This document shows, piece after piece, positions 1-64,000 of a stretch of 64,000 nt of DNA. Both the position numbers and the translations under genes were made by a program. The first letter of the stretch is position 1. Each line of letters starts with the position of its first letter. This DNA comes from Sphingomicrobium aestuariivivum (GTDB lineage: Bacteria; Pseudomonadota; Alphaproteobacteria; Sphingomonadales; Sphingomonadaceae): contig NZ_CP102629.1 of NCBI RefSeq assembly GCF_024721585.1, positions 1,054,001 to 1,118,000 of the forward strand, written 5' to 3'. The notes under the pieces were generated by a model. That model did no database searches and was not told where the DNA came from. It saw only the letters and a list, made by a program, of their open reading frames with translations.

Positions 1-533
1 TCGATCTTGAGGACGGCGAGGTCGCTGTCGGGGTCGCGGCCGACGATGCGGGCCTCATATTCGGTGCGGTCGGGGAAGGTCACATAGACCTCGTCGACGG
101 TGCCGCCCTGCCCGTCGCGGCTCTCGATGAGATGATTGTTGGTGACGATATAGCCGTCGGGCGAGATGACGAAGCCCGAGCCGAGCGAGCCCGTCTCGCG
201 CGTCACCGGTTCCTCGCCCTGGTTCTGGCCCTGCTCCTGCCCACGCGGGTTGGGGACACCGAAACGGCGGAAGAACTGGTCGAACGGATCCTGGTTCTGG
301 CGGCGCTGCACCTCGACCTGCTGGCGGGTCGAGATGTTGACGACCGCGGGCTGGAGCCGCGCGGCGAGATCGGCGAAGCTTTCGGGCGCGCCCTGCACGG
401 GCACGGGGCGGGCGGCATTCTGCGCCTGCATGCCGGCGAGCTCGCCGCCGGTCATCGAATAGGCACTCCCCCCGAGCAAAAGCGCGGCGGCAATCCCGTA
501 AACGTAGCGCACGGCGGTCATCTCCTTGGCCAT
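1..533 (-). CDS. degP: Do-family periplasmic serine protease DegP/HtrA (5' part only)
   Basis: Only the first 177 residues are in the window; the gene runs off the left edge. They show an N-terminal hydrophobic signal segment (about residues 6-26), a Gln/Asn-rich loop (about 72-107), then the trypsin-like fold with GSGFVI at 118-123, TNNHLI with the catalytic His at 134, and DLAVLKI with the catalytic Asp at 171. The catalytic Ser and the PDZ domains must lie outside. DegP degrades or refolds misfolded envelope proteins in the periplasm. The start is the ATG at 533, preceded by GAAGAGGA; an ATG four codons later is possible. It follows hflK-hflC, so a joint membrane quality-control operon is likely, but 140 bp with a small hairpin separate it from hflC. 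Confidence 0.9.
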   Translation of the reverse strand, partial: MAKEMTAVRYVYGIAAALLLGGSAYSMTGGELAGMQAQNAARPVPVQGAPESFADLAARLQPAVVNISTRQQVEVQRRQNQDPFDQFFRRFGVPNPRGQEQGQNQGEEPVTRETGSLGSGFVISPDGYIVTNNHLIESRDGQGGTVDEVYVTFPDRTEYEARIVGRDPDSDLAVLKI

Positions 534-594
534 TCAGTCGTCCTCTTCATCGCATGCATGCTGGTCGAAAGCGAGGCTAGGTTGGCGAGTTGAA

Positions 595-610
595 CGCCAT
601 TTGAATGGCG
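595..610 (-). other. small hairpin between hflC and degP
   Basis: Perfect 6-bp inverted repeat CGCCAT/ATGGCG with a 4-base loop, in the 140-bp gap between the hflC stop and the degP start. No T-run follows on either strand, so it is a weak candidate for a terminator or for an mRNA processing site. It could be chance. Confidence 0.3.
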
Positions 611-673
611 CTCTTCGCAACGACCAACGGGCGGCCCGCTTCTACCAAATGCACGTTTCGCGCCTCCGTTGCC

Positions 674-1537
674 TCAGCGGCCGGTGAACTCGCGGAAATA
701 TTCATTGTCCGGCGAGAGCACGACAGAGGCCTCGCCCTTGGGATCGTCGGCGCGGCCGTTCTTCACGAAGGTCGTGCGATAGCTCTGCATCGCGCGATAG
801 AAATCGTAGAAGTCCGGATCCTGCCCGAAGCTCTCCGCATAGGTGCGCGCGGCATCGGCGTCGGCCTCGGCGCGGATGATCTGCGCCTGCTTGTTGCCCT
901 GCGCGCGGATGGCGCGGGCTTCCTGCTCGCGCGCGGTGCGCATGCGCTGGAAGGCACTGTCGAGCGGGGAGCCGTCGGGAAGGTCGGCGCGCTTGATGCG
1001 CACGTCGATGATCTCGGCGCCATATTGGCGTGCGACCTCGTCGAGCCCCTGCCGGATATTCTCCATCACGCCCTCGCGCTCGGGGCTGAGCAGCGAGGCG
1101 AAGGGAATGCGGCCGAGCTCGTTCCTGAGCTGCGAGCCGAGGATGGGCCGGAGCGCTTCCTCGACGCGTTCGACGCGCTGGGCGGCGACATACATCTGCA
1201 GCGGATCGGTGATGCGATAGCGTGCGAAGGCGTCGACCTCGAGCCGCAGCTGGTCGGTCGACAGCACGAGCTGCGTGTCCATGTCGATGTCGCGCACGCG
1301 CTTGTCGATCCACACCACATCCTCGGCAAAGGGGATGCGCCAGGTGAGGCCCGCGCCCTCGCCGCCGATGCCCTGCCCCTCGACATAAGGGTTGATGATG
1401 CGTTCGGGCTTGCCGAAGCGCACGACCACGCCCTGGTCGGTCTCGCGCGCCACGGGGAAGGCGGCGACGAGCAGCACGATGAGGAAGAGGACGCCGAAGA
1501 AGGTGGCGAGCGGATGGTTCTTCAAGAGACGGAACAT
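674..1537 (-). CDS. hflC: HflC, membrane protease modulator (SPFH/prohibitin family)
   Basis: A protein of 287 residues, the usual HflC length, with one N-terminal membrane helix (about 10-28) followed by an SPFH domain beginning with GVVVRFGKPE. A long helical, Arg/Ala/Glu-rich segment follows in the second half, as expected for the coiled-coil wall of the HflKC cage. In known systems HflC and HflK form a large periplasmic-facing ring that encloses FtsH and limits its proteolysis of membrane proteins. The ATG overlaps the hflK stop by one base (TAATG), so translation is probably coupled. Interestingly, ftsH itself is at the far right end of this window. Family assignment is firm; regulation of FtsH is inferred from homologues. 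Confidence 0.95.
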   Translation of the reverse strand: MFRLLKNHPLATFFGVLFLIVLLVAAFPVARETDQGVVVRFGKPERIINPYVEGQGIGGEGAGLTWRIPFAEDVVWIDKRVRDIDMDTQLVLSTDQLRLEVDAFARYRITDPLQMYVAAQRVERVEEALRPILGSQLRNELGRIPFASLLSPEREGVMENIRQGLDEVARQYGAEIIDVRIKRADLPDGSPLDSAFQRMRTAREQEARAIRAQGNKQAQIIRAEADADAARTYAESFGQDPDFYDFYRAMQSYRTTFVKNGRADDPKGEASVVLSPDNEYFREFTGR

Positions 1538-2694
1538 TACTGGCCTCCTCCGCTGGTCGCCGTCGTCGTCGCTGGCGTCGAGCGGCGCAGTTCGTTGAGG
1601 GGCAGATAGGGCTGGACCCCGTCGGCGCTGATGATGGTCTTGTCGACGTCACGCAGCACGCGCTCCATCGTCTCGTAATACATGCGCCGCTGGGTCACGC
1701 GGGGCGCGAGGCGATATTCCTGGAAGACCTTGTCGAAGGCCTCGGCCTCGCCCTGCGCCTGCGCGGTGATCTGGAGGGCATAGGCGCGCGCCTCGTTGAT
1801 GAAGCTCTGCGCGTCCTGCTGCGCGGCGGTGACCTGCTTGAAGGCCTCGTTGACCGTCTCGGGCGGGTCGGCGCGCTTGATTTCCACACCACGCATCTCG
1901 ATGCCCGAGCGATAGGCGTCGAGCGTCTGCTGCATCTCGGCCTGCACCTGCGCCTGGATTTCCGAACGGCCCTCGCCGATCGCGTCCTGGAGGCTGGCGT
2001 TGGCGATCACCTGCCGCATGGCGCTCTCGGCGACCTGCCGGACCGTGTCTTCCTGGTTGGCCAGTTCGAACAGGTAATTCTCGGGATCGCGGATCTTCCA
2101 GCGCACCTGGTAGGCGATGTCGATGATATTCTCGTCGCCCGTCAGCATGAGGTTCTCGGTCTCGTCCGAGCCGACATCGATGTTGCGGATGTCCTCGACA
2201 TCGACCTTCTCGACGCGATCGATCGGGGCGGGCAGCGTGAGGCCGATACCCGGGCCCAGCGTCTCGACATAGCGGCCGAAGCGCGTGACCACGCCGCGCT
2301 CTTCGGGCGCCACGCGGTGGACGGTCGAGAAGAGGAGGAGCAGCAGCACGAGGCCGACGATCGCCCAGACGATGATGTTTCCATTGGGCATCTGCGGGAA
2401 GGCCGGACCGCGCCCGCCGGGACCGCGTCCGCCGCCGAAGCGCGCGCGATTGCCCTTGAGCCAGTCATCGAGGCTGGTGATATTGCCGGGGCCCTTGCGC
2501 CCCTTGCCACCGCCATTGCCGCCGCCACCGGGCGGGGTCGGTCCCGGCTGCCACGGTCCCTTGGGCGGCTCGCCGCCGCCTCCCGAACCGCCGCCCGATC
2601 CCTTGCCGCCGCCACTGCTGCCGCCGGCCGGACCCCAGGGTCCCTTGCTGTCACTGAAAAGCGCGTGGCCGCGCCACCCCGAAAAAATGCTCAT
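1537..2694 (-). CDS. hflK: HflK, membrane protease modulator (SPFH family)
   Basis: A protein of 385 residues. The N-terminal 90 residues are Gly/Pro-rich with the typical cytosolic HflK composition (many GGG and GPW runs). One membrane helix follows at about 107-124, then an SPFH domain starting near EERGVVTRFGR and a helical Ala/Gln/Glu-rich tail. It pairs with HflC to form the FtsH-regulating complex. The ATG at 2694 is chosen because residues MSIFSGWRGH match the usual HflK beginning; a TTG 16 codons upstream is open but less likely. There is no clear Shine-Dalgarno, and a TATTAT box lies only six bases before the ATG, which would fit a leaderless transcript. Divergent from the mrp-type gene. 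Confidence 0.95.
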   Translation of the reverse strand: MSIFSGWRGHALFSDSKGPWGPAGGSSGGGKGSGGGSGGGGEPPKGPWQPGPTPPGGGGNGGGKGRKGPGNITSLDDWLKGNRARFGGGRGPGGRGPAFPQMPNGNIIVWAIVGLVLLLLLFSTVHRVAPEERGVVTRFGRYVETLGPGIGLTLPAPIDRVEKVDVEDIRNIDVGSDETENLMLTGDENIIDIAYQVRWKIRDPENYLFELANQEDTVRQVAESAMRQVIANASLQDAIGEGRSEIQAQVQAEMQQTLDAYRSGIEMRGVEIKRADPPETVNEAFKQVTAAQQDAQSFINEARAYALQITAQAQGEAEAFDKVFQEYRLAPRVTQRRMYYETMERVLRDVDKTIISADGVQPYLPLNELRRSTPATTTATSGGGQ

Positions 2695-2700
2695 GGCCCG

Positions 2701-2706
2701 ATAATA
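2701..2706 (-). promoter_or_regulatory. possible -10 box of hflK, very close to the start codon
   Basis: TATTAT on the minus strand, six bases upstream of the hflK ATG. If used, transcription would begin at or next to the ATG and give a leaderless mRNA; no Shine-Dalgarno is visible. No convincing -35 hexamer is seen 16-18 bases upstream. Confidence 0.35.
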
Positions 2707-2748
2707 GGGGCGCGGGCGGCAAAAAAAAGGGACAGTCGACAAAAGGCC

Positions 2749-2754
2749 TATTAT
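2749..2754 (+). promoter_or_regulatory. possible -10 box of the Mrp/ApbC gene
   Basis: TATTAT on the plus strand, 11 bases before the ATG at 2766, in the 71-bp divergent region shared with hflK. The same CCTATTAT core occurs on the opposite strand in front of hflK. A GGAG lies between this box and the ATG, so either a very short leader or another promoter further upstream is possible. Confidence 0.35.
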
Positions 2755-2765
2755 GGAGGCCGCCC

Positions 2766-3728
<963 letters not shown>

Positions 3729-3758
3729 TCCGTTGGGAGCGGCAAAAGGAGAGTATCC

Positions 3759-4196
3759 ATGCCGCTTACCCGTGACGACGACATCGCCCGACTGCTCCGC
3801 GAGACGCGCACCATCGCGATGGTCGGCGCCTCCGACAAACCGCACCGCGACAGCAACCGCGTGATGGCCTGGCTGATCGAGAAGGGCTATCGCGTCCTGC
3901 CGGTCAATCCGCGCATCACCGGCGAACATGTCCACGGCGAATATGTCTGGCGCGAACTGTCGCAGATCGACGTGCCGATCGACATGGTCGACTGCTTCGT
4001 CAATTCGGATCATGTCGGCGCCATCGTCGACCAGGCCATCCTCGCGGGTGCCAAGTCGGTGTGGATGCAGCTTGGCGTCATCGACGAGGCCGCCGCCGCG
4101 CGTGCCGAGGCCGCGGGGCTCGAGGTTGTCATGGACCGCTGCCCCAAGATCGAGATCCCGCGCCTCGGGGTGGAACCGGTCGCCGCGCAGGGCTGA
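3759..4196 (+). CDS. CoA-binding domain protein (YccU-like)
   Basis: A protein of 145 residues consisting of a single Rossmann-type CoA-binding domain. The beginning TIAMVGASDKPHRDSN and the later MQLGVIDEAAAARAEAAGL pattern match the YccU/succinyl-CoA-synthetase-like CoA_binding family, which binds CoA in some solved members. No catalytic activity is known for these short proteins. AAAGGAG stands seven bases ahead of the ATG. It follows the Mrp gene closely and so is probably cotranscribed. Function remains unassigned. Confidence 0.85.
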   Translation: MPLTRDDDIARLLRETRTIAMVGASDKPHRDSNRVMAWLIEKGYRVLPVNPRITGEHVHGEYVWRELSQIDVPIDMVDCFVNSDHVGAIVDQAILAGAKSVWMQLGVIDEAAAARAEAAGLEVVMDRCPKIEIPRLGVEPVAAQG

Positions 4197-4260
4197 CCGG
4201 TCCCTGCACGGGACATCGCGCCAACCTTAACCTTGATCAATCATCCGTACTAATGGATAG

Positions 4261-4285
4261 TCCCTGTCATCGTGGGTGACAGGGA
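4261..4285 (+). promoter_or_regulatory. hairpin sequestering the ribosome binding site of the metalloprotease gene
   Basis: Perfect 9-bp inverted repeat (TCCCTGTCA and TGACAGGGA) with a 7-base loop, ending ten bases before the ATG at 4295. The right arm contains AGGGA, the start of the Shine-Dalgarno AGGGAG. In RNA the hairpin would mask the ribosome binding site. It could act as a translational switch, or at DNA level as an operator. Both roles are inferred from position only. Confidence 0.5.
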
Positions 4286-4294
4286 GAGACGGAC

Positions 4295-5245
4295 ATGAAG
4301 ACGCTTTTGCTCGCCGGCTGCGGCGCGGCGGTGCTCGCCGCGGGGACGGCGGTCGCCGGCACCGGCCACCAGTGGGGCGATTATCTGTGGGGCTCGCCCG
4401 GCAACAAGCCGACGCTGACGCTTCGCCACAAGTTCGCCGACGCCACCGCATCGAAGTGGATGCCTTATTACCTCACCGGCGCCAATGACGCGCTGACCAA
4501 GTGGAACGACGATGCGCGCTCGCCGCTCACGCTCAACGAGCTGGGCGAGGCGACGCATACGACCAGTTCGGCGTGCAACCCGCGCTCGGGCGAAATCACC
4601 GTCTGTTCGGACGAATATGGCACCAACCAGGGCTGGGTCGGCATCGCCAACATCTGGGCGAGCGGCACCTCGATCACGCAGGCCACCGCCCGCATGAACG
4701 ACAGCTATTACGAATATTCGACCTTCTACGACACCGACGGCCAGCGCCAGTTCGTCGTCTGCCACGAGATCGGCCACACCTTCGGGCTCGGCCATCTCGA
4801 CACCAATTTCAACAACGCCAACCTCGAAAGCTGCATGGACTATACGTCCAACCCCGAGGGGCCGCCCGACAACCGCGATCCGGGGCCCGTCGACTGGGAG
4901 GTGCTGACCAGCGCCACCATGTACGGTCCGGTCGGTGACGGCGGCGGCGATCCCCCGCCCGAGGAAGAACCGCCCACCACCAAACCCGGCAAGGGTGGCG
5001 GCAAAGGCGGTGGCGGCGGCGGCGGCGGCGGCGGCGGCAAGGGCAAGAACAAGCTCGTCGCGCCCCCGACCACGGCGGAAGCCGCGCTGGAGCGTGGCCG
5101 CTTCGGCGGTATCCTCGGCTATGACGGCGCGGGCCGTCCCAACGTCTATGTGCAGGACATGCGCGGGGGGCAGCGCAAGTTCACCTTCGTCATGTGGGCC
5201 GAGGGCTATCGCCCCGCCGGCTCGCAGCGTCCCGCCGGACGCTAG
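4295..5245 (+). CDS. secreted matrixin-like zinc metalloprotease with Gly-rich linker
   Basis: A protein of 316 residues. A signal peptide (about 1-21, ending in AVAG) is followed by a metzincin domain. The zinc-binding motif HEIGHTFGLGH is at 157-167 and a Met-turn-like CMDYT at 180-184. After the catalytic domain come a Pro/Glu/Thr-rich stretch (219-231), a Lys-dotted Gly run (about 233-250, with up to eleven consecutive Gly) and a C-terminal domain of about 65 residues with no family I recognise. Predicted to be exported and to cleave extracellular or envelope proteins. Six Cys residues in the mature part (94, 104, 156, 180 among them) may form disulfides. Its ribosome binding site is inside a hairpin. 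No inhibitor gene is adjacent. Confidence 0.8.
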   Translation: MKTLLLAGCGAAVLAAGTAVAGTGHQWGDYLWGSPGNKPTLTLRHKFADATASKWMPYYLTGANDALTKWNDDARSPLTLNELGEATHTTSSACNPRSGEITVCSDEYGTNQGWVGIANIWASGTSITQATARMNDSYYEYSTFYDTDGQRQFVVCHEIGHTFGLGHLDTNFNNANLESCMDYTSNPEGPPDNRDPGPVDWEVLTSATMYGPVGDGGGDPPPEEEPPTTKPGKGGGKGGGGGGGGGGGKGKNKLVAPPTTAEAALERGRFGGILGYDGAGRPNVYVQDMRGGQRKFTFVMWAEGYRPAGSQRPAGR

Positions 5246-5264
5246 TCACGCTTTGGCAGAGTGC

Positions 5265-5295
5265 CGGTGGTCGTGGGCTCAGCCCACGGCCACCG
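5265..5295. terminator. stem-loop at the convergent junction of the metalloprotease and pmbA genes
   Basis: A 13-bp stem with one G-T wobble and a 5-base loop between two convergent genes, partly inside the last codons of pmbA. No T-run follows on the plus strand, so if it terminates transcription it is not of the classical Rho-independent type. Confidence 0.35.
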
Positions 5296-6625
5296 TCATT
5301 TCGGGCACCAGCAACGTGGGCGCATCGACGCCCTTTTTCAGCACGAGATCGCTGCCCGGCTCGAGGGTCGCGAACATGTCCTTGAGGTTGGACGCGATGG
5401 TCGCCCCGCTCGCCGGCGCGACGATCTCGCCATACTCGACATAGAAGCCCGCGGCGCCGCGCGAATAGTCGCCGGTGACCCCGTTGACCCCCTGCCCGAT
5501 CAGCTCGGTCACGAGGAAGCAGCGGGGATGGGCCGCGAGCAGTTCCTCGCGGCTCCGCGTCCCCGCCTCGATCCAGAAATTGCTCGGCCCCGCACCGGGC
5601 GCCCCGCCGGGACCGCGGATGGCATGGCCGGTCGGCGCGATGCCGAGCTGGCGCGCAGGCGCGGAGGCGGCGAACCAGCTTTTCAGCACGCCGTCCTCGA
5701 TGATGTTCATCTGCCTGACCGGCAGCCCCTCGCCGTCGAAGCCGTGGCTGCGAAGCCCGCGCGTGCGCAGCGGATCGTCGGTGATGGTGACACCCTTGGC
5801 GAAGACCTGCTCGCCCATCCGGTCCTGGAGGAAGGAGGAGCGCCGCGCGACCGAACTGCCCGACAGCGCGCCGGCAAGATGCGACAAGAGCGTCGTTGCC
5901 ACGCGCGGGTCGAACAGCACCGCCATCCGCCCGCCCTCGAACTTCTGCGGCGCGAGCCGAGCGGCGGCACGTTCACCTGCGCGGGTGCCGATGGCGCGCG
6001 CATCCTCGAGGTCGGCGAGATAGCGCGCCGAATGATAGTCGTAATCGCGCTCCTGTCCGCCCTCGCCCTCGGCGATGACCGCGACCGAGCAGCCGTGGCC
6101 CGAGGAGCGGAAGGCGGCATCGACGCCGTGGCTGGTCGCCAGCGCGAACAGGCTCGAGGAGGCAGAGGCCGAGGCGCCCGATGAATTGGCGACCTTGTCG
6201 ACGGCCAGCGCCGCCGCCTCGCATTCGAGCGCGCGTTCCTTCAGTGCCTCGGGATCAGGCTCGCCTTCCTCGTAAAGGTCGAGGTCGGGTGCCTCGCCGC
6301 GCATGAGGAGATCCTCCGGCGCGAGCCCCGCATATTCGTCCTCGCTCGCCGCCTTGGCCATCGCATGCGCGCGGGTCGCAAGCCCCGCGAGCCCGTCTTC
6401 GGACAGGTCGGAGGAGGAGACGCTGGCGACCTTCTGGCCGAGGAAGAGGCGGAGCCCCAGCTTCTCGCCCTCCGAGCGCTGCACGTCCTCGAGCGCCCCC
6501 ATCCGCACCTCGACCGAGGAGGAAGAGGAGGAGACGAGCGCGGCGTCGGCGGCGGTCGCGCCCGCCTTCATCGCGAGTTCGACGGCGCGGCGGGTGGCGG
6601 TTCGGGCGGTCTCGAGGTTACGCAT
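5279..6625 (-). CDS. pmbA: PmbA/TldE family protein (TldD-TldE peptidase partner)
   Basis: A protein of 448 residues, the normal PmbA/TldE size. The N-terminus has the VELAMKAGATAADA helix and a VRMGALEDVQRSEGEKLGLRLF strand region; the C-terminal half has the conserved SSFLQDRMGEQVF, RTRGLRSHGFDGEG and GVNGVTGDYSRGAAGF segments of the family. It lacks the HExxxH zinc motif of TldD, as expected for TldE. In E. coli, TldD and TldE form a heterodimeric peptidase that unfolds and degrades peptides, including modified ones such as microcin B17 precursor and CcdA. No tldD is in this window. The start ATG is 19 bp from the ubiA stop side, so it likely follows ubiA only by proximity: ubiA lies upstream on the same strand and may be cotranscribed. 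Confidence 0.92.
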   Translation of the reverse strand: MRNLETARTATRRAVELAMKAGATAADAALVSSSSSSVEVRMGALEDVQRSEGEKLGLRLFLGQKVASVSSSDLSEDGLAGLATRAHAMAKAASEDEYAGLAPEDLLMRGEAPDLDLYEEGEPDPEALKERALECEAAALAVDKVANSSGASASASSSLFALATSHGVDAAFRSSGHGCSVAVIAEGEGGQERDYDYHSARYLADLEDARAIGTRAGERAAARLAPQKFEGGRMAVLFDPRVATTLLSHLAGALSGSSVARRSSFLQDRMGEQVFAKGVTITDDPLRTRGLRSHGFDGEGLPVRQMNIIEDGVLKSWFAASAPARQLGIAPTGHAIRGPGGAPGAGPSNFWIEAGTRSREELLAAHPRCFLVTELIGQGVNGVTGDYSRGAAGFYVEYGEIVAPASGATIASNLKDMFATLEPGSDLVLKKGVDAPTLLVPEMTVAVG

Positions 6626-6644
6626 GACTGCGGCGCTTAAGCCC

Positions 6645-7550
6645 TCAGCCCCCGCGCGACAAGCCGACCGTCAGGCAGGCGAGCGCGAGGAGGAGGCCGG
6701 CGAACCGGTTCGACCGGAACAGCGCCAGCGCGCCCGCCCCGTCTTCGGCATCGACCTTCATCGCCTGCCAGCCGAGATGGAGCGCGACCGGCAGCAGCGC
6801 GAGCAGCGCCAGCGGGGTCGGCTTGAGCTGCCATAGCGCCGCGCCCCAAAGGCCGAGCGCGAGCGCATAGCAAAGCGCTACCCCGCCCTTCACCCGTCCG
6901 CCCAGCGCGCGCGCCGAGGAGCGCACGCCGACCAGCGCATCGTCCTCCACGTCCTGGATCGCATAGACGGTGTCATAGCCCACGACCCAGAAGATCGAGC
7001 CGCCCCACAGGAGGAGGCCGGGCAGGGCGAGGCTGCCCCACGCCGCGGTCCAGCCAACCAGCGCGCCCCAGCTGAAGACGAGGCCGAGCCATGCCTGCGG
7101 CCACCAGGTGATGCGCTTCATGAAGGGATAAGCGGCAACGAGCGCGAGGCTCGCCAGCGCGACCAGCGCGGCGGTCAGCGGCAGTTGCACGAGCACGACA
7201 AGGCCGACGAAGCAAAGCCCGATGGTCAGCCCCCATGCCGCTTTCAGCGAAATCCGCCCGCTCGCCAGCGGCCGGAGCCTCGTGCGCTCGACCCGGGCGT
7301 CGAGATCGCGGTCGACGATATCATTATAGGCACAGCCCGCCGAGCGCATCGCGAAGGCACCGAGGAGGAACCAGCCGACAAGGTCCCAGCGGCCATCGAC
7401 CCCCGCCAGCCCGAGCCCCGCGAGGCAGGGCCAGTAGAGCAGCCAGGTGCCGATCGGCCGGTCGAGCCGCATCAGCGCGGCATAGGGCCGCCAGCTTGGC
7501 GGCAGCGCACCGATGAGGCCGGTGCGTTCGCTGTCGGGAACAGTTTCCAT
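6645..7550 (-). CDS. ubiA: 4-hydroxybenzoate octaprenyltransferase (UbiA)
   Basis: A protein of 301 residues with about eight membrane helices. The first Asp-rich, Mg-diphosphate binding motif NDIVDRDLD is at 76-84 and a second one, IQDVEDD, lies about 120 residues later. UbiA attaches the polyprenyl tail to 4-hydroxybenzoate in the inner membrane, the first membrane-bound step of ubiquinone synthesis; ubiG of the same pathway is at 53.2 kb. The ATG at 7550 gives the family length; an ATG 14 codons upstream is open but would add a non-conserved tail. The gene is divergent from the small secreted-protein gene at 7650. Confidence 0.93.
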   Translation of the reverse strand: METVPDSERTGLIGALPPSWRPYAALMRLDRPIGTWLLYWPCLAGLGLAGVDGRWDLVGWFLLGAFAMRSAGCAYNDIVDRDLDARVERTRLRPLASGRISLKAAWGLTIGLCFVGLVVLVQLPLTAALVALASLALVAAYPFMKRITWWPQAWLGLVFSWGALVGWTAAWGSLALPGLLLWGGSIFWVVGYDTVYAIQDVEDDALVGVRSSARALGGRVKGGVALCYALALGLWGAALWQLKPTPLALLALLPVALHLGWQAMKVDAEDGAGALALFRSNRFAGLLLALACLTVGLSRGG

Positions 7551-7649
7551 GGCCCGACCGCATGGCGCGCGCGGCCCCGTGTGGTCAAGCATTGGACGGG
7601 GGCTTCGAACAGGCGTATCCTGCTCGGCCTCGTGGAAGAGGAGACGGTG

Positions 7650-7973
7650 ATGGTTCTTTACATCATGACGGCGCTGGCGCTGCCGGCCGCGGAGATGCCG
7701 GTGCTGGCGATGGCCCAACCGGAGATCATCCGCGCCGACAAGATCCTCCGCCGACCCAAGCCGGACGAGGTCGAGGGCGAAGGCGAGGAATGCGTGCTGA
7801 AAGGCGCCTCCGAACTGTGCGAGGAAACCGACGCGCAGATCGATCCGCCCTCGCTTCAGCTAGACAGCGCACCGCCGGACGAGGTGGAAGAGAACACCAG
7901 TGACGGGAGCGATGACGAGGTCGCGCGCAAGGGCCGCGCCCGCATCATCTTGCCCGCCTCCAAGCCGCTCTAG
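7650..7973 (+). CDS. small acidic secreted protein, unknown function
   Basis: A protein of 107 residues. The first 20-22 residues are hydrophobic (LYIMTALALPAAEMPVLAMA) and look like a signal peptide or a membrane anchor. The remainder is strongly acidic and Pro-rich, with two Cys (about 48 and 57) that might form one disulfide, and a basic C-terminus (RKGRARI). GAGGAG stands ahead of the ATG at 7650. Its stop overlaps convergently with the phospholipase gene's stop. I recognise no family. Codon use looks like that of its neighbours, so it is probably a real gene. Confidence 0.6.
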   Translation: MVLYIMTALALPAAEMPVLAMAQPEIIRADKILRRPKPDEVEGEGEECVLKGASELCEETDAQIDPPSLQLDSAPPDEVEENTSDGSDDEVARKGRARIILPASKPL

Positions 7974-9463
7974 CTGCGCGAGAAACGCTGGCGCAATTGC
8001 GTGCGGGTCTGGCGCCAGCGCTGGCGCAGGCTCTTGCGCGCGAAGGGCTCGAACATGTCCTCGGTAGCCTCGGGATCGCCCAGCTCGTGATCGGCGATGA
8101 AATTCTCGGCGCCCGACAGGTCCTCGAGCTCGAGCCGCGTCAGCGTCTTGTCCTCGCCGCGCAAGGCCTCGATCACCCCGATCAGCCCGCGCTCCTCTTC
8201 CTCCGCTTTCGCCAAGGTATCGACGTCGACGCCGAGATGTTCGGCCATGAGATCGCGGCGCAGCGCGGTGATCGTCGCCTCATGACCCTTGCCCGCATTC
8301 TGGGGCAGTCCGCAGTCGACGATGACGTCGCACTCGCTGTCGAGGCCCATCGAGCGGTTGTTGAGATTGGCCGACCCCACCCGCAGGAAGCGGTCATCGA
8401 TGATCGCCACCTTGGCGTGGACATAGATGTCGGTGCCCGCCGCATTGACCGGCACATAGATGCGGAAATTCTCGCCGCCGGGTGAATTCATGATGGTCTG
8501 CATCAGCTTCTGGCGGGTGCCGTCCATCGCGATCTGCTCGAGCCAGCCGTCGGCGGTGCGCGGCATGACGAGGACGATCTCGGGCGGATCATCCTCGCTC
8601 AACCGCGTGCAGATGGCGGCGGCGACCTTCGGCGAGGTGAAATACTGGTTCTCGATATAGGCGAAGCGCTCGCACTTCTCGATCATGTCGATGACCAGCG
8701 CCTCGTTCTCGCGCACTTCCCCGACGTCCCCATATTCGGCGCGGGTGCGCGCGATGGCGACGTCGACATCGCGGAAATGCGGCTCGAGCCCGTCGGGCCA
8801 GTCGTCCTCGGCCTGGCGGACCGGCTCGAGATCGCGTGTCGTCGCCACCTTCCAGCGCTCGCGCCCGAGTTCGCCCAGTGCCCCCGCCACGGGCCCGCGC
8901 ATCAGCATGGTCACGTCGTGCCACGGATCATAGGGCTTGCCGTTGGGGGTGGTGCGGCACGGATCCTCGGGCCTGTGCTCGCGCGTGTCCCAGCGCCTGA
9001 GCCCGATATCGATGCCCCCGCAGGCGGCGAGGCTCTCGTCGATGACGACGATCTTCTGGTGATGGCTGCACCCCTTGGGATGCGAACTGTCGAACTTGAG
9101 GCGGATCGGTTTTGCCAGCCACCAGCGAAACAGCCAATAGGTCGCACGCACCGACAGGAACTGCTTCAGCGCCCCGAAATTCCATTTGAGCACGTCGATC
9201 TGGCGCGTCGGCTTCTCGCGTGCCAGGTCGAGGAAGAAGTGACCGAGGCTGGCGTGATAGCTCCCCTCGCGATCGGGGGCGAGGCTGATGCGCGTGTCGA
9301 AGTCCCAGCCGACGATGAAGATGCGCTCGCTCGCGCGCTGCATCGCCTCGGCGATGATGCGGTAATAGTCGGCGGCATCGACGATCATCCGGGCCTCGGT
9401 GGCCCGTTCGATCCGCCAGCAATTGCGCCCCACCGCGACGATCGGTTGGATGTCGTTACTCAC
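7970..9463 (-). CDS. phospholipase D / cardiolipin-synthase-like protein
   Basis: A protein of 497 residues with two HKD motifs: HHQKIVVID with His135, Lys137 and Asp142, and HAKVAIID with His349, Lys351 and Asp356, followed by the typical GSANLNNRSMGLDSE. These make the paired active site of the PLD superfamily, which hydrolyses or transfers phosphatidyl groups. There is no N-terminal membrane helix, unlike classical cardiolipin synthases, so a soluble or peripheral phospholipase D is more likely. The GTG at 9463 is taken as start because the sequence upstream is not PLD-like and runs into the divergent rsmE promoter region; no good Shine-Dalgarno supports it. The C-terminal 60 residues are charged and Arg-rich. 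Confidence 0.85.
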   Translation of the reverse strand: MSNDIQPIVAVGRNCWRIERATEARMIVDAADYYRIIAEAMQRASERIFIVGWDFDTRISLAPDREGSYHASLGHFFLDLAREKPTRQIDVLKWNFGALKQFLSVRATYWLFRWWLAKPIRLKFDSSHPKGCSHHQKIVVIDESLAACGGIDIGLRRWDTREHRPEDPCRTTPNGKPYDPWHDVTMLMRGPVAGALGELGRERWKVATTRDLEPVRQAEDDWPDGLEPHFRDVDVAIARTRAEYGDVGEVRENEALVIDMIEKCERFAYIENQYFTSPKVAAAICTRLSEDDPPEIVLVMPRTADGWLEQIAMDGTRQKLMQTIMNSPGGENFRIYVPVNAAGTDIYVHAKVAIIDDRFLRVGSANLNNRSMGLDSECDVIVDCGLPQNAGKGHEATITALRRDLMAEHLGVDVDTLAKAEEEERGLIGVIEALRGEDKTLTRLELEDLSGAENFIADHELGDPEATEDMFEPFARKSLRQRWRQTRTQLRQRFSRS

Positions 9464-9520
9464 GCGTACCCAAATCCACGGGCTTGCCGCTGCGTTCCAT
9501 TGCCGCCTAGAAACCGTCTC

Positions 9521-10261
9521 ATGCCTGCCACTCCCGCCTGGCCGCCCGAGAGCCTGCCCCGCCTTTACGTCACCGCCCCCCTCGCCGAGGGCGCCGAGTT
9601 CGAGCTCGACAAGTCGCAGGCCCATTATGTCGGTACGGTGATGCGGCGGAAGCCGGGCGATGCGCTCCTCCTGTTCGACGGCGCGAACGGCGAATGGCGC
9701 GGCGAAGTGGTCGAGGCGGGCAAGAAGCGCGTGCGCCTGCGGGTGACGGGAAAGACCCGCCCGCAGGAAGCGCCCACCGGCCTCACCCTCGCCTTCGCGC
9801 CGATCAAGAAGCAGCGCATCGACTTCCTCGTCGAAAAAGCGGTCGAGCTGGGCGTCGAGACGCTCCAGCCGATCCTCACCCAACGCACCATCGCGGGCCG
9901 CGTCGGCGAGGATCGCATCCGCGCGCATATCGTCGAGGCCGCAGAGCAGTGCGGGCGCACCGCCATCGCCGAGCTGAGGGAACCGGTCCGGCTGAAAAAG
10001 TGGCTGATCGAACGGCCCCGCACGCCCCTCTATTTCGCCGACGAGACGGGCGGCGCGCCTGCCCTCGAGAGCTTCAGGCCCGCCCCCGCGACCATCCTCA
10101 TCGGCCCCGAGGGCGGTTTCACCGACGAGGAGCGCGCGATGATCCGCGCCGGGGAAGGCGCCGTCGCGATCAGCCTCGGCCCGCGCATCCTGCGCGCCGA
10201 GACGGCGGCCCTCGCGGCGGTCGCCGCCTATATGGCGTCGGCGGGAGACTGGCGCCAATAG
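9521..10261 (+). CDS. rsmE: 16S rRNA (uracil1498-N3)-methyltransferase RsmE
   Basis: A protein of 246 residues. An N-terminal PUA-like domain (about 1-80) is followed by a SPOUT methyltransferase domain with the knot motifs AFAPIKKQRIDFLVEKAVELGV, LIGPEGGFTDEE and SLGPRILRAETA. These are diagnostic of RsmE, which methylates U1498 in helix 44 of 16S rRNA using S-adenosylmethionine. It is immediately upstream of gshA (40 bp gap), an order I recall from other alphaproteobacteria. Confidence 0.95.
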   Translation: MPATPAWPPESLPRLYVTAPLAEGAEFELDKSQAHYVGTVMRRKPGDALLLFDGANGEWRGEVVEAGKKRVRLRVTGKTRPQEAPTGLTLAFAPIKKQRIDFLVEKAVELGVETLQPILTQRTIAGRVGEDRIRAHIVEAAEQCGRTAIAELREPVRLKKWLIERPRTPLYFADETGGAPALESFRPAPATILIGPEGGFTDEERAMIRAGEGAVAISLGPRILRAETAALAAVAAYMASAGDWRQ

Positions 10262-10301
10262 TGGCTTTTCGCGTTCCGTCGGCTGCGCTAGGGCGGGCGC
10301 C

Positions 10302-11672
10302 ATGACGACGCGCACCGACCTGTCCGCCAGCCCGACCATCGAGAGCCGCGAAGACCTGCTCTCCCTGTTTTCCGGCGGCGAGAAGCCCGCGAGCGACTGG
10401 CGCATCGGCACCGAGCACGAGAAATTCGTCTATCATGTCGGGGATCACCGCGCGCCGAGCTGGGAAGAGGAAGGCGGCATCCGCGATCTCCTCACCGCCC
10501 TGACCGAATATGGCTGGCAGCCCGTGATCGAGGGCGGCAAGCTCATCGCGCTGACCGGCGATGACGGCACCGTCAGCCTCGAACCCTCGGGCCAGCTCGA
10601 ACTGTCGGGCGCCGCATTGGAGCATCTCCACCAGACCTGCGCCGAGGCGGGCCGCCACCTCAAGCAGGTCAAGGCCGTTGGCGAGAAATTGGGCCTCGGC
10701 TTCCTCGGCCTTGGCATGTGGCCCGACAAGGCACGCGATGATCTCTCGTGGATGCCCAAGGCGCGCTACGGCATCATGCGCCGCTACATGCCGACCAAGG
10801 GCGACCTCGGGCTCGACATGATGCAGCGCACCTGCACCATCCAGGTCAATCTCGACTATTCGTCCGAAGCCGACATGGTGAAGAAATTCCGCGTCGGCCT
10901 CGCGCTCCAGCCCGTGGCCACCGCGCTGTTCGCCAATTCGCCCTTCACGGAAGGGCGTCCCAACGGCTTCCTCAGCTTCCGGTCGCACATCTGGACCGAC
11001 ACCGACGCCGACCGCACCGGCATGCTGCCCTTCGTCTTCGAGGAGGGCTTCGGCTACGAGCGCTGGTGCGACTATGCGCTGGGCGTGCCGATGTATTTCG
11101 TTTTCCGCGACGGCCATTATCACGACGTGGCGGGCAAGAGCTTCCGCGACTTCCTCGACGGGCGCCTCGAAGGCCTCGAGGGCGAAAAGCCCACCCGCGC
11201 CGACTGGACCGACCACCTGTCGACCATCTTCCCGGAGGTGCGCCTCAAGAGCTTCCTCGAGATGCGCGGTGCCGACGGCGGCCCGTGGAACCGCATCTGC
11301 GCGCTGCCCGCCCTGTGGGTCGGCCTCCTTTATGACGGCCCCACGCTCGATGCGGCGTGGGACCTGTGCAAGGACTGGAGCCTCGAGGAGCGCGAACGCT
11401 TGCGCGCCGACGTTCCCAAGATGGGACTGCGCACCCCCGTCCCCGGTTTCGGCACGATGCAGCAGTTGGCCGAGCGGGTCGTCGAGCTGGCGAACGAGGG
11501 CCTGCGCGCCCGCGCCCGCACCAATGCGGCGGGCGACGACGAGACCGGATTCCTCGATCCCCTGCGAGAAATCATCGCCCGGGGGCAGAGCCCCGCCGAC
11601 CGCCTGCTGGCCTGCTACCATGGCGAGTGGAACGGCTCGGTCGAGCCCGTCTACGGCGACCAAAGCTTCTGA
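10302..11672 (+). CDS. gshA: glutamate-cysteine ligase (plant/alphaproteobacterial type)
   Basis: A protein of 456 residues, the length of the plant-like class of GshA. It contains GTEHEKFVYH near residue 30, LEPSGQLELSG near 88, and the central RYGIMRRYMPTKGDLGLDMM segment that places the active site. The enzyme joins glutamate and cysteine, the first and rate-limiting step of glutathione synthesis in the cytosol. Plant-type enzymes carry redox-active cysteines; here Cys residues occur (for example MQRTCTIQ and WNRICALP) but I cannot assign a regulatory disulfide. A glutathione S-transferase at 52.4 kb would use the product. It is followed by two tandem hairpins. Confidence 0.95.
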   Translation: MTTRTDLSASPTIESREDLLSLFSGGEKPASDWRIGTEHEKFVYHVGDHRAPSWEEEGGIRDLLTALTEYGWQPVIEGGKLIALTGDDGTVSLEPSGQLELSGAALEHLHQTCAEAGRHLKQVKAVGEKLGLGFLGLGMWPDKARDDLSWMPKARYGIMRRYMPTKGDLGLDMMQRTCTIQVNLDYSSEADMVKKFRVGLALQPVATALFANSPFTEGRPNGFLSFRSHIWTDTDADRTGMLPFVFEEGFGYERWCDYALGVPMYFVFRDGHYHDVAGKSFRDFLDGRLEGLEGEKPTRADWTDHLSTIFPEVRLKSFLEMRGADGGPWNRICALPALWVGLLYDGPTLDAAWDLCKDWSLEERERLRADVPKMGLRTPVPGFGTMQQLAERVVELANEGLRARARTNAAGDDETGFLDPLREIIARGQSPADRLLACYHGEWNGSVEPVYGDQSF

Positions 11673-11676
11673 TATC

Positions 11677-11713
11677 GCATCGAAAAAGCGATGCATGTCG
11701 GCAACGCGACATG
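11677..11713. repeat. two tandem hairpins downstream of gshA
   Basis: First dyad GCATCG/CGATGC (11677-11694, loop of six) and second dyad CATGTCG/CGACATG (11694-11713, loop of six) share one base and start four bases after the gshA stop. There is no long T-run, only AATATTT after the second. They may stop gshA transcription or serve as operators for the downstream receptor gene. Confidence 0.45.
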
Positions 11714-11741
11714 AATATTTCACCGTGATGTCAGCTGCTTG

Positions 11742-11769
11742 TTGACTCTCGACTAGTCTCGTCTAGAGC
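11742..11769 (+). promoter_or_regulatory. candidate sigma-70-type promoter of the TonB-dependent receptor gene
   Basis: TTGACT (-35) with a 16-base spacer to TAGAGC (-10), about 65 bp before the start codon. The spacer contains the palindrome GACTAGTC, which could be an operator. The -10 is weak but similar to that before tRNA-Leu in this window. Confidence 0.4.
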
Positions 11770-11834
11770 GCCCGAAGCATCGGGACCGGCGCGGGGGCCG
11801 GACCCTTCAAACCTCTGAGATGGGGAAGAATTCG

Positions 11835-14114
11835 ATGCGCCGCTTTTCGAAAATGATTTCGCTTACCGCCATGGCCACCGCCACGGCGTTCGCCGCCACG
11901 CCCGTGCACGCACAGGTGACCGGTGATGATGACACGATGATCGAGGATGCCGAGGAAGGCATCGGCGTCATCGTCATCACCGCACAGCGCCGCGAGGAAA
12001 ACCTGCAGGACGTGCCGATCTCGGTCGCGACCGTGGGCGACGACACGCTGGCCGCGATCAACGCGGGCGGTGCCGACATCCGCGGCCTCGCCGGCCGCGT
12101 GCCCAGCCTCAACATCGAAAGCTCCTTCGGGCGCACCTTCCCGCGTTTCTACATCCGCGGCCTCGGCAACACCGACTTCGACCTCAATGCCTCGCAGCCG
12201 GTCAGCCTCGTCTATGACGAAGTCGTCCTCGAGAACCCGATCCTCAAGGGCTTCCCGGTGTTCGACGTCGATCGCGTCGAAGTCCTTCGCGGGCCGCAGG
12301 GCACGCTGTTCGGCCGCAACACGCCGGCCGGCATCGTCAAGTTCGACACGGTGAAGCCCGGCTTCACCGCCGAGAATTTCGCCAAGGCCAGCTGGGCCAG
12401 CTACAACACGCTGACCGCCGAAGCCGGCGTCGGCGCGACCCTCTCGGACGACGTCTCGATCCGCGTCTCGGGTCTCTACCAGCACCGTGACGACTGGATC
12501 GACAATGTCGATACGCCGCGTCGCAATGACCTCGAAGGCTATGACGATTATGCCGCGCGCGTGCAGCTCCTCATCGAGCCGAGCGACGTCGCCTCGCTGC
12601 GCCTGACCGCGCAGGCCCGCCGCCAGGACGGTTCGGCCCGCGTCTTCCGCGCCAATCTGTTCAACACCGGTTCGAACGAGCTGGTCGGCGTCGACGGCGG
12701 CGAGTTCGTCCGCTCGGAAGTGCGTGCCGACGGCATCAACTACCAGGCGCTGAACAATTTCAACGTCGCCGCCCACTTCGACTATGACTTCGGGCCGGTC
12801 ACCCTTTACTCGATCTCGAGCTACTGGGGCGGCAACCTCGAGAGCCGCGGCGACATCGACGGCGGCTTCGGCAATGCCTTCACCGCCGACATGGGCCCGG
12901 GCTTCATCCCCTTCTCGGCGCAGAGCCAGGACAACATCCCCTCGCTCGACCAGTTCACGCAGGAAATCCGCATCGCCTCGAACAATGACGGCGGTCTCGG
13001 CTACCAGGCGGGTGTCTTCTACTTCAACGAGAAGCTGGACATCGAGAGCATCGACTTCGGCGGCCCGCAGGAAACCGCTCCGGCGGCGATCGTCAACCAG
13101 CGCCAGGACGCCGACGCGCTCGGCATCTTCGGCAGCGTGAACTACGCCTTCGACAACGGTTTCACCGTCCAGGGCGGCGCGCGCTACAATTTCGACGATA
13201 AGACCCTCATGGCCGAGCGCGAATTCGACCTGCGCCCCGGCTTCATCGGTGGTGGCCCGGTCCCCGCCGAAACGCTGTCGGCCGATGACGAAGTCCTGAC
13301 CTGGGACGTCAGCGGCGTCTACGAGGTCAATGACGACGTCAACGTCTTCGCCCGCGTCGCCAAGGGCTATCGCGCTCCCTCGCTCCAGGGCCGCATCCTG
13401 TTCGACCGCGACCTGTCGATGGCGAGCAGCGAGACGACCATGAGCTACGAAGCCGGCGTCAAGACCAGCTTCGATGCGGTCATGTTCAACCTCACCGGCT
13501 ACCTGTTCAAGACCGACGACCTCCAGCTGTCGGCGGTCGGTGGCGGCACCAACGCCAACCTGCTCCTCAATGCGGACCAGGTCGACGGTGCGGGCTTCGA
13601 GGCCGAACTGATGGCGCGTCCCGCTCGTGGCCTGACGCTCACCGCGGGTGTCTCGTACAACTCGGCCAAGATCGACGATCCCGATCTGGTCGTCGAAACC
13701 TGCGGTGCGGCCTGCACCGTGACCGACGACATCTTCGCCCCCGCGGCGCCCTTCCAGCCGGCCATCGTCTACATCGACGGCAACCAGCTGCCGCAGGCAC
13801 CCGAGTGGACCGCCAACTGGACCGCGGGCTACGAATTCCCGATCACGGCCGACGGCGACCTCTACGTCTTCACCGACTGGTACTATCGCTCGAAGATCAA
13901 CTTCTTCCTCTACGAAGCCGTTGAATTCTCGGACGACAACCTGCTCGAAGGCGGCCTTCGCATCGGCTACAAGACCGCCGACTTCGACGTCGCGGTCTTC
14001 GCCCGCAACATCCTCGACGACCAGTCGGCGGTGGGCGCGATCGACTTCAACAACCTCACCGGTTTCGTCAACGAACCGCGCATCATCGGCGCGGAACTCG
14101 GCGTGAACTTCTAA
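11835..14114 (+). CDS. TonB-dependent outer membrane receptor
   Basis: A protein of 759 residues. A signal peptide of about 27 residues (ending in PVHAQ) is followed by a TonB-box-like segment IVITAQRREENLQDVPISV and the plug domain with RIYIRGLG-like FYIRGLGN and VEVLRGPQGTLFGRN. The rest is a 22-strand barrel ending in the usual aromatic C-terminus (LGVNF). Such receptors import siderophores, vitamin B12 or plant- and algae-derived compounds across the outer membrane, driven by TonB-ExbB-ExbD. The substrate cannot be told; no transporter or regulator gene is adjacent. I prefer the ATG at 11835 because GGGGAAG lies six bases ahead of it; an in-frame ATG at 11820 overlaps that site. Ends in a strong terminator. 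Confidence 0.92.
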   Translation: MRRFSKMISLTAMATATAFAATPVHAQVTGDDDTMIEDAEEGIGVIVITAQRREENLQDVPISVATVGDDTLAAINAGGADIRGLAGRVPSLNIESSFGRTFPRFYIRGLGNTDFDLNASQPVSLVYDEVVLENPILKGFPVFDVDRVEVLRGPQGTLFGRNTPAGIVKFDTVKPGFTAENFAKASWASYNTLTAEAGVGATLSDDVSIRVSGLYQHRDDWIDNVDTPRRNDLEGYDDYAARVQLLIEPSDVASLRLTAQARRQDGSARVFRANLFNTGSNELVGVDGGEFVRSEVRADGINYQALNNFNVAAHFDYDFGPVTLYSISSYWGGNLESRGDIDGGFGNAFTADMGPGFIPFSAQSQDNIPSLDQFTQEIRIASNNDGGLGYQAGVFYFNEKLDIESIDFGGPQETAPAAIVNQRQDADALGIFGSVNYAFDNGFTVQGGARYNFDDKTLMAEREFDLRPGFIGGGPVPAETLSADDEVLTWDVSGVYEVNDDVNVFARVAKGYRAPSLQGRILFDRDLSMASSETTMSYEAGVKTSFDAVMFNLTGYLFKTDDLQLSAVGGGTNANLLLNADQVDGAGFEAELMARPARGLTLTAGVSYNSAKIDDPDLVVETCGAACTVTDDIFAPAAPFQPAIVYIDGNQLPQAPEWTANWTAGYEFPITADGDLYVFTDWYYRSKINFFLYEAVEFSDDNLLEGGLRIGYKTADFDVAVFARNILDDQSAVGAIDFNNLTGFVNEPRIIGAELGVNF

Positions 14115-14141
14115 GCGGCGCAAAACTCCGCTAGGCAATCG

Positions 14142-14170
14142 GGGCGGGCTCTTCGGAGCCCGCCCTTTTT
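14142..14170 (+). terminator. Rho-independent terminator of the TonB-dependent receptor gene
   Basis: Perfect 10-bp GC-rich stem (GGGCGGGCTC/GAGCCCGCCC) closed by a TTCG tetraloop and followed by five T. It lies 27 bases after the receptor stop codon and only 15 bases before the iminopeptidase start, so the two genes are separate transcription units or the second depends on read-through. Confidence 0.92.
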
Positions 14171-14185
14171 GTATTGGAGACCCGC

Positions 14186-15139
14186 ATGACCGAACGCCGC
14201 ACCCTCTATCCGATCGTGGAGCCTTACGAGAGCGGCCACATGGACGTCGGCGACGGTCATTCCATCTATTACGAGCGCGTCGGCACGCCCGGCGCCAAGC
14301 CCGCCGTCTTCCTCCATGGTGGCCCGGGTGGCGGCATCGGCCCCTCGCACCGCGGCCAGTGGAACCCCGAGAAATATGACGTCCTCCTGTTCGAACAGCG
14401 CGGCTGCGGGCGCTCCACCCCCTTCGCCAGCCTCGAGAACAACACCACGCAGGACCTCATCGCCGACATCGAGAAGCTCCGGACACACTGCGGCCATGAC
14501 AAATGGCAGGTGTTTGGCGGCAGCTGGGGCTCGACCTTGAGCCTTGCCTATGCCGAGGCGCATCCCGACCGCGCCACCGAGATCATCCTGCGCGGCATCT
14601 TCTTCGGCGAGGACTATGAATATGGCTGGCTGTTCAAATATGGCGCCAGCGAGATCTATCCCGACGAGTTCGACCGCTTCCTCTCGGTCCTGCCGCCCGA
14701 GGGCCGCGACGATCCCATCACCGCCTTCCACCATATCCTGACGGGCGATGACGAAGCGAAGAAGCTCGAGGCCGCGCGCGCCTGGTCGCGCTGGGAAGCG
14801 GTGACCGTTACCCTGCTTCCCAACGAGGACGTGATGGCGCACATGCAGGACGCCGATCAGGCGATCGCGATGGCGCGGATCGAGAACCACTATATGCGCC
14901 ACCACTGCTTCCTCGAGGAAGGCCAGATCCTGCGCGACGTCCACAAGATCCGGCACATCCCCGGCGTGATCGTGCAGGGCCGCCACGACAGCTGCACCCC
15001 GCCGCGCTCGGCGTGGGAGCTGAAGAAGGCCTGGCCCGAGGTCGACCTCCAGATCATCCCCGACGGCAGCCACAATTATGCCGAGCCCGGCATCCTCGAC
15101 GGCCTCATCCGCGCCACCGACCGGTTCGCCGACCGATGA
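14186..15139 (+). CDS. pip: proline iminopeptidase (alpha/beta hydrolase, S33)
   Basis: A protein of 317 residues. The oxyanion-hole motif HGGPGGG is at about 44-50, the nucleophile elbow GGSWGS with Ser113, and the GRHDSCTPP and DGSHNYAEPG segments near the C-terminus supply the Asp and His of the triad. GGPGG plus GGSWGS is typical of prolyl aminopeptidases, which remove N-terminal proline from peptides in the cytosol. The ATG at 14186 follows GGAGA by six bases; the TTG at 14174 is rejected. The stop overlaps the next gene's ATG (ATGA). Confidence 0.93.
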   Translation: MTERRTLYPIVEPYESGHMDVGDGHSIYYERVGTPGAKPAVFLHGGPGGGIGPSHRGQWNPEKYDVLLFEQRGCGRSTPFASLENNTTQDLIADIEKLRTHCGHDKWQVFGGSWGSTLSLAYAEAHPDRATEIILRGIFFGEDYEYGWLFKYGASEIYPDEFDRFLSVLPPEGRDDPITAFHHILTGDDEAKKLEAARAWSRWEAVTVTLLPNEDVMAHMQDADQAIAMARIENHYMRHHCFLEEGQILRDVHKIRHIPGVIVQGRHDSCTPPRSAWELKKAWPEVDLQIIPDGSHNYAEPGILDGLIRATDRFADR

Positions 15140-15480
15140 ACGTCGGTGCCACCGTGGCCACGTCGGCCGCCACCACCGCCGCCATCGCGGCCGCGGCGCA
15201 GCAGAAAAAGGTGCTCGACACGCTGAAAGGCGCGGGTGCCCTGCGCCCCGCCGATGCGATCGCGCTCCGCACCGAGAAGAAGGGCGAGGCGCATACGGTC
15301 AAGGCGCTGCACAAGGCGGGCTTCATCGGCCGCACCGCCGGCGGGCATTATTATCTGACGCCAAAGGGTATCGAGCGACAGGAGGCCAAGCCCCCGCCGG
15401 CGGGCAAGGTGCTGCTCGTCATCGGCGTGGTGCTGATGGTCGCGCTCGGCATCATCGGCGCGGCGCTCGCCTTTTCCTAG
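15136..15480 (+). CDS. small protein with C-terminal membrane helix, unknown function
   Basis: A protein of 114 residues. The N-terminus is Ala/Thr-rich, the middle (about 30-85) looks like a small winged-helix-type fold (KVLDTLKGAGALRPADAIAL, then LHKAGFIGRTAGGHYYLTPKGIER), and residues about 92-113 are a hydrophobic helix. Its ATG overlaps the iminopeptidase stop by four bases, so translation is coupled. Its stop overlaps the convergent ligD stop. The middle segment resembles DNA-binding wHTH proteins, but this is only a visual impression and no family is assigned. Confidence 0.6.
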   Translation: MNVGATVATSAATTAAIAAAAQQKKVLDTLKGAGALRPADAIALRTEKKGEAHTVKALHKAGFIGRTAGGHYYLTPKGIERQEAKPPPAGKVLLVIGVVLMVALGIIGAALAFS

Positions 15481-17261
15481 AGGTCGGGCAGCGACTGGCG
15501 CGCCTCGCCCCAGCCGCCCAGCCGCTCGGCATGGACCAGCAGCTTCCCGAGGTCGGTGACATGCCAGTCGCCGCCGCTCGTCGCTGACGCAAGCTCGTCC
15601 CACGTCACCGGCACCGCCACCGGCGCGCCTTCCCGCGCCCGTGCCGAATAGGGCATCACCGCCGTCGCGCCGCGCTGGTTCCTGAGCCAGTCGATGAAGA
15701 TCTTCCCGCCGCGCTTGGCCTTGCGAATGTTGGCCGTGAACTGGTCGGGTCGGTCCTGCGCCAGCGCCCGCGCGAAGCGTTCGGCGAAGCTTTTGACTGC
15801 TGGCCACTCGGCGCTGGCATCGAGCGGGGCGACGACATGCACGCCCTTGCCGCCGGTCAGCATCGGCCAGCTCTCCAGCCCCATCTCCTTCAGGATGTCG
15901 CGGACCGTGACGGCCGCTGCCTTCACCGCCTCGAAATCGAGCCCCTCGTCGGGGTCGAAATCGAACACCAGCCGGTCTGGCGCCTCCAGCGCGTGGTTGC
16001 GGCTGCCCCAGCCGTGGAATTCGATCGTCCCCATCTGCGCGCATTGGACGAGGCCCTTGGCGTCCTCGACCCACAGATAGTCCTCGATGTCGCCGTCCTT
16101 CTCGCGGATCGGCACCCCATGCACCGCATCGCCGAGAGCATCGGGACCGTGTTTCTGGAAGAAGCAGCTCTTCGCCCGCCCCTGCGGACAGCGCACCAGC
16201 GTCAGCGGGCGCCTTGCCGCATGGTCGAGCAGCAGCGGCGCGATGGCGGCATAATAATCGGCGAGCTGGCCTTTGGTGACGCCTGCTTGCGGAAAGATCA
16301 TCCGGTCCGCGCTCGTGACCTTCACGCCCGTCGTCTCCGCGGTCGGCAGCGCCACCTCGCGCTTCACCTCCTTGGCGGGCTTGTCCGAACGCAGCCCGAG
16401 AAAGCTTGGATGTCGCAGCGTCCCCGCGCTCGTGAATTCGGCAAAGGCGATCTCGGCGACCAGCCTGGGCGTGACCCAATGCGCCTCCTGCGCCTCGCCC
16501 TTCGGCACCTCGAGCGGCGGCGTCTTGCGCGCGAGCCGCTCGAGTTTCTTTTTCAAGCCCACCATCGTCTCATGGTCGAAGCCCGTGCCGACCTTGCCCG
16601 CATAGCGCAGTCCCCCGCCCTCGTTCACCGCGAGCAGGAGCGAGCGAAAGGGCCGCGCCTTCTTGTCGCTATTGGCCCAGCCGACGATGACGAACTCCTG
16701 CCGGTTGATGCATTTCACCTTGAGCCAGTCGCGCGTGCGGCGGTGGCGATAGGGCGCATCGGCGCGCTTGGCGATGATCCCCTCCCCGCCTTCGCGGCAC
16801 ACCGCCTCGAGCATCGCCTCGCCCCCGCCCGCAACATGCTCGGCGTAGAAAAGCGGGCTCTCGGCCCCTTTCATCAACGCTTCCAGCCGCGCCTTGCGCT
16901 CAAGGTTGGTGAGGGCAGCGAGGTCCTCCCCCGCCTCCTCGATCAGGTCGAAGGCGAAAAAGACGATGTCCTTGCCGCCATGCTTCAGCGCCCGCTGCAA
17001 GGCGCCGAAATCGGGCTGGCCGTTCCTGCCCAGCACGACCGCCTCGCCGTCGACGAGGCAATTCTCGGGAAACTGCTTGCCCGCCGCCGCGACCAGCCCC
17101 GCGAACCGGTCGGACCAGTCCTTGCCATTCTTGGTCCACGCCACCCCCTCGCCGGTGTCGAGCAGGATCCGATAGCCGTCATATTTATATTCGAAGATCC
17201 AGTCCCCGCTCGTGGGCACATGGTCGCTGAGCGTCGCCTTTTGCGGCGGGCGGTAGCTCAA
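15477..17261 (-). CDS. ligD: LigD-type ATP-dependent DNA ligase-polymerase without phosphoesterase domain
   Basis: A protein of 594 residues with two of the three LigD modules. The ligase domain (about 1-300) has KYDGYR with the adenylated Lys26, DGEAVV, and DWLKVKC. The archaeo-eukaryotic-primase-type polymerase domain (about 312-590) has FDFDPDEG with catalytic Asp at 434 and 436. The N-terminal 3'-phosphoesterase domain of longer LigD proteins is absent: the protein begins where the ligase domain usually begins. The start is a TTG overlapping the Ku stop (TTGA), so it should be translationally coupled to ku. With Ku it carries out non-homologous end joining of double-strand breaks. Confidence 0.93.
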   Translation of the reverse strand: MSYRPPQKATLSDHVPTSGDWIFEYKYDGYRILLDTGEGVAWTKNGKDWSDRFAGLVAAAGKQFPENCLVDGEAVVLGRNGQPDFGALQRALKHGGKDIVFFAFDLIEEAGEDLAALTNLERKARLEALMKGAESPLFYAEHVAGGGEAMLEAVCREGGEGIIAKRADAPYRHRRTRDWLKVKCINRQEFVIVGWANSDKKARPFRSLLLAVNEGGGLRYAGKVGTGFDHETMVGLKKKLERLARKTPPLEVPKGEAQEAHWVTPRLVAEIAFAEFTSAGTLRHPSFLGLRSDKPAKEVKREVALPTAETTGVKVTSADRMIFPQAGVTKGQLADYYAAIAPLLLDHAARRPLTLVRCPQGRAKSCFFQKHGPDALGDAVHGVPIREKDGDIEDYLWVEDAKGLVQCAQMGTIEFHGWGSRNHALEAPDRLVFDFDPDEGLDFEAVKAAAVTVRDILKEMGLESWPMLTGGKGVHVVAPLDASAEWPAVKSFAERFARALAQDRPDQFTANIRKAKRGGKIFIDWLRNQRGATAVMPYSARAREGAPVAVPVTWDELASATSGGDWHVTDLGKLLVHAERLGGWGEARQSLPDL

Positions 17262-18121
17262 GAGGCCTTCTTCTTCGGCGCCGCCTTCTTCTGCGTCGTC
17301 TTTTTCGGCGCCGCCTTCTTCTTGCCCTTGCCCTCGTCGAGGCTCGCCTTCAGCGCCGCCATCAGGTCGACGACATTGCTGCCCGACGGTCGTTCCTCCT
17401 CGAGCGTGGCATCGCCGATCACCCGCTTGCCCTTGGCCTTCACCTTCTTGTCGATGAGGTCGCGGAGCGCCTCGACATAGCGGTCCTCGAACTTGCCCGC
17501 GTCGAAAGGCGCGGTCTTCTTGTCGATCAGGCTGGTGGCCAGCTCCAACAATTCCTTGTCGGGCTTGTCGTCACCGATTTCGCGAAAATAGCTCTCGGCC
17601 TTCCGCAATTCCTCCTCGTAGCGCAGCGTCTCGAGGATGAGCCCGCGCCCGCACGGCTTCACGCTCACCACATATTCGCGCCCGCGCATGGCGAGCTGGC
17701 CGATGCCGACCTTGCCCGCCTGCCGCAGCGCATCGCGCAGCACGATGAAGGCGTCCTCGGCCAGCTCGTCCTGCGGCACCACGAAATAGGGTTTCTCGAA
17801 ATAGATGGCGTCGATCTCGCCCTGCTCCACGAACTGGATGAGCTCCAGCGTCCGCTTGCTCTCGAGCTTGACCGCTTCCACCTCCTCTGGCTCCAAGAGC
17901 ACATATTCGCCCTTGTCCACCTCATAGCCCTTGACGATCTCGTCGCGATCGACCGGCCCGATGCCTGGCACCACTTTTTCATAGCGCACGCGCTGGCCCG
18001 AGGGCTCGTGGACCTGGTGGAAGCTCACCGTGCTGCCCGACTTGGTCGCCGGATAGATTTCCACGGGGATCGCCACGAGGGCGAGACGGATCTGGCCTTT
18101 CCAGCTCGCGCGTGCAGGCAT
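17258..18121 (-). CDS. ku: bacterial Ku protein, double-strand break end binding
   Basis: A protein of 287 residues. The conserved Ku core begins SWKGQIRLALVAIPVEIYPAT and continues with VSFHQVH, YEVDKGEYVLLEPEE, and the long bridge segment GREYVVSVKPCGRGLILETLRY. The C-terminus is a Lys/Ala/Pro repeat tail (about residues 255-287) that in other bacteria binds DNA non-specifically. Ku homodimers ring broken DNA ends and recruit LigD. The ATG at 18121 follows AAGGA by seven bases; a TTG two codons earlier is open but poorly placed. Forms an operon with ligD (4-base overlap). Confidence 0.95.
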   Translation of the reverse strand: MPARASWKGQIRLALVAIPVEIYPATKSGSTVSFHQVHEPSGQRVRYEKVVPGIGPVDRDEIVKGYEVDKGEYVLLEPEEVEAVKLESKRTLELIQFVEQGEIDAIYFEKPYFVVPQDELAEDAFIVLRDALRQAGKVGIGQLAMRGREYVVSVKPCGRGLILETLRYEEELRKAESYFREIGDDKPDKELLELATSLIDKKTAPFDAGKFEDRYVEALRDLIDKKVKAKGKRVIGDATLEEERPSGSNVVDLMAALKASLDEGKGKKKAAPKKTTQKKAAPKKKAS

Positions 18122-18173
18122 GGGCAATTCCTTTCGAGAAGCTCAAAGCGCCGGACCGCGCGCCCGTTCCCGA

Positions 18174-18202
18174 TTGACCCCGCCCGCCCGCCTTGGCTAA
18201 GA
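18174..18202 (+). promoter_or_regulatory. promoter of tRNA-Gly
   Basis: TTGACC, a 17-base spacer, then CTAAGA, with the tRNA starting 20 bases later. The -35 and spacing are good; the -10 departs from TATAAT, as it does before the other two tRNA genes here. Confidence 0.5.
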
Positions 18203-18221
18203 GCCTCGCTCGCGCTGGTTT

Positions 18222-18295
18222 GCGGGTATAGTTCAACGGTAGAACACTAGCCTTCCAAGCTAGATATACGGGTTCGATTCCCGTTACCCGCTCCA
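18222..18295 (+). tRNA. tRNA-Gly (anticodon TCC)
   Basis: A 74-base cloverleaf including an encoded CCA. Acceptor stem GCGGGTA/TACCCGC, anticodon stem CTAGC/GCTAG with loop CTTCCAA giving anticodon TCC, and T-arm with TTCGATT. Reads GGA (and by wobble GGG) glycine codons. It lies between the divergent ku gene and tRNA-Tyr. Confidence 0.97.
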
Positions 18296-18310
18296 TCGCG
18301 CCATTGGCGG

Positions 18311-18339
18311 TTGACAGGCGGCGCGCCACGCGCCAAATG
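18311..18339 (+). promoter_or_regulatory. promoter of tRNA-Tyr
   Basis: Perfect TTGACA, a 17-base spacer, then CAAATG, 27 bases before the tRNA. This suggests tRNA-Tyr is transcribed on its own as well as, perhaps, by read-through from tRNA-Gly. Confidence 0.45.
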
Positions 18340-18366
18340 CGCCGCCACTGCCTTACTCATCTGTGT

Positions 18367-18452
18367 GGACAGGTGGCCGAGTGGTTAAAGGCAGCAGACT
18401 GTAAATCTGCCCGCGCAAGCGTACGCTGGTTCGAATCCAGCCCTGTCCACCA
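18367..18452 (+). tRNA. tRNA-Tyr (anticodon GTA)
   Basis: An 86-base class II tRNA with encoded CCA. Acceptor stem GGACAGG/CCTGTCC, anticodon stem-loop CAGA-CTGTAAA-TCTG giving GTA, a long variable arm (CCGCGCAAGCGTACG region) and T-loop TTCGAAT. Reads tyrosine codons TAC and TAT. Confidence 0.97.
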
Positions 18453-18674
18453 CCCCCCTCAAATCGCATCGTCGGACCGGCCATCGCGCCAACGCGCCCC
18501 GGCACGCTCGCGCCCCGCGCCAATCGTCCGGATCGCGCCCGAAATCGAGCGACAGATGGTGGGGATCGCCCCGACCTCATGAAGAGCCACGAGTCCCCTG
18601 CCACGCTGTCGTCAAAATGTGGCGAAGGGCGCGAGCTAGGCCCCGCCCGGGCATCGCCCGGCAAGGTCGCGTCG

Positions 18675-18694
18675 TTGTTTCGTAATCGAAACAA
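18675..18694. promoter_or_regulatory. perfect dyad, possible operator of the HTH gene
   Basis: TTGTTTCG and CGAAACAA, 8-bp arms around TAAT, within an AT-rich island about 150 bp before the HTH gene. The symmetry and spacing suit a dimeric DNA-binding protein. It could also be a weak terminator-like hairpin, but no T-run follows. Confidence 0.5.
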
Positions 18695-18714
18695 TCGGCC
18701 TCCACTGGTACTTT

Positions 18715-18729
18715 CGAATCGCCGATTCG
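18715..18729. promoter_or_regulatory. second perfect dyad before the HTH gene
   Basis: CGAATC and GATTCG, 6-bp arms around GCC, 20 bases after the first dyad (about two helical turns). A TATAGT hexamer follows four bases later and could be the -10, which would put this dyad inside the promoter. Confidence 0.45.
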
Positions 18730-18825
18730 CATTATAGTTAAATTGGATTGGTGGTATGTTCCGTCAAATTCCGTTACGCTTGGTGGCTTATCGGACATTT
18801 GAAGAACCGTTCGGCCAGGAAAATG

Positions 18826-19395
18826 ATGAGCGAGCAACTGAGGAGCGAGGACGAGGGCGTGGACGCGCGGCTCGACCGGCTGACCGATGGTCAGCGCGAA
18901 TGCCTGCGCCTCGTCGCCGCGCATCACAGCTCCAAGGAAATCGCGGCAAAGCTGGATATTTCGCCGCATACGGTCGACCAACGCATCCGCATCGCGCTGC
19001 ACACGCTGGGCGTCGCACGGCGCCAGCAGGCGGCGCGAATGCTGGCCGATCACGAGGCCGCGCCCGGCGAGAACCCGTATCAACGCTTGATACGTCAAAG
19101 CCCGCACATTCCCGCCGAGGTCGAACCCGCCCATTCCGGTCCGGCGATCGACAAACAGATTCGGCACGTCGATCGTGCAGGGGGTAGCGGGCCAGTATCG
19201 TCCAATACCGAGCAGGACGCTGCCAGTTTCCGCTACTCCCTGCCATTGCCGTTCGCCACGCGGCACCGTCCCCGCAACGACATGGGGATCGGCATGCGCC
19301 TCATGTGGATCGTGCTCATTGCCATTGGCGCGACCTTTGCGGCGGGGATGTTCATGGCCGGGCTCGAAAGTCTCGCCCGCCTGTTGTCCGGCTGA
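18826..19395 (+). CDS. LuxR-type HTH regulator with C-terminal membrane anchor
   Basis: A protein of 189 residues. A LuxR/GerE-like helix-turn-helix at about 18-72 (LTDGQRECLRLVAAHHSSKEIA, then DISPHTVDQRI) is joined by a polar linker (about 76-155) to a single hydrophobic helix at 158-182 and a short tail. There is no receiver or ligand-binding domain. This makes it a candidate membrane-tethered transcription factor, with DNA binding on the cytosolic side. AGGAA stands four bases before the ATG at 18826; an ATG one codon earlier is equally possible. Two perfect dyads upstream suggest autoregulation. It precedes a small coiled-coil protein gene, a pairing I remember from sphingomonads. Confidence 0.75.
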   Translation: MSEQLRSEDEGVDARLDRLTDGQRECLRLVAAHHSSKEIAAKLDISPHTVDQRIRIALHTLGVARRQQAARMLADHEAAPGENPYQRLIRQSPHIPAEVEPAHSGPAIDKQIRHVDRAGGSGPVSSNTEQDAASFRYSLPLPFATRHRPRNDMGIGMRLMWIVLIAIGATFAAGMFMAGLESLARLLSG

Positions 19396-19409
19396 TCTTT
19401 CACGGCGTT

Positions 19410-19422
19410 GCGACCGGGTCGC
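19410..19422. repeat. GC-rich dyad before the coiled-coil gene
   Basis: GCGAC/GTCGC around CGG, 14 bases after the HTH gene stop. It contains GACCGGGTCGC, an 11-mer found again at 19810-19820 after the next gene. Confidence 0.45.
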
Positions 19423-19438
19423 GCCTTGAGGAGATCAG

Positions 19439-19795
19439 ATGATGCGCAAAGCCGCCATCCAGTCCGCCGCCTATGACGTCGCCACCCAGGTTCGCGCGGT
19501 CGAAGACCAGATCGAGAGCGCCATCGCTGCCATCGCCGAGCTGCAGGGTCGCATGATCCATGCCCGCAGCGTTGCCGGCATCGCCACCGCCACCGGCCAC
19601 GAGGCCTTCGAAGAGGTCGCCGCATCGATCGGCGCGCTTGTCACCGCCCGCGGCGGCATGGCCAAGGCGCATATGGTGCTGAAAGACACCCAGGCCTTCG
19701 TGCCCGGACTTCGCGCCACCGGTTTCGGCGACCTTGGCGAATGCCCCGAGGAAAGCGCACCCGCCGGCTCCGCCGACCTGCGCGTCGTCGCGTGA
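19439..19795 (+). CDS. small helical protein, conserved in sphingomonads, unknown function
   Basis: A protein of 118 residues, almost wholly alpha-helical. Residues about 10-40 (VATQVRAVEDQIESAIAAIAEL) look like a coiled coil; a second helical block (about 55-95) contains ALVTARGGMAKAHMVL. It ends with a Cys-containing GDLGECPEE segment. No signal peptide, no membrane helix. GAGGAG lies five bases ahead of the ATG. It sits directly after the membrane-tethered HTH gene and between two copies of a GC-rich dyad. From memory, similar short proteins occur beside the same HTH gene in other sphingomonads, so the two probably work together, but no function is known to me. Confidence 0.65.
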   Translation: MMRKAAIQSAAYDVATQVRAVEDQIESAIAAIAELQGRMIHARSVAGIATATGHEAFEEVAASIGALVTARGGMAKAHMVLKDTQAFVPGLRATGFGDLGECPEESAPAGSADLRVVA

Positions 19796-19810
19796 CCCGA
19801 GGAGGATTTG

Positions 19811-19838
19811 ACCGGGTCGCATTGCCGTGCGACCCGGT
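19811..19838. promoter_or_regulatory. strong GC-rich hairpin before the four-helix membrane protein gene
   Basis: Perfect 11-bp arms ACCGGGTCGCA and TGCGACCCGGT around a 6-base loop, ending nine bases before the ATG at 19848. There is no T-run. It occupies the ribosome-binding region, so it would probably reduce translation of the following gene or end the preceding message. Confidence 0.6.
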
Positions 19839-19847
19839 TGCAAGACC

Positions 19848-20294
19848 ATGCTGCCACCCATCCTCTCCGCGCTGATCCTGATCGCCATCTGCGGCTACGC
19901 CTTCGTGGCCGGCGGACGCGAGCACAAGATCGTGGCCGCCGTCTCGGCGACCGCCTCGATCGTCAGTGTCGTGGTGATGGGTCCGGTCGACCAGCGCTAT
20001 GGCGGGGTCGAGCTCGGGGTGCTCATTGTCGACCTCGCGGTGCTCGCGGCCTTCGTCGCCATCGCGCTGCGCTCCGACCGCTTCTGGCCGCTCTGGATCG
20101 CGGGGCTCCAGCTCACCACCAGTTTCTCCCACGCCGCCAAGGCGGTGAACCTCACGCTCCTGCCGCAGGCCTATGCCGCGGCGGCGCGCTTCTGGGTCTA
20201 TCCCATCCTGCTCATCCTGCTCATCGCCACCGTGCGCCACACCATGCGGCTGCGCGAGAGCGATGGGTGGCGAATGCAGCCGCCCGCCGGCTAG
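19848..20294 (+). CDS. integral membrane protein with four predicted helices, unknown function
   Basis: A protein of 148 residues with hydrophobic segments at about 2-20, 30-46, 56-76 and 110-130, and polar ends. I recognise no family. The ATG at 19848 has no Shine-Dalgarno and lies nine bases after a strong hairpin; an upstream GTG at 19827 is within the hairpin. It precedes phoR by 33 bp on the same strand. PhoR here has no membrane helices, so this protein could be a membrane partner of it, but that is speculation from adjacency. Confidence 0.65.
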   Translation: MLPPILSALILIAICGYAFVAGGREHKIVAAVSATASIVSVVVMGPVDQRYGGVELGVLIVDLAVLAAFVAIALRSDRFWPLWIAGLQLTTSFSHAAKAVNLTLLPQAYAAAARFWVYPILLILLIATVRHTMRLRESDGWRMQPPAG

Positions 20295-20327
20295 CGGACC
20301 ATGCACGGGCGCGTTAAGAGCCTTGCC

Positions 20328-21332
20328 ATGTTCAATCCGCTGGTTGCCGCCCTCATCGATGCGCTCGCCGACCCCGTGATCCTCGTCGAGGGGCAGCGGC
20401 TGATGGCGATCAACCGCGCCGCGCGCGACCAGTTCGGCTTCCGTCTCGCCAACTCGGACATCCGCCTCGCCATCCGGCACCCGCGCGTGCTCGCCGCCAT
20501 TACCGCGGCGCGCCGCACCAGCCTCGAGGTCGAGGGCCTCGGCCGCGCCGACCAGCCCTGGCTCGTCGACGTCACGCCGATCGACGAGGATGTCGTCATG
20601 GTCCGCATGACCGACCGCACCGCCCATCGCGCGGCCGAGAAAATGCGCGTCGATTTCGTCGCCAATGCCAGCCACGAATTGCGCACCCCGCTCGCGGGCA
20701 TCCTCGGCTATGCCGAGACGCTCGCCGAGGAAGGCGAGATGGACGAGGAGACGCGCCGCCACTTCGCCTGCACCATCGAATCCGAAGCCAAGCGCATGCT
20801 GCGCATCGTCACCGACCTCATGGCGCTGTCGCGGATCGAGGCCGACCGCTTCCTCGTGCCGCGCAAGGAAATCGACCTCGGCGAGCTGATCGAGAAAGCG
20901 GTCGAGGAAAACCACGCCCTCGCCGAGCGCCGCGACTGCGAGATCCGCGTTGAAGTCGAGGACGGGCTGCCGCCGGTGCGCGGCGACGAAGCGCAGCTCC
21001 TCCAGCTGGCCGACAATCTCATCGGCAATGCGATCCGCTACGGCTGCACCGAGGGCTGCGAGGCGGTGACCGTCGCGGTGCGCCGCTCGGGCCGCGACCG
21101 GCTGCGACTCAGCGTTGCCGACAAGGGGCCGGGCATCGCGCCAGAGCACCTGCCCCGCCTGACCGAGCGCTTCTATCGCGTCGATGCCGCGCGCAGCCGC
21201 AATTCGGGCGGCACGGGGCTCGGGCTCGCCATCGTCAAGCATATCGCCGAGCGCCATCGCGGCACGCTCAACATCGCCTCGGCGGTGGGCAAGGGCACGA
21301 CCATCACTGTCGACCTTCCGGTCGCGCGCTAG
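20328..21332 (+). CDS. phoR: PhoR phosphate-regulon sensor histidine kinase, soluble form
   Basis: A protein of 334 residues. A PAS-like N-terminal domain (about 1-100) is followed by the dimerisation/phosphoacceptor helix with NASHELRTP (His116) and an HATPase domain with NLIGNAIRYG, DKGPGIAPEHL and GGTGLGLAIVKHI. It is placed directly upstream of the pst genes and on the same strand as phoB, so it is the phosphate sensor kinase. Unlike E. coli PhoR it has no N-terminal membrane helix. The ATG at 20328 follows AAGAG by seven bases; an ATG nine codons earlier is open. It would phosphorylate PhoB at low phosphate, under control of PstSCAB and PhoU. Confidence 0.9.
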   Translation: MFNPLVAALIDALADPVILVEGQRLMAINRAARDQFGFRLANSDIRLAIRHPRVLAAITAARRTSLEVEGLGRADQPWLVDVTPIDEDVVMVRMTDRTAHRAAEKMRVDFVANASHELRTPLAGILGYAETLAEEGEMDEETRRHFACTIESEAKRMLRIVTDLMALSRIEADRFLVPRKEIDLGELIEKAVEENHALAERRDCEIRVEVEDGLPPVRGDEAQLLQLADNLIGNAIRYGCTEGCEAVTVAVRRSGRDRLRLSVADKGPGIAPEHLPRLTERFYRVDAARSRNSGGTGLGLAIVKHIAERHRGTLNIASAVGKGTTITVDLPVAR

Positions 21333-21373
21333 GGCGCACGCCGCCCGACTGTCTTCAAAAAGCAGCCAACCGA

Positions 21374-21412
21374 GTCATCATATTGTCACGCGGCGGTCAC
21401 ACAGGCTGCCAC
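21374..21412 (+). promoter_or_regulatory. Pho-box array upstream of pstS
   Basis: Four half-sites in the same direction: GTCAT (21374), GTCAC (21385), GTCAC (21396) and GCCAC (21408). The first three are exactly 11 bases apart and the fourth 12. PhoB binds tandem TGTCA-type half-sites with 11-bp period, so this is a good operator for PhoB-dependent activation of pstS. It lies about 65-100 bp ahead of the pstS start; TATTC at about 21422 could be the -10. Confidence 0.75.
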
Positions 21413-21476
21413 AGAACCCCCTATTCGCCCGTCTCATACGCCGGGCCACGGGGGCCCGTCATGGGGAGAATCATAC

Positions 21477-22502
21477 ATGAAGAAAATGCTCCTGGGCGCC
21501 TCGCTTGCCGCCCTGCTCACCGCTTGCGGCTCGAACGGCGACAGCTCGTCGGCGACCGATATCAAGATCGTCGGTTCCTCGACCGTCTATCCCTTCACCA
21601 CCGCGGTGGCCGAATCGTTCCAGCGCGCCAATCCGGGCACCAGCGTCTTCGTCGAATCGACCGGCACCGGCGGCGGCATGAAGCTGTTCTGCGCCGGCCT
21701 CGGTTCGGAGCATCCCGACATGGTCAACGCCTCGCGTCGCATGAAGACCAGCGAGTATGAGAACTGCCAGGCCGCGGGCGTCACCGACGTGGTCGAAATG
21801 GCGATCGGCATCGACGGCCTGACCCTCATCCACGCCGCGGGCGATGAAGAACTGACGCTGTCGAGCGAGCAGGTCTATCGCGCGCTGGCCGCCAACCCCT
21901 ATGGCGGCGAACAGGCCGCTGAAAAGTGGTCGGACATCGATCCCTCGCTGCCCGACGCCAAGATCCTCGTCTTCGGCCCGCCGCCGACCAGCGGCACCCG
22001 CGACAGCTTCGTCGAGCTCGTCATGGAAGCCGGCTGCGACAACGAGACCGCCTGGGAAGGTTCGGATCTCGACGAGGACGCGCGTGACGTCGCCTGCACC
22101 AAGATGCGCGAAGACGGCGCCTTCGTCGAAGCCGGCGAGAACGACAACTTGCTCGTCCAGAAGGTCTCGGGCGAACCGGGTGCCCTCGGCATCCTTGGCT
22201 ACAGCTTCCTCGAAGCCAATGCCGACAAGGTCCAGGCCGTGGCGCTCAATGGCGTGATGCCGACCCCCGAGACGATCTCGAGCCTCGAATATCCGGCCGC
22301 GCGCCTGCTCTACGTCTACGCCAAGGGCCAGCACGTTGCCGCCAAGCCCGCGCTCGGCGACTTCCTCAAGGCCTATAAGGCCGCGTGGCAGCCGGGTGGC
22401 CTGCTCTCGAGCCGTGGCCTCGTCGCCCTCGGCGACGACCAGCGTGTCGCCTCCGACACCGCCGCCGACGAACTGACCGTCCTCGACGGCAGCTCGCTCT
22501 AA
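21477..22502 (+). CDS. pstS: PstS periplasmic phosphate-binding lipoprotein
   Basis: A protein of 341 residues. A lipoprotein signal with lipobox LTAC (Cys17) is followed by the phosphate-binding fold: KIVGSSTVYPFTTAVAE, ESTGTGGGMKLFC and, near the middle, TSGTRDSFVEL, which supply Ser, Thr and Arg ligands of phosphate. It captures phosphate in the periplasm and delivers it to PstCA. The Pho-box array in front shows control by PhoB. It leads the pst operon, 36 bp before pstC. Confidence 0.95.
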   Translation: MKKMLLGASLAALLTACGSNGDSSSATDIKIVGSSTVYPFTTAVAESFQRANPGTSVFVESTGTGGGMKLFCAGLGSEHPDMVNASRRMKTSEYENCQAAGVTDVVEMAIGIDGLTLIHAAGDEELTLSSEQVYRALAANPYGGEQAAEKWSDIDPSLPDAKILVFGPPPTSGTRDSFVELVMEAGCDNETAWEGSDLDEDARDVACTKMREDGAFVEAGENDNLLVQKVSGEPGALGILGYSFLEANADKVQAVALNGVMPTPETISSLEYPAARLLYVYAKGQHVAAKPALGDFLKAYKAAWQPGGLLSSRGLVALGDDQRVASDTAADELTVLDGSSL

Positions 22503-22538
22503 GCGGCACAAAACAGAAGAGAAGACGGTTAGACGAAG

Positions 22539-23918
22539 ATGAGCTTGTCCCTCGCAGCGTTGATGATCCTGGTGTTGGCGGCGGTTGCCGCCTTCACCGC
22601 CCGTTCGCGCGTCACGGCCCTGCGCCGTGGCGGCGAGCGGCTGCACAGCCTGCCGGGCTATCACGGCATCTACGTCTTCCTGTGGAGCGCGGTCCCCGCG
22701 CTCCTCCTTCTCGCCATCTGGAGCGTGGTGCAGGGCGGCCTCGTCGAACAGGCCGTCCTCGCCTCGCCCGCCGGACAGGCGCTGCCCGATTTCGACCTCC
22801 AGCGCGACGCCATCCTCGGCGAGGCGCGCAACATCGCGGGCGGCTACCAGACCACGGGCTTCTATCCGCAGTCCGAAGCGCTCGCCCCGATCTATGCCGA
22901 AGCCTCGAGCCGTTACGGCTGGATGGGCGCCGGCCTCGCCTTCACCGCCTTCATCCTCGGTGCCTTCTTCTCGATGCGCCGCATCGGCGTCAGCTTCCGC
23001 GCCCGCACCGGCGTCGAACGCTGGATGATGTGGGTGCTCGTCGGCGCCTCGATGATCGCCATCTTCACCACGCTCGGCATCGTCCTCAGCCTCGTCTTCG
23101 AGACCTTCCTCTTCTTCGAGAAGGTCAATCCGCTCGAATTCCTGTTCGGGACGCAATGGTCGCCGCAGACCGCGATCCGCGCCGACCAGGCCGGCTCCTC
23201 GGGCGCCTTCGGCTCGGTCCCGCTCTTCTGGGGCACCATCTTCATCGGCGCCATCATCGCCATGATCGTCGCCATCCCGCTCGGCCTGATGAGCGCGATC
23301 TTCCTCACCCAATATGCCCATGCCCGCGTGCGCGCCTGGCTCAAGCCGATCCTCGAGATCCTCGCCGGCGTGCCGACCGTGGTCTACGGCTATTTCGCCG
23401 CGCTGACGGTGGCCCCCGCGATCCGCGACTTCGCCGTGTCGGTCGGCATCCCTGCCAGCTCCGAAAGCGCGCTCGCCGCGGGTCTTGTCATGGGCATCAT
23501 GATCATCCCCTTCGTCTCCTCGATGGCCGACGACTCGATCGCTGCCGTCCCGCAGGCGATGAACGACGGATCGCTCGCGCTTGGCGCCACGCGCTCGGAG
23601 ACGATCAAGAAGGTCATCTTCCCCGCCGCCCTGCCGGGCATCGTCGGGGGCATCCTCCTCGCGGTCAGCCGCGCCATCGGCGAGACGATGATCGTCGTCA
23701 TGGCCGCCGGCCTTGCCGCCAACCTCACTGCCAACCCCTTCAGCTCGGTGACCACCGTGACGGTCCAGATCGTCCAGCTGCTCACCGGCGACCAGGAGTT
23801 CGACAGCGCCAAGACGCTCGCCGCCTTCGCGCTCGGCCTCGTCCTCTTCCTCATCACGCTGGTGCTCAACCTCTATGCGCTCCGCGTGGTCCGCAAATAT
23901 CGTGAAGCATATGAATAG
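22539..23918 (+). CDS. pstC: PstC phosphate ABC transporter permease
   Basis: A protein of 459 residues, longer than E. coli PstC (319) through an N-terminal extension of about 170 residues with its own membrane helices (about 1-20, 45-65, 130-150). The permease core carries the EAA-like loop PQAMNDGSLALGATRSETIKKVIFPAALPGI that contacts PstB. It forms the inner-membrane channel with PstA. The extended form is shared by PstA here and is usual in sphingomonads as I remember. It overlaps the pstA start by eight bases. Confidence 0.94.
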   Translation: MSLSLAALMILVLAAVAAFTARSRVTALRRGGERLHSLPGYHGIYVFLWSAVPALLLLAIWSVVQGGLVEQAVLASPAGQALPDFDLQRDAILGEARNIAGGYQTTGFYPQSEALAPIYAEASSRYGWMGAGLAFTAFILGAFFSMRRIGVSFRARTGVERWMMWVLVGASMIAIFTTLGIVLSLVFETFLFFEKVNPLEFLFGTQWSPQTAIRADQAGSSGAFGSVPLFWGTIFIGAIIAMIVAIPLGLMSAIFLTQYAHARVRAWLKPILEILAGVPTVVYGYFAALTVAPAIRDFAVSVGIPASSESALAAGLVMGIMIIPFVSSMADDSIAAVPQAMNDGSLALGATRSETIKKVIFPAALPGIVGGILLAVSRAIGETMIVVMAAGLAANLTANPFSSVTTVTVQIVQLLTGDQEFDSAKTLAAFALGLVLFLITLVLNLYALRVVRKYREAYE

Positions 23919-25179
23919 TCCGCAAGAACAGACCCAGCCGGCAAAGCGCTGGTCGAGCGAGGCGATGCAAAAGCGCGTCGCCGCCCGCTATGCCGCCGAG
24001 CGCCGCTTCAAGCTCTTCGGGCTTGGCGCGGTCGCCATCTCGGTCGCCTTCCTCGCCTTCCTCCTGATCAACATGGGGCTGAACGGTGCCTCGGGCTTTA
24101 CCCGCACCGAAGCGCCGCTGACGGTCGACCTGTCGTTCACCGAGGCCCCGCGCGAGGAAACGGGCAACCGCCAGCAGCGCGTGGGCCAGCTCCTCGCCGA
24201 CGGCGCCATCGCCGGCCTCGTGCGCGATGCCGCGACCGAGCAATATGGCGAGGAGGCCAGCCGCCTCTTCTCCGACGGCGCGGTCATCGAGCTCGCCGAG
24301 ACGCTGGTCGACGAGCCCGAGCTCGCCGGCACCAGCCCGACGCTGTCGCTCCCCGTCGCCTCCGAGGTCGACCTTGCCCACAAGGGCGAGGGCACGGCCG
24401 AAGGCGAAGCGCTTGCCGCGATTGCCGAGGAAAAGGGCGAGCTCAGCCGAGCCTTCAACTGGACCTTCCTCACCGCCTCGGATTCGACCGACCCCAGTGC
24501 GGTCGGCGTCTATGGCGCGCTCAAGGGCTCGCTGCTGACGATCCTCGTGACGATGGCGCTGGCCTTCCCCATCGGGGTGCTGTCGGCGGTCTATCTCGAG
24601 GAATTCGCGCCGCGCAATCGCTGGACCGACATGGTCGAGGTGTCGATCAACAACCTCGCCGCCGTGCCCTCGATCATCTTCGGCCTCCTGGGCCTGGCGG
24701 TGTTCCTCAACGTCATGCACCTGCCGCGCTCGGCCCCGCTGGTGGGCGGCCTCACGCTGGCGCTCATGACCATGCCGGTCATCGTCATCGCCGGCCGCAA
24801 CGCCATCAAGGCGGTGCCGCCCTCGATCCGCGATGCCGCGCTGGGCGTCGGCGCTTCCAAGATGCAGGTCGTGTTCCACCACGTCCTGCCGCTCGCGCTG
24901 CCCGGCATCCTCACCGGCACCATCATCGGCATGGCCCGCGCGCTGGGCGAGACCGCCCCGCTGCTGCTCATCGGCATGCGCGCCTTCATCGCCTCGCCGC
25001 CGTCGGGCATCACCGACAAGGCGACCGTGCTGCCGATGCAGATCTTCCTCTGGTCCGATGAAGTCGATCGCGGCTTCGTCGAGAAGACCTCCGCCGCCAT
25101 CATCGTGCTCCTGCTCTTCATGCTCGCGATGAACGCCCTCGCCATTTACCTGCGCAACCGCTTCGAGCGCCGCTGGTAG
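23911..25179 (+). CDS. pstA: PstA phosphate ABC transporter permease
   Basis: A protein of 422 residues. A membrane helix near the N-terminus (about 35-58) is followed by a periplasmic insert of about 125 residues not present in E. coli PstA, then the permease core from about 190, with the EAA loop [31 protein letters not shown]. It pairs with PstC in the phosphate channel. The ATG at 23911 lies inside the end of pstC (8-base overlap), which is the natural coupled start; an alternative codon 12 triplets upstream is less likely. Confidence 0.93.
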
Positions 25180-25189
25180 GGATAAAGAT

Positions 25190-25999
25190 ATGAACGACAC
25201 CACCACCCAGACCGCCGCCACGACCAACGCGACGACCCCCGCCATCCCCAAGATGCGCGCCGAGGATGTCAGCGTCTTCTACGGCGAGAAGCAGGCGATC
25301 AAGGACGTCTCGATCGAGATCTTCGAGGACAAGGTCACCGCCTTCATCGGCCCGTCGGGCTGCGGCAAGTCGACCTTCCTGCGCACCTTGAACCGTATGA
25401 ACGACACCATCCCCGCGGCCCGCGTGACCGGCCTCATCGAATTGGACGGCGAGGACATCCACGCCCCCTCGATGGACGTCGTCCAGCTGCGCGCCCGCGT
25501 CGGCATGGTGTTCCAGAAGCCCAACCCCTTCCCCAAGTCGATCTACGAGAATATCGCCTACGGCCCGCGCATCCACGGCCTGACGACCAACAAGTCGGAG
25601 ATGGACGGGATCGTGGAAAGCTCGCTGCGTCGTGCCGGCCTGTGGGACGAGGTCAAGGACCGCCTCGATGAAAGCGGCACCGCTTTGTCGGGCGGCCAGC
25701 AGCAGCGCCTGTGCATCGCCCGCGCCATCGCGGTCGATCCCGAGGTGATCCTGATGGACGAGCCCTGCTCGGCGCTCGACCCCATCGCCACCGCCAAGAT
25801 CGAGGAGCTGATCCACGAACTGCGCGGCCGCTATGCGATCGCCATCGTGACGCACAACATGCAGCAGGCCGCGCGCGTCTCGCAGCGCACCGCCTTCTTC
25901 CACCTCGGCAACCTCGTCGAATATGGCGACACCGGCCAGATCTTCACCAACCCGACGCAGCAGCGCACGCAGGACTATATCACGGGCCGTTATGGTTGA
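25190..25999 (+). CDS. pstB: PstB phosphate ABC transporter ATPase
   Basis: A protein of 269 residues. After a Thr-rich tail of about 20 residues come Walker [10 protein letters not shown] (about 54-62), the ABC signature LSGGQQQR, Walker B VILMDEP and the switch His in VTHNMQQA. These and [25 protein letters not shown] are typical of PstB, which powers phosphate import from the cytosolic side. AAAGAT precedes the ATG. It overlaps phoU by eight bases. Confidence 0.96.
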
Positions 26000-26705
26000 G
26001 CCGGGCGACAACGAACCCTTTGTGTCGGCGCACACGATCAAGGCCTTCGACGAAGACCTCGACCAGCTGCGCGCGCTGATCAGCGAAATGGGCGGCCTCG
26101 CGGAGCACCAGATCCGCGAGAGCATGCGATGCCTCACGCAGCGTGACGTCGCCGGCGCGCGGCAGGTCGTCGCCGACGATGCGCGCATCGACGAACTCGA
26201 CCGCCAGACCGAGCAGCGCGCGATCCAGACCATCGCCCTGCGCGCGCCCATGGCGGGCGACCTGCGCGATGTCGTCGCCGCGCTGAAGATCGCCACCGTG
26301 GTCGAACGCATCGGCGATTATGCCAAGAATATCGCCCGCCGCGTCGAGCAGCTCGAGGGGGCCCCCTCGATGGAGCCCCTCTCGCTCATGCCCGAGATGG
26401 CGCGCATCGCCACCGAGATGGTGCACGACGTCCTCAATGCCTTCGTCGAACGCGACGCCGAGACCGCGCTGCGCGTGGCGCGCCGCGACCAGGCGGTCGA
26501 CGATTTCTACAATTCCATCTTCCGCACCCTGCTCACGCACATGATGGAAGACAGCCACAACATCGGCCACGCCACCCAGCTCCTGTTCGTCGCCAAGCAT
26601 CTCGAACGGATCGGGGACCACGCCACCAACATCGCCGAGATGGTCTATTATGCGGCTACCGGCGGGATGATGAGCGACAAGCTCGACCGAGACGATACCG
26701 TCTGA
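25992..26705 (+). CDS. phoU: PhoU, negative regulator of the phosphate regulon
   Basis: A protein of 237 residues built of two PhoU three-helix repeats (about 15-115 and 120-220), each with the E-x-x-x-D metal-cluster type positions (for example [14 protein letters not shown] and [14 protein letters not shown]). PhoU links PstSCAB to PhoR and keeps PhoB inactive at high phosphate. The ATG at 25992 overlaps the pstB stop and gives the usual length. Confidence 0.95.
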
Positions 26706-26733
26706 ACCTGAACGACAAGGGGAGATCGTTCGA

Positions 26734-27426
26734 ATGTCGGATAAGAAATTGCTTCTGGTGGAGGACGATCGGGCACTGGCCGACCTCGTCACCTATCATT
26801 TCGAACGCGCCGGCTATGTGGTGACCCGCACCGGCGACGGCGAGGAAGCGCTCATCCTCGCCGAGGAGATCACCCCCGACCTCGTCATCCTCGACTGGAT
26901 GATCGAGGGCATCAGCGGCATCGAGGTGTGCCGCCGCCTGCGCCGCCGCAACCAGACCGCCAACCTGCCGATCATCATGCTCACCGCCCGCGGCGAGGAA
27001 GATGATCGCATCCGCGGCCTCGAGACGGGCGCCGACGACTATATCACCAAGCCCTTCTCGCCCAAGGAGCTGGTCGCCCGCGCCGGTGCCGTGCTGCGCC
27101 GCGTCCGCCCCGCGCTCGCCGCCGAGCAACTCGAATATGCCGGTCTCGAGATGGACCTTGCCGCGCACCGCGTGAAGCGCGACGACAAGCCGGTGCAGGT
27201 CGGCCCGACCGAATATCGCCTCCTCAAGCATTTCATGGAGAACCCGGGCCGCGTCTTCTCGCGCCAGCAGCTTCTCGAGACCGTCTGGCCGCATAGCGAG
27301 GACATCGAGCTGCGCACCGTCGACGTCCACATCCGTCGCCTCCGCATCGCCCTCAACGAACATGGCGGCCCCGACCTCATCCGCACCGTCCGCGCCGCGG
27401 GCTATGCGCTTGACGCTGCCAGCTAG
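26734..27426 (+). CDS. phoB: PhoB response regulator
   Basis: A protein of 230 residues. The receiver domain (1-120) has the acidic pair Asp11-Asp12, the phosphorylated Asp54 in VILDWM, Thr in MLTARGE and Lys in YITKPFSP. An OmpR-type winged-helix DNA-binding domain (130-228) follows, with VGPTEYRLLKHFMENPGRVFSR. It is the last gene of the phoR-pst-phoU-phoB run and should bind the Pho-box array before pstS. AAGGGGAG lies ahead of the ATG. Confidence 0.95.
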   Translation: MSDKKLLLVEDDRALADLVTYHFERAGYVVTRTGDGEEALILAEEITPDLVILDWMIEGISGIEVCRRLRRRNQTANLPIIMLTARGEEDDRIRGLETGADDYITKPFSPKELVARAGAVLRRVRPALAAEQLEYAGLEMDLAAHRVKRDDKPVQVGPTEYRLLKHFMENPGRVFSRQQLLETVWPHSEDIELRTVDVHIRRLRIALNEHGGPDLIRTVRAAGYALDAAS

Positions 27427-27456
27427 GCACGTGTCCGCCGTGTCGGGACCGGCCTG

Positions 27457-27777
27457 ATGGCGTGGGTCGTGCTTTTCCTCGCCGGTCTCTTCGAGATCGT
27501 CTGGGCGACCGCGATGAAGCAGTCGGACGGCTTCACCAAGCTCGGCCCGAGCATCGTCACCATCGCCGCCATGCTCGCAAGTTTCGGTTTGCTTGCCTGG
27601 TCGATGAAGGTTTTGCCGCTCGGCACTGCCTACACGATCTGGACCGGCATCGGCGCGGTCGGCGCCTTCATCGTCGGTGTCGCCTGGTTCGGTGAGCCGC
27701 TGGGCGCGATGCGCGTCACCGCCGCGGTGATGATCGTCGGCGGGCTGGTCCTGATGAAGCTCGCGACCCCCGCCTAG
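27457..27777 (+). CDS. SugE/Gdx-type small multidrug resistance exporter (probably guanidinium)
   Basis: A protein of 106 residues with four membrane helices. The essential Glu is in LFEIVWATAMKQSDGF (Glu13) and the GTAYTIWTGIGAVG loop of helix 3 is conserved. The W-A-x-x-x-K-x-S-x-G-F pattern places it in the Gdx/SugE branch, whose studied members export guanidinium in exchange for protons; other members export quaternary ammonium compounds. I see no guanidine riboswitch in the 30 bp before it. It follows phoB and its stop overlaps the convergent next gene by four bases. Confidence 0.88.
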   Translation: MAWVVLFLAGLFEIVWATAMKQSDGFTKLGPSIVTIAAMLASFGLLAWSMKVLPLGTAYTIWTGIGAVGAFIVGVAWFGEPLGAMRVTAAVMIVGGLVLMKLATPA

Positions 27778-28604
27778 CGCGGCTCCTGCCCCGCCCGCTC
27801 GACCATTTCCTCGATGATCGACGTCGAGACCCAGTGGATGTCCTTGTTGCTGGTGAACATGAAGGCGCTGCCATCGAGGCTGACCATCGGGCAAAGCTCG
27901 TGCCCCGCCGTGTTCACCCGCTCGTCGAATGCGATGGGCGCCTGCCAGCCCCCCGCACCGTCCGACAGGCTGAAATAGAGATCGCCGCGCCCCTTGCCGC
28001 CTTCGCGATCGGAAGCGAAGATGAGGTAGCGGCCGTCGGGATCGACGAAGGGATCGCCCTCATAGGCGTCGGAATTGACCGTCTCTAGCCGCTTCGCCTC
28101 CCCGCCCTCGCGGCCGACATAGAGGTCGTAATAGCCGTCGGGCTCGCGGTCGGAGGAAAAGTAATAGTCGCCGCCGCGCGTCTTGGAGACAAAATAGTCC
28201 TGCGCTTCGCTGTTGATCGGCTCGCCCAGCAGCACCGGTTCGCCCCAGCCGCCGTCGCCATCGGCGGGATAGTAGCCGATATCGGCGCTGCCCTCGGCGC
28301 GCGTGATGAAATAGAGCCGCTGCTCGTCGTGCGACAGATAGGGGTCCTGCACGGTATAGTCGGGCGTGCCGAAGCGCTGCACCGGCCCCGCCCAGGCCTC
28401 GCCCGACCAGCGATATTCAAGCGTCGACTGCCAGTCGCCATGCTCGATGCCGACATAGAGGATGCGCCGATCGCGCGAGAGGGTGGAGCAGAATTCATAG
28501 CGCCCATCCTGCGACACCGTCCCCGGTCCCAGCACCGCTGGCGACGCGGGCGGCACCGGTGCCTCGCGCGAGGCGGCGGACAGCAGCAATGCGAGCGTGA
28601 TCAT
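27774..28604 (-). CDS. secreted WD40-like (PD40) beta-propeller protein
   Basis: A protein of 276 residues with a short hydrophobic N-terminus (a weak signal peptide, ITLALLLSAA). The body has at least four PD40/TolB-type blades, visible as DPYLSHDEQRLYFITR, DYFVSKTRGGDYYFSSDRE, DPFVDPDGRYLIFASDREG and CPMVSLDGSAFMFTSNKD. Such propellers bind peptides or carbohydrates in the envelope. No enzymatic domain is fused. It lies 70 bp from the SnoaL-like gene on the same strand; a shared transcript is possible. Specific role unknown. Confidence 0.75.
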   Translation of the reverse strand: MITLALLLSAASREAPVPPASPAVLGPGTVSQDGRYEFCSTLSRDRRILYVGIEHGDWQSTLEYRWSGEAWAGPVQRFGTPDYTVQDPYLSHDEQRLYFITRAEGSADIGYYPADGDGGWGEPVLLGEPINSEAQDYFVSKTRGGDYYFSSDREPDGYYDLYVGREGGEAKRLETVNSDAYEGDPFVDPDGRYLIFASDREGGKGRGDLYFSLSDGAGGWQAPIAFDERVNTAGHELCPMVSLDGSAFMFTSNKDIHWVSTSIIEEMVERAGQEPR

Positions 28605-28673
28605 GGCAATTCCCCCGGGACGAACTGCAGTGACGCTACCAGCCGCCTGCCCGCAGGAGAAGCCGTGGCTCGA

Positions 28674-29186
28674 TCAGTCGCCCCGACCCTGCGGCTGGGG
28701 CAGTTCGGGATCGTGGCGGTGGTTCCAGATCTCGACGATCTTGCCCTCCTCATTGAAGCGGAAGACGTTGATGATCGCGACCTTCTCGAACGGCTCCATC
28801 CCCATGGCGCGCCCCTGTTCGCTGATGTCCGACAGGTTGATCCACCATCGCGTGGCAACCTTGTCGCCCTCGGCGATCTGATAGTCGATCTCGCCTGTCA
28901 TGCTGCCCATGCCGTGGAAGAAATCGGCGATCTGCTTCTGCTGCATCGCCTGCTCGGTCACACCTTTGCGGGCGCCCAGGTCATGCACGACATAGCTGTC
29001 GGCGACATAATCGGCATAGGCATCGGTCTGATTGGAGAACCACAGCTTCTCGTAGAATTCACGCGCGAGCCGCTTGTTGCGCTCGATCCGCGTCTCGGCG
29101 GCGGCCTCGGCATGATGATCGGCGGCGGCGGCAGCCATGTCGGCGGGCGCGGCGGCGATAAGCAGCACGGACAGCGAAAGCAGCAT
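28674..29186 (-). CDS. secreted SnoaL-like (NTF2-fold) protein
   Basis: A protein of 170 residues: signal peptide (about 1-18), Ala/His-rich spacer, then a SnoaL-like domain of about 130 residues (REFYEKLWFSNQTDAYADYVADSYVVHD, then WWINLSDISEQGRAMGMEPFEKVAIINVFRFNEEGKIVEIWNHRHD). This cone-shaped fold is used by polyketide cyclases and many small-molecule-binding proteins; export to the periplasm is unusual for a cyclase, so a binding or stress role is just as likely. No biosynthetic neighbours are seen. Confidence 0.75.
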   Translation of the reverse strand: MLLSLSVLLIAAAPADMAAAAADHHAEAAAETRIERNKRLAREFYEKLWFSNQTDAYADYVADSYVVHDLGARKGVTEQAMQQKQIADFFHGMGSMTGEIDYQIAEGDKVATRWWINLSDISEQGRAMGMEPFEKVAIINVFRFNEEGKIVEIWNHRHDPELPQPQGRGD

Positions 29187-29291
29187 GGAAACCCCCTGGT
29201 CGGTTTAACACATGTTAGTTTCTAGGGCATCCGGCGAGCGAAAGACAGCCCCCCGCTTGCAACGCTCCGCCTTCCGGCGCATTGGGCCACC

Positions 29292-30053
29292 ATGGCACGC
29301 AAACGAAAAGGCAAACGCGGCGACAATCCCAACCGTCCGCGCTTCTGGGGCAAGCACGCGGTCGCAGCCGCGCTCGACAATCCCGATCGCAAGGTCATCA
29401 AGGCCTGGACCACACAGGAGATGGCGAACTTCATGCAGTTCCCGCCCGAGGTGCAGGTGGTGCGCGCCGAGGTCACCGACCTTGCCCGCCTCGTCCCCCA
29501 TGATGCGCCGCACCAGGGCGTGGTGATCGAGTGCGAACCGCTCGAGGACGTCTGGCTCGGCGACGTCATCGCCGAGGCGGGCGAGAAGTCGACCATCCTC
29601 ATCCTCGACCAGGTCACCGACCCGCACAATGTCGGCGCGATCCTGCGTTCGGCCGCCGCCTTCGACGTCGATGCCATCGTCACGCAGGACCGCCACGCGC
29701 CGCCTGAGGGCGGGGCGCTGGCCAAGGCGGCCTCGGGCGCACTCGAGACCATTCCGTGGGTCCGCGTCGTCAACCTGTCGCGCGCGCTCGATGAACTGGC
29801 CGAGGCCGGCTACTGGCGCATCGGGCTGGCGGGCGAGGCCGAGAGCACGCTCGCCGAGGCACTCGGGCCGAAGCGCGTGGCGCTGGTGCTGGGCGCCGAG
29901 GGCCCCGGCATGCGCGCCAATGTGCGCGACCATTGCGACGCGCTCGCCAAGCTGCCGATCAGCGAGCAGATGGAAAGCCTGAACGTCTCCAACGCCGCCG
30001 CGATCAGCCTCTACGCCGCCGCCACCGCCGACACGGGAGCCGACAGGGGCTGA
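29292..30053 (+). CDS. rlmB: 23S rRNA (guanosine2251-2'-O)-methyltransferase RlmB
   Basis: A protein of 253 residues. A basic N-terminus (ARKRKGKRGDNPNRPRFWG) and a substrate-binding domain precede the SpoU domain with motif 1 LDQVTDPHNVGAILRSA, motif 2 LVLGAEGPGM and motif 3 LNVSNAAAISLY. It methylates the ribose of G2251 in the 23S rRNA P-loop. No clear Shine-Dalgarno stands before the ATG. Its stop overlaps the next start as TGATG, so the two are translationally coupled. Confidence 0.93.
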   Translation: MARKRKGKRGDNPNRPRFWGKHAVAAALDNPDRKVIKAWTTQEMANFMQFPPEVQVVRAEVTDLARLVPHDAPHQGVVIECEPLEDVWLGDVIAEAGEKSTILILDQVTDPHNVGAILRSAAAFDVDAIVTQDRHAPPEGGALAKAASGALETIPWVRVVNLSRALDELAEAGYWRIGLAGEAESTLAEALGPKRVALVLGAEGPGMRANVRDHCDALAKLPISEQMESLNVSNAAAISLYAAATADTGADRG

Positions 30054-30670
30054 TGGTCCAGACGCAGGCGAGCCTCGATCACCATCTCGATGCGCTCGCC
30101 GCCATCGAGCCCGCGTTCGGCGAGGTCATGGCGCGCCACGGGCGACCCGAACCGCGCGTGCGCCCCTGCACCCATGTCACCATGCTGCGCACCATCGTCG
30201 GCCAGCAGGTCAGCGTCGCCGCCGCCGACAGCATGTGGAAGAAGCTCACCACCCGCTTCGGCGAGGATCCCGACCTCGAGGCGATGTGCGCAGCCGACGA
30301 TGACGAGATGCGCGCCGCCGGCCTGTCGCGGCAGAAAGCGGGCTATGCGCGCAGCCTCGCTGCACTGGTCCGCGACGGCGAGGTCTGTTTCCAGAGCCTG
30401 CCCGAGGATGACGAAGAGGCCATCGCCGAGCTTACCAAAATCAAGGGTATCGGCCGCTGGTCGGCGGAAATCTATTTGCTCTTCTCCGAAGGCCGTTCCG
30501 ACGTCTTTCCGGCCGGCGACCTTGCGGTACAGGTCGAACTGGCCCGCATCCTCGGCCGGCAGGAGCGCCCGCCCGAGAAACTGGTGCGCCAATGGGCCGA
30601 GCCCTGGTCGCCCCATCGCGGCGCCGCCGCCATCCTTGCATGGCACAGCTATATGGCGCCGCCGATGTAA
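30053..30670 (+). CDS. DNA-3-methyladenine glycosylase II (AlkA-type, HhH-GPD)
   Basis: A protein of 205 residues, shorter than E. coli AlkA because it lacks the N-terminal sugar-binding-like domain. It has TIVGQQVSVAAADSMW, the helix-hairpin-helix LTKIKGIGRWSAEIYLLF (about 127-144) and the catalytic Asp156 in FPAGDLAVQ. Removes alkylated purines in base-excision repair. It is coupled to rlmB by a TGATG overlap. Confidence 0.93.
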   Translation: MVQTQASLDHHLDALAAIEPAFGEVMARHGRPEPRVRPCTHVTMLRTIVGQQVSVAAADSMWKKLTTRFGEDPDLEAMCAADDDEMRAAGLSRQKAGYARSLAALVRDGEVCFQSLPEDDEEAIAELTKIKGIGRWSAEIYLLFSEGRSDVFPAGDLAVQVELARILGRQERPPEKLVRQWAEPWSPHRGAAAILAWHSYMAPPM

Positions 30671-30678
30671 TCGGACTG

Positions 30679-30695
30679 CCTGTCCGGGGGACAGG
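30679..30695. terminator. hairpin at a convergent gene junction
   Basis: Perfect CCTGTCC/GGACAGG with a GGG loop, nine bases after the glycosylase stop and 32 bases before the stop of the convergent gene. No T-run on either side, so terminator activity is uncertain. Confidence 0.35.
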
Positions 30696-30726
30696 TAGTA
30701 GGCACCCCGCCCATGTAAGCTGCCCC

Positions 30727-31881
30727 CTACAGGGGCTTCAGCGCGACATCACGGATGAGCTTGGGCCGCACGTCGGCGCGGATCGGGGCGAGCCTGCCCT
30801 CGCTCGCGCCCGTGCGGCCGACCATATAGGCATGCGCTTTCTCGGGCTTCACCGGCGCACCATTCTGCCCCGCCGTGCGCCGCAGCGCGAGGGCGAGGAT
30901 GGGGGCGAGCAGCGGGCGCTCCTCGACCATATAGGCCTTGGCCTGCGACAAGGGCAGCGCGGCGCGGCCGCCGAGCGACTGGGTCTGCCCGGGATGCAGC
31001 ACCGGCAGGGGCGCGTTGGCGGGCGGCGGCGGAAAAGCGAGGAATTCCTCGAGATGCTGCTTCTGGTCGGGGCCCGCGTTGAGCATCGCCACGTCGAAGC
31101 GGACATTATGCGCCGCCGCGCTGCCGCGGTTGGCGATGTCGACGCGATAGTCGATCCACAATTCCTCTTCATCGAGCGCGCAGCGCACGGGCGTGACCGC
31201 GACGTGGAGGTCGGGCTTGAGCGTGGTGGTAATGCCGCTGCTGATGGTGGCGGGCGCAGGTGCGGGCTCGGGCGCGGGCGCGGGTTCGCGCGGCATCGCC
31301 GGGGCCGGGGCCGGCGCAGCGGCGGCAGGCGCGGGGCGCGACTTGCGACGACGGGCGATCAGCACGAAGGCCCCGATGGTCACCAGCACGGGCACGAGCG
31401 CGAGGAGCCAGCCGGGCAGGCTGCTCCCTTCCGCATAGTCTTCCGGCGCCATCCCGCGCGGCGCGATGGCGACGTCTTCCGTTTCCACTGACAGGTCGAC
31501 GGACGGGGGCGCCGCCTCGGCAGGTGCCTCCTCCACCGCCGGCGACGTCGGTTCGATCGGGATCGGCACGGGCTGCGGCTGCGGCTGCTGTTGCTGCGGC
31601 TGGACCTGTTGCGGCTGCGGACGCGGCGCGGGCGGGGTCGCCACGGGCGCGGCAGGCGTCTCGACCGGCTCGGCGGGAGGGGTTTCCTGCGCCGGCGCTT
31701 CCTCGCCGCCGAGCGAGAAGTCGCGCAGCGATTCGGGCCCCACGGTCGTGCTCGGCTCTTCCACCGGCGTTGCCGGCGGGACCGTGTTCGCCGGCGCGGC
31801 CTGCTGGGCGGCGGCGGGAGCGGCAAGGAGGAACAGGCTCGCGGCGAGCATCGCGCGGGCGGCGTGGGTGGGTTTCGTCAT
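30727..31881 (-). CDS. membrane protein with Pro/Gln-rich periplasmic region, unknown function
   Basis: A protein of 384 residues: signal peptide (1-25, ending AAAQ), a long Pro/Gln/Glu-rich disordered stretch (28-125) including a QPQQVQPQQQQPQPQP-like run, a membrane helix at 156-176 followed by RRRK, a second Ala/Pro-rich linker (about 183-215), and a C-terminal beta-rich domain of about 150 residues (DLHVAVTPVRCALDEEELWIDYRVDIANRGSAAAHNVRF is its start). The C-terminal domain should face the cytosol if the signal is cleaved. I recognise no family for it; the layout recalls proteins annotated only as hypothetical in sphingomonads. Monocistronic by appearance. Confidence 0.7.
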   Translation of the reverse strand: MTKPTHAARAMLAASLFLLAAPAAAQQAAPANTVPPATPVEEPSTTVGPESLRDFSLGGEEAPAQETPPAEPVETPAAPVATPPAPRPQPQQVQPQQQQPQPQPVPIPIEPTSPAVEEAPAEAAPPSVDLSVETEDVAIAPRGMAPEDYAEGSSLPGWLLALVPVLVTIGAFVLIARRRKSRPAPAAAAPAPAPAMPREPAPAPEPAPAPATISSGITTTLKPDLHVAVTPVRCALDEEELWIDYRVDIANRGSAAAHNVRFDVAMLNAGPDQKQHLEEFLAFPPPPANAPLPVLHPGQTQSLGGRAALPLSQAKAYMVEERPLLAPILALALRRTAGQNGAPVKPEKAHAYMVGRTGASEGRLAPIRADVRPKLIRDVALKPL

Positions 31882-31924
31882 CTCGGGGGGCGACAAAACA
31901 TCATCGCCCCCCCTTTGCAAGCAC

Positions 31925-32620
31925 TTAGGCGGCGTCGACCAGCACGAGTTCGACGTCCTGTTCGCCAGCTTGGATGACCAGTTTCTCTTCGTCATGGGCC
32001 GCGACACCATCGCGGCCCCTGGCTGAATGGCCGTTGACCGTCACCGCGCCCGAGGGGACGAGATAAAGGTAGCGCCCCTTGCCGGCCTCATATTCGAGCG
32101 TCTTGCCCGCGGGCAATGTGGCGCCCAGCACCTTGGCATCGGCGTTGAAGCTCAAGGCACCATCGTCGGGATCGCCCGAGGCGAGCAGTTGGAAGGCGCC
32201 GTCCCGCTCTTCCTTCGGGAAAGGCATCTGCCCCCACGCAGGATCGGCATTGGGCTTGGCCGTCTCGATCCAGATCTGGAACAGCGTCGTCTGCTCGTCC
32301 TCGAGGTTGTACTCGGCGTGCATCACCCCGCGCCCCGCGCTCATCACCTGCACGTCGCCCGCGCCGGTGCGGCCCTTGTTACCCATCGAATCCTGATGCG
32401 TGATCGCGCCGGTGCGGACATAGGTGATGATCTCCATGTCGCGGTGCGGATGCGGCGGGAAACCGGACTTGGCGGCGATCTCGTCGTCGTTCCAGACACG
32501 GATCGGCCCCCAGCCCATGCGGCTGGGATCGTGATAATTGGCAAAGCTGAAATGGTGGCGGGCATTGAGCCAGCCATGGTTCGCATGGCCCAATGTGTCG
32601 AAGGGTCGGATATCGATCAT
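31925..32620 (-). CDS. pirin family protein (bicupin, quercetinase-like)
   Basis: A protein of 231 residues. The N-terminal cupin carries the four metal ligands His57 and His59 (PHPHRDME) and His101 and Glu103 (MHAEYN), the same spacing as in human pirin and E. coli YhaK/YhhW. YhhW has quercetin 2,3-dioxygenase activity; natural substrates of most bacterial pirins are unknown. The ATG at 32620 starts MIDIRPFDTLGHANHGW, the usual pirin beginning. Confidence 0.92.
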   Translation of the reverse strand: MIDIRPFDTLGHANHGWLNARHHFSFANYHDPSRMGWGPIRVWNDDEIAAKSGFPPHPHRDMEIITYVRTGAITHQDSMGNKGRTGAGDVQVMSAGRGVMHAEYNLEDEQTTLFQIWIETAKPNADPAWGQMPFPKEERDGAFQLLASGDPDDGALSFNADAKVLGATLPAGKTLEYEAGKGRYLYLVPSGAVTVNGHSARGRDGVAAHDEEKLVIQAGEQDVELVLVDAA

Positions 32621-32699
32621 GGAGACAAAATGGTCGGGGGTGCCCCCCCGTTTCAAGCGGCACCGACGTCCGTAGGGCACAGCGATGTGCCCCGCCTGC

Positions 32700-33221
32700 T
32701 CAAAGCGCCTCCAGCTCCGCCGCATAATGCGCGGCCTTCTCGGCATAGAGCGCCGCCGACGCGCGCAAGAGCCGCACCGCATCGTCATCGAGCGTGCGGA
32801 TCGCCTTGGCCGGCGCGCCGACGATCAGCGAGCGTGCGGGAAACACCTTGCCCTCGGTCACCAACGCGCCCGCGCCGACGATCGATTGCTTGCCGATCAC
32901 CGCATGGTTGAGGATGCGCGCGCCCATGCCGACGAGCGCCTCGTCCTCGATGGTGCAGCCATGGAGGATCGCCTGATGCCCCACCGTCACCCGCGCGCCG
33001 ATGGTGAGCGGCGCGTCGGGATCCGAATGGCCGATGGCGCCATCCTGGAAGTTGGTTTCCTCCCCAAGGAGGATCGGCGTATTGTCGGCGCGGATGACGG
33101 CGCCGAACCACACGCTCGCGCGCGCAGCCAACCGGACATCGCCGATGAGGTCCGCCGAGGGCGCCGCCCACGCGCCTTCCGCGAGCTGCGGCGACTGGCC
33201 GCCAAGAGCATAAAGCGTCAT
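32700..33221 (-). CDS. gamma-class carbonic anhydrase-like protein
   Basis: A protein of 173 residues folding as a left-handed beta-helix of hexapeptide repeats. The three zinc-binding histidines of the gamma-carbonic-anhydrase family are present: His65 (NFQDGAIGH), His82 and His87 (VGHQAILHGC). The YrdA/PaaY-like members have been found with or without anhydrase activity, so activity is likely but unproven. It lies 80 bp from the pirin gene on the same strand. Confidence 0.9.
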   Translation of the reverse strand: MTLYALGGQSPQLAEGAWAAPSADLIGDVRLAARASVWFGAVIRADNTPILLGEETNFQDGAIGHSDPDAPLTIGARVTVGHQAILHGCTIEDEALVGMGARILNHAVIGKQSIVGAGALVTEGKVFPARSLIVGAPAKAIRTLDDDAVRLLRASAALYAEKAAHYAAELEAL

Positions 33222-33276
33222 GGCCCGACCCTAGGCGCGGGGCGGGCGCGGCGACAAGCCTTTCAGCCGCTCGCCC

Positions 33277-35070
33277 TCAGCTCCCGACTGCCACCCGCGC
33301 CCCGGGCGAGGGCGTCGGCGAGAGATGCTGGGCGATCATCGCCTGCAGTTGCTCGAGCTTCACCGGCTTGGTGAGATGCGCCTGCATCCCGGCGGCAAGG
33401 CACTCCTCGACATCCTCGGCAAAGGCGTTGGCGGTGAGCGCGATGATCGGCAGCGATTCGGCGCCATGGCCGAGCCGCCGCAGCCGCTTTGTCGCATCGA
33501 TCCCGCCGAGATGCGGCATCTGGAGGTCCATCAGGACGAGCCCGTAGGGGCGCCCCTCGCGCGCCGCCTGCTCGATCGCGTCGACCGCCTCGAGCCCGTC
33601 GGCGGCGAGGTCGCAGGCCACCCCCAGCTGCTCGCACATGGCGGTGGCGAGCATCTGGTTCACTTCATTGTCCTCGACCACCAGCAGGCGGGCATCGCCG
33701 AACTGCTCGTCACGCGCGGCCCGCATTGGCGTTACCCCGTGCGGGGAGGCTCTCTCGACGAGCGGCAGGTCGATGGTGAAGGTCGAGCCCTCGCCTTGCG
33801 CGCTCTCGACCTTGAGGCGCCCGCCCATCGCGTCGGCAAGCCGCCGGCTGATCGCCAGTCCCAGCCCCGAGCCGCCGAAGTCGCGCGCGGTGGTGCTGGC
33901 GCCCTGGTCGAAGGTGTCGAAGATCTGCTTCTGCTTGCCCTCGGGGATGCCGATGCCGCTATCGATCACGGCGATCTCGACCCGCGGGCCGTCATCGCCC
34001 CCGCACCGCCGCGCCGCGACGCGGATGCTGCCCTTCTCGGTGAATTTCACCGCATTGCCGAGGAGGTTGAGGAGGATTTGCCGCACGCGCAGCCGGTCGC
34101 CTTCCATGAAGTCGGGAATGGCGGGGTCGCAGTCGACCTCCAGCTCCAGCCCCTTGGCCTCGGCGGCGGCGCGCATGATGTCGACGCAGGCATGGATCTT
34201 GGCGCGCAGGTCGACCGGTTCGTGCAAGAGCTCGAGCCGTCCCGCCTCGATCTTGGAGATGTCGAGGATGTCGTTCAGGAGCTGCAGCATCGAAGTGCCG
34301 CTGTCATGGATGAGCTGGACGTGGCGGTGCTGTTTCTCGGTCAACGGTTCGGCGAGGAGCAGCTCCGTGAAGCCGAGCACGCCGTTCATCGGCGTGCGGA
34401 TCTCGTGGCTCATATTGGCGAGAAAATGGCTCTTGGCGGCGGCGGCATGCTTGGCGGCATGGAGCGCCTTCTTGAGCTCCTTTTGCTGTTCGAGCTCGTC
34501 GGTGCGGTCGCGGAAGACGCCGAACAGCTGCGTGGGCTTGCCGGTCTCGTCCTTGTCGACCTTGGCGATCGATTCCACCGTTCGCACCTCGCCGTCGGCG
34601 CGCACCATGCGGGCGGTGAAGCGATAGTCGCGGCCGCCCGCAAGCGCGTCCTCGACCAGTTCGGCAACCGCCTCGCGGTCGTCGGGGTGGTAGACGTCGA
34701 GCGCCTCGTCCAGCGTCGGCACATGTCCCGGCTCCACCCCGTGGATCCGGCAGGTCTCGTCCGACCAGTAGAGCTCCTTCTCCTCGAGATCGATCAGCCA
34801 GTGGCCGACATGGGCGGTCGCCTCGGTCATGAGGAGGAGGTGGTTGGCCTCGTTGAGTTCGTCGATCGCCCGCGCGCGATGCTCGGCAAGTTGCGTCAGC
34901 CGGTCGGTTTGTGCCGAGGCCGACCGGGCGGCCTGCGCCTGCCTCAGCGCGAAGAAGAGGAGGAGGGTCACGAAACAGGCGGTCGCCACCAGCCCGAGCC
35001 CCATCAGCCGCGCGACCAGATAGGCGAGACCGATCGCCAGTACCGCGGCCATGTTCTTCCATCCGTGCAT
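33277..35070 (-). CDS. hybrid sensor histidine kinase with PAS and receiver domains
   Basis: A protein of 597 residues. Two adjacent membrane helices (about 8-25 and 27-43) with almost no periplasmic loop, a short coiled segment, a PAS domain (about 75-195, with WSDETCRIHG and FTARMVRADGEVRTVESIAKV), a HisKA helix with MSHEIRTPMNG (His222), HATPase (NLLGNAVKFTEKG, GGSGLGLAIS), and a receiver domain from about 461 with the phosphorylated Asp515 in VLMDLQMP. No Hpt domain and no cognate response regulator is adjacent, so its output partner is elsewhere. The ATG at 35070 is preceded by AGGAAGG; an ATG 11 codons upstream is open. Divergent from the pseudaminic acid locus. Confidence 0.9.
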   Translation of the reverse strand: MHGWKNMAAVLAIGLAYLVARLMGLGLVATACFVTLLLFFALRQAQAARSASAQTDRLTQLAEHRARAIDELNEANHLLLMTEATAHVGHWLIDLEEKELYWSDETCRIHGVEPGHVPTLDEALDVYHPDDREAVAELVEDALAGGRDYRFTARMVRADGEVRTVESIAKVDKDETGKPTQLFGVFRDRTDELEQQKELKKALHAAKHAAAAKSHFLANMSHEIRTPMNGVLGFTELLLAEPLTEKQHRHVQLIHDSGTSMLQLLNDILDISKIEAGRLELLHEPVDLRAKIHACVDIMRAAAEAKGLELEVDCDPAIPDFMEGDRLRVRQILLNLLGNAVKFTEKGSIRVAARRCGGDDGPRVEIAVIDSGIGIPEGKQKQIFDTFDQGASTTARDFGGSGLGLAISRRLADAMGGRLKVESAQGEGSTFTIDLPLVERASPHGVTPMRAARDEQFGDARLLVVEDNEVNQMLATAMCEQLGVACDLAADGLEAVDAIEQAAREGRPYGLVLMDLQMPHLGGIDATKRLRRLGHGAESLPIIALTANAFAEDVEECLAAGMQAHLTKPVKLEQLQAMIAQHLSPTPSPGARVAVGS

Positions 35071-35193
35071 AGCTTCCCTTCCTGTCACGAATTCGGCGGT
35101 CATGAGGCTAGGCGCGGTGGCTCACCGGGACATGAATCTTTCCTCCGTTTCCAAGCAAATGGGCGAAGCGTGCGCGCAGTTGCGCCGACAACC

Positions 35194-35213
35194 GCACCGA
35201 TGCGGTGCTTTTT
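35194..35213 (+). terminator. terminator-like hairpin in the leader of pseI
   Basis: GCACCG/CGGTGC with a 3-base loop, followed directly by five T, 66 bases before the pseI start. An alternative pairing (ACCGCA with TGCGGT) overlaps it and would break the terminator stem. Two exclusive hairpins, one with a T-run, are what a transcription attenuator looks like. No leader peptide with a telling codon run is seen. Confidence 0.45.
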
Positions 35214-35279
35214 CCGCTGGCTCGCCGACCGCATCTGGCGACTTGATCGCTCGAGGGTTGAGCGGGCAGAAGGGACGGC

Positions 35280-36353
35280 ATGGAAAGCCCAACCCCCGCC
35301 ATGCGGATCGGCGACCGGCGCATCGCGCCCGACGCGCGCCCCTATGTCATCGCCGAAATGTCGGCCAACCATGGCGGCGACCTGTCGCGCGCGCTCGACA
35401 TCATCGCCGCCGCCGCCGAGGCCGGCGCGAGCGCGATCAAGCTCCAGACCTATACCGCCGACACGCTGACCATCGAATGCGACAAGCCCGACTTCCGCAT
35501 CGACAACCCCGAGAGCCTGTGGAACGGGCGCACGCTCTACGACCTCTACGAGGAAGCGCATACGCCGTGGGACTGGCACGAGCCGCTGTTCGAGGCGGCG
35601 CGCGAGGCGGGCATCCACATCTTCTCGAGCCCCTTCGACGAGAGTGCGGTCGACCTGCTCGAGCGGCTTGAAACCCCCGCCTACAAGATCGCCTCCTTCG
35701 AGCGCAATTTCATCCCGCTCCTCGAAAAGGTGGCGGCGACCGACAAGCCGGTGATCGTCTCCTGCGGCCTCGCGACGATGGAGGATATCGAGGAATCGGT
35801 CGCGGCACTGCGCGCCGCCAATTCGGGACCGCGCTGCCTCCTTACCTGCACCTCGAGCTATCCCGCCGCGATTGGCGACAGCAACCTACGCCGCATCCCC
35901 GCGATGCAGGCCGCCTTCCCCGACTGCCAGGTCGGCCTGTCGGACCATACGCTCGGCAACACCGCCGCGATCGCCGCGGTCGCGCTCGGGGCCTGCGTGT
36001 TCGAAAAGCATTTCAAGCTCGGCGACGATGACAGCTCGGTCGACGCGGCCTTCTCGGTCACGCCCGGGGGCCTGCGCGACTATGTCCGCTCGATCGAGGA
36101 TGCATGGAGCGCGCTCGGCGAGGCGAAATTCGGCGCGGCGAGCGAGAATGAAGCCCAGTCGGCAATCTTCCGCCGCTCCATCTATGTCGTCGAGGACATC
36201 GCCGAGGGCGAGGAACTGAGCCGCGAGAATATCCGCTGCATCCGCCCCGGCTACGGCCTCCACCCGCGCCACTTCAAGGCGCTGTTGGGCAGGAAGGCGA
36301 GCCGCCCGCTCGAGCGCGGGACCCCCTTCAGCCTCGACATGGCCGCCGACTAG
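35280..36353 (+). CDS. pseI: pseudaminic acid synthase PseI
   Basis: A protein of 357 residues. The NeuB-type TIM barrel begins YVIAEMSANHGGDLSRALD and continues with AIKLQTYTADTLT, IFSSPFDESAVDLLE and KIASFERNFIPLL; a C-terminal SAF (antifreeze-like) domain covers about 290-355. The long Thr/Ile insertion IECDKPDFRI after TLT and the E-x-AHTPWDWH segment are typical of PseI rather than sialic acid synthase NeuB. It condenses 2,4-diacetamido-2,4,6-trideoxy-L-altrose with phosphoenolpyruvate to give pseudaminic acid. AAGGG lies five bases ahead of the ATG. It is alone on its strand here, ending convergently (4-base overlap) with the glycosyltransferase gene. Confidence 0.92.
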   Translation: MESPTPAMRIGDRRIAPDARPYVIAEMSANHGGDLSRALDIIAAAAEAGASAIKLQTYTADTLTIECDKPDFRIDNPESLWNGRTLYDLYEEAHTPWDWHEPLFEAAREAGIHIFSSPFDESAVDLLERLETPAYKIASFERNFIPLLEKVAATDKPVIVSCGLATMEDIEESVAALRAANSGPRCLLTCTSSYPAAIGDSNLRRIPAMQAAFPDCQVGLSDHTLGNTAAIAAVALGACVFEKHFKLGDDDSSVDAAFSVTPGGLRDYVRSIEDAWSALGEAKFGAASENEAQSAIFRRSIYVVEDIAEGEELSRENIRCIRPGYGLHPRHFKALLGRKASRPLERGTPFSLDMAAD

Positions 36354-37681
36354 AGAAAGCGCGCGAGCAGCGTGCCGGCATCGCGTTCGAGCGCGGCGGC
36401 ATCGGCTTCGTAGGACGCATCGTAGCGGCGCATGACCGCCTTCCAGCCGGGCGCGGTGTAAAAGGCCCGCGCCTCGGCATAGAGCCCCGCATGCCAGCCG
36501 TCCGCCTCGTGGACGAGGCCGCTGGCGATGAAGCCGTTATAATCGTGGCGCAGGCCGTCGAGCGTATCGACATGCACGACCGGGCGGCCGCCGCGCAGCA
36601 CGTTCATCGCCACCCCGCTATTGCCGCAGAAGACCATGTCGCAGGCCGCGATCTCATCGGCCAGCGGATTGCCGAACGTCACCTCGACGTTGGGGTAGCG
36701 CGCCGCGAGCGCGGAAAAGTCGTTTTCGAGGAGCGAGACGGGATGGTTGCGGATGATGATGCGGACTTCGGGGTCGTGCGCGGTAATGTCGGCGACCAGC
36801 GCCTCGACCGCCTCCGCGCGGGTGAGCGCGGTGAGGAAGATGCCGACGCTGCGGGGCCGCTCGCGCCAGGCGAAGGGCACGGTGTCGCCCTCGAGCCCGA
36901 CGAGCCCGATCTCGGCGCGGCAGCGCGAATGGCGGCGATAGGTCTCGCTCACCTCCTCGCCATAGAAGAGCGCGCAATCGGCAAGGACCGGCGGCACGTA
37001 TCCCGAATGCGGCGGGACCGGCGCATGGTTGGTGTAAATGACGTTGCGACGCTGCCGGTGCGCCGCTGCCGCAAGGCCGATGGCCTCGGGACCGTAATTG
37101 CTTGCCGTGACGACCGCGGCGATGGCCGGACGCCGTTCGAGCAGCCGCGAGAAATGCAGGTAGATGGCGAGCGCGCCGGCGATCCGCGCGGCGGGCATGA
37201 AGCTGTCGCGCGCGGCAAGGCGCGCGAGGAGCGGCCACAGCCGCGGGGCAAGTGCCAGGAAGCGCAGCAGCGTGACGAGATGGAGCGGGTGCAGGAGATA
37301 GCGCCGCGCCATCACGAGGCGGTGCAGGCCGCCACCCGCGGCGGCGGCATCGAGAATCTGCTCGACGCGGTCGATCGCATGGGCCTCGTTCTGAAAGTTC
37401 TGGACGGCGAGCACACGCGCCCCGCGATCGAGGCGTGGCGGCAGCGAGACCACCGTCTTGACCATATAGGCGAACAGGGCCAGCGGCTGGAGAAAGGCGA
37501 GCAGCACATAGAGACGGGTGACCGCGGCATAGAGCCGGTTCTTGGCGAGGATCTCGCCGAACACCGCACCGCGCACGGGCAATGTTTCCCAGCGCCTGAC
37601 GATCATCAGGGCAAGCGCCAGCGTATAGCCGCGCCGGGCGTTCGCCTCTGTCCCGATCCCCTCGAATGTCTCCCGTCGCAT
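36350..37681 (-). CDS. GT-B fold glycosyltransferase of the surface-glycan locus
   Basis: A protein of 443 residues. The C-terminal half shows a nucleotide-sugar binding pattern: SVGIFLTALTRAEAVE, IIIRNHPVSLLENDF, DMVFCGNSGVAMNVLRGGRPVVHVD. The middle has ASNYGPEAIGLAAAAHR and YTNHAPVPPHSGYVPP. This resembles the CDP-glycerophosphotransferase/capsule polysaccharide (KpsS-, polysialyltransferase-like) group of GT-B proteins. A hydrophobic stretch near residues 60-75 may anchor it at the membrane. It ends four bases into pseI on the opposite strand and is divergent from the flippase. The acceptor and donor are not known; a pseudaminyltransferase role is a reasonable guess from its place. Confidence 0.65.
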   Translation of the reverse strand: MRRETFEGIGTEANARRGYTLALALMIVRRWETLPVRGAVFGEILAKNRLYAAVTRLYVLLAFLQPLALFAYMVKTVVSLPPRLDRGARVLAVQNFQNEAHAIDRVEQILDAAAAGGGLHRLVMARRYLLHPLHLVTLLRFLALAPRLWPLLARLAARDSFMPAARIAGALAIYLHFSRLLERRPAIAAVVTASNYGPEAIGLAAAAHRQRRNVIYTNHAPVPPHSGYVPPVLADCALFYGEEVSETYRRHSRCRAEIGLVGLEGDTVPFAWRERPRSVGIFLTALTRAEAVEALVADITAHDPEVRIIIRNHPVSLLENDFSALAARYPNVEVTFGNPLADEIAACDMVFCGNSGVAMNVLRGGRPVVHVDTLDGLRHDYNGFIASGLVHEADGWHAGLYAEARAFYTAPGWKAVMRRYDASYEADAAALERDAGTLLARFL

Positions 37682-37848
37682 GCTGCTGACGATCCCCGCA
37701 TCTTTTTGGCCGCCACCGCGGCGACCGGCCCTCCATCGCAGGCAATTATTAACATTCCCGCCCTACATGGTTACCACATAGGTAAGTATTTTGGGATTCA
37801 CCTGCCGGGGGGCATGGTGCGTCGCGGGGACATCGGGGACTTCACACC
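37682..37848. promoter_or_regulatory. divergent control region between glycosyltransferase and flippase genes
   Basis: About 170 bases, AT-richer than the genome average. It contains TTAACA (about 37749), and a TTACC-ACATA-GGTAA dyad at about 37769-37783, followed by TAAGTATTTT. I cannot fix the promoters, but divergent transcription units must start here. Confidence 0.4.
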
Positions 37849-39129
37849 TTGAACGCGAAGAGATTTCTGGCGCTCCAGTCGCTGTTTTACGCCTTCGCCA
37901 ACGGCATCGAGGCGCTCGTCCCCTTCCTCCTCGCGCCGATCCTCACGCGCGCGCTCGATCCGGCCGAATATGGCATCTGGGTGCTGTTCATAACCTATGC
38001 CACCTTCCTGCGCCCGATCGTCGGGCTGACGACGCAGGATGCGATCCGCATGCGCTTCTACGATTTCGACCAGAAGCAGCTCGACCAGTTCACCCACACC
38101 ATCCTGTTCGTCATGACGGTGCTCGCGCTGGCCGTCGCGGGGCTGACGTGGATCCTTCGCGAACCGCTCGAGGCGGCGACCAAATTCCCCGCCGAGTGGC
38201 TCGCCACGGTGGTCCTCGGCGCCTTCCTCTTCGAGGTCTTCTACACCGCGCTCGCGCTCCAGCAGTTCCACAACAACCGCAAGGCCTTCCTCCTCACGCA
38301 GGTCGCGCAGGCGGTCCTCAGCCTCGTCTTCATCTCGGGCTTCCTCTATGCCGGCTGGGACTGGCGCGGGGTCATCCTCGGGCGCATGGGCGGGCTGTCC
38401 ATCGCCGCGCTCCTGTCGCTGTGGACGCTCGGCTACCGCCCGCGCGCCTTCCTGCGCATCCCCGAGCGCTCCTTCTATCGCCAGATCGCGCGCTTCGGCG
38501 TGATCTACTGGCCCTCGGGCATGGTGATCATGGCGGTGGCGATGACCGACAAGGTGGTGGCGGCGCATTATCTCGGCGTGTCGGCGAGCGCGATCTACGG
38601 GGTCGCCGCGCTGTTCGCCTCGGCGTATTGGGTCCTCAACCACAGCTTCGTCCTCGCCTGGACGCCGTGGCTGTTCCGCAAGCTGCGCGCCGCGCCCGAC
38701 GACGGCATCGCCGACGTGCTGACCATCTCGGCCATCTATTTCGTCCTCGCCACGCTGGCGGCAGGCGGCATCTACGTGGCCTCGCTGATCGTGGCGCCCT
38801 ATCTCCTCGGCGAGGACTTCCACAGCGCCATCCCGCTGATGAAATATATCATGGGCGCGATCCTCCTGCAGGGCTTCTTCATGCACAACATGAAGTTCCT
38901 CCATTACGACAAGAGCATCGGCGTCATGTCGGCCTGCAGCGCGATCGTCATCGTCCTCAACCTCATTCTCAGCATGCAATGGGCATCGAGCCTCGGCCTG
39001 CGCGGCATCATGCTCGCGACCGCCTTGTCCTTTGCCGTGGTTTTTGCCGCCAGCGCCGTCATGGTGGGCTACCGCCTCTATCGGGTGGCCAAGGTCAAAA
39101 AGGGAGTTGAACCCGTTGTTTCAGGATAA
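37849..39129 (+). CDS. polysaccharide flippase, Wzx-like (MOP superfamily)
   Basis: A protein of 426 residues with about twelve membrane helices. The start FLALQSLFYAFANGIEALVPFLLAPILTRALDPAEYGIWVLF matches the first two helices and loop of O-antigen flippases. It should move lipid-linked oligosaccharides from the cytosolic to the periplasmic face. The start is a TTG (37849) with GGGGA about ten bases upstream; no in-frame ATG precedes the first conserved helix. Overlaps the pseB start by 14 bases, so lipid-linked glycan export and pseudaminic acid synthesis are cotranscribed. Confidence 0.85.
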   Translation: MNAKRFLALQSLFYAFANGIEALVPFLLAPILTRALDPAEYGIWVLFITYATFLRPIVGLTTQDAIRMRFYDFDQKQLDQFTHTILFVMTVLALAVAGLTWILREPLEAATKFPAEWLATVVLGAFLFEVFYTALALQQFHNNRKAFLLTQVAQAVLSLVFISGFLYAGWDWRGVILGRMGGLSIAALLSLWTLGYRPRAFLRIPERSFYRQIARFGVIYWPSGMVIMAVAMTDKVVAAHYLGVSASAIYGVAALFASAYWVLNHSFVLAWTPWLFRKLRAAPDDGIADVLTISAIYFVLATLAAGGIYVASLIVAPYLLGEDFHSAIPLMKYIMGAILLQGFFMHNMKFLHYDKSIGVMSACSAIVIVLNLILSMQWASSLGLRGIMLATALSFAVVFAASAVMVGYRLYRVAKVKKGVEPVVSG

Positions 39130-40126
39130 GAGCATTCTCATCACCGGGGGCACCGGCTCCTTCGGCCGCCGCTTCATCAAGACGATCCTCGAGCGCTACA
39201 AGGCGCGCCGCGTCATCGTCTTCTCGCGCGACGAATATAAACAGTCGGTCATGCAGGAGGTCTATAACGCCCCCGCCATGCGCTACTTCCTCGGCGACAT
39301 CCGCGACCGGCAGCGCCTGATGCAGGCGATGGAGGGTGTCGACGTCGTTGTCCATGCCGCGGCCCTCAAGCAGGTGCCCGCGCTCGAGTACAACCCCATC
39401 GAGGCGGTGAAGACCAACATCCTCGGCACCGAGAATGTCATCGAGGCCGCGCTCCATCACAATGTCGAACGCGTCATCGCCCTGTCGACCGACAAGGCCG
39501 CCGCGCCGGTCAACCTCTATGGCGCGACCAAGCTCGCCGCCGAGAAGATCGCCATCTCGGCCAACAATGTCATCGGCACGCGCGACACCCGCCTGTCGGT
39601 CGTGCGCTACGGCAATGTCATCGGCTCGCGCGGTTCGGTCATCCCGCTGTTCCAGAAGCTGAAAGCCGAAGGCGCGAGCGAATTCCCGATCACCGATCCC
39701 AAGATGACGCGCTTCCTTCTCACCCTCCAGCAGAGCGTCGACTTCGTCATCGACTGTGCCGCGCGCATGCATGGCGGCGAGACCTTCATCCCGCGCATCC
39801 CCTCGGCCACCATCGAGACCATTGCCGAGGCGATCGATCCCGACATGCCGCACAAACATGTCGGCATCCGCCCGGGCGAGAAGCTGCACGAGGTGCTGAT
39901 CCAGCCCGATGCCTCGTGGCAGACGGTCGAATATGACCGCCATTACGTCATCAAGCCGAGCTTCAACTTCAACCGCATCGACACCGATTACCTGACCGCC
40001 GCCAATGGCGAGAAGGGCCGTCTCGTCGGCGACGAGTTCGACTACAACTCGCGCGACAACGACCATTATGTGGACGCGGCCGAGCTGCGCGAGATGATCG
40101 CGGGCGCCATGCCCTTCGACGCCTGA
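39116..40126 (+). CDS. pseB: PseB, UDP-GlcNAc 4,6-dehydratase (C5-inverting)
   Basis: A protein of 336 residues. NADP-binding GGTGSFG is at 11-17 and the catalytic Asp126-Lys127 and Tyr135-x3-Lys139 lie in STDKAAAPVNLYGATK, the same spacing as in H. pylori FlaA1. SDR enzymes with this DK pair invert C5 and start pseudaminic acid synthesis from UDP-GlcNAc. The TTG at 39116 gives MFQDKSILITGG, the expected beginning; AGGGAG lies nine bases before it. The C-terminus carries about 40 extra residues (FNRIDTDYLTAANGEKGRLVGDEFDYNS), normal for PseB. Confidence 0.93.
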   Translation: MFQDKSILITGGTGSFGRRFIKTILERYKARRVIVFSRDEYKQSVMQEVYNAPAMRYFLGDIRDRQRLMQAMEGVDVVVHAAALKQVPALEYNPIEAVKTNILGTENVIEAALHHNVERVIALSTDKAAAPVNLYGATKLAAEKIAISANNVIGTRDTRLSVVRYGNVIGSRGSVIPLFQKLKAEGASEFPITDPKMTRFLLTLQQSVDFVIDCAARMHGGETFIPRIPSATIETIAEAIDPDMPHKHVGIRPGEKLHEVLIQPDASWQTVEYDRHYVIKPSFNFNRIDTDYLTAANGEKGRLVGDEFDYNSRDNDHYVDAAELREMIAGAMPFDA

Positions 40127-40144
40127 GCAAGCGAGGACCAGCCG

Positions 40145-41308
40145 ATGCCCGACCCGATCCGCTACAGCTGCCAGACGATCGACGAGGAAGATGTGGCGGC
40201 AGTCGCCGAGGTACTGCGCTCGGACTTCCTGACGCAGGGCCCTGCCACCCGCCGCTTCGAGCAGGCGGTCGCCGATTATGTCGGTACCGGCCATGGCGTG
40301 GCGGTTTCCAACGGCACTGCCGCGCTCCATCTCCTCGCGCAGGCGCTGGGGCTCGGGCCCGGCAAGCTGTTGTGGACCAGCCCCAACAGCTTCGTCGCCT
40401 CGGCCAATGCGGGGCGCTACCTCGGCGCCGATGTGGATTTCGTCGACATCGATCCCGCGACCGGCTCGATCGACCCCGATGCGCTCGAGGCCAGGCTCGC
40501 CGCCGGGGGCCGCAAGCCCGATCTCCTGATCGCCGTCCATTTCGCGGGCCACAGTCTCGGCTTCGAGCGGATCGCCGAGCTGTGCGAAGCGCATGGCATC
40601 CCCCTCGTCGAGGACGCCGCCCATGCGCTCGGCGCCAGCTACGCGGACCGCCCCGACATGAAGATCGGCGCGCACCCCAAGAGCCGCGCCGCCACCTTCA
40701 GCTTCCACCCCCTGAAATCGATCACCACCGCCGAGGGCGGCATGATCGTCACCGGGGACGCGGCGCTGGCCGCCGAGCTCGCCATGCTGCGCAGTCATGG
40801 CGTGACCAAGGATCCAGCGCTGCTCGAACGCGCCGACGAGGGCGCCTTCTATTACGAACAGCAGGCGCTCGGCTTCAATTATCGCATCAGCGACCTGCAG
40901 GCCGCGCTCGGCACCAGCCAGATGGCCCGTATCGATGACTTCATGGAGGCGCGCCGTGCCCGCGCGCGGCGCTACCGCGATCTCCTCGCCGACCTGCCGC
41001 TCGACCTGCCGCCCGCAACCGACGCCTCGAGCTGGCACCTCTATGTCGTCCGCCTCGATCCCGCGCGCACCGACGTGACGCGCCGCGCGGTCTTCGATGC
41101 GCTACGCGCCGACCGGATCGAGGCGCACGTCCATTACATCCCGATCCACACCCAGCCCTATTACCGCGACCTCGGCTTCGCGGCGGGCGATTTCCCGCAG
41201 GCGGAGCTTTATTACGAGCGCTGCCTCAGCCTGCCCATCTACCCGCGCATGACCGATGCCGAGCAGGACCGCGTCGTCGCCGCGCTGGCCGCCGCGCTGG
41301 GCCGATAG
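40145..41308 (+). CDS. pseC: PseC, UDP-4-amino-4,6-dideoxy-N-acetyl-beta-L-altrosamine transaminase
   Basis: A protein of 387 residues of the DegT/AryC1/StrS aminotransferase family. PLP ligands: Asp157 in VEDAAHALGASY and the Schiff-base Lys191 in FSFHPLKSITTAEGGM. It adds an amino group from glutamate to C4 of the PseB product. The GYDEQQALGFNYRISDLQAALG-like segment is typical of the family. AGCGAGGA precedes the ATG, 18 bp after pseB; next gene starts three bases after its stop. Confidence 0.94.
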   Translation: MPDPIRYSCQTIDEEDVAAVAEVLRSDFLTQGPATRRFEQAVADYVGTGHGVAVSNGTAALHLLAQALGLGPGKLLWTSPNSFVASANAGRYLGADVDFVDIDPATGSIDPDALEARLAAGGRKPDLLIAVHFAGHSLGFERIAELCEAHGIPLVEDAAHALGASYADRPDMKIGAHPKSRAATFSFHPLKSITTAEGGMIVTGDAALAAELAMLRSHGVTKDPALLERADEGAFYYEQQALGFNYRISDLQAALGTSQMARIDDFMEARRARARRYRDLLADLPLDLPPATDASSWHLYVVRLDPARTDVTRRAVFDALRADRIEAHVHYIPIHTQPYYRDLGFAAGDFPQAELYYERCLSLPIYPRMTDAEQDRVVAALAAALGR

Positions 41309-41311
41309 GCG

Positions 41312-41995
41312 ATGCGCAAGGTCGCGATCATCCAGGCGCGCATGGGCTCCTCCCGGCTGCCCGGAAAGGTGCTCAAGCCGCTCGGCCACCGCCTCGTCCT
41401 CGACCATGTCGTGACCCGCGTAATGGCGGCGCGGCGGCTCGACGCGGTGGTCGTCGCGACCTCCGACCTTGCCGGCGACGACGCCGTCGAGGTGCATTGC
41501 GCCAGCCACGGCTGGACCTGCGTGCGCGGCGATGAGCAGGATGTGCTCGGCCGTTACGCCAAGGCGGCGCGCGCGGCACGGGCGGACATCGTCGTCCGCG
41601 TCACTGCCGATTGCCCGCTCTTCTCGCCGCTGATCCTCGACGCGATGCTCGAGCGCTTCGATCCGGACGCCATGGATTACATGTCGACCAACTGGCCGAC
41701 CCGCAGCTTCCCCGTCGGGCTCGACTGCGAGGTGATGCGCGTTGACCGTCTCCTCGCCATCGCGGAAACGACCGGCGACCCATACGACCGCGAGCATGTG
41801 ACCCCGCATTTCTACCGCAACCCGGACCGTTTCCGGCTGGCCAGCCATGCTTGCGGGCGCGACCTGTCGGCGATCTCGATCACCCTCGATACGGCGGAGG
41901 ATTATGCGCGGCTGGAAGCGCTGGTCGAAAGGCGCCCCGAGCTGCTCGATCCCGCCGCCGACGTGGTCGCCATCGCGGCGGAGGAGCTGGGCTAG
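41312..41995 (+). CDS. SpsF-type cytidylyltransferase, probable CMP-pseudaminic acid synthetase
   Basis: A protein of 227 residues. It begins VAIIQARMGSSRLPGKVLKPL and contains VRVTADCPLFSPLILD and YDREHVTPHFY, the marks of SpsF/CMP-KDO-synthetase-like nucleotidyltransferases. Classical PseF starts instead with an ARGGSKRIPxKN motif. As it stands directly after pseC and no other CMP-sugar synthetase is in the locus, it probably activates pseudaminic acid with CTP. Activity on that sugar is inferred from position. It ends convergently with pseG, overlapping by four bases. Confidence 0.8.
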   Translation: MRKVAIIQARMGSSRLPGKVLKPLGHRLVLDHVVTRVMAARRLDAVVVATSDLAGDDAVEVHCASHGWTCVRGDEQDVLGRYAKAARAARADIVVRVTADCPLFSPLILDAMLERFDPDAMDYMSTNWPTRSFPVGLDCEVMRVDRLLAIAETTGDPYDREHVTPHFYRNPDRFRLASHACGRDLSAISITLDTAEDYARLEALVERRPELLDPAADVVAIAAEELG

Positions 41996-43011
41996 TCCTG
42001 CCCCCGCGCCAACGCGACCAGCGTCGCCGCCAGCCGTTCCGCGCCCTTGCCGTCCACCATCGCCGCCGCCTGCCGCGCCATGTCGCGCCGCGCCGCCGCA
42101 TCCCCGACGAGCGCCCCGATGGCGCGATGCATGGCATCCGCCTCGACCTCTTCATGGGTGCCGAGGAAGCGGATCGCCCCTGCCCTTTCGGCGAGCATGA
42201 CCTGCGCATGCTGGTTGTCGGCGACCTCGACCACCAGCGAGGGCAGCCCGAGGCAGGCGCGCTCCCACAGCATCACGCCCCCCGCGCCGAGCGCGAGGTC
42301 GGCCCGTGCGAGCAAGCCCGCCAGCCGCGCCTTGTCGGGCGCGTGGTGGAGGCGGACATGGTCCGCCCGCCGCGCCGCCTCGAGATCCCGGTCCTCGAGC
42401 CGCGTTCCCGGCCCGATGACGAGGTCGACCGCCACCCCGTCCATGTCGCGCAGCGCCGCGACGGCCTTGGCGGTCTCGCCCGTCGGGTCGGTGCCGCCGA
42501 AGCAGACGTTGACGCGGACCGGCGTGCCGGCCGTCTCCCGATCGACGGGAGCAAGCGCCCTGATCGTCGGCGACAGGGGCGCGAAGGCCGGACCGCGCAG
42601 CCAGCGCCCCTCGCCCGGCCCCGCTTCGTGAAGCCGCACCACGCGGTCCGCCTGCCGCGCCTGGTCGAGATCGTCGATCACCATCAGCGGCATGCCGGCC
42701 GTGCGCGCCGCGACCTCCCATCCGCCGACATCGTCATAGTGGTCGAGGCAGAGAGCGCTGACGTGCCCTGCCTCGTGCAGCAGCAGCTCAAGGGCTTGGT
42801 CGGGCGCCGCGTCATCGACAAGGACAACCGGCAGGTCGTCGCCGAAAAAGGCGCCGAGAAAGGGTTCGCTGTCGCGCGCGGTGAGCAGCGTCACCTCGAC
42901 CCCGGGATCGCGGCGCAGCGCCTCGACGAGCGCGGCGGCGCGCGCGAAATGGCCGGTGCCGAGCGCGCGCCCGGCATCGGCGCGGATGGCGATGCTAGTC
43001 GCGCCGGACAT
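41992..43011 (-). CDS. pseG: PseG, UDP-2,4-diacetamido-2,4,6-trideoxy-beta-L-altropyranose hydrolase
   Basis: A protein of 339 residues, MurG-like GT-B fold. The N-terminal signature IRADAGRALGTGHFARA with catalytic-type His21, the DHYDDVGGWE segment, FGGTDPTGETAK and LGAGGVMLWERACLGLPSLVVEVADNQ are typical of PseG. It removes UDP before condensation by PseI. The start overlaps the end of the upstream polytopic-protein gene by 17 bases. It is on the opposite strand to pseB-pseC-pseF, so the pathway is split between two transcripts. Confidence 0.92.
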   Translation of the reverse strand: MSGATSIAIRADAGRALGTGHFARAAALVEALRRDPGVEVTLLTARDSEPFLGAFFGDDLPVVLVDDAAPDQALELLLHEAGHVSALCLDHYDDVGGWEVAARTAGMPLMVIDDLDQARQADRVVRLHEAGPGEGRWLRGPAFAPLSPTIRALAPVDRETAGTPVRVNVCFGGTDPTGETAKAVAALRDMDGVAVDLVIGPGTRLEDRDLEAARRADHVRLHHAPDKARLAGLLARADLALGAGGVMLWERACLGLPSLVVEVADNQHAQVMLAERAGAIRFLGTHEEVEADAMHRAIGALVGDAAARRDMARQAAAMVDGKGAERLAATLVALARGQD

Positions 43012-44548
43012 AATAGCTGAAGCTCACTTCCTCGCCCTCATGGTCGATAACGAGGTCATAGTCGGCAAGGATCGCGGCAAAGCGCGGATCGCGGCTGAAC
43101 GCCGTTGCCCAGTCGACCTCGACATGGCGAAGCGGCCAGGTGGCGCCCTTGCTGAAAAGCAGCGCATCGGGCGGGCGGTCGATCCACAGCCGGATCATCC
43201 GGTCATGCAGCGCGACCCGCCCCGGATGCTCGAGCGGCATCACGGGGGCCACGCCGTCATTGGCGGGCACATCCGCAGGTGCCAGCTCGGCGGCCACATA
43301 GGCGGTGTTGACCATCGGGTTCCAGCGCAGCGCCCCTGCCCCCGCCAGATACTGGTTGTAGGGCGAGGGATGCATGTTGAGGACGCCGATCCGCTTGCCC
43401 TCGACGCGCTCGCCCGCCGCCTCGATGACCCGCTCCAGCTCGCGGTCGGCGGCCCGATATTGATGCGTCTCGGCAAAGGCCCGCACGACATGCGGCAGGA
43501 TGCACAGGAGAAAGACGAGCTCGCCCCACCAACGCAGCCGGTTTCCTGCGAGCCAGCGCAGGAAGACAATTCCCATGACGATCGGGAAGACGTGGTGCGT
43601 ATACCAGCGCTCCTGCACTGCGGCGACGAGGATCACGCCCGCCATGACCGCGCCGCCGAGCGCGATGTGCCGCACCGGCACCTTCGAGACGCGCAGCAAG
43701 AGGAGGGCGAGCAGCGCGGGCAGAAGGATGACCAGCGCCCGCTCCAACTTGTCCGACCCCGACCGGAGGTTGGCGTCGATCGCGCTCATCATCATCGAGA
43801 TGGCCTCGCGCTGCGCGGGGTCGATGAACCAGAGGAGGAGGTAGCAGGCGACGACCCCGCCGGCGATGAGGTTCTCGATCCTGAACAGCGTTCTGATACG
43901 TCGCTGCACGGCCGCATCGGCCAGCTCGACCAGCAGCACGACCGCCGCGTAGAGATATTTGAACAAGAGCGTGACGCCCAGCCACAGGCCGAGGATCGCA
44001 CGCAGCTTCGGCCCGATGCGATCGCCAGCGGGGTCCGACACGCGCAGCACGAGATAAGGCCACAGCCCCGCCAGCACGAGTGGTTCGCGCAGCCCGAAGA
44101 TATTCTTGTAGAGGATCGGCACCACCAGCAGGATCGCCAGCGGCACGAGGAAGAAGGCAGGCCCTGCCCCCACCGCCCTGCGACGGATCGCATAGGCCAG
44201 CCATGCCCCGATGAGGCTCACCAGCGTCGACATGAGGATCACCGCCAGCGCCCCGCCGAGGCCGGTCGCCTGGCCGAGATGCCATGCGGTGGTGAACCAG
44301 GCTTTTTCCATCGGCGGGAAATAGGGGACATAGTCGCCGTAGGCCGCGCCCAGCTCGACCGCCAGCGCGCCCGACAGCACCCCGCCGCCAAGGTCGTGGT
44401 GGAGCGGATAGACATGGGCGTAGAAGAGGTAGAGCGCGCCCATCGCGAGACCGCCCGCGAGGAGCGGCAGGGCGGTCCCGCCAATGCCCGTCGGGATCGC
44501 TGCACGAGGATGGGCCGGACCGGACGCGACGCCGCGCATCATCGTCAT
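42995..44548 (-). CDS. large polytopic membrane protein of the glycan locus, unknown activity
   Basis: A protein of 517 residues. About ten hydrophobic helices cover residues 25-380, with the first loop rich in aromatic and acidic residues (HVYPLHHDLGGG, YGDYVPYFPPMEKAW). A soluble C-terminal domain of about 135 residues follows (GVLNMHPSPYNQYLAG to YYVRRD). This architecture recalls GT-C glycosyltransferases or a Wzy-type polymerase, but I cannot see a decisive DxE/ExD motif. It is cotranscribed with pseG (17-base overlap) and follows the acetyltransferase gene, so it belongs to the same pathway. It may be the polymerase or a membrane glycosyltransferase of the locus. Confidence 0.7.
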   Translation of the reverse strand: MTMMRGVASGPAHPRAAIPTGIGGTALPLLAGGLAMGALYLFYAHVYPLHHDLGGGVLSGALAVELGAAYGDYVPYFPPMEKAWFTTAWHLGQATGLGGALAVILMSTLVSLIGAWLAYAIRRRAVGAGPAFFLVPLAILLVVPILYKNIFGLREPLVLAGLWPYLVLRVSDPAGDRIGPKLRAILGLWLGVTLLFKYLYAAVVLLVELADAAVQRRIRTLFRIENLIAGGVVACYLLLWFIDPAQREAISMMMSAIDANLRSGSDKLERALVILLPALLALLLLRVSKVPVRHIALGGAVMAGVILVAAVQERWYTHHVFPIVMGIVFLRWLAGNRLRWWGELVFLLCILPHVVRAFAETHQYRAADRELERVIEAAGERVEGKRIGVLNMHPSPYNQYLAGAGALRWNPMVNTAYVAAELAPADVPANDGVAPVMPLEHPGRVALHDRMIRLWIDRPPDALLFSKGATWPLRHVEVDWATAFSRDPRFAAILADYDLVIDHEGEEVSFSYYVRRD

Positions 44549-44651
44549 CGAACCTGAAAGCGAAAGCGGGAAGGGCCTGTCATGGGAAACAGGTGCCAGC
44601 GCCGCCGACGGACGTCAAACAGCAGGTGCCATACCGCGCCATGATTTCGTC

Positions 44652-45098
44652 TCAGGCGGCGCCTTTTGTCCCCGGCGCCGCCCATTTCTCGAACTCGCCG
44701 GAGGCGATCCTCGCCATTCCGGCGCGGGCGCAGATTCTCTTCGCCGCGACATTTTCGGGCCTGATATAGCCGACCATCGCCGGCTCCATCTCCAGCATCA
44801 GCGCCGCGACCTTCGCCGCGAGGCCCGTGCCGCGCCGGGCGGGCGCGACGTTCCACGAGAATTCGACCTCCTCGCCATAGTCGAAGCGGATGGTTGCCAC
44901 CGGTTCGCCCTCTTGCTCGACGATATGGATCCGCAGATCGCGCCGCCGGAGCGCCCGGTCGAGCCACGCGACATGGCTCTCCCAGGCGATCTCGGCGGTA
45001 TCGCGCGACATGGCCCGCGTGACCGGATCGTTGCGCCAGTCGAAGAGCAGGCGGGCATCTTCGAGCGTGGCAGGCCTGACGACCAGATCGCGATCCAT
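44652..45098 (-). CDS. GNAT acetyltransferase, probable PseH
   Basis: A protein of 148 residues. It starts VVRPATLEDARLLFDWRNDPVTRAMS, a pattern seen in PseH and related sugar N-acetyltransferases, and the acetyl-CoA binding loop is RRGTGLAAK. PseH acetylates the 4-amino group of the PseC product. Being the only acetyltransferase in the locus and lying upstream of pseG on the same strand, it is the likely PseH. AGGAA stands five bases ahead of the ATG at 45098. The upstream open frame (19 more codons) is not conserved in appearance. Confidence 0.78.
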   Translation of the reverse strand: MDRDLVVRPATLEDARLLFDWRNDPVTRAMSRDTAEIAWESHVAWLDRALRRRDLRIHIVEQEGEPVATIRFDYGEEVEFSWNVAPARRGTGLAAKVAALMLEMEPAMVGYIRPENVAAKRICARAGMARIASGEFEKWAAPGTKGAA

Positions 45099-45247
45099 GG
45101 CAGTTCCTACAGTGACGGGCGCCTGCCAGCCTAGATGAACCTGCGCGGCGGACAAGCCCGCTGCCGGCCTTGCCCGCGATCGCCGTGCGACAAGGCGCGC
45201 CTTCCGCCCCCTTTACCGGGACACCGATTTCCTGTCTCTAGGACCAA

Positions 45248-46591
45248 ATGGTGGAGGGGTGGTTGGCCGCAAATCTCGAGACATTGTTCGAACGCCTGTT
45301 CCCGATCTGCCGTTCGATCACCGGCCCCGGCATCCGCCGCAGCATGGAAATCCTCGCCGAGCATATGCCGCTCGAGGTGCATGGCGTGCCGAGCGGCGAG
45401 AAGGTGCTCGACTGGACCGTGCCGCCCGAATGGGAATTGCGCCGCGCGCGCCTGTGGGGCCCCGACGGGTCGCTCGTTCTCGACAGCGACGGGAACAACC
45501 TCCACGTCCTCAACTTCTCGACCCCCTTCTCGGGGGAGATGGACCTCGAGGAGCTCGACCGGCACCTCTTCTCCGAACCGGCGCTGCCCGACGCCATCCC
45601 CTATGTCACCAGCTACTACAACCGCCGCTGGGGGCTGTGCCTGTCGCACCATCAGCGCGAGGCGCTGGTGCCGGGTACCTACCGCGTCGAGATCGACACA
45701 GAGATCCGCGATGGCCTTCTCAACTATGCCACCGCCGAATTGCCGGGCGAGAGCGACGAGGTGGTGCTGCTCTCCACCTATCTGTGCCACCCGAGCCTCG
45801 CCAATAACGAGCTGTCGGGCCCGCTCGCGATGGTGCGCCTGTACGAGGCGCTGGAGGCGATGGAGCAGCGCCGTTACACCTACCGCTTCCTCGTCATTCC
45901 CGAGACCATCGGCTCGATCACCTATCTCGCGCGCGAGGGCGCCGAGCTCCTGCCGCGCATGGCCGCGGGCATGGTCCTCACCTGCCTCGGCGGCCCTTCG
46001 GAGACGGTCTCGTTCAAGCTCAGCCGCCGCGACTGGACCGGTCGCCCGAGCACCATCGACCGTCTCGCGCGCCATTTCGCGGGCACCCTGCCCGGCTATG
46101 CGGTGCGCGATTTCAGCCCGATGGGGGGGTCGGACGAGCGGCAATATTGCTCGCCCGGTTTCGACATGCCCGTCGTCCAGGCCGCGCGCACCGTCTACGG
46201 GCAGTATCCGGGCTATCACAACAGCCACGACGATCTCGATTTCATGACGATCGCGGCGGTCGAGGACAGCGCCGCCAGGCTCGCGACCTTCATCGCCGCC
46301 TTCGAGGAGGCGGGGCGCGAATATGTCAATCGCTCGCCCCATGGCGAACCCCAGCTCGGGCGGCGCGACCTCTACCCCTCGCTCAACAGCCCGATGTCGC
46401 GTATCCTGTCGAGCGACGACCAGTTCGACGGGCGGCGGATGCTCAACCAGCTCCTCGGCCTCCTGTCGCTCGCCGACGGAGAGCATGACCTGCTCGCCAT
46501 CGCCGAGCGGATCGACTTTCCCGTGACCGAACTGGCCCCGCTCGCCCGCCACTTGCGCGAGCATGACCTCCTGGAGCTCAAATCCTCATGA
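45248..46591 (+). CDS. DUF4910/DUF2172 aminopeptidase-like zinc hydrolase
   Basis: A protein of 447 residues. The N-terminal part (about 1-75) includes FPICRSITGPGIRRSM and WTVPPEWELRRARLWGPDG, and the core has STYLCHPSLANNELSGP (His181, Asn/Glu at 186-188), IPETIGS (218-223) and YHNSHDDLDF (His324, His327). These match the DUF4910 family, an M28-aminopeptidase-like fold with a probable zinc site. The C-terminal 110 residues look like a winged helix. Such genes are often found in polysaccharide loci, where they are suspected to hydrolyse amide bonds on sugars rather than peptides. It overlaps the formyltransferase gene by four bases (ATGA), so they form a coupled pair. Confidence 0.8.
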   Translation: MVEGWLAANLETLFERLFPICRSITGPGIRRSMEILAEHMPLEVHGVPSGEKVLDWTVPPEWELRRARLWGPDGSLVLDSDGNNLHVLNFSTPFSGEMDLEELDRHLFSEPALPDAIPYVTSYYNRRWGLCLSHHQREALVPGTYRVEIDTEIRDGLLNYATAELPGESDEVVLLSTYLCHPSLANNELSGPLAMVRLYEALEAMEQRRYTYRFLVIPETIGSITYLAREGAELLPRMAAGMVLTCLGGPSETVSFKLSRRDWTGRPSTIDRLARHFAGTLPGYAVRDFSPMGGSDERQYCSPGFDMPVVQAARTVYGQYPGYHNSHDDLDFMTIAAVEDSAARLATFIAAFEEAGREYVNRSPHGEPQLGRRDLYPSLNSPMSRILSSDDQFDGRRMLNQLLGLLSLADGEHDLLAIAERIDFPVTELAPLARHLREHDLLELKSS

Positions 46592-47391
46592 AGATCGCGC
46601 TCATCACCGGCGACCACCAGCGCCACGCCTATCTCGCCAGCCGCCTCGCGGCCACGGGCACGCTCGCCGGCTGGGTCGTCGAGGAGCGCGAGGCCTTCCT
46701 TCCCGCGCCGCCGCCCGGCCTTCCCGCCGAAACGGAAGCGCTGTTCAAGCGTCATTTCCGCCTCCGCGAGGAAGCCGAGACGGCGGTCTTCGGCACTCCG
46801 CAGGTGGATGTTTCCCGCTTCGGCGTCTCCCGCGAGGATCTCAATGCGCCCGCCACCATCGACTATTTGCGTTCGCTGGAACCAGACCTTGTCATCTCTT
46901 ACGGCTGCCACAAGCTCGAGGCTCCGCTGCGCGAGGCGGTCGGCGCGACCTTCTGGAACACGCATGGCGGCCTGTCGCCGCAATATCGCGGGGTCATCAC
47001 CCATTTTTGGCCGAGCTACATGCTCGAGCCGCAGATGACCGGCATGACGCTCCACGAGACCACCGACGAACTCGATGGCGGTGCGATCATCCACCAGTCG
47101 GGTGCGGTGCTCCGGCGCGGCGACGGCGTCCATCTCCTCGCCGCGCGCACCGTCAAGGCCTATGCCGACACGATCGGTCCGCTGCTGGCGCGCCTCGATC
47201 CCGCGGCGCTGCCCGCCGGTATCCGCCAGAAATCCACCGGCAAGCTGTGGACCAGCCGCGACTGGCGCCCCGAGCATCTCCATCTCGTCTACGACCATCA
47301 TGGCGACCGGATCGTCGACGCGGTCCTTGATGGCCGCCTCGAGGGCCGCGAGCCCAAGCTCCTGTCGGTGCTCGAGCCGCAAGGGGCGTAA
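46588..47391 (+). CDS. formyltransferase, probably for an amino sugar
   Basis: A protein of 267 residues of the methionyl-tRNA formyltransferase-like fold. The catalytic triad positions are present: Asn124 and His126 in WNTHGGLSPQYRG, and Asp163 in DELDGGAII. There is no C-terminal OB domain of the true Fmt and no second domain of ArnA, and it lies in a sugar locus. It likely uses N10-formyltetrahydrofolate to formylate the amino group of a nucleotide sugar. It is translationally coupled to the DUF4910 hydrolase. The substrate is unknown; position makes a pseudaminic acid derivative or a partner sugar plausible. Confidence 0.8.
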   Translation: MKIALITGDHQRHAYLASRLAATGTLAGWVVEEREAFLPAPPPGLPAETEALFKRHFRLREEAETAVFGTPQVDVSRFGVSREDLNAPATIDYLRSLEPDLVISYGCHKLEAPLREAVGATFWNTHGGLSPQYRGVITHFWPSYMLEPQMTGMTLHETTDELDGGAIIHQSGAVLRRGDGVHLLAARTVKAYADTIGPLLARLDPAALPAGIRQKSTGKLWTSRDWRPEHLHLVYDHHGDRIVDAVLDGRLEGREPKLLSVLEPQGA

Positions 47392-47453
47392 GGCCGCGGC
47401 ATGGCCGCGCCACGGCGCGGGCCTTGCGCTGCCTGTCATCGCTGTCGGTAAAA

Positions 47454-47540
47454 TGGTGCCCAGGAGAGGACTCGAACCTCCACGGGGTTACCCCCGCCGC
47501 CACCTGAAGACGGTGCGTCTACCAATTCCGCCACCTGGGC
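47454..47540 (-). tRNA. tRNA-Leu (anticodon CAG)
   Basis: An 87-base class II tRNA on the minus strand with encoded CCA. Acceptor stem GCCCAGG/CCTGGGC, anticodon stem CCGTC/GGCGG with loop TTCAGGT giving CAG, long variable arm, T-loop TTCGAGT. Reads CTG, the dominant leucine codon in this GC-rich genome. Confidence 0.97.
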
Positions 47541-47571
47541 ACAGATGCGAGAAGTCGCGGTAGGACGCGGC

Positions 47572-47600
47572 CTCTATTCGCCGAGCCGCCTTCTTGTCAA
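47572..47600 (-). promoter_or_regulatory. promoter of tRNA-Leu
   Basis: On the minus strand, TTGACA, a 17-base spacer, then ATAGAG, about 31 bases before the tRNA. The -35 is consensus; the -10 is weak, as with the other tRNA promoters here. Confidence 0.5.
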
Positions 47601-47723
47601 CGGCAAAGATGCGCCCCCTCCTCGCCGCGATGCGAATTAACAGAAAATTAGCGTGTCGCGCGCTATTCTCTGCCCCGTTTACAGCGTCTCATTGCCCTTG
47701 CCCCCGAGGAAAGACCGCGAACG

Positions 47724-48041
47724 ATGAATGCACCGACCAAGGCCGTCCCGACTGGCGAGACCCGCCGCGCCGAGCGTATCGCGCTCGAGGGTGAAGTGCG
47801 CTCGCGCCATGCCGGCGGCAAGCCCTATCCGACCGCGATCAAGAACCTCTCGCCGGGCGGGTGCTGCATCGAGCTTCCCTACAAGGCCGACCTCGGCGAA
47901 CGTCTCTGGGTGACCCTGCCCGGCCTCCAGCCGATCGAGGCCAAGGTGTGCTGGTCCGAGACCTATGTCGCGGGCTGCGCCTTCGAGACCCCGCTCTACC
48001 CCGCCGTCTTCGACCATCTGCGCAAGCAGATGCTGGGCTAG
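47724..48041 (+). CDS. PilZ domain protein, probable c-di-GMP receptor
   Basis: A protein of 105 residues made of a single PilZ domain. The two c-di-GMP-binding elements are visible: RRAER at 14-18 (R-x-x-x-R) and NLSPGGCC at 41-48 ((D/N)-x-S-x-x-G). It has no output domain, so it would act by protein contact. Targets often are motility, glycan export or cellulose synthesis. GAGGAAAG precedes the ATG. An AT-rich stretch (47630-47660) upstream may hold its promoter. Confidence 0.9.
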   Translation: MNAPTKAVPTGETRRAERIALEGEVRSRHAGGKPYPTAIKNLSPGGCCIELPYKADLGERLWVTLPGLQPIEAKVCWSETYVAGCAFETPLYPAVFDHLRKQMLG

Positions 48042-48048
48042 TCTGCCC

Positions 48049-49536
48049 TCAAGGCCATTTCTCCGGCAATCCGAAATACTCCCGCATCGCGCGCTGGCGG
48101 GGCCAACCATCCTTGCCGTCGATCGCCGCCACCAGTTCGGGATAAACGGCCTGTGCCGGCGTCTCCTCGAAGCCGACATGGTGCATCACTCCCTCGCGCC
48201 AGCTGTAGGCGCCGTCGCGCAACAGGTTCGGGTGGCGCGCGAGCGGCGACAGGTCGGCGATGGCCGTGCCCGAGACGCCGAGGCTGCCCAGCGCCGGGAA
48301 GGCGAGGATGAAGTCGAGCCTATCGATGGGCGTCCCGGAGAGCGTCAGATATTGAAGCATGGGCAAGGGCGCGGCCTGCGCGGGGTCGGTGACCTTCGTC
48401 TGCTTGAGGTTGAGCGCTCGCAGGTTCGGCCAGCCTCGAAGCGACGAAATGTCGCGGATCGGATTGCCCGCCAACTCGAGACTCTCGACCGCTTCACTCG
48501 GACCCCAGTCGGAAATGTCCTCGATCCCGCACTGTTCGAGGTCGAGCCGCTTGAGCCTGGGGTGATCGAGCAGGCCGGCAATCCCTGAAACCGTGCAGCG
48601 GGTGGCAGCGACGTCGCGCAGCACGGGACACTCGCGAAGCGGGGACAGGTCGCCAATCGCCGTATCGGTGAAGCGCACCCGTTCGAGCTTCGGGAGACCC
48701 GCCAACAGCCCCGCATCCGCGATACCGCAATTCGTGAAGGAGGCAGTCTCGAGCGCGGCGAAGTGCGGGAGCGCCGCAAAATCTTCGGGCCTGCTCTCGG
48801 TGACCTGCAACAGTTCGAGCTGCGGGAGCGCGGGGAGCGGCGCGGACAATCCGGGCCCCTCGTAGGCCGACAGCACCTTGAGGTTCGGCCAGCTGGCAAA
48901 GACGCGCGGATCGAGGGTTCCCGTCGGCTTGCGCGGCGTGGAGAAATGACGCGGCACCCCCGCCTCCCACAGCGGCTGGCCGGCATAGTCCCACAAGGCA
49001 ATATTCTCGAGCATGGACAAGTGCGCCAGCGGTGACAGATCGGCGACCCGGGCAACGTTGATGGCGACATCCGCGAGGCGGGGGCAATCGGTGACCGGTT
49101 CGAGGTTGCGGATCGTCGACGTCCACGCTTCCAGTCGCCCGAGCCCCGGCAGACGATCCAGGACCGACAGGTCGACCTCGCGCTCGCCGAGCTGGAGGGT
49201 CACCACCTCGGGCAGGTCGGGCAGGTCCGACAGGTCGCCGATGGCGGTGTCGCGGATGTTGAGCACCCGGCCCCGAAAATCGGCCATGTTGCGCGGCAGG
49301 CGGTCAAGCGCGGCGAGCCAGATGCGATAGTGATGCGCCGGATCGCAGGTGGCGATGATCCGCTCGGCTTCGGCCAGCGCCACCTCGGCGTCCTCGCTCG
49401 CGCGCGGGTCGATCTCGGGCGCGGGCGGGCGCGGCGGCGGCGGCGGCGGCGGCGGGGACTGTCGAGGCGCCGGAGCGGGCCGAGGAGGCATCGCGCGCCC
49501 ATCGCGCTTTGCACCGAACAACTTTCGCCACACCAT
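48049..49536 (-). CDS. cytoplasmic leucine-rich-repeat protein, internalin-like repeats
   Basis: A protein of 495 residues. The N-terminus has a Pro run (about 28-44) and no signal peptide; from about 90 to 440 there are at least ten irregular 20-24-residue repeats of the L-x-x-L-x-L-x-x-x-x-I-x-D-L-x-x-L type (for example VRFTDTAIGDLSPLRECPVL and LDLEQCGIEDIS). The C-terminal 50 residues fold back (HVGFEETPAQAVYPELVAAIDG). It resembles internalin-type LRR proteins but stays inside the cell as far as the sequence shows. Role unknown. GGGAG lies seven bases ahead of the ATG at 49536; the preceding GTG is an alternative start. Convergent with the PilZ gene, seven bases apart. Confidence 0.75.
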   Translation of the reverse strand: MVWRKLFGAKRDGRAMPPRPAPAPRQSPPPPPPPPRPPAPEIDPRASEDAEVALAEAERIIATCDPAHHYRIWLAALDRLPRNMADFRGRVLNIRDTAIGDLSDLPDLPEVVTLQLGEREVDLSVLDRLPGLGRLEAWTSTIRNLEPVTDCPRLADVAINVARVADLSPLAHLSMLENIALWDYAGQPLWEAGVPRHFSTPRKPTGTLDPRVFASWPNLKVLSAYEGPGLSAPLPALPQLELLQVTESRPEDFAALPHFAALETASFTNCGIADAGLLAGLPKLERVRFTDTAIGDLSPLRECPVLRDVAATRCTVSGIAGLLDHPRLKRLDLEQCGIEDISDWGPSEAVESLELAGNPIRDISSLRGWPNLRALNLKQTKVTDPAQAAPLPMLQYLTLSGTPIDRLDFILAFPALGSLGVSGTAIADLSPLARHPNLLRDGAYSWREGVMHHVGFEETPAQAVYPELVAAIDGKDGWPRQRAMREYFGLPEKWP

Positions 49537-49650
49537 CACGCAACTCCCCCACTAATCCGCCGAACAAACAAAGCATGCGAGGGAACTTGTAAAGGGGGCT
49601 GGCCGTCGCCTAGAGAGCGCCAGAACAGCCATCAGAGCGAGACCCGACCC

Positions 49651-50604
49651 GTGACGTCCGATCCGACCGCACCCAAGATCATCACCCTCATCGGCGGGGG
49701 CGGCTTCATCGGCCGCTATGCCGCCGAGCAGCTGCTCAAGCACAACGTCCGGCTGCGCATCGTCGAGCGCAATCCCAAGAGCGCGCACACGCTCCAGCCG
49801 CTGAGCCGTGTCGGCCAGATTGCGCTGATGCCCGCCAACCTCGAGAAACCCGCGACCATCGAGGCCGCGGTCGCCGGCGCCGATGCGGTCATCAACCTCG
49901 TCGGCACTTTCGACACCGCCAAGCAGGACGCGCTCCATGTCGAGGGCGCCCGCACGGCGGCCGAACTAGCCGCCAAGGCGGGGGTGAAGGCCTTCGTGCA
50001 GGTGTCAGCGCTCGGCGCCGACAAGGATGGCGAGAGTCATTATGCGCAGACCAAGGCGCAGGGCGAGGAAGCGGTCCGCAAGGCCTTTCCGAACGCCACC
50101 ATCCTTCGCCCCTCGACCGTCTTCGGCGCCGAGGACGAGTTCACCAACCGCTTTGCGGGCATGATGGATCTGCCGGTCACCCCGATCCTCGCCCCCGAGA
50201 CCCGCTTCCAGCCGGTCTTCGTGCGCGACCTCGGGCTGGCCATCGCCAAGGCCGCGCTCGATCCGAAGACGCATGGCGGCAAGACCTACGAGATCGCCGG
50301 TCCCGAACCGGTCAGCATGCGCGACCTCAATCACCGCATCGCCGGCATGGCGGGCATGGAGCCCAATTTCGTCGAGCTGCCGAGCGTCATGGGCAACCTC
50401 ATCTCGAGCTTCGGCTTCCTGCCGGGCGCGCCGATGACCAAGGACCAGTGGCTCCTCCTCCAGAAGGACAATGTCGCCACCGGCAAGAACCCCGGGCTGG
50501 CCGACATGGGCATCACCCCCACTCCGATGGCCTCGGTCGCCCCCAACTGGCTCGAGCGTTTCACCCCCGGCGGCCGCTTCGGTCGCGCCGCCCGCGAAGG
50601 CTAA
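49651..50604 (+). CDS. NDUFA9-like NAD(P)-binding protein, atypical SDR
   Basis: A protein of 317 residues. It begins ITLIGGGGFIGRYAAEQLL (dinucleotide-binding GxGGFIGR variant), continues with DAVINLVGTFDTAKQDALHVEGAR and VSALGADKDGESHYAQTKAQGEEAVRKAF, the pattern of the NDUFA9/YfcH-like atypical short-chain dehydrogenases. These bacterial proteins are annotated as complex I NDUFA9 subunit family; no complex I genes are near. The start is GTG at 49651, chosen as it stands just before the conserved strand. It precedes uppP by six bases. Confidence 0.85.
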   Translation: MTSDPTAPKIITLIGGGGFIGRYAAEQLLKHNVRLRIVERNPKSAHTLQPLSRVGQIALMPANLEKPATIEAAVAGADAVINLVGTFDTAKQDALHVEGARTAAELAAKAGVKAFVQVSALGADKDGESHYAQTKAQGEEAVRKAFPNATILRPSTVFGAEDEFTNRFAGMMDLPVTPILAPETRFQPVFVRDLGLAIAKAALDPKTHGGKTYEIAGPEPVSMRDLNHRIAGMAGMEPNFVELPSVMGNLISSFGFLPGAPMTKDQWLLLQKDNVATGKNPGLADMGITPTPMASVAPNWLERFTPGGRFGRAAREG

Positions 50605-50610
50605 GCGTCC

Positions 50611-51438
50611 ATGTCCGTTACGCTGCTCGTCGTCATCCTCGGCATCGTCGAGGGTCTGACCGAATATCTGCCCGTCTCCTCGACCGGCCACCTCATCCTC
50701 GCGACCGAGCTGCTCGGTTTCGACGCGGCCGAATGGGCGGTGTTCAACATCGCCATCCAGCCGGGCGCGATCCTCGCGGTGGTGGTGCTCTACTGGAAGA
50801 CGTTCTGGGGCGTGCTCAAGGGGCTGTTCGAAGGGTCCAAAGGCGCGTGGGATTTCACCCGCAACCTCCTCGTCGCCTTCTTCCCCGCGGTCGCGCTCGG
50901 CCTCGCCTTCGGTGACCAGATCGACAACCTCCTCGAAAATGCCGTCGTCGTCGCCTGGGCGCTGATCATCGGGGGCTTCGGCATCCTGCTCGTCGAAAAG
51001 CTCGCCAACCCGCCCGCGCGTCCCGACATTCCCGAGGACCAGGTCGGCGGCGCGGTCGCCACCATGAGTTTCAGGAAGTCGCTCACCGTCGGCCTCGTCC
51101 AGTGTCTCGCGATGATCCCGGGCGTGTCCCGCTCGGGCGCGACCATCATGGGCGCGATGGCCTTGGGCATCGACCGCCGCACCGCCGCCGAATTCAGCTT
51201 CTTCCTTGCCGTCCCGACGCTCACCGGCGCCACCGTCTACTCGCTCTACAAGGCGCGCGACGAGCTGGTCGCCGACGACCTCGGCATGATCGGGCTGGGT
51301 GCGCTGGTCAGCTTCATCGTCGCTTATATTGTTGTTAAGGCATTCATCGCCATCGTGACGAAAATCGGTTTTGCACCGTTTGCCTGGTATCGTATCATCG
51401 TCGGCGTCGCGGCCCTGTTCTGGCTCGGCGCTATCTAG
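50611..51438 (+). CDS. uppP: undecaprenyl-diphosphatase UppP (BacA)
   Basis: A protein of 275 residues with about eight membrane helices. The two active-site motifs EGLTEYLPVSSTGHL (near 14-28) and GVSRSGAT (about 170) are present. It dephosphorylates undecaprenyl diphosphate in the inner membrane, recycling the lipid carrier for peptidoglycan and the surface glycan made by the locus at 35-47 kb. Excess activity gives bacitracin resistance in other bacteria. It follows the NDUFA9-like gene closely. Confidence 0.95.
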   Translation: MSVTLLVVILGIVEGLTEYLPVSSTGHLILATELLGFDAAEWAVFNIAIQPGAILAVVVLYWKTFWGVLKGLFEGSKGAWDFTRNLLVAFFPAVALGLAFGDQIDNLLENAVVVAWALIIGGFGILLVEKLANPPARPDIPEDQVGGAVATMSFRKSLTVGLVQCLAMIPGVSRSGATIMGAMALGIDRRTAAEFSFFLAVPTLTGATVYSLYKARDELVADDLGMIGLGALVSFIVAYIVVKAFIAIVTKIGFAPFAWYRIIVGVAALFWLGAI

Positions 51439-51469
51439 TATTTTGCTTAAGCCCGTGGGGGGACCAATC

Positions 51470-52321
51470 ATGAAGAAGCTTATCGCCCTGAGCGCCAGCG
51501 CGCTCGCCCTGACCGTTGCCAGCCCGGCGCTCGCCGCCGAGGCGCAGGCCGTCCAGACCGTCGAACTGGCCCCTTCGGGCGCCAAGCTCGACCTCGCCCG
51601 CGGCGCGGTCGACATCCTCTGGCCCGAAGGCAATGCCGAATATGTCGTCGACTATCTGGTCGGTCCCTATGCCGACAAGATGCTCTACACGCCGATCCCG
51701 CAGCTGGCCGAGGAATATGGCGTGGTCGAGAGCGCCAAGGCGATCTTCCTGTCGATGAAGGCGCTCGATGGAGAGATGGGTCTCGGACTCGACGGCATCG
51801 ACGACATGACGCCCGAGCAGATCGAAGCCACCGCCGGCATGTTCATCGCCATGCTCGGCGACAAGTCGGTCGCCAGCATGATCGGCGAGAAGGACGAGCA
51901 TTTCGACGAGCGCATCTCGATCCTGCGCGACGTGCTCGACAAGGAACTGCCCCCCGTCGCCGCCGCCTTCGACGCGCCTTTCCGCGAGGGCATGGCCCGT
52001 GTCTTCGCGCGCCAGTATAGCGAGAGCGAGCTCGTGGAACTGGCTGCCTTCGCCGCCACCCCGACCGGCAAGAAGTTCGCGCACAACTACATGCTCATGG
52101 GTTTCCAGCCGGAATATTATCTCGGCATGTTCGAGGGCCTGCCCGCCGCGCTGCCGGCGATGATGCCGCTCGCCGAGACGCTGGAAGCGCGCATGGCGCA
52201 CCTGCCGCCGATGTTCCCCGAGCCCACTCCCTATTGCGAGGACCTCTCGGAAGAGGAACTGGCGGGCGAGGACGTCGAGTGCATCGCCGATGAGGCTGCC
52301 GAAGAACACGACCACGACTAA
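51470..52321 (+). CDS. secreted DUF2059-like protein
   Basis: A protein of 283 residues. Signal peptide 1-22 (LALTVASPALAA) and a helical body. The segment FARQYSESELVELAAFAATPTGKKF (about 178-202) is the core of the DUF2059 pattern, followed by an acidic C-terminus ending in EEHDHD. Function of the family is unknown to me. GGGGGGACC lies before the ATG at 51470. A strong terminator follows. Confidence 0.75.
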   Translation: MKKLIALSASALALTVASPALAAEAQAVQTVELAPSGAKLDLARGAVDILWPEGNAEYVVDYLVGPYADKMLYTPIPQLAEEYGVVESAKAIFLSMKALDGEMGLGLDGIDDMTPEQIEATAGMFIAMLGDKSVASMIGEKDEHFDERISILRDVLDKELPPVAAAFDAPFREGMARVFARQYSESELVELAAFAATPTGKKFAHNYMLMGFQPEYYLGMFEGLPAALPAMMPLAETLEARMAHLPPMFPEPTPYCEDLSEEELAGEDVECIADEAAEEHDHD

Positions 52322-52342
52322 GCGTCCCTTTTCGTAACGATC

Positions 52343-52381
52343 GGCCGCTCGCCCCGCTGGACGGGGCGGGCGGCCTTTCTT
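52343..52381 (+). terminator. Rho-independent terminator after the DUF2059-like gene
   Basis: A 14-bp GC-rich stem with one G-T wobble (GGCCGCTCGCCCCG and CGGGGCGGGCGGCC), a 5-base loop and TTTCTT tail, 21 bases after the stop codon. It ends the NDUFA9-like-uppP-DUF2059 unit and separates it from the glutathione transferase gene. Confidence 0.9.
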
Positions 52382-52398
52382 ATCAGCAAGCCTGATCC

Positions 52399-53070
52399 AT
52401 GTTGCAGCTCTTCCAATTCCCGCTCTGCGCGCACAGCCGCAAGGTTCGCCTCGTCCTCGGCGAGAAGGGCGTCGCGCATGAACTGGTGCGCGAATATCCG
52501 TGGGAGCGCCGCGACGAATTCCTCGACATGAGCCCCGCGGGCGAGACCCCCGTGCTGGTCGATCCGGCGCGCGGCACCGTGCTGATCGGCGCGCAGGTCA
52601 TCTGCGAATATGTCGAGGAGACCACCGAGAAGGTCGGCATGCTCCAGGGCAGCCCCGAACAGCGCGCCGAGATCCGCCGCCTGTCCGACTGGTTCGACCG
52701 CAAGTTCTTCGCCGACGTCACCGCGCCGCTGCTCGAGGAGCGCATGCTCAAGCGCCTCGTCTATCGCTCATCGCCTGACACGGTCCGCCTGCGCGATGCG
52801 ATGCGCGCCGCCAATGGCCACCTCGATTACATGGACTATCTCCTCGACCACCGCCGCTGGCTGGCCGGCCCGAGCCTCAGCCTCGCCGACTTCTCGGCGG
52901 CCGCGCAGCTCTCTGTCGTCGACTATCTCGGCGCGCTCGACTGGCGCGGCCACCAGCAGTCGAAGGACTGGTATGCGGTGATGAAGTCGCGCCCCTGTTT
53001 CAGGCCCCTATTGGGCGAGCGCATGGAAGGGCTGGCCCCGCCCGCGCACTACGACAAGGTCGATTTCTAG
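52399..53070 (+). CDS. glutathione S-transferase family protein
   Basis: A protein of 223 residues. The N-terminal thioredoxin-like domain (1-80) starts LFQFPLCAHSRKVRLVLGEKGV, with a Cys or Ser at the usual active-site region (CAHS), and has the GETPVLVD cis-Pro loop. An all-helical C-terminal domain (90-220) includes WLAGPSLSLADFSAAAQL. It would conjugate glutathione, made by GshA (10.3 kb), to electrophiles; the substrate is unknown. Confidence 0.9.
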   Translation: MLQLFQFPLCAHSRKVRLVLGEKGVAHELVREYPWERRDEFLDMSPAGETPVLVDPARGTVLIGAQVICEYVEETTEKVGMLQGSPEQRAEIRRLSDWFDRKFFADVTAPLLEERMLKRLVYRSSPDTVRLRDAMRAANGHLDYMDYLLDHRRWLAGPSLSLADFSAAAQLSVVDYLGALDWRGHQQSKDWYAVMKSRPCFRPLLGERMEGLAPPAHYDKVDF

Positions 53071-53083
53071 CAGGAGCGCCCGC

Positions 53084-53120
53084 GTCGAACGTAAGCGGAG
53101 CGTAGCGAGCGTCGTTCGAC
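53084..53120. repeat. inverted repeat in the gap between GST and ubiG
   Basis: Arms GTCGAACG and CGTTCGAC, 8 bp, separated by 21 bases rich in AGCG/GCGAGC. The composition resembles short intergenic palindromic repeats of GC-rich alphaproteobacteria. I see only this copy in the window. Confidence 0.45.
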
Positions 53121-53194
53121 AAGAGAGCGCGAATGCCGGCCAGCCTGCGATCGAAGATCGACAGGACTGACGGGGTCGGGCCGCCCCGATCCGG

Positions 53195-53914
53195 CTAGCG
53201 CCTACGCGCGCTGATCAGATAATTGAGTTTCAGATCCTCCGAGAGGTGCAGCCCCTTCGACGGCGAGAAGGCGATGCCTTTCGTCTCGATCACTTCCATA
53301 CCCAGTTCCTCGAGCATCGCGGTCAGCGTCTCGGGCGGGATGAACATGTCATAGTCGTGGGTGCCCTTCGGGATGCGCCCCGTGCCTTCGGCCAGCGTGA
53401 TCGTCAGCAGCTTCGACAATGGCGTCTTGTTGGGCGTCGACAGGATCAGCAAACCGCCGTCCGCCAGCTTCGAGACCAAGGTGGCGAGGAAGTCGCGCGG
53501 ATCGGCGACATGTTCGATCACCTCCATCGCGGTGACGAGGTCGAACGTCTTGTCGACGGTCGCCACTTCGCCCGCGACATAGGTGATGGCCAGCCCCTGC
53601 CCCGCTGCATGCACCCGCGCCGCCTCGATCAACGGCTCGGCGGCATCCACGCCGGTCACCTCGGCGCCCAGCCGCGCCAGCGGTTCGGCAAGCAGCCCCG
53701 CCCCGCAGCCGACGTCCATCGCGCTCTTGCCGTCGAGCGGCGAATAGTCGCACTCGTCCAGCCCGAAGTGCCGGTCGAGCTGTTCGCGCACGAACCCCAG
53801 CCGCACCGGGTTCAACTTGTGGAGCATGGCAGACGCGCCCTTGGGGTCCCACCAGTCGCCAGCCATCGACCCGAAATGCGCGGCCTCGGAGGCCAGGATG
53901 CTTGTCTTCGCCAT
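53195..53914 (-). CDS. ubiG: UbiG, ubiquinone O-methyltransferase
   Basis: A protein of 239 residues. The S-adenosylmethionine motif I MDVGCGAGLLAEPLARLG, motif II-like DLVTAMEVIEHVADP and LSTPNKTPLSKL are the marks of UbiG, which carries out both O-methylations of ubiquinone synthesis. WWDPKGASAMLHKLNPVRLGF near the N-terminus is the UbiG-specific amphipathic segment. It is divergent from lysC, an order I recall in alphaproteobacteria. Confidence 0.95.
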   Translation of the reverse strand: MAKTSILASEAAHFGSMAGDWWDPKGASAMLHKLNPVRLGFVREQLDRHFGLDECDYSPLDGKSAMDVGCGAGLLAEPLARLGAEVTGVDAAEPLIEAARVHAAGQGLAITYVAGEVATVDKTFDLVTAMEVIEHVADPRDFLATLVSKLADGGLLILSTPNKTPLSKLLTITLAEGTGRIPKGTHDYDMFIPPETLTAMLEELGMEVIETKGIAFSPSKGLHLSEDLKLNYLISARRR

Positions 53915-53960
53915 GTCCGCACCCTACCAGCACCGGAACGTTTTGCCACGCGGAGAAAAT

Positions 53961-55163
53961 ATGCGGGTCGTCATGAAGTTCGGGGGCACGTCGATGGCGG
54001 GGATCGAACGCATCCGCCATGTCGCGCGCCTCGTCGAACGTCAGGCCGCCGAGGATGGGGGCACCCAGACCTGCGTCGTCGTCTCGGCCATGGCGGGCGA
54101 GACCGACCGCCTCGTGCAATTCTGCAAGGAAGCCGCCGCGCATCACGACCCGCGCGAATATGACGTGGTCGTCGCCAGCGGCGAACAGGTCACTGCGGGT
54201 CTCCTCGCCATGACGCTCCAGAACAAGGGCCATGACGCGCGAAGCTTCATGGGCTGGCAGCTCTTGGAGGCCTCGGGCGTCCACGGCAACGCCCGCGTCG
54301 AGAAGATCGAGAGCGGCGCCCTGGACGGCGCGCTGCTGGCCGGCACCATCGCGGTCATCCCGGGCTTCCAGGGCCGGACCGAGGACGGGCGCATCGCCAC
54401 CCTCGGGCGCGGCGGCTCGGACACCAGCGCGGTCGCCATCGCGGCGGGGCTCGATGGCGACCGCTGCGACATCTACACCGACGTCACCGGCGTCTACACC
54501 ACCGACCCGCGCATCGAACCGACCGCGCGCAAGCTCGAAGCGATCGGCGCCGAGGAAATGCTCGAACTGGCGGGCGCGGGCGCGAAGGTGCTGCAGGTCC
54601 GCTCGGTCGGGTTGGCAATCCGCGAGGACATGCCGCTCGTCGTCCGCTCGGCCTTCGAGGACGAACCCGGCACCACCATCATCACCAATTGGGAAGAGAC
54701 GACCATGGAACGCATCGCCATCTCCGGCATCGCCGCCGACCGCGGCGAAGCGCTGGTGAAGCTCGAAGCCAAGGACAAGCCCGGCCGCCTCGCCGCCGCG
54801 CTGCGCGCGCTGGCCGCCGAAGGCCTCAGCGTCGACATGGTCGCGCAAGGCTCGGACAGCCTCCACTTCACCGTGCCCAAGACCAATCTTTCGCGCGCCC
54901 TCAAGGCCCTTGAAGGCGCGAAGGACGCCATCGGCTTCACCGCCGTCACCAGCGACGATAATGTCGCCAAGGTCAGCGTCGTCGGGGTCGGCATCCGCTC
55001 CAATCCCGAGCTGGCCGCGCAGGTTTTCGACGTGCTCGCCGACCGTCAGGTGCCGCTGCTCGCCGCAACGCTTTCCGAACTCAAGGCCAGTGCGCTAGTG
55101 CCCGACGACCAGGTCGACGTGGCGGTCCGCGCGCTCCACGCCGCATTCGAACTGGGGGAATAG
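53961..55163 (+). CDS. lysC: aspartate kinase LysC
   Basis: A protein of 400 residues. The kinase domain (1-240) has VMKFGGTSM, VASGEQVTAGLLA and GRGGSDTSAVAIAAGL; two ACT domains follow (about 260-330 and 340-400). It phosphorylates aspartate, the entry to lysine, threonine and methionine synthesis, and the ACT domains give feedback control by lysine or threonine. CGGAGAAAAT precedes the ATG. There is an internal ATG at about 54707 preceding the ACT part, as in genes that make a separate beta subunit, but no clear ribosome site supports it. Confidence 0.95.
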   Translation: MRVVMKFGGTSMAGIERIRHVARLVERQAAEDGGTQTCVVVSAMAGETDRLVQFCKEAAAHHDPREYDVVVASGEQVTAGLLAMTLQNKGHDARSFMGWQLLEASGVHGNARVEKIESGALDGALLAGTIAVIPGFQGRTEDGRIATLGRGGSDTSAVAIAAGLDGDRCDIYTDVTGVYTTDPRIEPTARKLEAIGAEEMLELAGAGAKVLQVRSVGLAIREDMPLVVRSAFEDEPGTTIITNWEETTMERIAISGIAADRGEALVKLEAKDKPGRLAAALRALAAEGLSVDMVAQGSDSLHFTVPKTNLSRALKALEGAKDAIGFTAVTSDDNVAKVSVVGVGIRSNPELAAQVFDVLADRQVPLLAATLSELKASALVPDDQVDVAVRALHAAFELGE

Positions 55164-55167
55164 AACC

Positions 55168-56178
55168 ATGAGCCACGACAAGCTCGACCGACTGATGCAC
55201 CGCGGGACCGAGTTCCTCGGCACCCGCTACGCCATTCTCGGCGGCGCGATGAGCTGGATCTCGGAGCGCAACCTCGTCTCCGCCATCTCCAACGCGGGCG
55301 GCTTCGGCGTCATCGCCTGCGGCGCCATGCCGCCCGAGCTCCTCGACAAGGAAATCGCCGCCACCAAGGCGATGACCGACAAGCCGTTCGGCGTGAACCT
55401 CATCACCATGCACCCGCAGATCGACGACCTCATCGACATCTGCGCCAGGCATGAAGTGGGCCATGTCGTCCTCGCGGGCGGGCTCCCTTCGGGCAAGTCG
55501 ATCGACCGCATCAAGCAGTCGGGCGCCAAGCTCATCGCCTTCGCCCCTGCGCTCGCGCTGGCCAAGAAGCTCAAGCGCTCGGGCGTCGACGCGCTCGTCG
55601 TCGAGGGCATGGAAGCGGGCGGCCATATCGGCCCCGTCTCCACCTCGGTGCTGGCGCAGGAAATCCTGCCCCATGTCGCTGCCGACATGCCGGTGTTCGT
55701 CGCCGGTGGCATCGGCCGCGGCGAAGCGATCGCCGCCTATCTCGAAATGGGCGCGGTCGGGGTCCAGCTCGGCACCCGCTTCGTCTGCGCGACCGAATGC
55801 ATCGCGCACGAGAATTTCAAGAAGATGTTCCTGCGCGCCTCGGCCCGCGACGCCATCCCCTCGGTCCAGATCGACCCGCGCCTGCCGGTCATTCCCGTGC
55901 GCGCGCTGAAGAACCGCGAGACCGAGAATTTCACCGCCAAGCAGCGCGAAGTCGCCGCCAAGCTGGATTCGGGCGAAGTCGAAATGGCCGAAGCCCAGCT
56001 CCAGATCGAACATTATTGGGCGGGCGCCCTCAAGCGCGCGGTGATCGACGGCGACGTCGAGAGCGGCAGCGTGATGGCGGGCCAGTCGGTCGGCATGGTC
56101 AAGCGCGAGGAACCCGTCGCCGACATCATCACCGAACTGGTCGACGAGGCCGCCGCCGCCCTGTCGAACCGCGGCTAG
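55168..56178 (+). CDS. NAD(P)H-dependent flavin oxidoreductase, nitronate monooxygenase-like
   Basis: A protein of 336 residues, TIM-barrel 2-nitropropane dioxygenase/FabK-like family. It has RYAILGGAMSWISERNLVSAISNAGGFGVIA, the FMN-phosphate loop EGMEAGGHIGPVS and FVAGGIGRGEAIAAYLEMGAVGVQLGTRF. Members oxidise nitronates or reduce enoyl-ACP. Substrate not determinable. It starts five bases after lysC, so the two are cotranscribed. Confidence 0.88.
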   Translation: MSHDKLDRLMHRGTEFLGTRYAILGGAMSWISERNLVSAISNAGGFGVIACGAMPPELLDKEIAATKAMTDKPFGVNLITMHPQIDDLIDICARHEVGHVVLAGGLPSGKSIDRIKQSGAKLIAFAPALALAKKLKRSGVDALVVEGMEAGGHIGPVSTSVLAQEILPHVAADMPVFVAGGIGRGEAIAAYLEMGAVGVQLGTRFVCATECIAHENFKKMFLRASARDAIPSVQIDPRLPVIPVRALKNRETENFTAKQREVAAKLDSGEVEMAEAQLQIEHYWAGALKRAVIDGDVESGSVMAGQSVGMVKREEPVADIITELVDEAAAALSNRG

Positions 56179-56645
56179 TTCACGGCGGGCGCGGCCATGA
56201 CCGGCGGCGCGATGTCGCCGAGCTTCTGGCGATAGAGCGCTTCCAGCGTCCCGCGCCGCCGCGCCGCATAATTGAGATTGTCGTAGCGCGAGACGATGAG
56301 CCGCGCGACCTTGTCGGCATCGGCCTCGCTGAGCGGGGTCGGGAGCCGCAGTTCCATCGCCTTGAGCTGCAGGCGGATCGTCTCGTACTTGCCGAAAGCC
56401 GCCTCGTAGCGGGCCATGGCGTTGCGTGCCTTGCGGATGTCGGCATCATCGCTTCCGGCGTCGAGCGCCTCAAGTGCCCGTCGCGCCTCGGCCTCCGCCG
56501 TCGCCAGCGCCATCCCGAGGCGATTGCCCTCCTCCCCTATGGCATCATGCATCGCCTCGACCTCGGCATCGTCCCACGGAATGACCGGCGGTGGCGGCGG
56601 CGGGATCAGCGCAAGATGGGCGGCACAAAGGACAATCGAGAGCAT
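56175..56645 (-). CDS. small helical, probably exported protein, unknown function
   Basis: A protein of 156 residues. The hydrophobic N-terminus is short (LSIVLCAAHLALI) and followed by a Pro run; this may be a signal peptide. The rest is predicted as amphipathic helices with coiled-coil character (about 35-120: ATAEAEARRALEAL, RKARNAMARYEAAFGKYETIRLQLKAMEL). I recognise no family. It ends convergently with the flavoprotein gene, overlapping by four bases. Confidence 0.55.
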   Translation of the reverse strand: MLSIVLCAAHLALIPPPPPPVIPWDDAEVEAMHDAIGEEGNRLGMALATAEAEARRALEALDAGSDDADIRKARNAMARYEAAFGKYETIRLQLKAMELRLPTPLSEADADKVARLIVSRYDNLNYAARRRGTLEALYRQKLGDIAPPVMAAPAVN

Positions 56646-56731
56646 GGCGACACTCCTGCAACAACCGGTGCAACAACCGGACCGACCCTAGCGGCATCGA
56701 GGTCCTTGTCGAGCCCGCGCGCCCGGGGGGT

Positions 56732-57244
56732 CTACGGCCGGCCCGCTTCGACCGCGCGCAACTGCGCGGCGAGGCGCGGCACCAGCGCGCGGTCCCGTTC
56801 GACCCGCTCGGCAAGATGCCCGACGAGCACGCGGATATCGTGGCGGAAGGAGGCAAGGTCGCTGACCGCGCTGCCCGCATCGCCATAGCGGCCCGCAAAC
56901 CGCTCGAGCGTGTCGGCGACCGCCTGCGCTTCCTCCGCCCGCGTGCGCGCCAACCGCGCCAGCACCGCATTTTCCCGCCCGGCCACGTCCGCGCCGAGCA
57001 GCCGGTCGGCGCGGCCGAGGTGGAGCCGTAGCAGCGTGAGCACCCGCGACAGGCGCAGGCCGAGGAGATGCGCGTCCTGGTCGGCCTGGAAGCGGTCGAG
57101 CGCGCCGAGCAATTCTCCCGACAGGCGCTCGATCATCGCCACGTCCCGCGTCGGACAGTCGGCCGGCGGTCCAGCGGCGGCTCGCCCGAAATCGGGCGGC
57201 GCCGGTGTCGGCGCGGCGGGCGCGATCGGTCGATGGAAACCCAT
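56732..57244 (-). CDS. small helical protein, unknown function
   Basis: A protein of 170 residues. The first 30 residues are Pro/Ala-rich; the rest (about 35-165) is a bundle of long Leu/Arg/Ala-rich helices with conserved-looking ERLSGELLGALDRFQADQDAHLLGLRLSRVLTLLRLH. No signal or membrane helix. AAGGGG lies eight bases before the ATG at 57244; an upstream alternative start is less likely. It is divergent from ptsP (130 bp). Not recognised; hemerythrin- or phasin-like helical proteins were considered without support. Confidence 0.55.
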   Translation of the reverse strand: MGFHRPIAPAAPTPAPPDFGRAAAGPPADCPTRDVAMIERLSGELLGALDRFQADQDAHLLGLRLSRVLTLLRLHLGRADRLLGADVAGRENAVLARLARTRAEEAQAVADTLERFAGRYGDAGSAVSDLASFRHDIRVLVGHLAERVERDRALVPRLAAQLRAVEAGRP

Positions 57245-57373
57245 GCTCTTGTCCCCTTTGCAACTGCCGCCATCCTGCCCGCGCAAAGGCGGCCACGGCC
57301 AGTGAGAATCTCACCGTTCCGGACCCGATTGCCGCGCTTTCCTAGCCGGTCCCGACCTGCTAGCGCTTTGGCC

Positions 57374-59635
57374 ATGGTCGAAAGCGCTGCCCTTGCCGCC
57401 CGCGAGATTCTCACCGGTCTCCATGCCGTCATGGCGAGCCGCGGTTCGCCGCAGGACAAGCTCGACCGCGTCGTCGACATCATCGCCGATGCGATGGAGA
57501 GCGAGGTCTGCTCGATCTATGTCCTCAAGGAGGGCCATCTCGAGCTGTTCGCCACCCATGGCCTCAACCGCGACGCCGTCCACAAGACCCGCCTCGAGAT
57601 GGGCGAGGGCCTCGTCGGCACGATCGCCGAGCAAATGCTCATCCTCAATCTCGAGGAAGCCAGCCGCCACCCGCAATTCGCCTTCCGCCCCGAGACGGGC
57701 GAGGAGCATTTCCACAGCTTTGCGGGCGTCCCCATCGTGCGCCGCGAGACGCCGATCGGCGTCCTCACCGTCCAGCATGAGGACAGCCGCAAATATCTCG
57801 ATGTCGAGATCGAGGCGCTGCAGACCGTCGCCATGGTGCTGTCCGAACTGCTCGCGTCCGCCGGTTTCGCCGACGGCACCAAGGGCCGCGCCCGCGATAC
57901 CGGCCCGCAGCAGCTCGCAGGGCTGAAGCTCGTCACCGGCATGGCCCGCGGCCGCGCCGTCTTCCACCAGCCCAAGGTCACCGTCGAACATACCGTCGCC
58001 GAGGACATCGAGGCCGAGCGCGCGCGCGTCTATTCCGCCTTCCGCAAGATGCGCGAGCAGATCGACAACAATATCCGCGATGCAGAATTCGGCGTCGGCG
58101 GCGAGCATCACGAGATCCTCGAGACCTACAAGATGTTCGCCTATGACGAGGGCTGGAGCCGCCGCATCAACGAGGCGATCGACAGCGGCCTGACCGCCGA
58201 AGCCGCGATCGAGCGCGTCCAGCAACGGACGCGCGCAAGAATGCAGGAGATCGACGATCCGCTCCTGAAAGAGCGCATGCACGACCTCGAGGATTTGTCG
58301 AACCGCCTCCTGCGCATCGTCTCGGGCCGCGTCGGCACGGCGGCCAGCCAGGGCCTCCAGGAAGATGCCATCCTCATCGCCCGCAACCTCGGCCCCGCCG
58401 AACTGCTCGACTACGACAAGCGCCGCCTGAAGGGCATCATCCTCCAGGAAGGCTCGCTTACCGCCCATGTCACCATCGTCGCGCGCGCGATGGGCGTGCC
58501 GATGGTCGGCAAGATCGAGGACATCCGCCACATCACCGCCGAGGGCGACGAGATCCTTCTCGACGGCGATCATGCCACCGTCACCGTGCGCCCCGAGGCC
58601 CGCACCCGCGACGACTTCGACCAGCGGATGGAGACGACGCAGGCACGCCGCGCCGAATTCGCCGCCAACGTCAAGAAGCCCGCCGAAACCACCGACGGCC
58701 AGAAGGTCGAGCTGATGGTCAACGCCGGCCTTGCCGAGGATGCCGACCATTTGGATGCCGTCGGCGCCGAGGGCATCGGCCTGTTCCGCACCGAATTCCA
58801 GTTCCTCGTCGCCGCAACGCTGCCGGGGCGCGAGAGCCAGTACAAGCTCTACAAGACCGTGCTCGGCGCGGCGGGCGACAAGCCCGTCGTCTTTCGCACC
58901 ATCGACATCGGCGGCGACAAGGCGCTGCCCTATCTCGACGAGAAGGACGAGGCCGAGAACCCCGCGATGGGCTGGCGCGCGCTGCGCCTGTCGCTCGATC
59001 GCAAGGCACTGATGAAGGCGCAGGCCCGCGCGCTCATCGAGGCCGCCGCGGGCAAGCACCTCAAGGTCATGTTCCCGATGGTCTCCGAGCCGTGGGAATA
59101 TGAGGAAGCACGCGCCCTGTTCGAGGACCAGATCGACTGGCTGCGCGGGCAAAAGCGCTTCCTGCCGACCGTCATCGAATATGGCGCCATGCTCGAGGTG
59201 CCCGCACTGGCCGAGATGCTCGACCAGCTCTTGCCGCGCCTCGACTTCCTGTCGATCGGCACCAACGATTTGACCCAGTTCCTGTTCGCCGCCGACCGCG
59301 GCGATCCGCGCCTTGCCGACCGCTACGACTGGCTCAGCCCCGCCATCCTGCGCTTCCTCAAGCGCATCATCGACCAGTGCAACGCGGCGGGCACGCCCGT
59401 GCGCATCTGCGGCGAGATGGGCGGGCGCACGCTGGAGGCGATGGCGCTCATCGGCATGGGGCTGCGCCGTTTCTCGATCACGCCCGCCGCCATGGGGCCG
59501 ATCAAGGCGATGATCCGCTCGCTCGATGCCGGACAGGCTGCCGCGCAGATGGACGAACTGCTCGCCAATCCGCCGCGCGACATGCGCCGCACGCTGGCGG
59601 GCTGGGCAAAGCAGAACGGGGTCATCCTCGACTGA
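57374..59635 (+). CDS. ptsP: PtsP, nitrogen-PTS phosphoenolpyruvate-protein phosphotransferase
   Basis: A protein of 753 residues. An N-terminal GAF domain (about 15-165) is followed by enzyme I modules: the phosphohistidine domain with His365 in LTAHVTIVARAMG and the PEP-binding barrel with GIGLFRTEF, LSIGTNDLTQFLFAADR and RICGEMGG (active-site Cys). It starts the nitrogen phosphotransferase system, passing phosphate from PEP to NPr; GAF domains of this group can sense glutamine. The ATG is followed at once by the GAF domain. No ptsN or ptsO is nearby. Confidence 0.95.
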   Translation: MVESAALAAREILTGLHAVMASRGSPQDKLDRVVDIIADAMESEVCSIYVLKEGHLELFATHGLNRDAVHKTRLEMGEGLVGTIAEQMLILNLEEASRHPQFAFRPETGEEHFHSFAGVPIVRRETPIGVLTVQHEDSRKYLDVEIEALQTVAMVLSELLASAGFADGTKGRARDTGPQQLAGLKLVTGMARGRAVFHQPKVTVEHTVAEDIEAERARVYSAFRKMREQIDNNIRDAEFGVGGEHHEILETYKMFAYDEGWSRRINEAIDSGLTAEAAIERVQQRTRARMQEIDDPLLKERMHDLEDLSNRLLRIVSGRVGTAASQGLQEDAILIARNLGPAELLDYDKRRLKGIILQEGSLTAHVTIVARAMGVPMVGKIEDIRHITAEGDEILLDGDHATVTVRPEARTRDDFDQRMETTQARRAEFAANVKKPAETTDGQKVELMVNAGLAEDADHLDAVGAEGIGLFRTEFQFLVAATLPGRESQYKLYKTVLGAAGDKPVVFRTIDIGGDKALPYLDEKDEAENPAMGWRALRLSLDRKALMKAQARALIEAAAGKHLKVMFPMVSEPWEYEEARALFEDQIDWLRGQKRFLPTVIEYGAMLEVPALAEMLDQLLPRLDFLSIGTNDLTQFLFAADRGDPRLADRYDWLSPAILRFLKRIIDQCNAAGTPVRICGEMGGRTLEAMALIGMGLRRFSITPAAMGPIKAMIRSLDAGQAAAQMDELLANPPRDMRRTLAGWAKQNGVILD

Positions 59636-59726
59636 CTGTCGCCCGCGCGCCCGCGCCGTCGATGGTTGACAAGATTGGCCTGCTCGCCTTCTCTCGCGGG
59701 GAAGCGGGAATCTGGGGAAGTTGACG

Positions 59727-60791
59727 ATGGACGAGACCGAAAACGGCATGAACGAGGAATTGCCGGGCCTGACACCCGTCGGCGAGCAACTCCGCCTCGC
59801 GCGCGAGGAAAAGGGGCTTTCGGTCGAGGAACTCGCCCGCCAGAGCCGCATCCCCCAGCGCCACCTCGAAAGCCTTGAAGCCGGCAACTGGTCCAAGTTG
59901 CCCGCAACGACCTATACGGTGGGCTTTGCCAAGACCTATGCCGACGCCGTCGGCCTCGATCGCACCACGATCGCCGACCAGGTCCGCGAGGAAATGGGCG
60001 GCTGGGAATCGCCGACCGCCCATGTCGGCCAATATGAGGTGGTCGATGCCTCCTCCGGCATGCCGCGCTGGGTCATCGCCGCCGCCGCCATCGCGGTGAT
60101 CGGCGCGGTCCTGCTCTTCTCCTGGCTCAACGAGCGCGCGCTCGTCGCAGAGGAAGAAGCCGCCGAAGCGATCACCGCCGCCGGGGAAAGCGCCCCGCCT
60201 CCGGTCGAGGAGGAGGAAGTGCCCGCCATCACCGCCGACACGCCGGTCACGCTCGTTGCCGCGCGCGCGGTCTGGCTGCGGGTCACCGATGGCAGCCGCA
60301 CCTTGTTCTCGGGCGAAATGGCCGCGGGCGACGAATATGACGTTCCGGCCGATGCCGCCGCCCCGCTGCTCGAAACCGCCCGCCCCGCCTCGCTGACCGC
60401 GCGGATCGACGGGCGCGATTTCGGCTTCGAGGGCGAGGACGGTCGCCGCGTTCGCGACGTCAGCCTCCTCGCCCCAGACATTGCCGGGACGAGCGAGGGA
60501 ACGCCCGCTGCCGAGACGACGACTGCGAGCACCGCCGCGACGACGACCGCACCCGCCGCGCGTCCGGCCCCCGCGCCCGCGCCGCGGCGCGCACTGGTTC
60601 GCGCCGTGCGCCCCGCGCCCCAGCCCGAAACGACCACCCCGCCGCCTCCCCCGCCGCCGCCGACCCAGCAGCAGGTGCCGCCTCCGCCGCAGCCGCAGCC
60701 GCGCGCCCAGCCGGCACAGCCGACGGCCGGCGAGCCCGAGGCCGAACCCCCGCCCCCGCCGCCCATCGAAGGCGATGACGGCGAGGCCTAG
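59727..60791 (+). CDS. RodZ-like protein (HTH_25, membrane helix, DUF4115)
   Basis: A protein of 354 residues. An N-terminal helix-turn-helix (about 18-85: GEQLRLAREEKGLSVEELARQSRIPQRHLESLEAGNWSKLP) is followed by a membrane helix at 114-133, a periplasmic DUF4115 domain (about 172-250, including VAARAVWLRVTDGSRTLFSGEMAAGD) and a long Pro/Thr/Ala/Gln-rich tail (about 255-354). RodZ anchors MreB filaments to the elongation machinery. The Pro-rich tail with PPPPPPPP is unusually long. GGGGAAG lies ahead of the ATG at 59727. A TTGACA at 59666 may be a -35. Confidence 0.85.
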   Translation: MDETENGMNEELPGLTPVGEQLRLAREEKGLSVEELARQSRIPQRHLESLEAGNWSKLPATTYTVGFAKTYADAVGLDRTTIADQVREEMGGWESPTAHVGQYEVVDASSGMPRWVIAAAAIAVIGAVLLFSWLNERALVAEEEAAEAITAAGESAPPPVEEEEVPAITADTPVTLVAARAVWLRVTDGSRTLFSGEMAAGDEYDVPADAAAPLLETARPASLTARIDGRDFGFEGEDGRRVRDVSLLAPDIAGTSEGTPAAETTTASTAATTTAPAARPAPAPAPRRALVRAVRPAPQPETTTPPPPPPPPTQQQVPPPPQPQPRAQPAQPTAGEPEAEPPPPPPIEGDDGEA

Positions 60792-60804
60792 TTCATCCTT
60801 TTGA

Positions 60805-60825
60805 AAGGCTCGCCCTGCGAGCCTT
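60805..60825. terminator. hairpin between the RodZ-like gene and cpoB
   Basis: Perfect 9-bp stem AAGGCTCGC/GCGAGCCTT with a 3-base loop, 13 bases after the stop codon. No T-run follows, so it may end transcription weakly or separate message parts. Confidence 0.4.
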
Positions 60826-60863
60826 GCGACATAGCGATCCCACCCAAGTCGACAGAGAGTTTC

Positions 60864-61775
60864 ATGCACCGTTTGCTTCTCAGCCTTTGTGCCCTCCTCC
60901 TCGTCTCGCAGCCTGCCTATGCACAGGACAGCGACCGTGCCCGCGAGCGCGAGAACCGCGACCGGATCGAGCGCCTCGAGCGCCAGGTCCGCCAGATGCA
61001 GCGCCGCGTCTATCCCGACGGCCAGCCCGCCAACACCGCCGGCTTCTATGACGAGCCCGTCGCCACCCGCCAGTCGGTCGACATCATGACCGGCCGCGTC
61101 GAGGCGCTCGAGCGCCAGATGACCACGCTGGTGCGCCAGTCGGAAGAATCGCAATACCGCCTCGGCCAGATGGAAGCCGAAGTGGCCCGCATGCGCGCCG
61201 CGATCGAGGACCTGCGCTCGGCCCCGCCGCCCGCCCCCGTCGTGCAGCAGCCGGTGGTCGAGACCCCCGTCGAACCCGACGATGCGCTCTCGGGTGATGA
61301 CGCGGACGACGACAGCACGGCCGCTGCCACCCCTGCGCAGCGCCCCGTCGCGGTCATCCCGATCACCGACCCTGCCCGTCTCGCCGACGGCGAAGAGGCT
61401 TATAACGAGGGCTACCGCCTGTGGAACGCGGGCGACAATGCCGGCGCTATCCGCCAGCTCACCGCCATGGTCGAACAATATCCCGGCCACCCCAAGGCGA
61501 GCTGGGCGCGCAACCTCAAGGGCCGCGCGCAGCTCGACGCCAACCGTCCGCGCGATGCCGCCGAAACGCTGCTCGACAATTATCGGACCGACCCCTCGGG
61601 CGAACGTGCCGCCGACAGCCTCTACTTCCTCGGCCAGGCGCTGATGCGCCTCGACCAGCCGGGCCAGGCCTGTCGCGCCTATGACGAACTCGCCGAAGTC
61701 TATGGCGGCTCGATGCGCGGCTATATCGCCGAGCGCCTGCCCGCCGCCATGGCCGCGGCGCGCTGCGACGGCTGA
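60864..61775 (+). CDS. cpoB: CpoB/YbgF, Tol-Pal associated periplasmic coordinator
   Basis: A protein of 303 residues. A signal peptide (1-21, ending QPAYAQ) leads into an N-terminal coiled coil (about 24-125, Arg/Glu/Gln-rich heptads such as RIERLERQVRQMQRR and VEALERQMTTLVRQ), a Pro/Asp-rich linker (about 126-170) and a C-terminal TPR domain (about 180-300, with AYNEGYRLWNAGDNAGAIRQL). CpoB trimers coordinate peptidoglycan synthesis with Tol-Pal during outer membrane constriction. The tol genes themselves are not in the window. Confidence 0.9.
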   Translation: MHRLLLSLCALLLVSQPAYAQDSDRARERENRDRIERLERQVRQMQRRVYPDGQPANTAGFYDEPVATRQSVDIMTGRVEALERQMTTLVRQSEESQYRLGQMEAEVARMRAAIEDLRSAPPPAPVVQQPVVETPVEPDDALSGDDADDDSTAAATPAQRPVAVIPITDPARLADGEEAYNEGYRLWNAGDNAGAIRQLTAMVEQYPGHPKASWARNLKGRAQLDANRPRDAAETLLDNYRTDPSGERAADSLYFLGQALMRLDQPGQACRAYDELAEVYGGSMRGYIAERLPAAMAAARCDG

Positions 61776-61782
61776 TCGACAG

Positions 61783-62757
61783 ATGACGGTGAGCGAGGAG
61801 GCGCGAGCCCGCTTCGCTGCCGGCCTCGATGAACTGGTAACGCCCGGCGACATGCTGGGCGTTGCTGTTTCGGGCGGGGCCGACAGCCTCGCGCTCCTGC
61901 TCCTCGCGCATGAGGCGCGGCCGGGCCGGGTGCGCGCCGCCACCGTCGACCATCGCCTGCGCGACGAAAGCGTCGAGGAAGCCACCACGGTCGCCCGTTA
62001 CTGCGCCGACCTCGGCATTCCCCACGACCTGCTCGTGGTCGACTGGAAGGGTGCCCCGCCAATCGCCAATGTCGAGGCTGCCGCCCGCGACCAGCGCTAC
62101 CGCCTCCTCACGGACTGGGCAGCCGACCACGGCCTCACCGCCATCGCCACCGCGCACCATGCCGACGACCAGGCCGAGACGCTGCTCATGCGCCTCGCCC
62201 GCGGTGCCGGCCTGTCGGGCCTTGCCGGCGTGCGCGCCGCCCGACCGCTCGGCGAGCGCGTCACGCTCGTCCGCCCGCTGCTCGAATGGTCGCGCGCCGA
62301 GCTACGCGCCATCGCCGAAGGCTCGGGCCTGCCGGTTGTCGAGGATCCGATGAACCGCGATCCCGCCTTCGACCGCCCACGGCTGCGCACCGCGCTGGCT
62401 GAAGCAGGGTTCGGCGATGCCCCCGCCTTCGCCGCGAGCGCCCGTCACCTCGCCGGGGCCGAGGAAGCGCTCGCCGTCACCGCCCGCCGCCTGTTCGACG
62501 AACGCGCCCGCCGCGAGCGCGGGGCCCTTGTCCTCGCCGCGCCCGCCGACCTGCCCCGCGACCTGCAACGCCGCCTCCTCCTGCTCGCCTTCGACGCGCT
62601 CGGCCGCCCCACCCCGCGCGGCCCCGACCTCGCGCGTGCGATGGAAGCGCTGGAGGCGGGCCGCCAGTGCACGCTCGGCGGCCTCCTCCTGCGGCTTGTG
62701 GGCGCGGACTGGCACCTGTCGCCCGCCCCGCCGCGCCGCGCGGGGGACGGCGCCTGA
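61783..62757 (+). CDS. tilS: TilS, tRNA(Ile)-lysidine synthase
   Basis: A protein of 324 residues, the short form with no separate C-terminal domain of E. coli TilS. The ATP PP-loop SGGADS is at 30-35 and TVDHRLRDES follows; ATAHHADDQAETLLMRLARGAG is the typical motif of the family. It converts C34 of the tRNA(Ile) CAU anticodon to lysidine so that AUA is read as isoleucine; essential in most bacteria. Order cpoB-tilS-ftsH is usual in alphaproteobacteria. Confidence 0.93.
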   Translation: MTVSEEARARFAAGLDELVTPGDMLGVAVSGGADSLALLLLAHEARPGRVRAATVDHRLRDESVEEATTVARYCADLGIPHDLLVVDWKGAPPIANVEAAARDQRYRLLTDWAADHGLTAIATAHHADDQAETLLMRLARGAGLSGLAGVRAARPLGERVTLVRPLLEWSRAELRAIAEGSGLPVVEDPMNRDPAFDRPRLRTALAEAGFGDAPAFAASARHLAGAEEALAVTARRLFDERARRERGALVLAAPADLPRDLQRRLLLLAFDALGRPTPRGPDLARAMEALEAGRQCTLGGLLLRLVGADWHLSPAPPRRAGDGA

Positions 62758-62778
62758 CCGCCCCCCGCAGAAGGCCCC

Positions 62779-62810
62779 ATTGTCGCCGCCCCTCGCCGTC
62801 CCTATCTTGG
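62779..62810 (+). promoter_or_regulatory. candidate promoter of ftsH, possibly heat-shock type
   Basis: ATTG, 18 bases, CCTATCTTGG. Read as sigma-70 it is TTGTCG-N17-TATCTT. The downstream part fits exactly the CyTATnTnnG pattern that I recall for alphaproteobacterial heat-shock promoters, although the upstream element has ATTG in place of CTTG. It ends 34 bases before the ftsH start; AAGG lies seven bases before the ATG. Confidence 0.45.
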
Positions 62811-62844
62811 CGCTAGAAAAGCAAAGTTTCATCAAGGCTTATTC

Positions 62845-64000
<1,156 letters not shown>

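Follow-up and report, generated by a model that had tools for sequence, protein, structure and literature searches.

The window, a 64,000-nucleotide stretch of contig NZ_CP102629.1 of Sphingomicrobium aestuariivivum, contains a pseudaminic acid (Pse) locus in which the gene of a DUF4910-family protein overlaps the gene of a formyltransferase (FT) by an ATGA stop/start (Table 1). The PseB, PseC and PseI proteins of the window all score above the NCBIfam equivalog cut-offs, and the PseF-, PseG- and PseH-like gene products fall below theirs (17, 127.5 and 30 bits against 206, 154 and 93, respectively); the roles of the latter three we infer from family and position. The long ORF next to the pseG-like gene had no relative among the loci searched. 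The variable region extends from approximately 33.2 kb to the tRNA-Leu gene, and the same flanks are separated by about 2 kb in G274 and by 8.5-11 kb in G197 and G238 (the DNA sampled from G145 and G077 did not reach the left flank). As to an integration footprint, the same strand of the window carries no further copy of the tRNA end that is at least 12 bases long. No flagellin was matched in the genome, which makes it likelier that the sugar belongs to a surface polysaccharide than to flagella.

Table 1. Genes and other features of the Pse locus, numbered by position in the window.
Feature	Position	Strand	Details
pseI, pseudaminic acid synthase	35280..36353	+	TIGR03586 450 bits (cut-off 340)
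Possible glycosyltransferase	36350..37681	-	Without Pfam match; weak TIGR04396, 22 bits (cut-off 125)
Wzx-like flippase	37849..39129	+	PF01943, E 1.6e-12
pseB	39107..40126	+	TIGR03589 490 bits (cut-off 408); start codon uncertain, ORF opens at 39032
pseC	40145..41308	+	TIGR03588 487 bits (cut-off 424)
Cytidylyltransferase-family protein, pseF position	41312..41995	+	PF02348, E 9.4e-29; PseF model 17 bits (cut-off 206)
pseG-like UDP-sugar hydrolase	41992..43011	-	TIGR03590 127.5 bits (cut-off 153.6)
Long ORF, membrane protein judging by sequence	42995..44548	-	Without Pfam family
pseH-like GNAT N-acetyltransferase	44652..45155	-	Divergent from the pair; PF13302, E 5.1e-11; PseH model 30 bits (cut-off 93)
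DUF4910 gene	45248..46591	+	447 aa; DUF4910 with inserted DUF2172 and HTH_47; putative metal-dependent NulO N-deacylase
ATGA stop/start overlap of the DUF4910 and FT genes	46588..46591	+	Couples both genes
FT gene (sugar-type N-formyltransferase)	46588..47391	+	267 aa; N124/H126/D163
tRNA-Leu(CAG)	47454..47540	-	Right-hand edge of the variable region

The DUF4910 protein has the make-up of the CA_C2195-like proteins, with PF16254 (DUF4910, E 6e-82), an inserted PF09940 (DUF2172, E 5.6e-31) and a C-terminal PF16221 (HTH_47, E 5.9e-19), all three above cut-off, and it aligns over residues 10-424 with the solved structure of CA_C2195 (3k9t; E 6.4e-87). Its motifs CHPSLANNE and YHNSHDD occupy residues 180-188 and 323-329. 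Compared with the Zn ligands of 3k9t, His189, Asp195 and His324 (PMC4000134), both histidines are retained as His181 and His324 of the window protein, whereas Asp195 is replaced by Asn187, with Glu188 adjoining; the Asp of the GD-motif is Gly249 in the window protein. In the same alignment, Ser183 and Pro218 occupy the columns of the catalytic Asp and the general-base Glu of the M28 aminopeptidases (PMC4000134), and with both of these residues missing, hydrolysis by the DUF4910 protein would need another mechanism. Positions 187-188 are Asn-Glu in 75 of the 110 aligned family members, and one or the other of them is an acid in all 110, so the place of a metal ligand may have shifted by one residue. 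Invariant throughout the 110 are His181, Asp296, Glu297, Tyr323, His324 and Asp328.

The FT matches PF00551 (Formyl_trans_N, E 9.9e-11) and reached no NCBIfam cut-off. Its residues Asn124, His126 and Asp163, which we take to be catalytic, are invariant in 61/61 aligned FT homologues, and its AlphaFold model, built from 27 sequences (mean pLDDT 90.7), retrieved in Foldseek the formyltransferase domain of ArnA first, with methionyl-tRNA formyltransferases and the sugar enzyme WbkC next. The protein thus combines the residues of a sugar N-formyltransferase with a predicted formyltransferase fold; since methionyl-tRNA formyltransferases are among the nearest folds, the fold alone is no proof of a sugar substrate. 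The ArnA formyltransferase acts on UDP-Ara4N, and the substrate of WbkC is GDP-perosamine by its PDB title; the predicted fold of the FT is shared with the N-terminal domain of the former and with the latter, both among the best structural matches, but the identity is 14-21% in the listed alignments. The initial annotation of this DNA had named the two genes, their ATGA coupling, the two motifs of the DUF4910 protein, the proximity of the Pse genes and the catalytic residues of both proteins; all of this was confirmed, except that the catalytic residues stood in full for the FT and in part for the DUF4910 protein, in which the M28 Asp and Glu and the Zn-ligand Asp are replaced.

Genes matching DUF4910 are patchily distributed, being found in 3/298 genomes of the window's family, 29/385 of its class and 29/398 of its phylum (overlapping sets, each including the window's genome). 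Apart from the window, an FT homologue stood beside DUF4910 in three (L062, L082, L087) of the 57 loci sampled around DUF4910 (L062-L117 and the 3-kb contig L046), i.e., an FT accompanies a minority of the DUF4910 genes. On the FT side, four FT query sequences were run against 84,980 species genomes and yielded 69 loci; four were dropped as copies or near-copies (L153, L166, L196, L185), eight with distant FTs (L209-L216) were set aside, and the window, L062, L082 and L087 were added (n=61). DUF4910 lies directly beside the FT in 54 of these 61 loci: in 53 it immediately precedes the FT in the same orientation, overlapping it or at most 200 bases away (52 within -120 to +200 bases by script, and L187, where the ORF start is over-long), and in one, L191, directly downstream. 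Together with L206 and L208, where the two genes are 1.5-3.6 kb apart, a complete DUF4910 gene was present in 56/61 loci, and the gap was exactly -4 bases in 22 of the 56 complete pairs. The other FT loci are L154, with a DUF4910 fragment at the contig edge, L152 and L198, in which the contig ends no more than 300 bases from the FT and no complete DUF4910 was seen, and L164 and L175, where the FT has no DUF4910 (the assembly of L175 also carries the pair L174).

Carriers of the pair belong to nine phyla (Pseudomonadota, Bacteroidota, Bacillota, Acidobacteriota, Planctomycetota, Chloroflexota, Actinomycetota, Cyanobacteriota and Woesearchaeota), which argues that the pairing is more than chance. 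The FT and DUF4910 distance matrices are correlated (r 0.86, n=56; 0/2000 permutations as high), and the nearest relatives of the window's two proteins are both encoded on one uncultured Rhodobacteraceae contig, L148 (67% and 62%). Residue 249 of DUF4910 is other than Asp in 56/56 FT-paired proteins and Asp in 40/54 unpaired ones; as this difference comes down to four independent pairs on well-supported branches (seven on all branches) with a non-significant sign test, the residue was regarded as a mark of clades that it follows, and rejected as independent evidence for the pairing. In the literature searched, no description of the DUF4910-FT pair was found; it may be listed in the supplementary tables of gene neighbourhoods of Das 2014.

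Nonulosonic acids (NulOs), to which Pse belongs, occur as decorations of flagella, capsules and S-layers and differ in their N-acyl groups; to our knowledge, the enzymes that exchange these groups are mostly unassigned. Whole-genome searches, covering the genomes of 53 of the 56 paired loci, detected a NulO synthase (PF03102, weakest E 2.7e-60) in 50/53, as against 83/190 background genomes from the window's class with a threshold of E 1e-30 (Fisher 2e-12), and PseI above cut-off in 29/53 as against 32/190 (Fisher 1.3e-7), these p-values being rough because the background is one class and the carriers span phyla. PF03102 was unmatched in a Saprospiraceae MAG, a small Pelagibacteraceae genome and an actinobacterial MAG. 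The association holds at the level of the genome, and the pair does not depend on linkage to a Pse locus: a NulO synthase lies inside the sampled stretch of 16 of the 55 non-window pairs, 18 have short flanks, and in 21 with at least 5 kb sampled on each side it is absent from that stretch; in 21/21 of the latter the synthase is encoded elsewhere in the genome.

Either half of the pair can be exchanged. A protein matching an Antibiotic_NAT profile (NAT) was encoded within 6 kb in 19 of the 54 unpaired DUF4910 loci and in 0/56 of the FT-paired ones (Fisher 1.9e-7), in 15 of the 19 within 300 bases of DUF4910. As the profile had been built from nine of these NATs and part of a tenth, all 19 were checked against Pfam, and 18 matched PF02522 above cut-off; the exception, without a PF02522 match, was the 128-aa ORF near a contig end in L069. 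No NAT was found within 6 kb in the remaining 35/54 unpaired loci, some of them on short contigs. L063 and L083, in both of which the NAT abuts DUF4910, nest inside an FT-paired branch of the tree, and on a Tritonibacter plasmid the order is pseB, pseC, DUF4910, an AAC(3) gene and pseI, the DUF4910 protein being 56% identical to that of the window and its gene overlapping the AAC(3) gene by four bases. In L091 the NAT, whose gene overlaps DUF4910, carries a fused FkbH_N domain. Domains of the FkbH type serve to load glyceroyl groups, in agreement with the glyceroyl substituent that depends on Cj1295 in Campylobacter jejuni (see below).

On the other side, the eight distant FTs (L209-L216; 25% identity to the window FT for two aligned members) are abutted by a CE4 deacetylase (PF01522) in 8/8 loci, all of which also encode a PseI-like NulO synthase; DUF4910 was not found in the DNA sampled around them, and the CE4 profile made from these loci had no match in the other loci searched, those of DUF4910 included. 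These pairs resemble the one in the window in their apparent deacylation and formylation near a NulO synthase, and differ in the unrelated deacetylase, the order (FT, then CE4) and the distant FT. In a Haloarcula plasmid locus (L222), too, a CE4-family gene overlaps an FT-family gene. The acceptor enzyme thus varies with DUF4910 fixed, and the deacylase varies with the FT fixed, matching the prediction of a remove-then-replace mechanism, which this partner exchange suggests. The DUF4910-FT cassette with interchangeable partners is new here.

We therefore propose, with a probability of about 0.7, that the pair forms a cassette for the exchange of N-acyl groups on NulOs, in which the DUF4910 protein deacylates the sugar and the FT formylates the freed amine. 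The DUF4910 protein would hydrolyse one N-acetyl group of a NulO or its nucleotide-linked precursor; the likeliest target is the C5 acetamido group, which derives from UDP-GlcNAc, and the FT would then add the formyl group, which presumably is the final one. The C5 nitrogen arrives already acetylated from UDP-GlcNAc, and that of C7 is a fresh amine after PseC, so that formylation would call for a deacylase at C5 only; C5 is thus probably the site. In the window's genome PseB, PseC and PseI would make the sugar and the PseH-like enzyme would acetylate C7, giving CMP-Pse5Fo7Ac as the expected product, presumably destined for a surface polysaccharide, the flippase gene being adjacent. In its widest form the proposal regards DUF4910 as a NulO N-deacylase of a new kind and as the constant half of a modular cassette for amide swaps, with an FT or an AAC(3)-type N-acyltransferase in the second slot, which crosses phyla and often acts in trans on the genome's NulO; an unrelated CE4-formyltransferase pair would have arisen for the same purpose, and the strain of the window would make 5-N-formyl pseudaminic acid. 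We give the whole of this, taken jointly, an even chance. Such a cassette with interchangeable acyltransferases would provide DUF4910 with a concrete, testable activity, and the pair would permit sequence-based prediction of N-formyl NulOs across nine phyla, even where the genes are away from the NulO locus.

The initial annotation had expected the pair to recur in other genomes and to work jointly on the Pse glycan, with DUF4910 as a sugar amidase. The recurrence was borne out (54/61 loci, nine phyla), and joint action on a NulO appears well supported by independent genomic context; the tie to a Pse locus holds here and fails generally, in view of the 21 pairs with no synthase in their flanks of at least 5 kb, so the overall picture of a hydrolase-formyltransferase pair on a Pse glycan is upheld in part. 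The amidase, which stays putative, is favoured by the partner exchange and by the published genetics of Cj1295. The statement that DUF4910 had no assigned sugar function was wrong, since roles had been proposed by Das 2014 (PMC4000134) and Hitchen 2010 (PMC3068675), and the amidase idea thus has precedent.

In C. jejuni, knock-out of Cj1295, labelled a DUF2172 protein (PMC6321876), left flagellin without di-O-methylglyceroyl Pse; the Cj1295-dependent sugar is the 7-acetamido-5-(2,3-di-O-methylglyceroyl)amino form, after Logan 2009, and Cj1295 was hypothesized to cleave the acetamido group at C5 (Hitchen 2010, PMC3068675). Judging by these published labels, Cj1295 resembles the DUF4910 protein of the window in its domain, its Pse locus and the altered C5 N-acyl group, but differs in the incoming group, 2,3-di-O-methylglyceroyl, and in that the next-numbered gene encodes an N-acetyltransferase, Cj1296/7, and not an FT; in NCTC 11168, Cj1296/7 is out of frame in both tabulated flagellin variants (PMC3068675), hence it may not be the acyl donor in that strain. 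CA_C2195 of Clostridium acetobutylicum shares the three domains and has a NulO synthase in its locus, but a formyltransferase is absent from its tabulated neighbourhood (PMC4000134). C5 substituents other than acetyl have been described in further NulOs, namely N-lactoyl Pse in Psychrobacter (PMC7281560) and 5-N-formyl-legionaminic acid in Halorubrum sp. PV6, where, as in the window, a predicted formyltransferase gene is present in the cluster (PMC6137143); the portion of that source cited here names no deacylating enzyme, and its main text makes no mention of HrrPV6_1052.

A role of the DUF4910 family in the synthesis of modified carbohydrates, by transacylation or perhaps deacylation, was proposed by Das 2014 (PMC4000134), with transacylation suggested first and the lack of the M28 catalytic residues noted, and the replacement of these by Ser183 and Pro218 in the window protein agrees with this. 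The protein would then pass an acetyl, or an incoming acyl or peptide group, between a donor and the sugar amine, the FT acting before or after it. We hold this unlikely: acyl transfer is already supplied by the FT and NAT, and beside the distant FTs DUF4910 is replaced by a CE4 deacetylase, which points to the removal of a group.

Direct formylation by PseJ yields the 7-N-formyl group. The FT could likewise be a PseJ-like enzyme that formylates the PseC-made 4-amine (the future C7) in competition with PseH, leaving some other task to DUF4910. 7-N-formyl Pse is known from Pseudoalteromonas distincta (PMC3210612), and as the pair is present in two other Pseudoalteromonas species, the formyl position could be C7. 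The PDB contains formyltransferases named PseJ and thus Pse enzymes by name, but the similarity of the FT to them is weak (E 0.31 and 0.42), well short of a close sequence relation, and a direct route needs no partner, yet DUF4910 adjoins the FT in 54/61 loci. Such a role of the FT is improbable in our opinion. The alternatives considered here are not mutually exclusive, and their odds together with that of the exchange cassette need not add up to one.

The pair might also modify another amino sugar or a cofactor, its link with NulO genomes being indirect. Along with the 21 pairs lacking a synthase in their sampled flanks, this is what the gene lists of eight loci would suggest, where several pairs stand among genes that, named by eye, look like housekeeping ones. 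However, the synthase is present in all 21 of those genomes, and DUF4910 and above-cut-off PseI are both absent from the five relatives searched in the window's genus (0/5 for each); we regard another substrate as quite unlikely. An aminopeptidase acting on a glycoprotein target, to which the M28-like fold of 3k9t might point (PMC4000134), is very improbable, as the activity of Cj1295 altered the glycan and not the flagellin polypeptide (PMC3068675) and the catalytic Asp and Glu are absent from the window protein, for which reason a peptidase was rejected as the main account. Finally, in two annotated plasmid regions DUF4910 belongs to an EPS-type cluster that also contains rfbC and a distinct PIG-L deacetylase, and the family may therefore serve more than one function.

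A CE4 polysaccharide deacetylase (PF01522) adjoins the formyltransferase of nonulosonic acid (NulO) loci in all eight distant homologues that occur without DUF4910 (L209-L216). In six of these loci (L211-L216), the gene preceding that of the formyltransferase looks like an asparagine synthase, a resemblance for which the Pfam test covered L211 alone. The same gene carries MCG close to its start in each of the six. A deacetylase gene of this kind also overlaps a formyltransferase gene on a plasmid of Haloarcula halobia, with glycan genes around them.

The DUF4910-formyltransferase pair itself lies away from NulO synthase genes in L149, L151, L155, L160, L161, L168, L172 and L180, a synthase being encoded elsewhere in every one of these genomes. 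Several of these unlinked pairs have housekeeping-like neighbours, e.g., guaB/guaA-like or ssb-like genes, as named by eye.

DUF4910 was also found without the formyltransferase in the plasmid regions L224 and L225, where EPS-type clusters contain rfbC and encode, besides DUF4910, a PIG-L deacetylase, a nucleotidyltransferase and a SAM methyltransferase. Further hits came from Rhizobium, Sinorhizobium and Shinella. The family may have a second role. In another locus, L091, the DUF4910 gene overlaps a gene that fuses Antibiotic_NAT with FkbH_N, possibly representing a glyceroyl counterpart to the formyl cassette.

Positions of the features discussed
Feature	Position	Context
Long ORF, membrane protein judging by sequence	window 42995-44548	between pseG- and pseH-like genes
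Variable region	window 33200-47540	ends at tRNA-Leu(CAG)
Formyltransferase and deacetylase genes, overlapping	L222 7901-9525	Haloarcula halobia plasmid
FkbH_N domain fused to Antibiotic_NAT	L091 1948-4443	fusion gene overlaps DUF4910 gene

The long ORF of the window matched no Pfam family, and its relatives were absent from the loci searched. The variable region of the window is occupied by the Pse locus, including the DUF4910-formyltransferase pair; its flanks lie ~2 kb apart in the congener G274 and are separated by 8.5-11 kb of DNA in the congeners G197 and G238.
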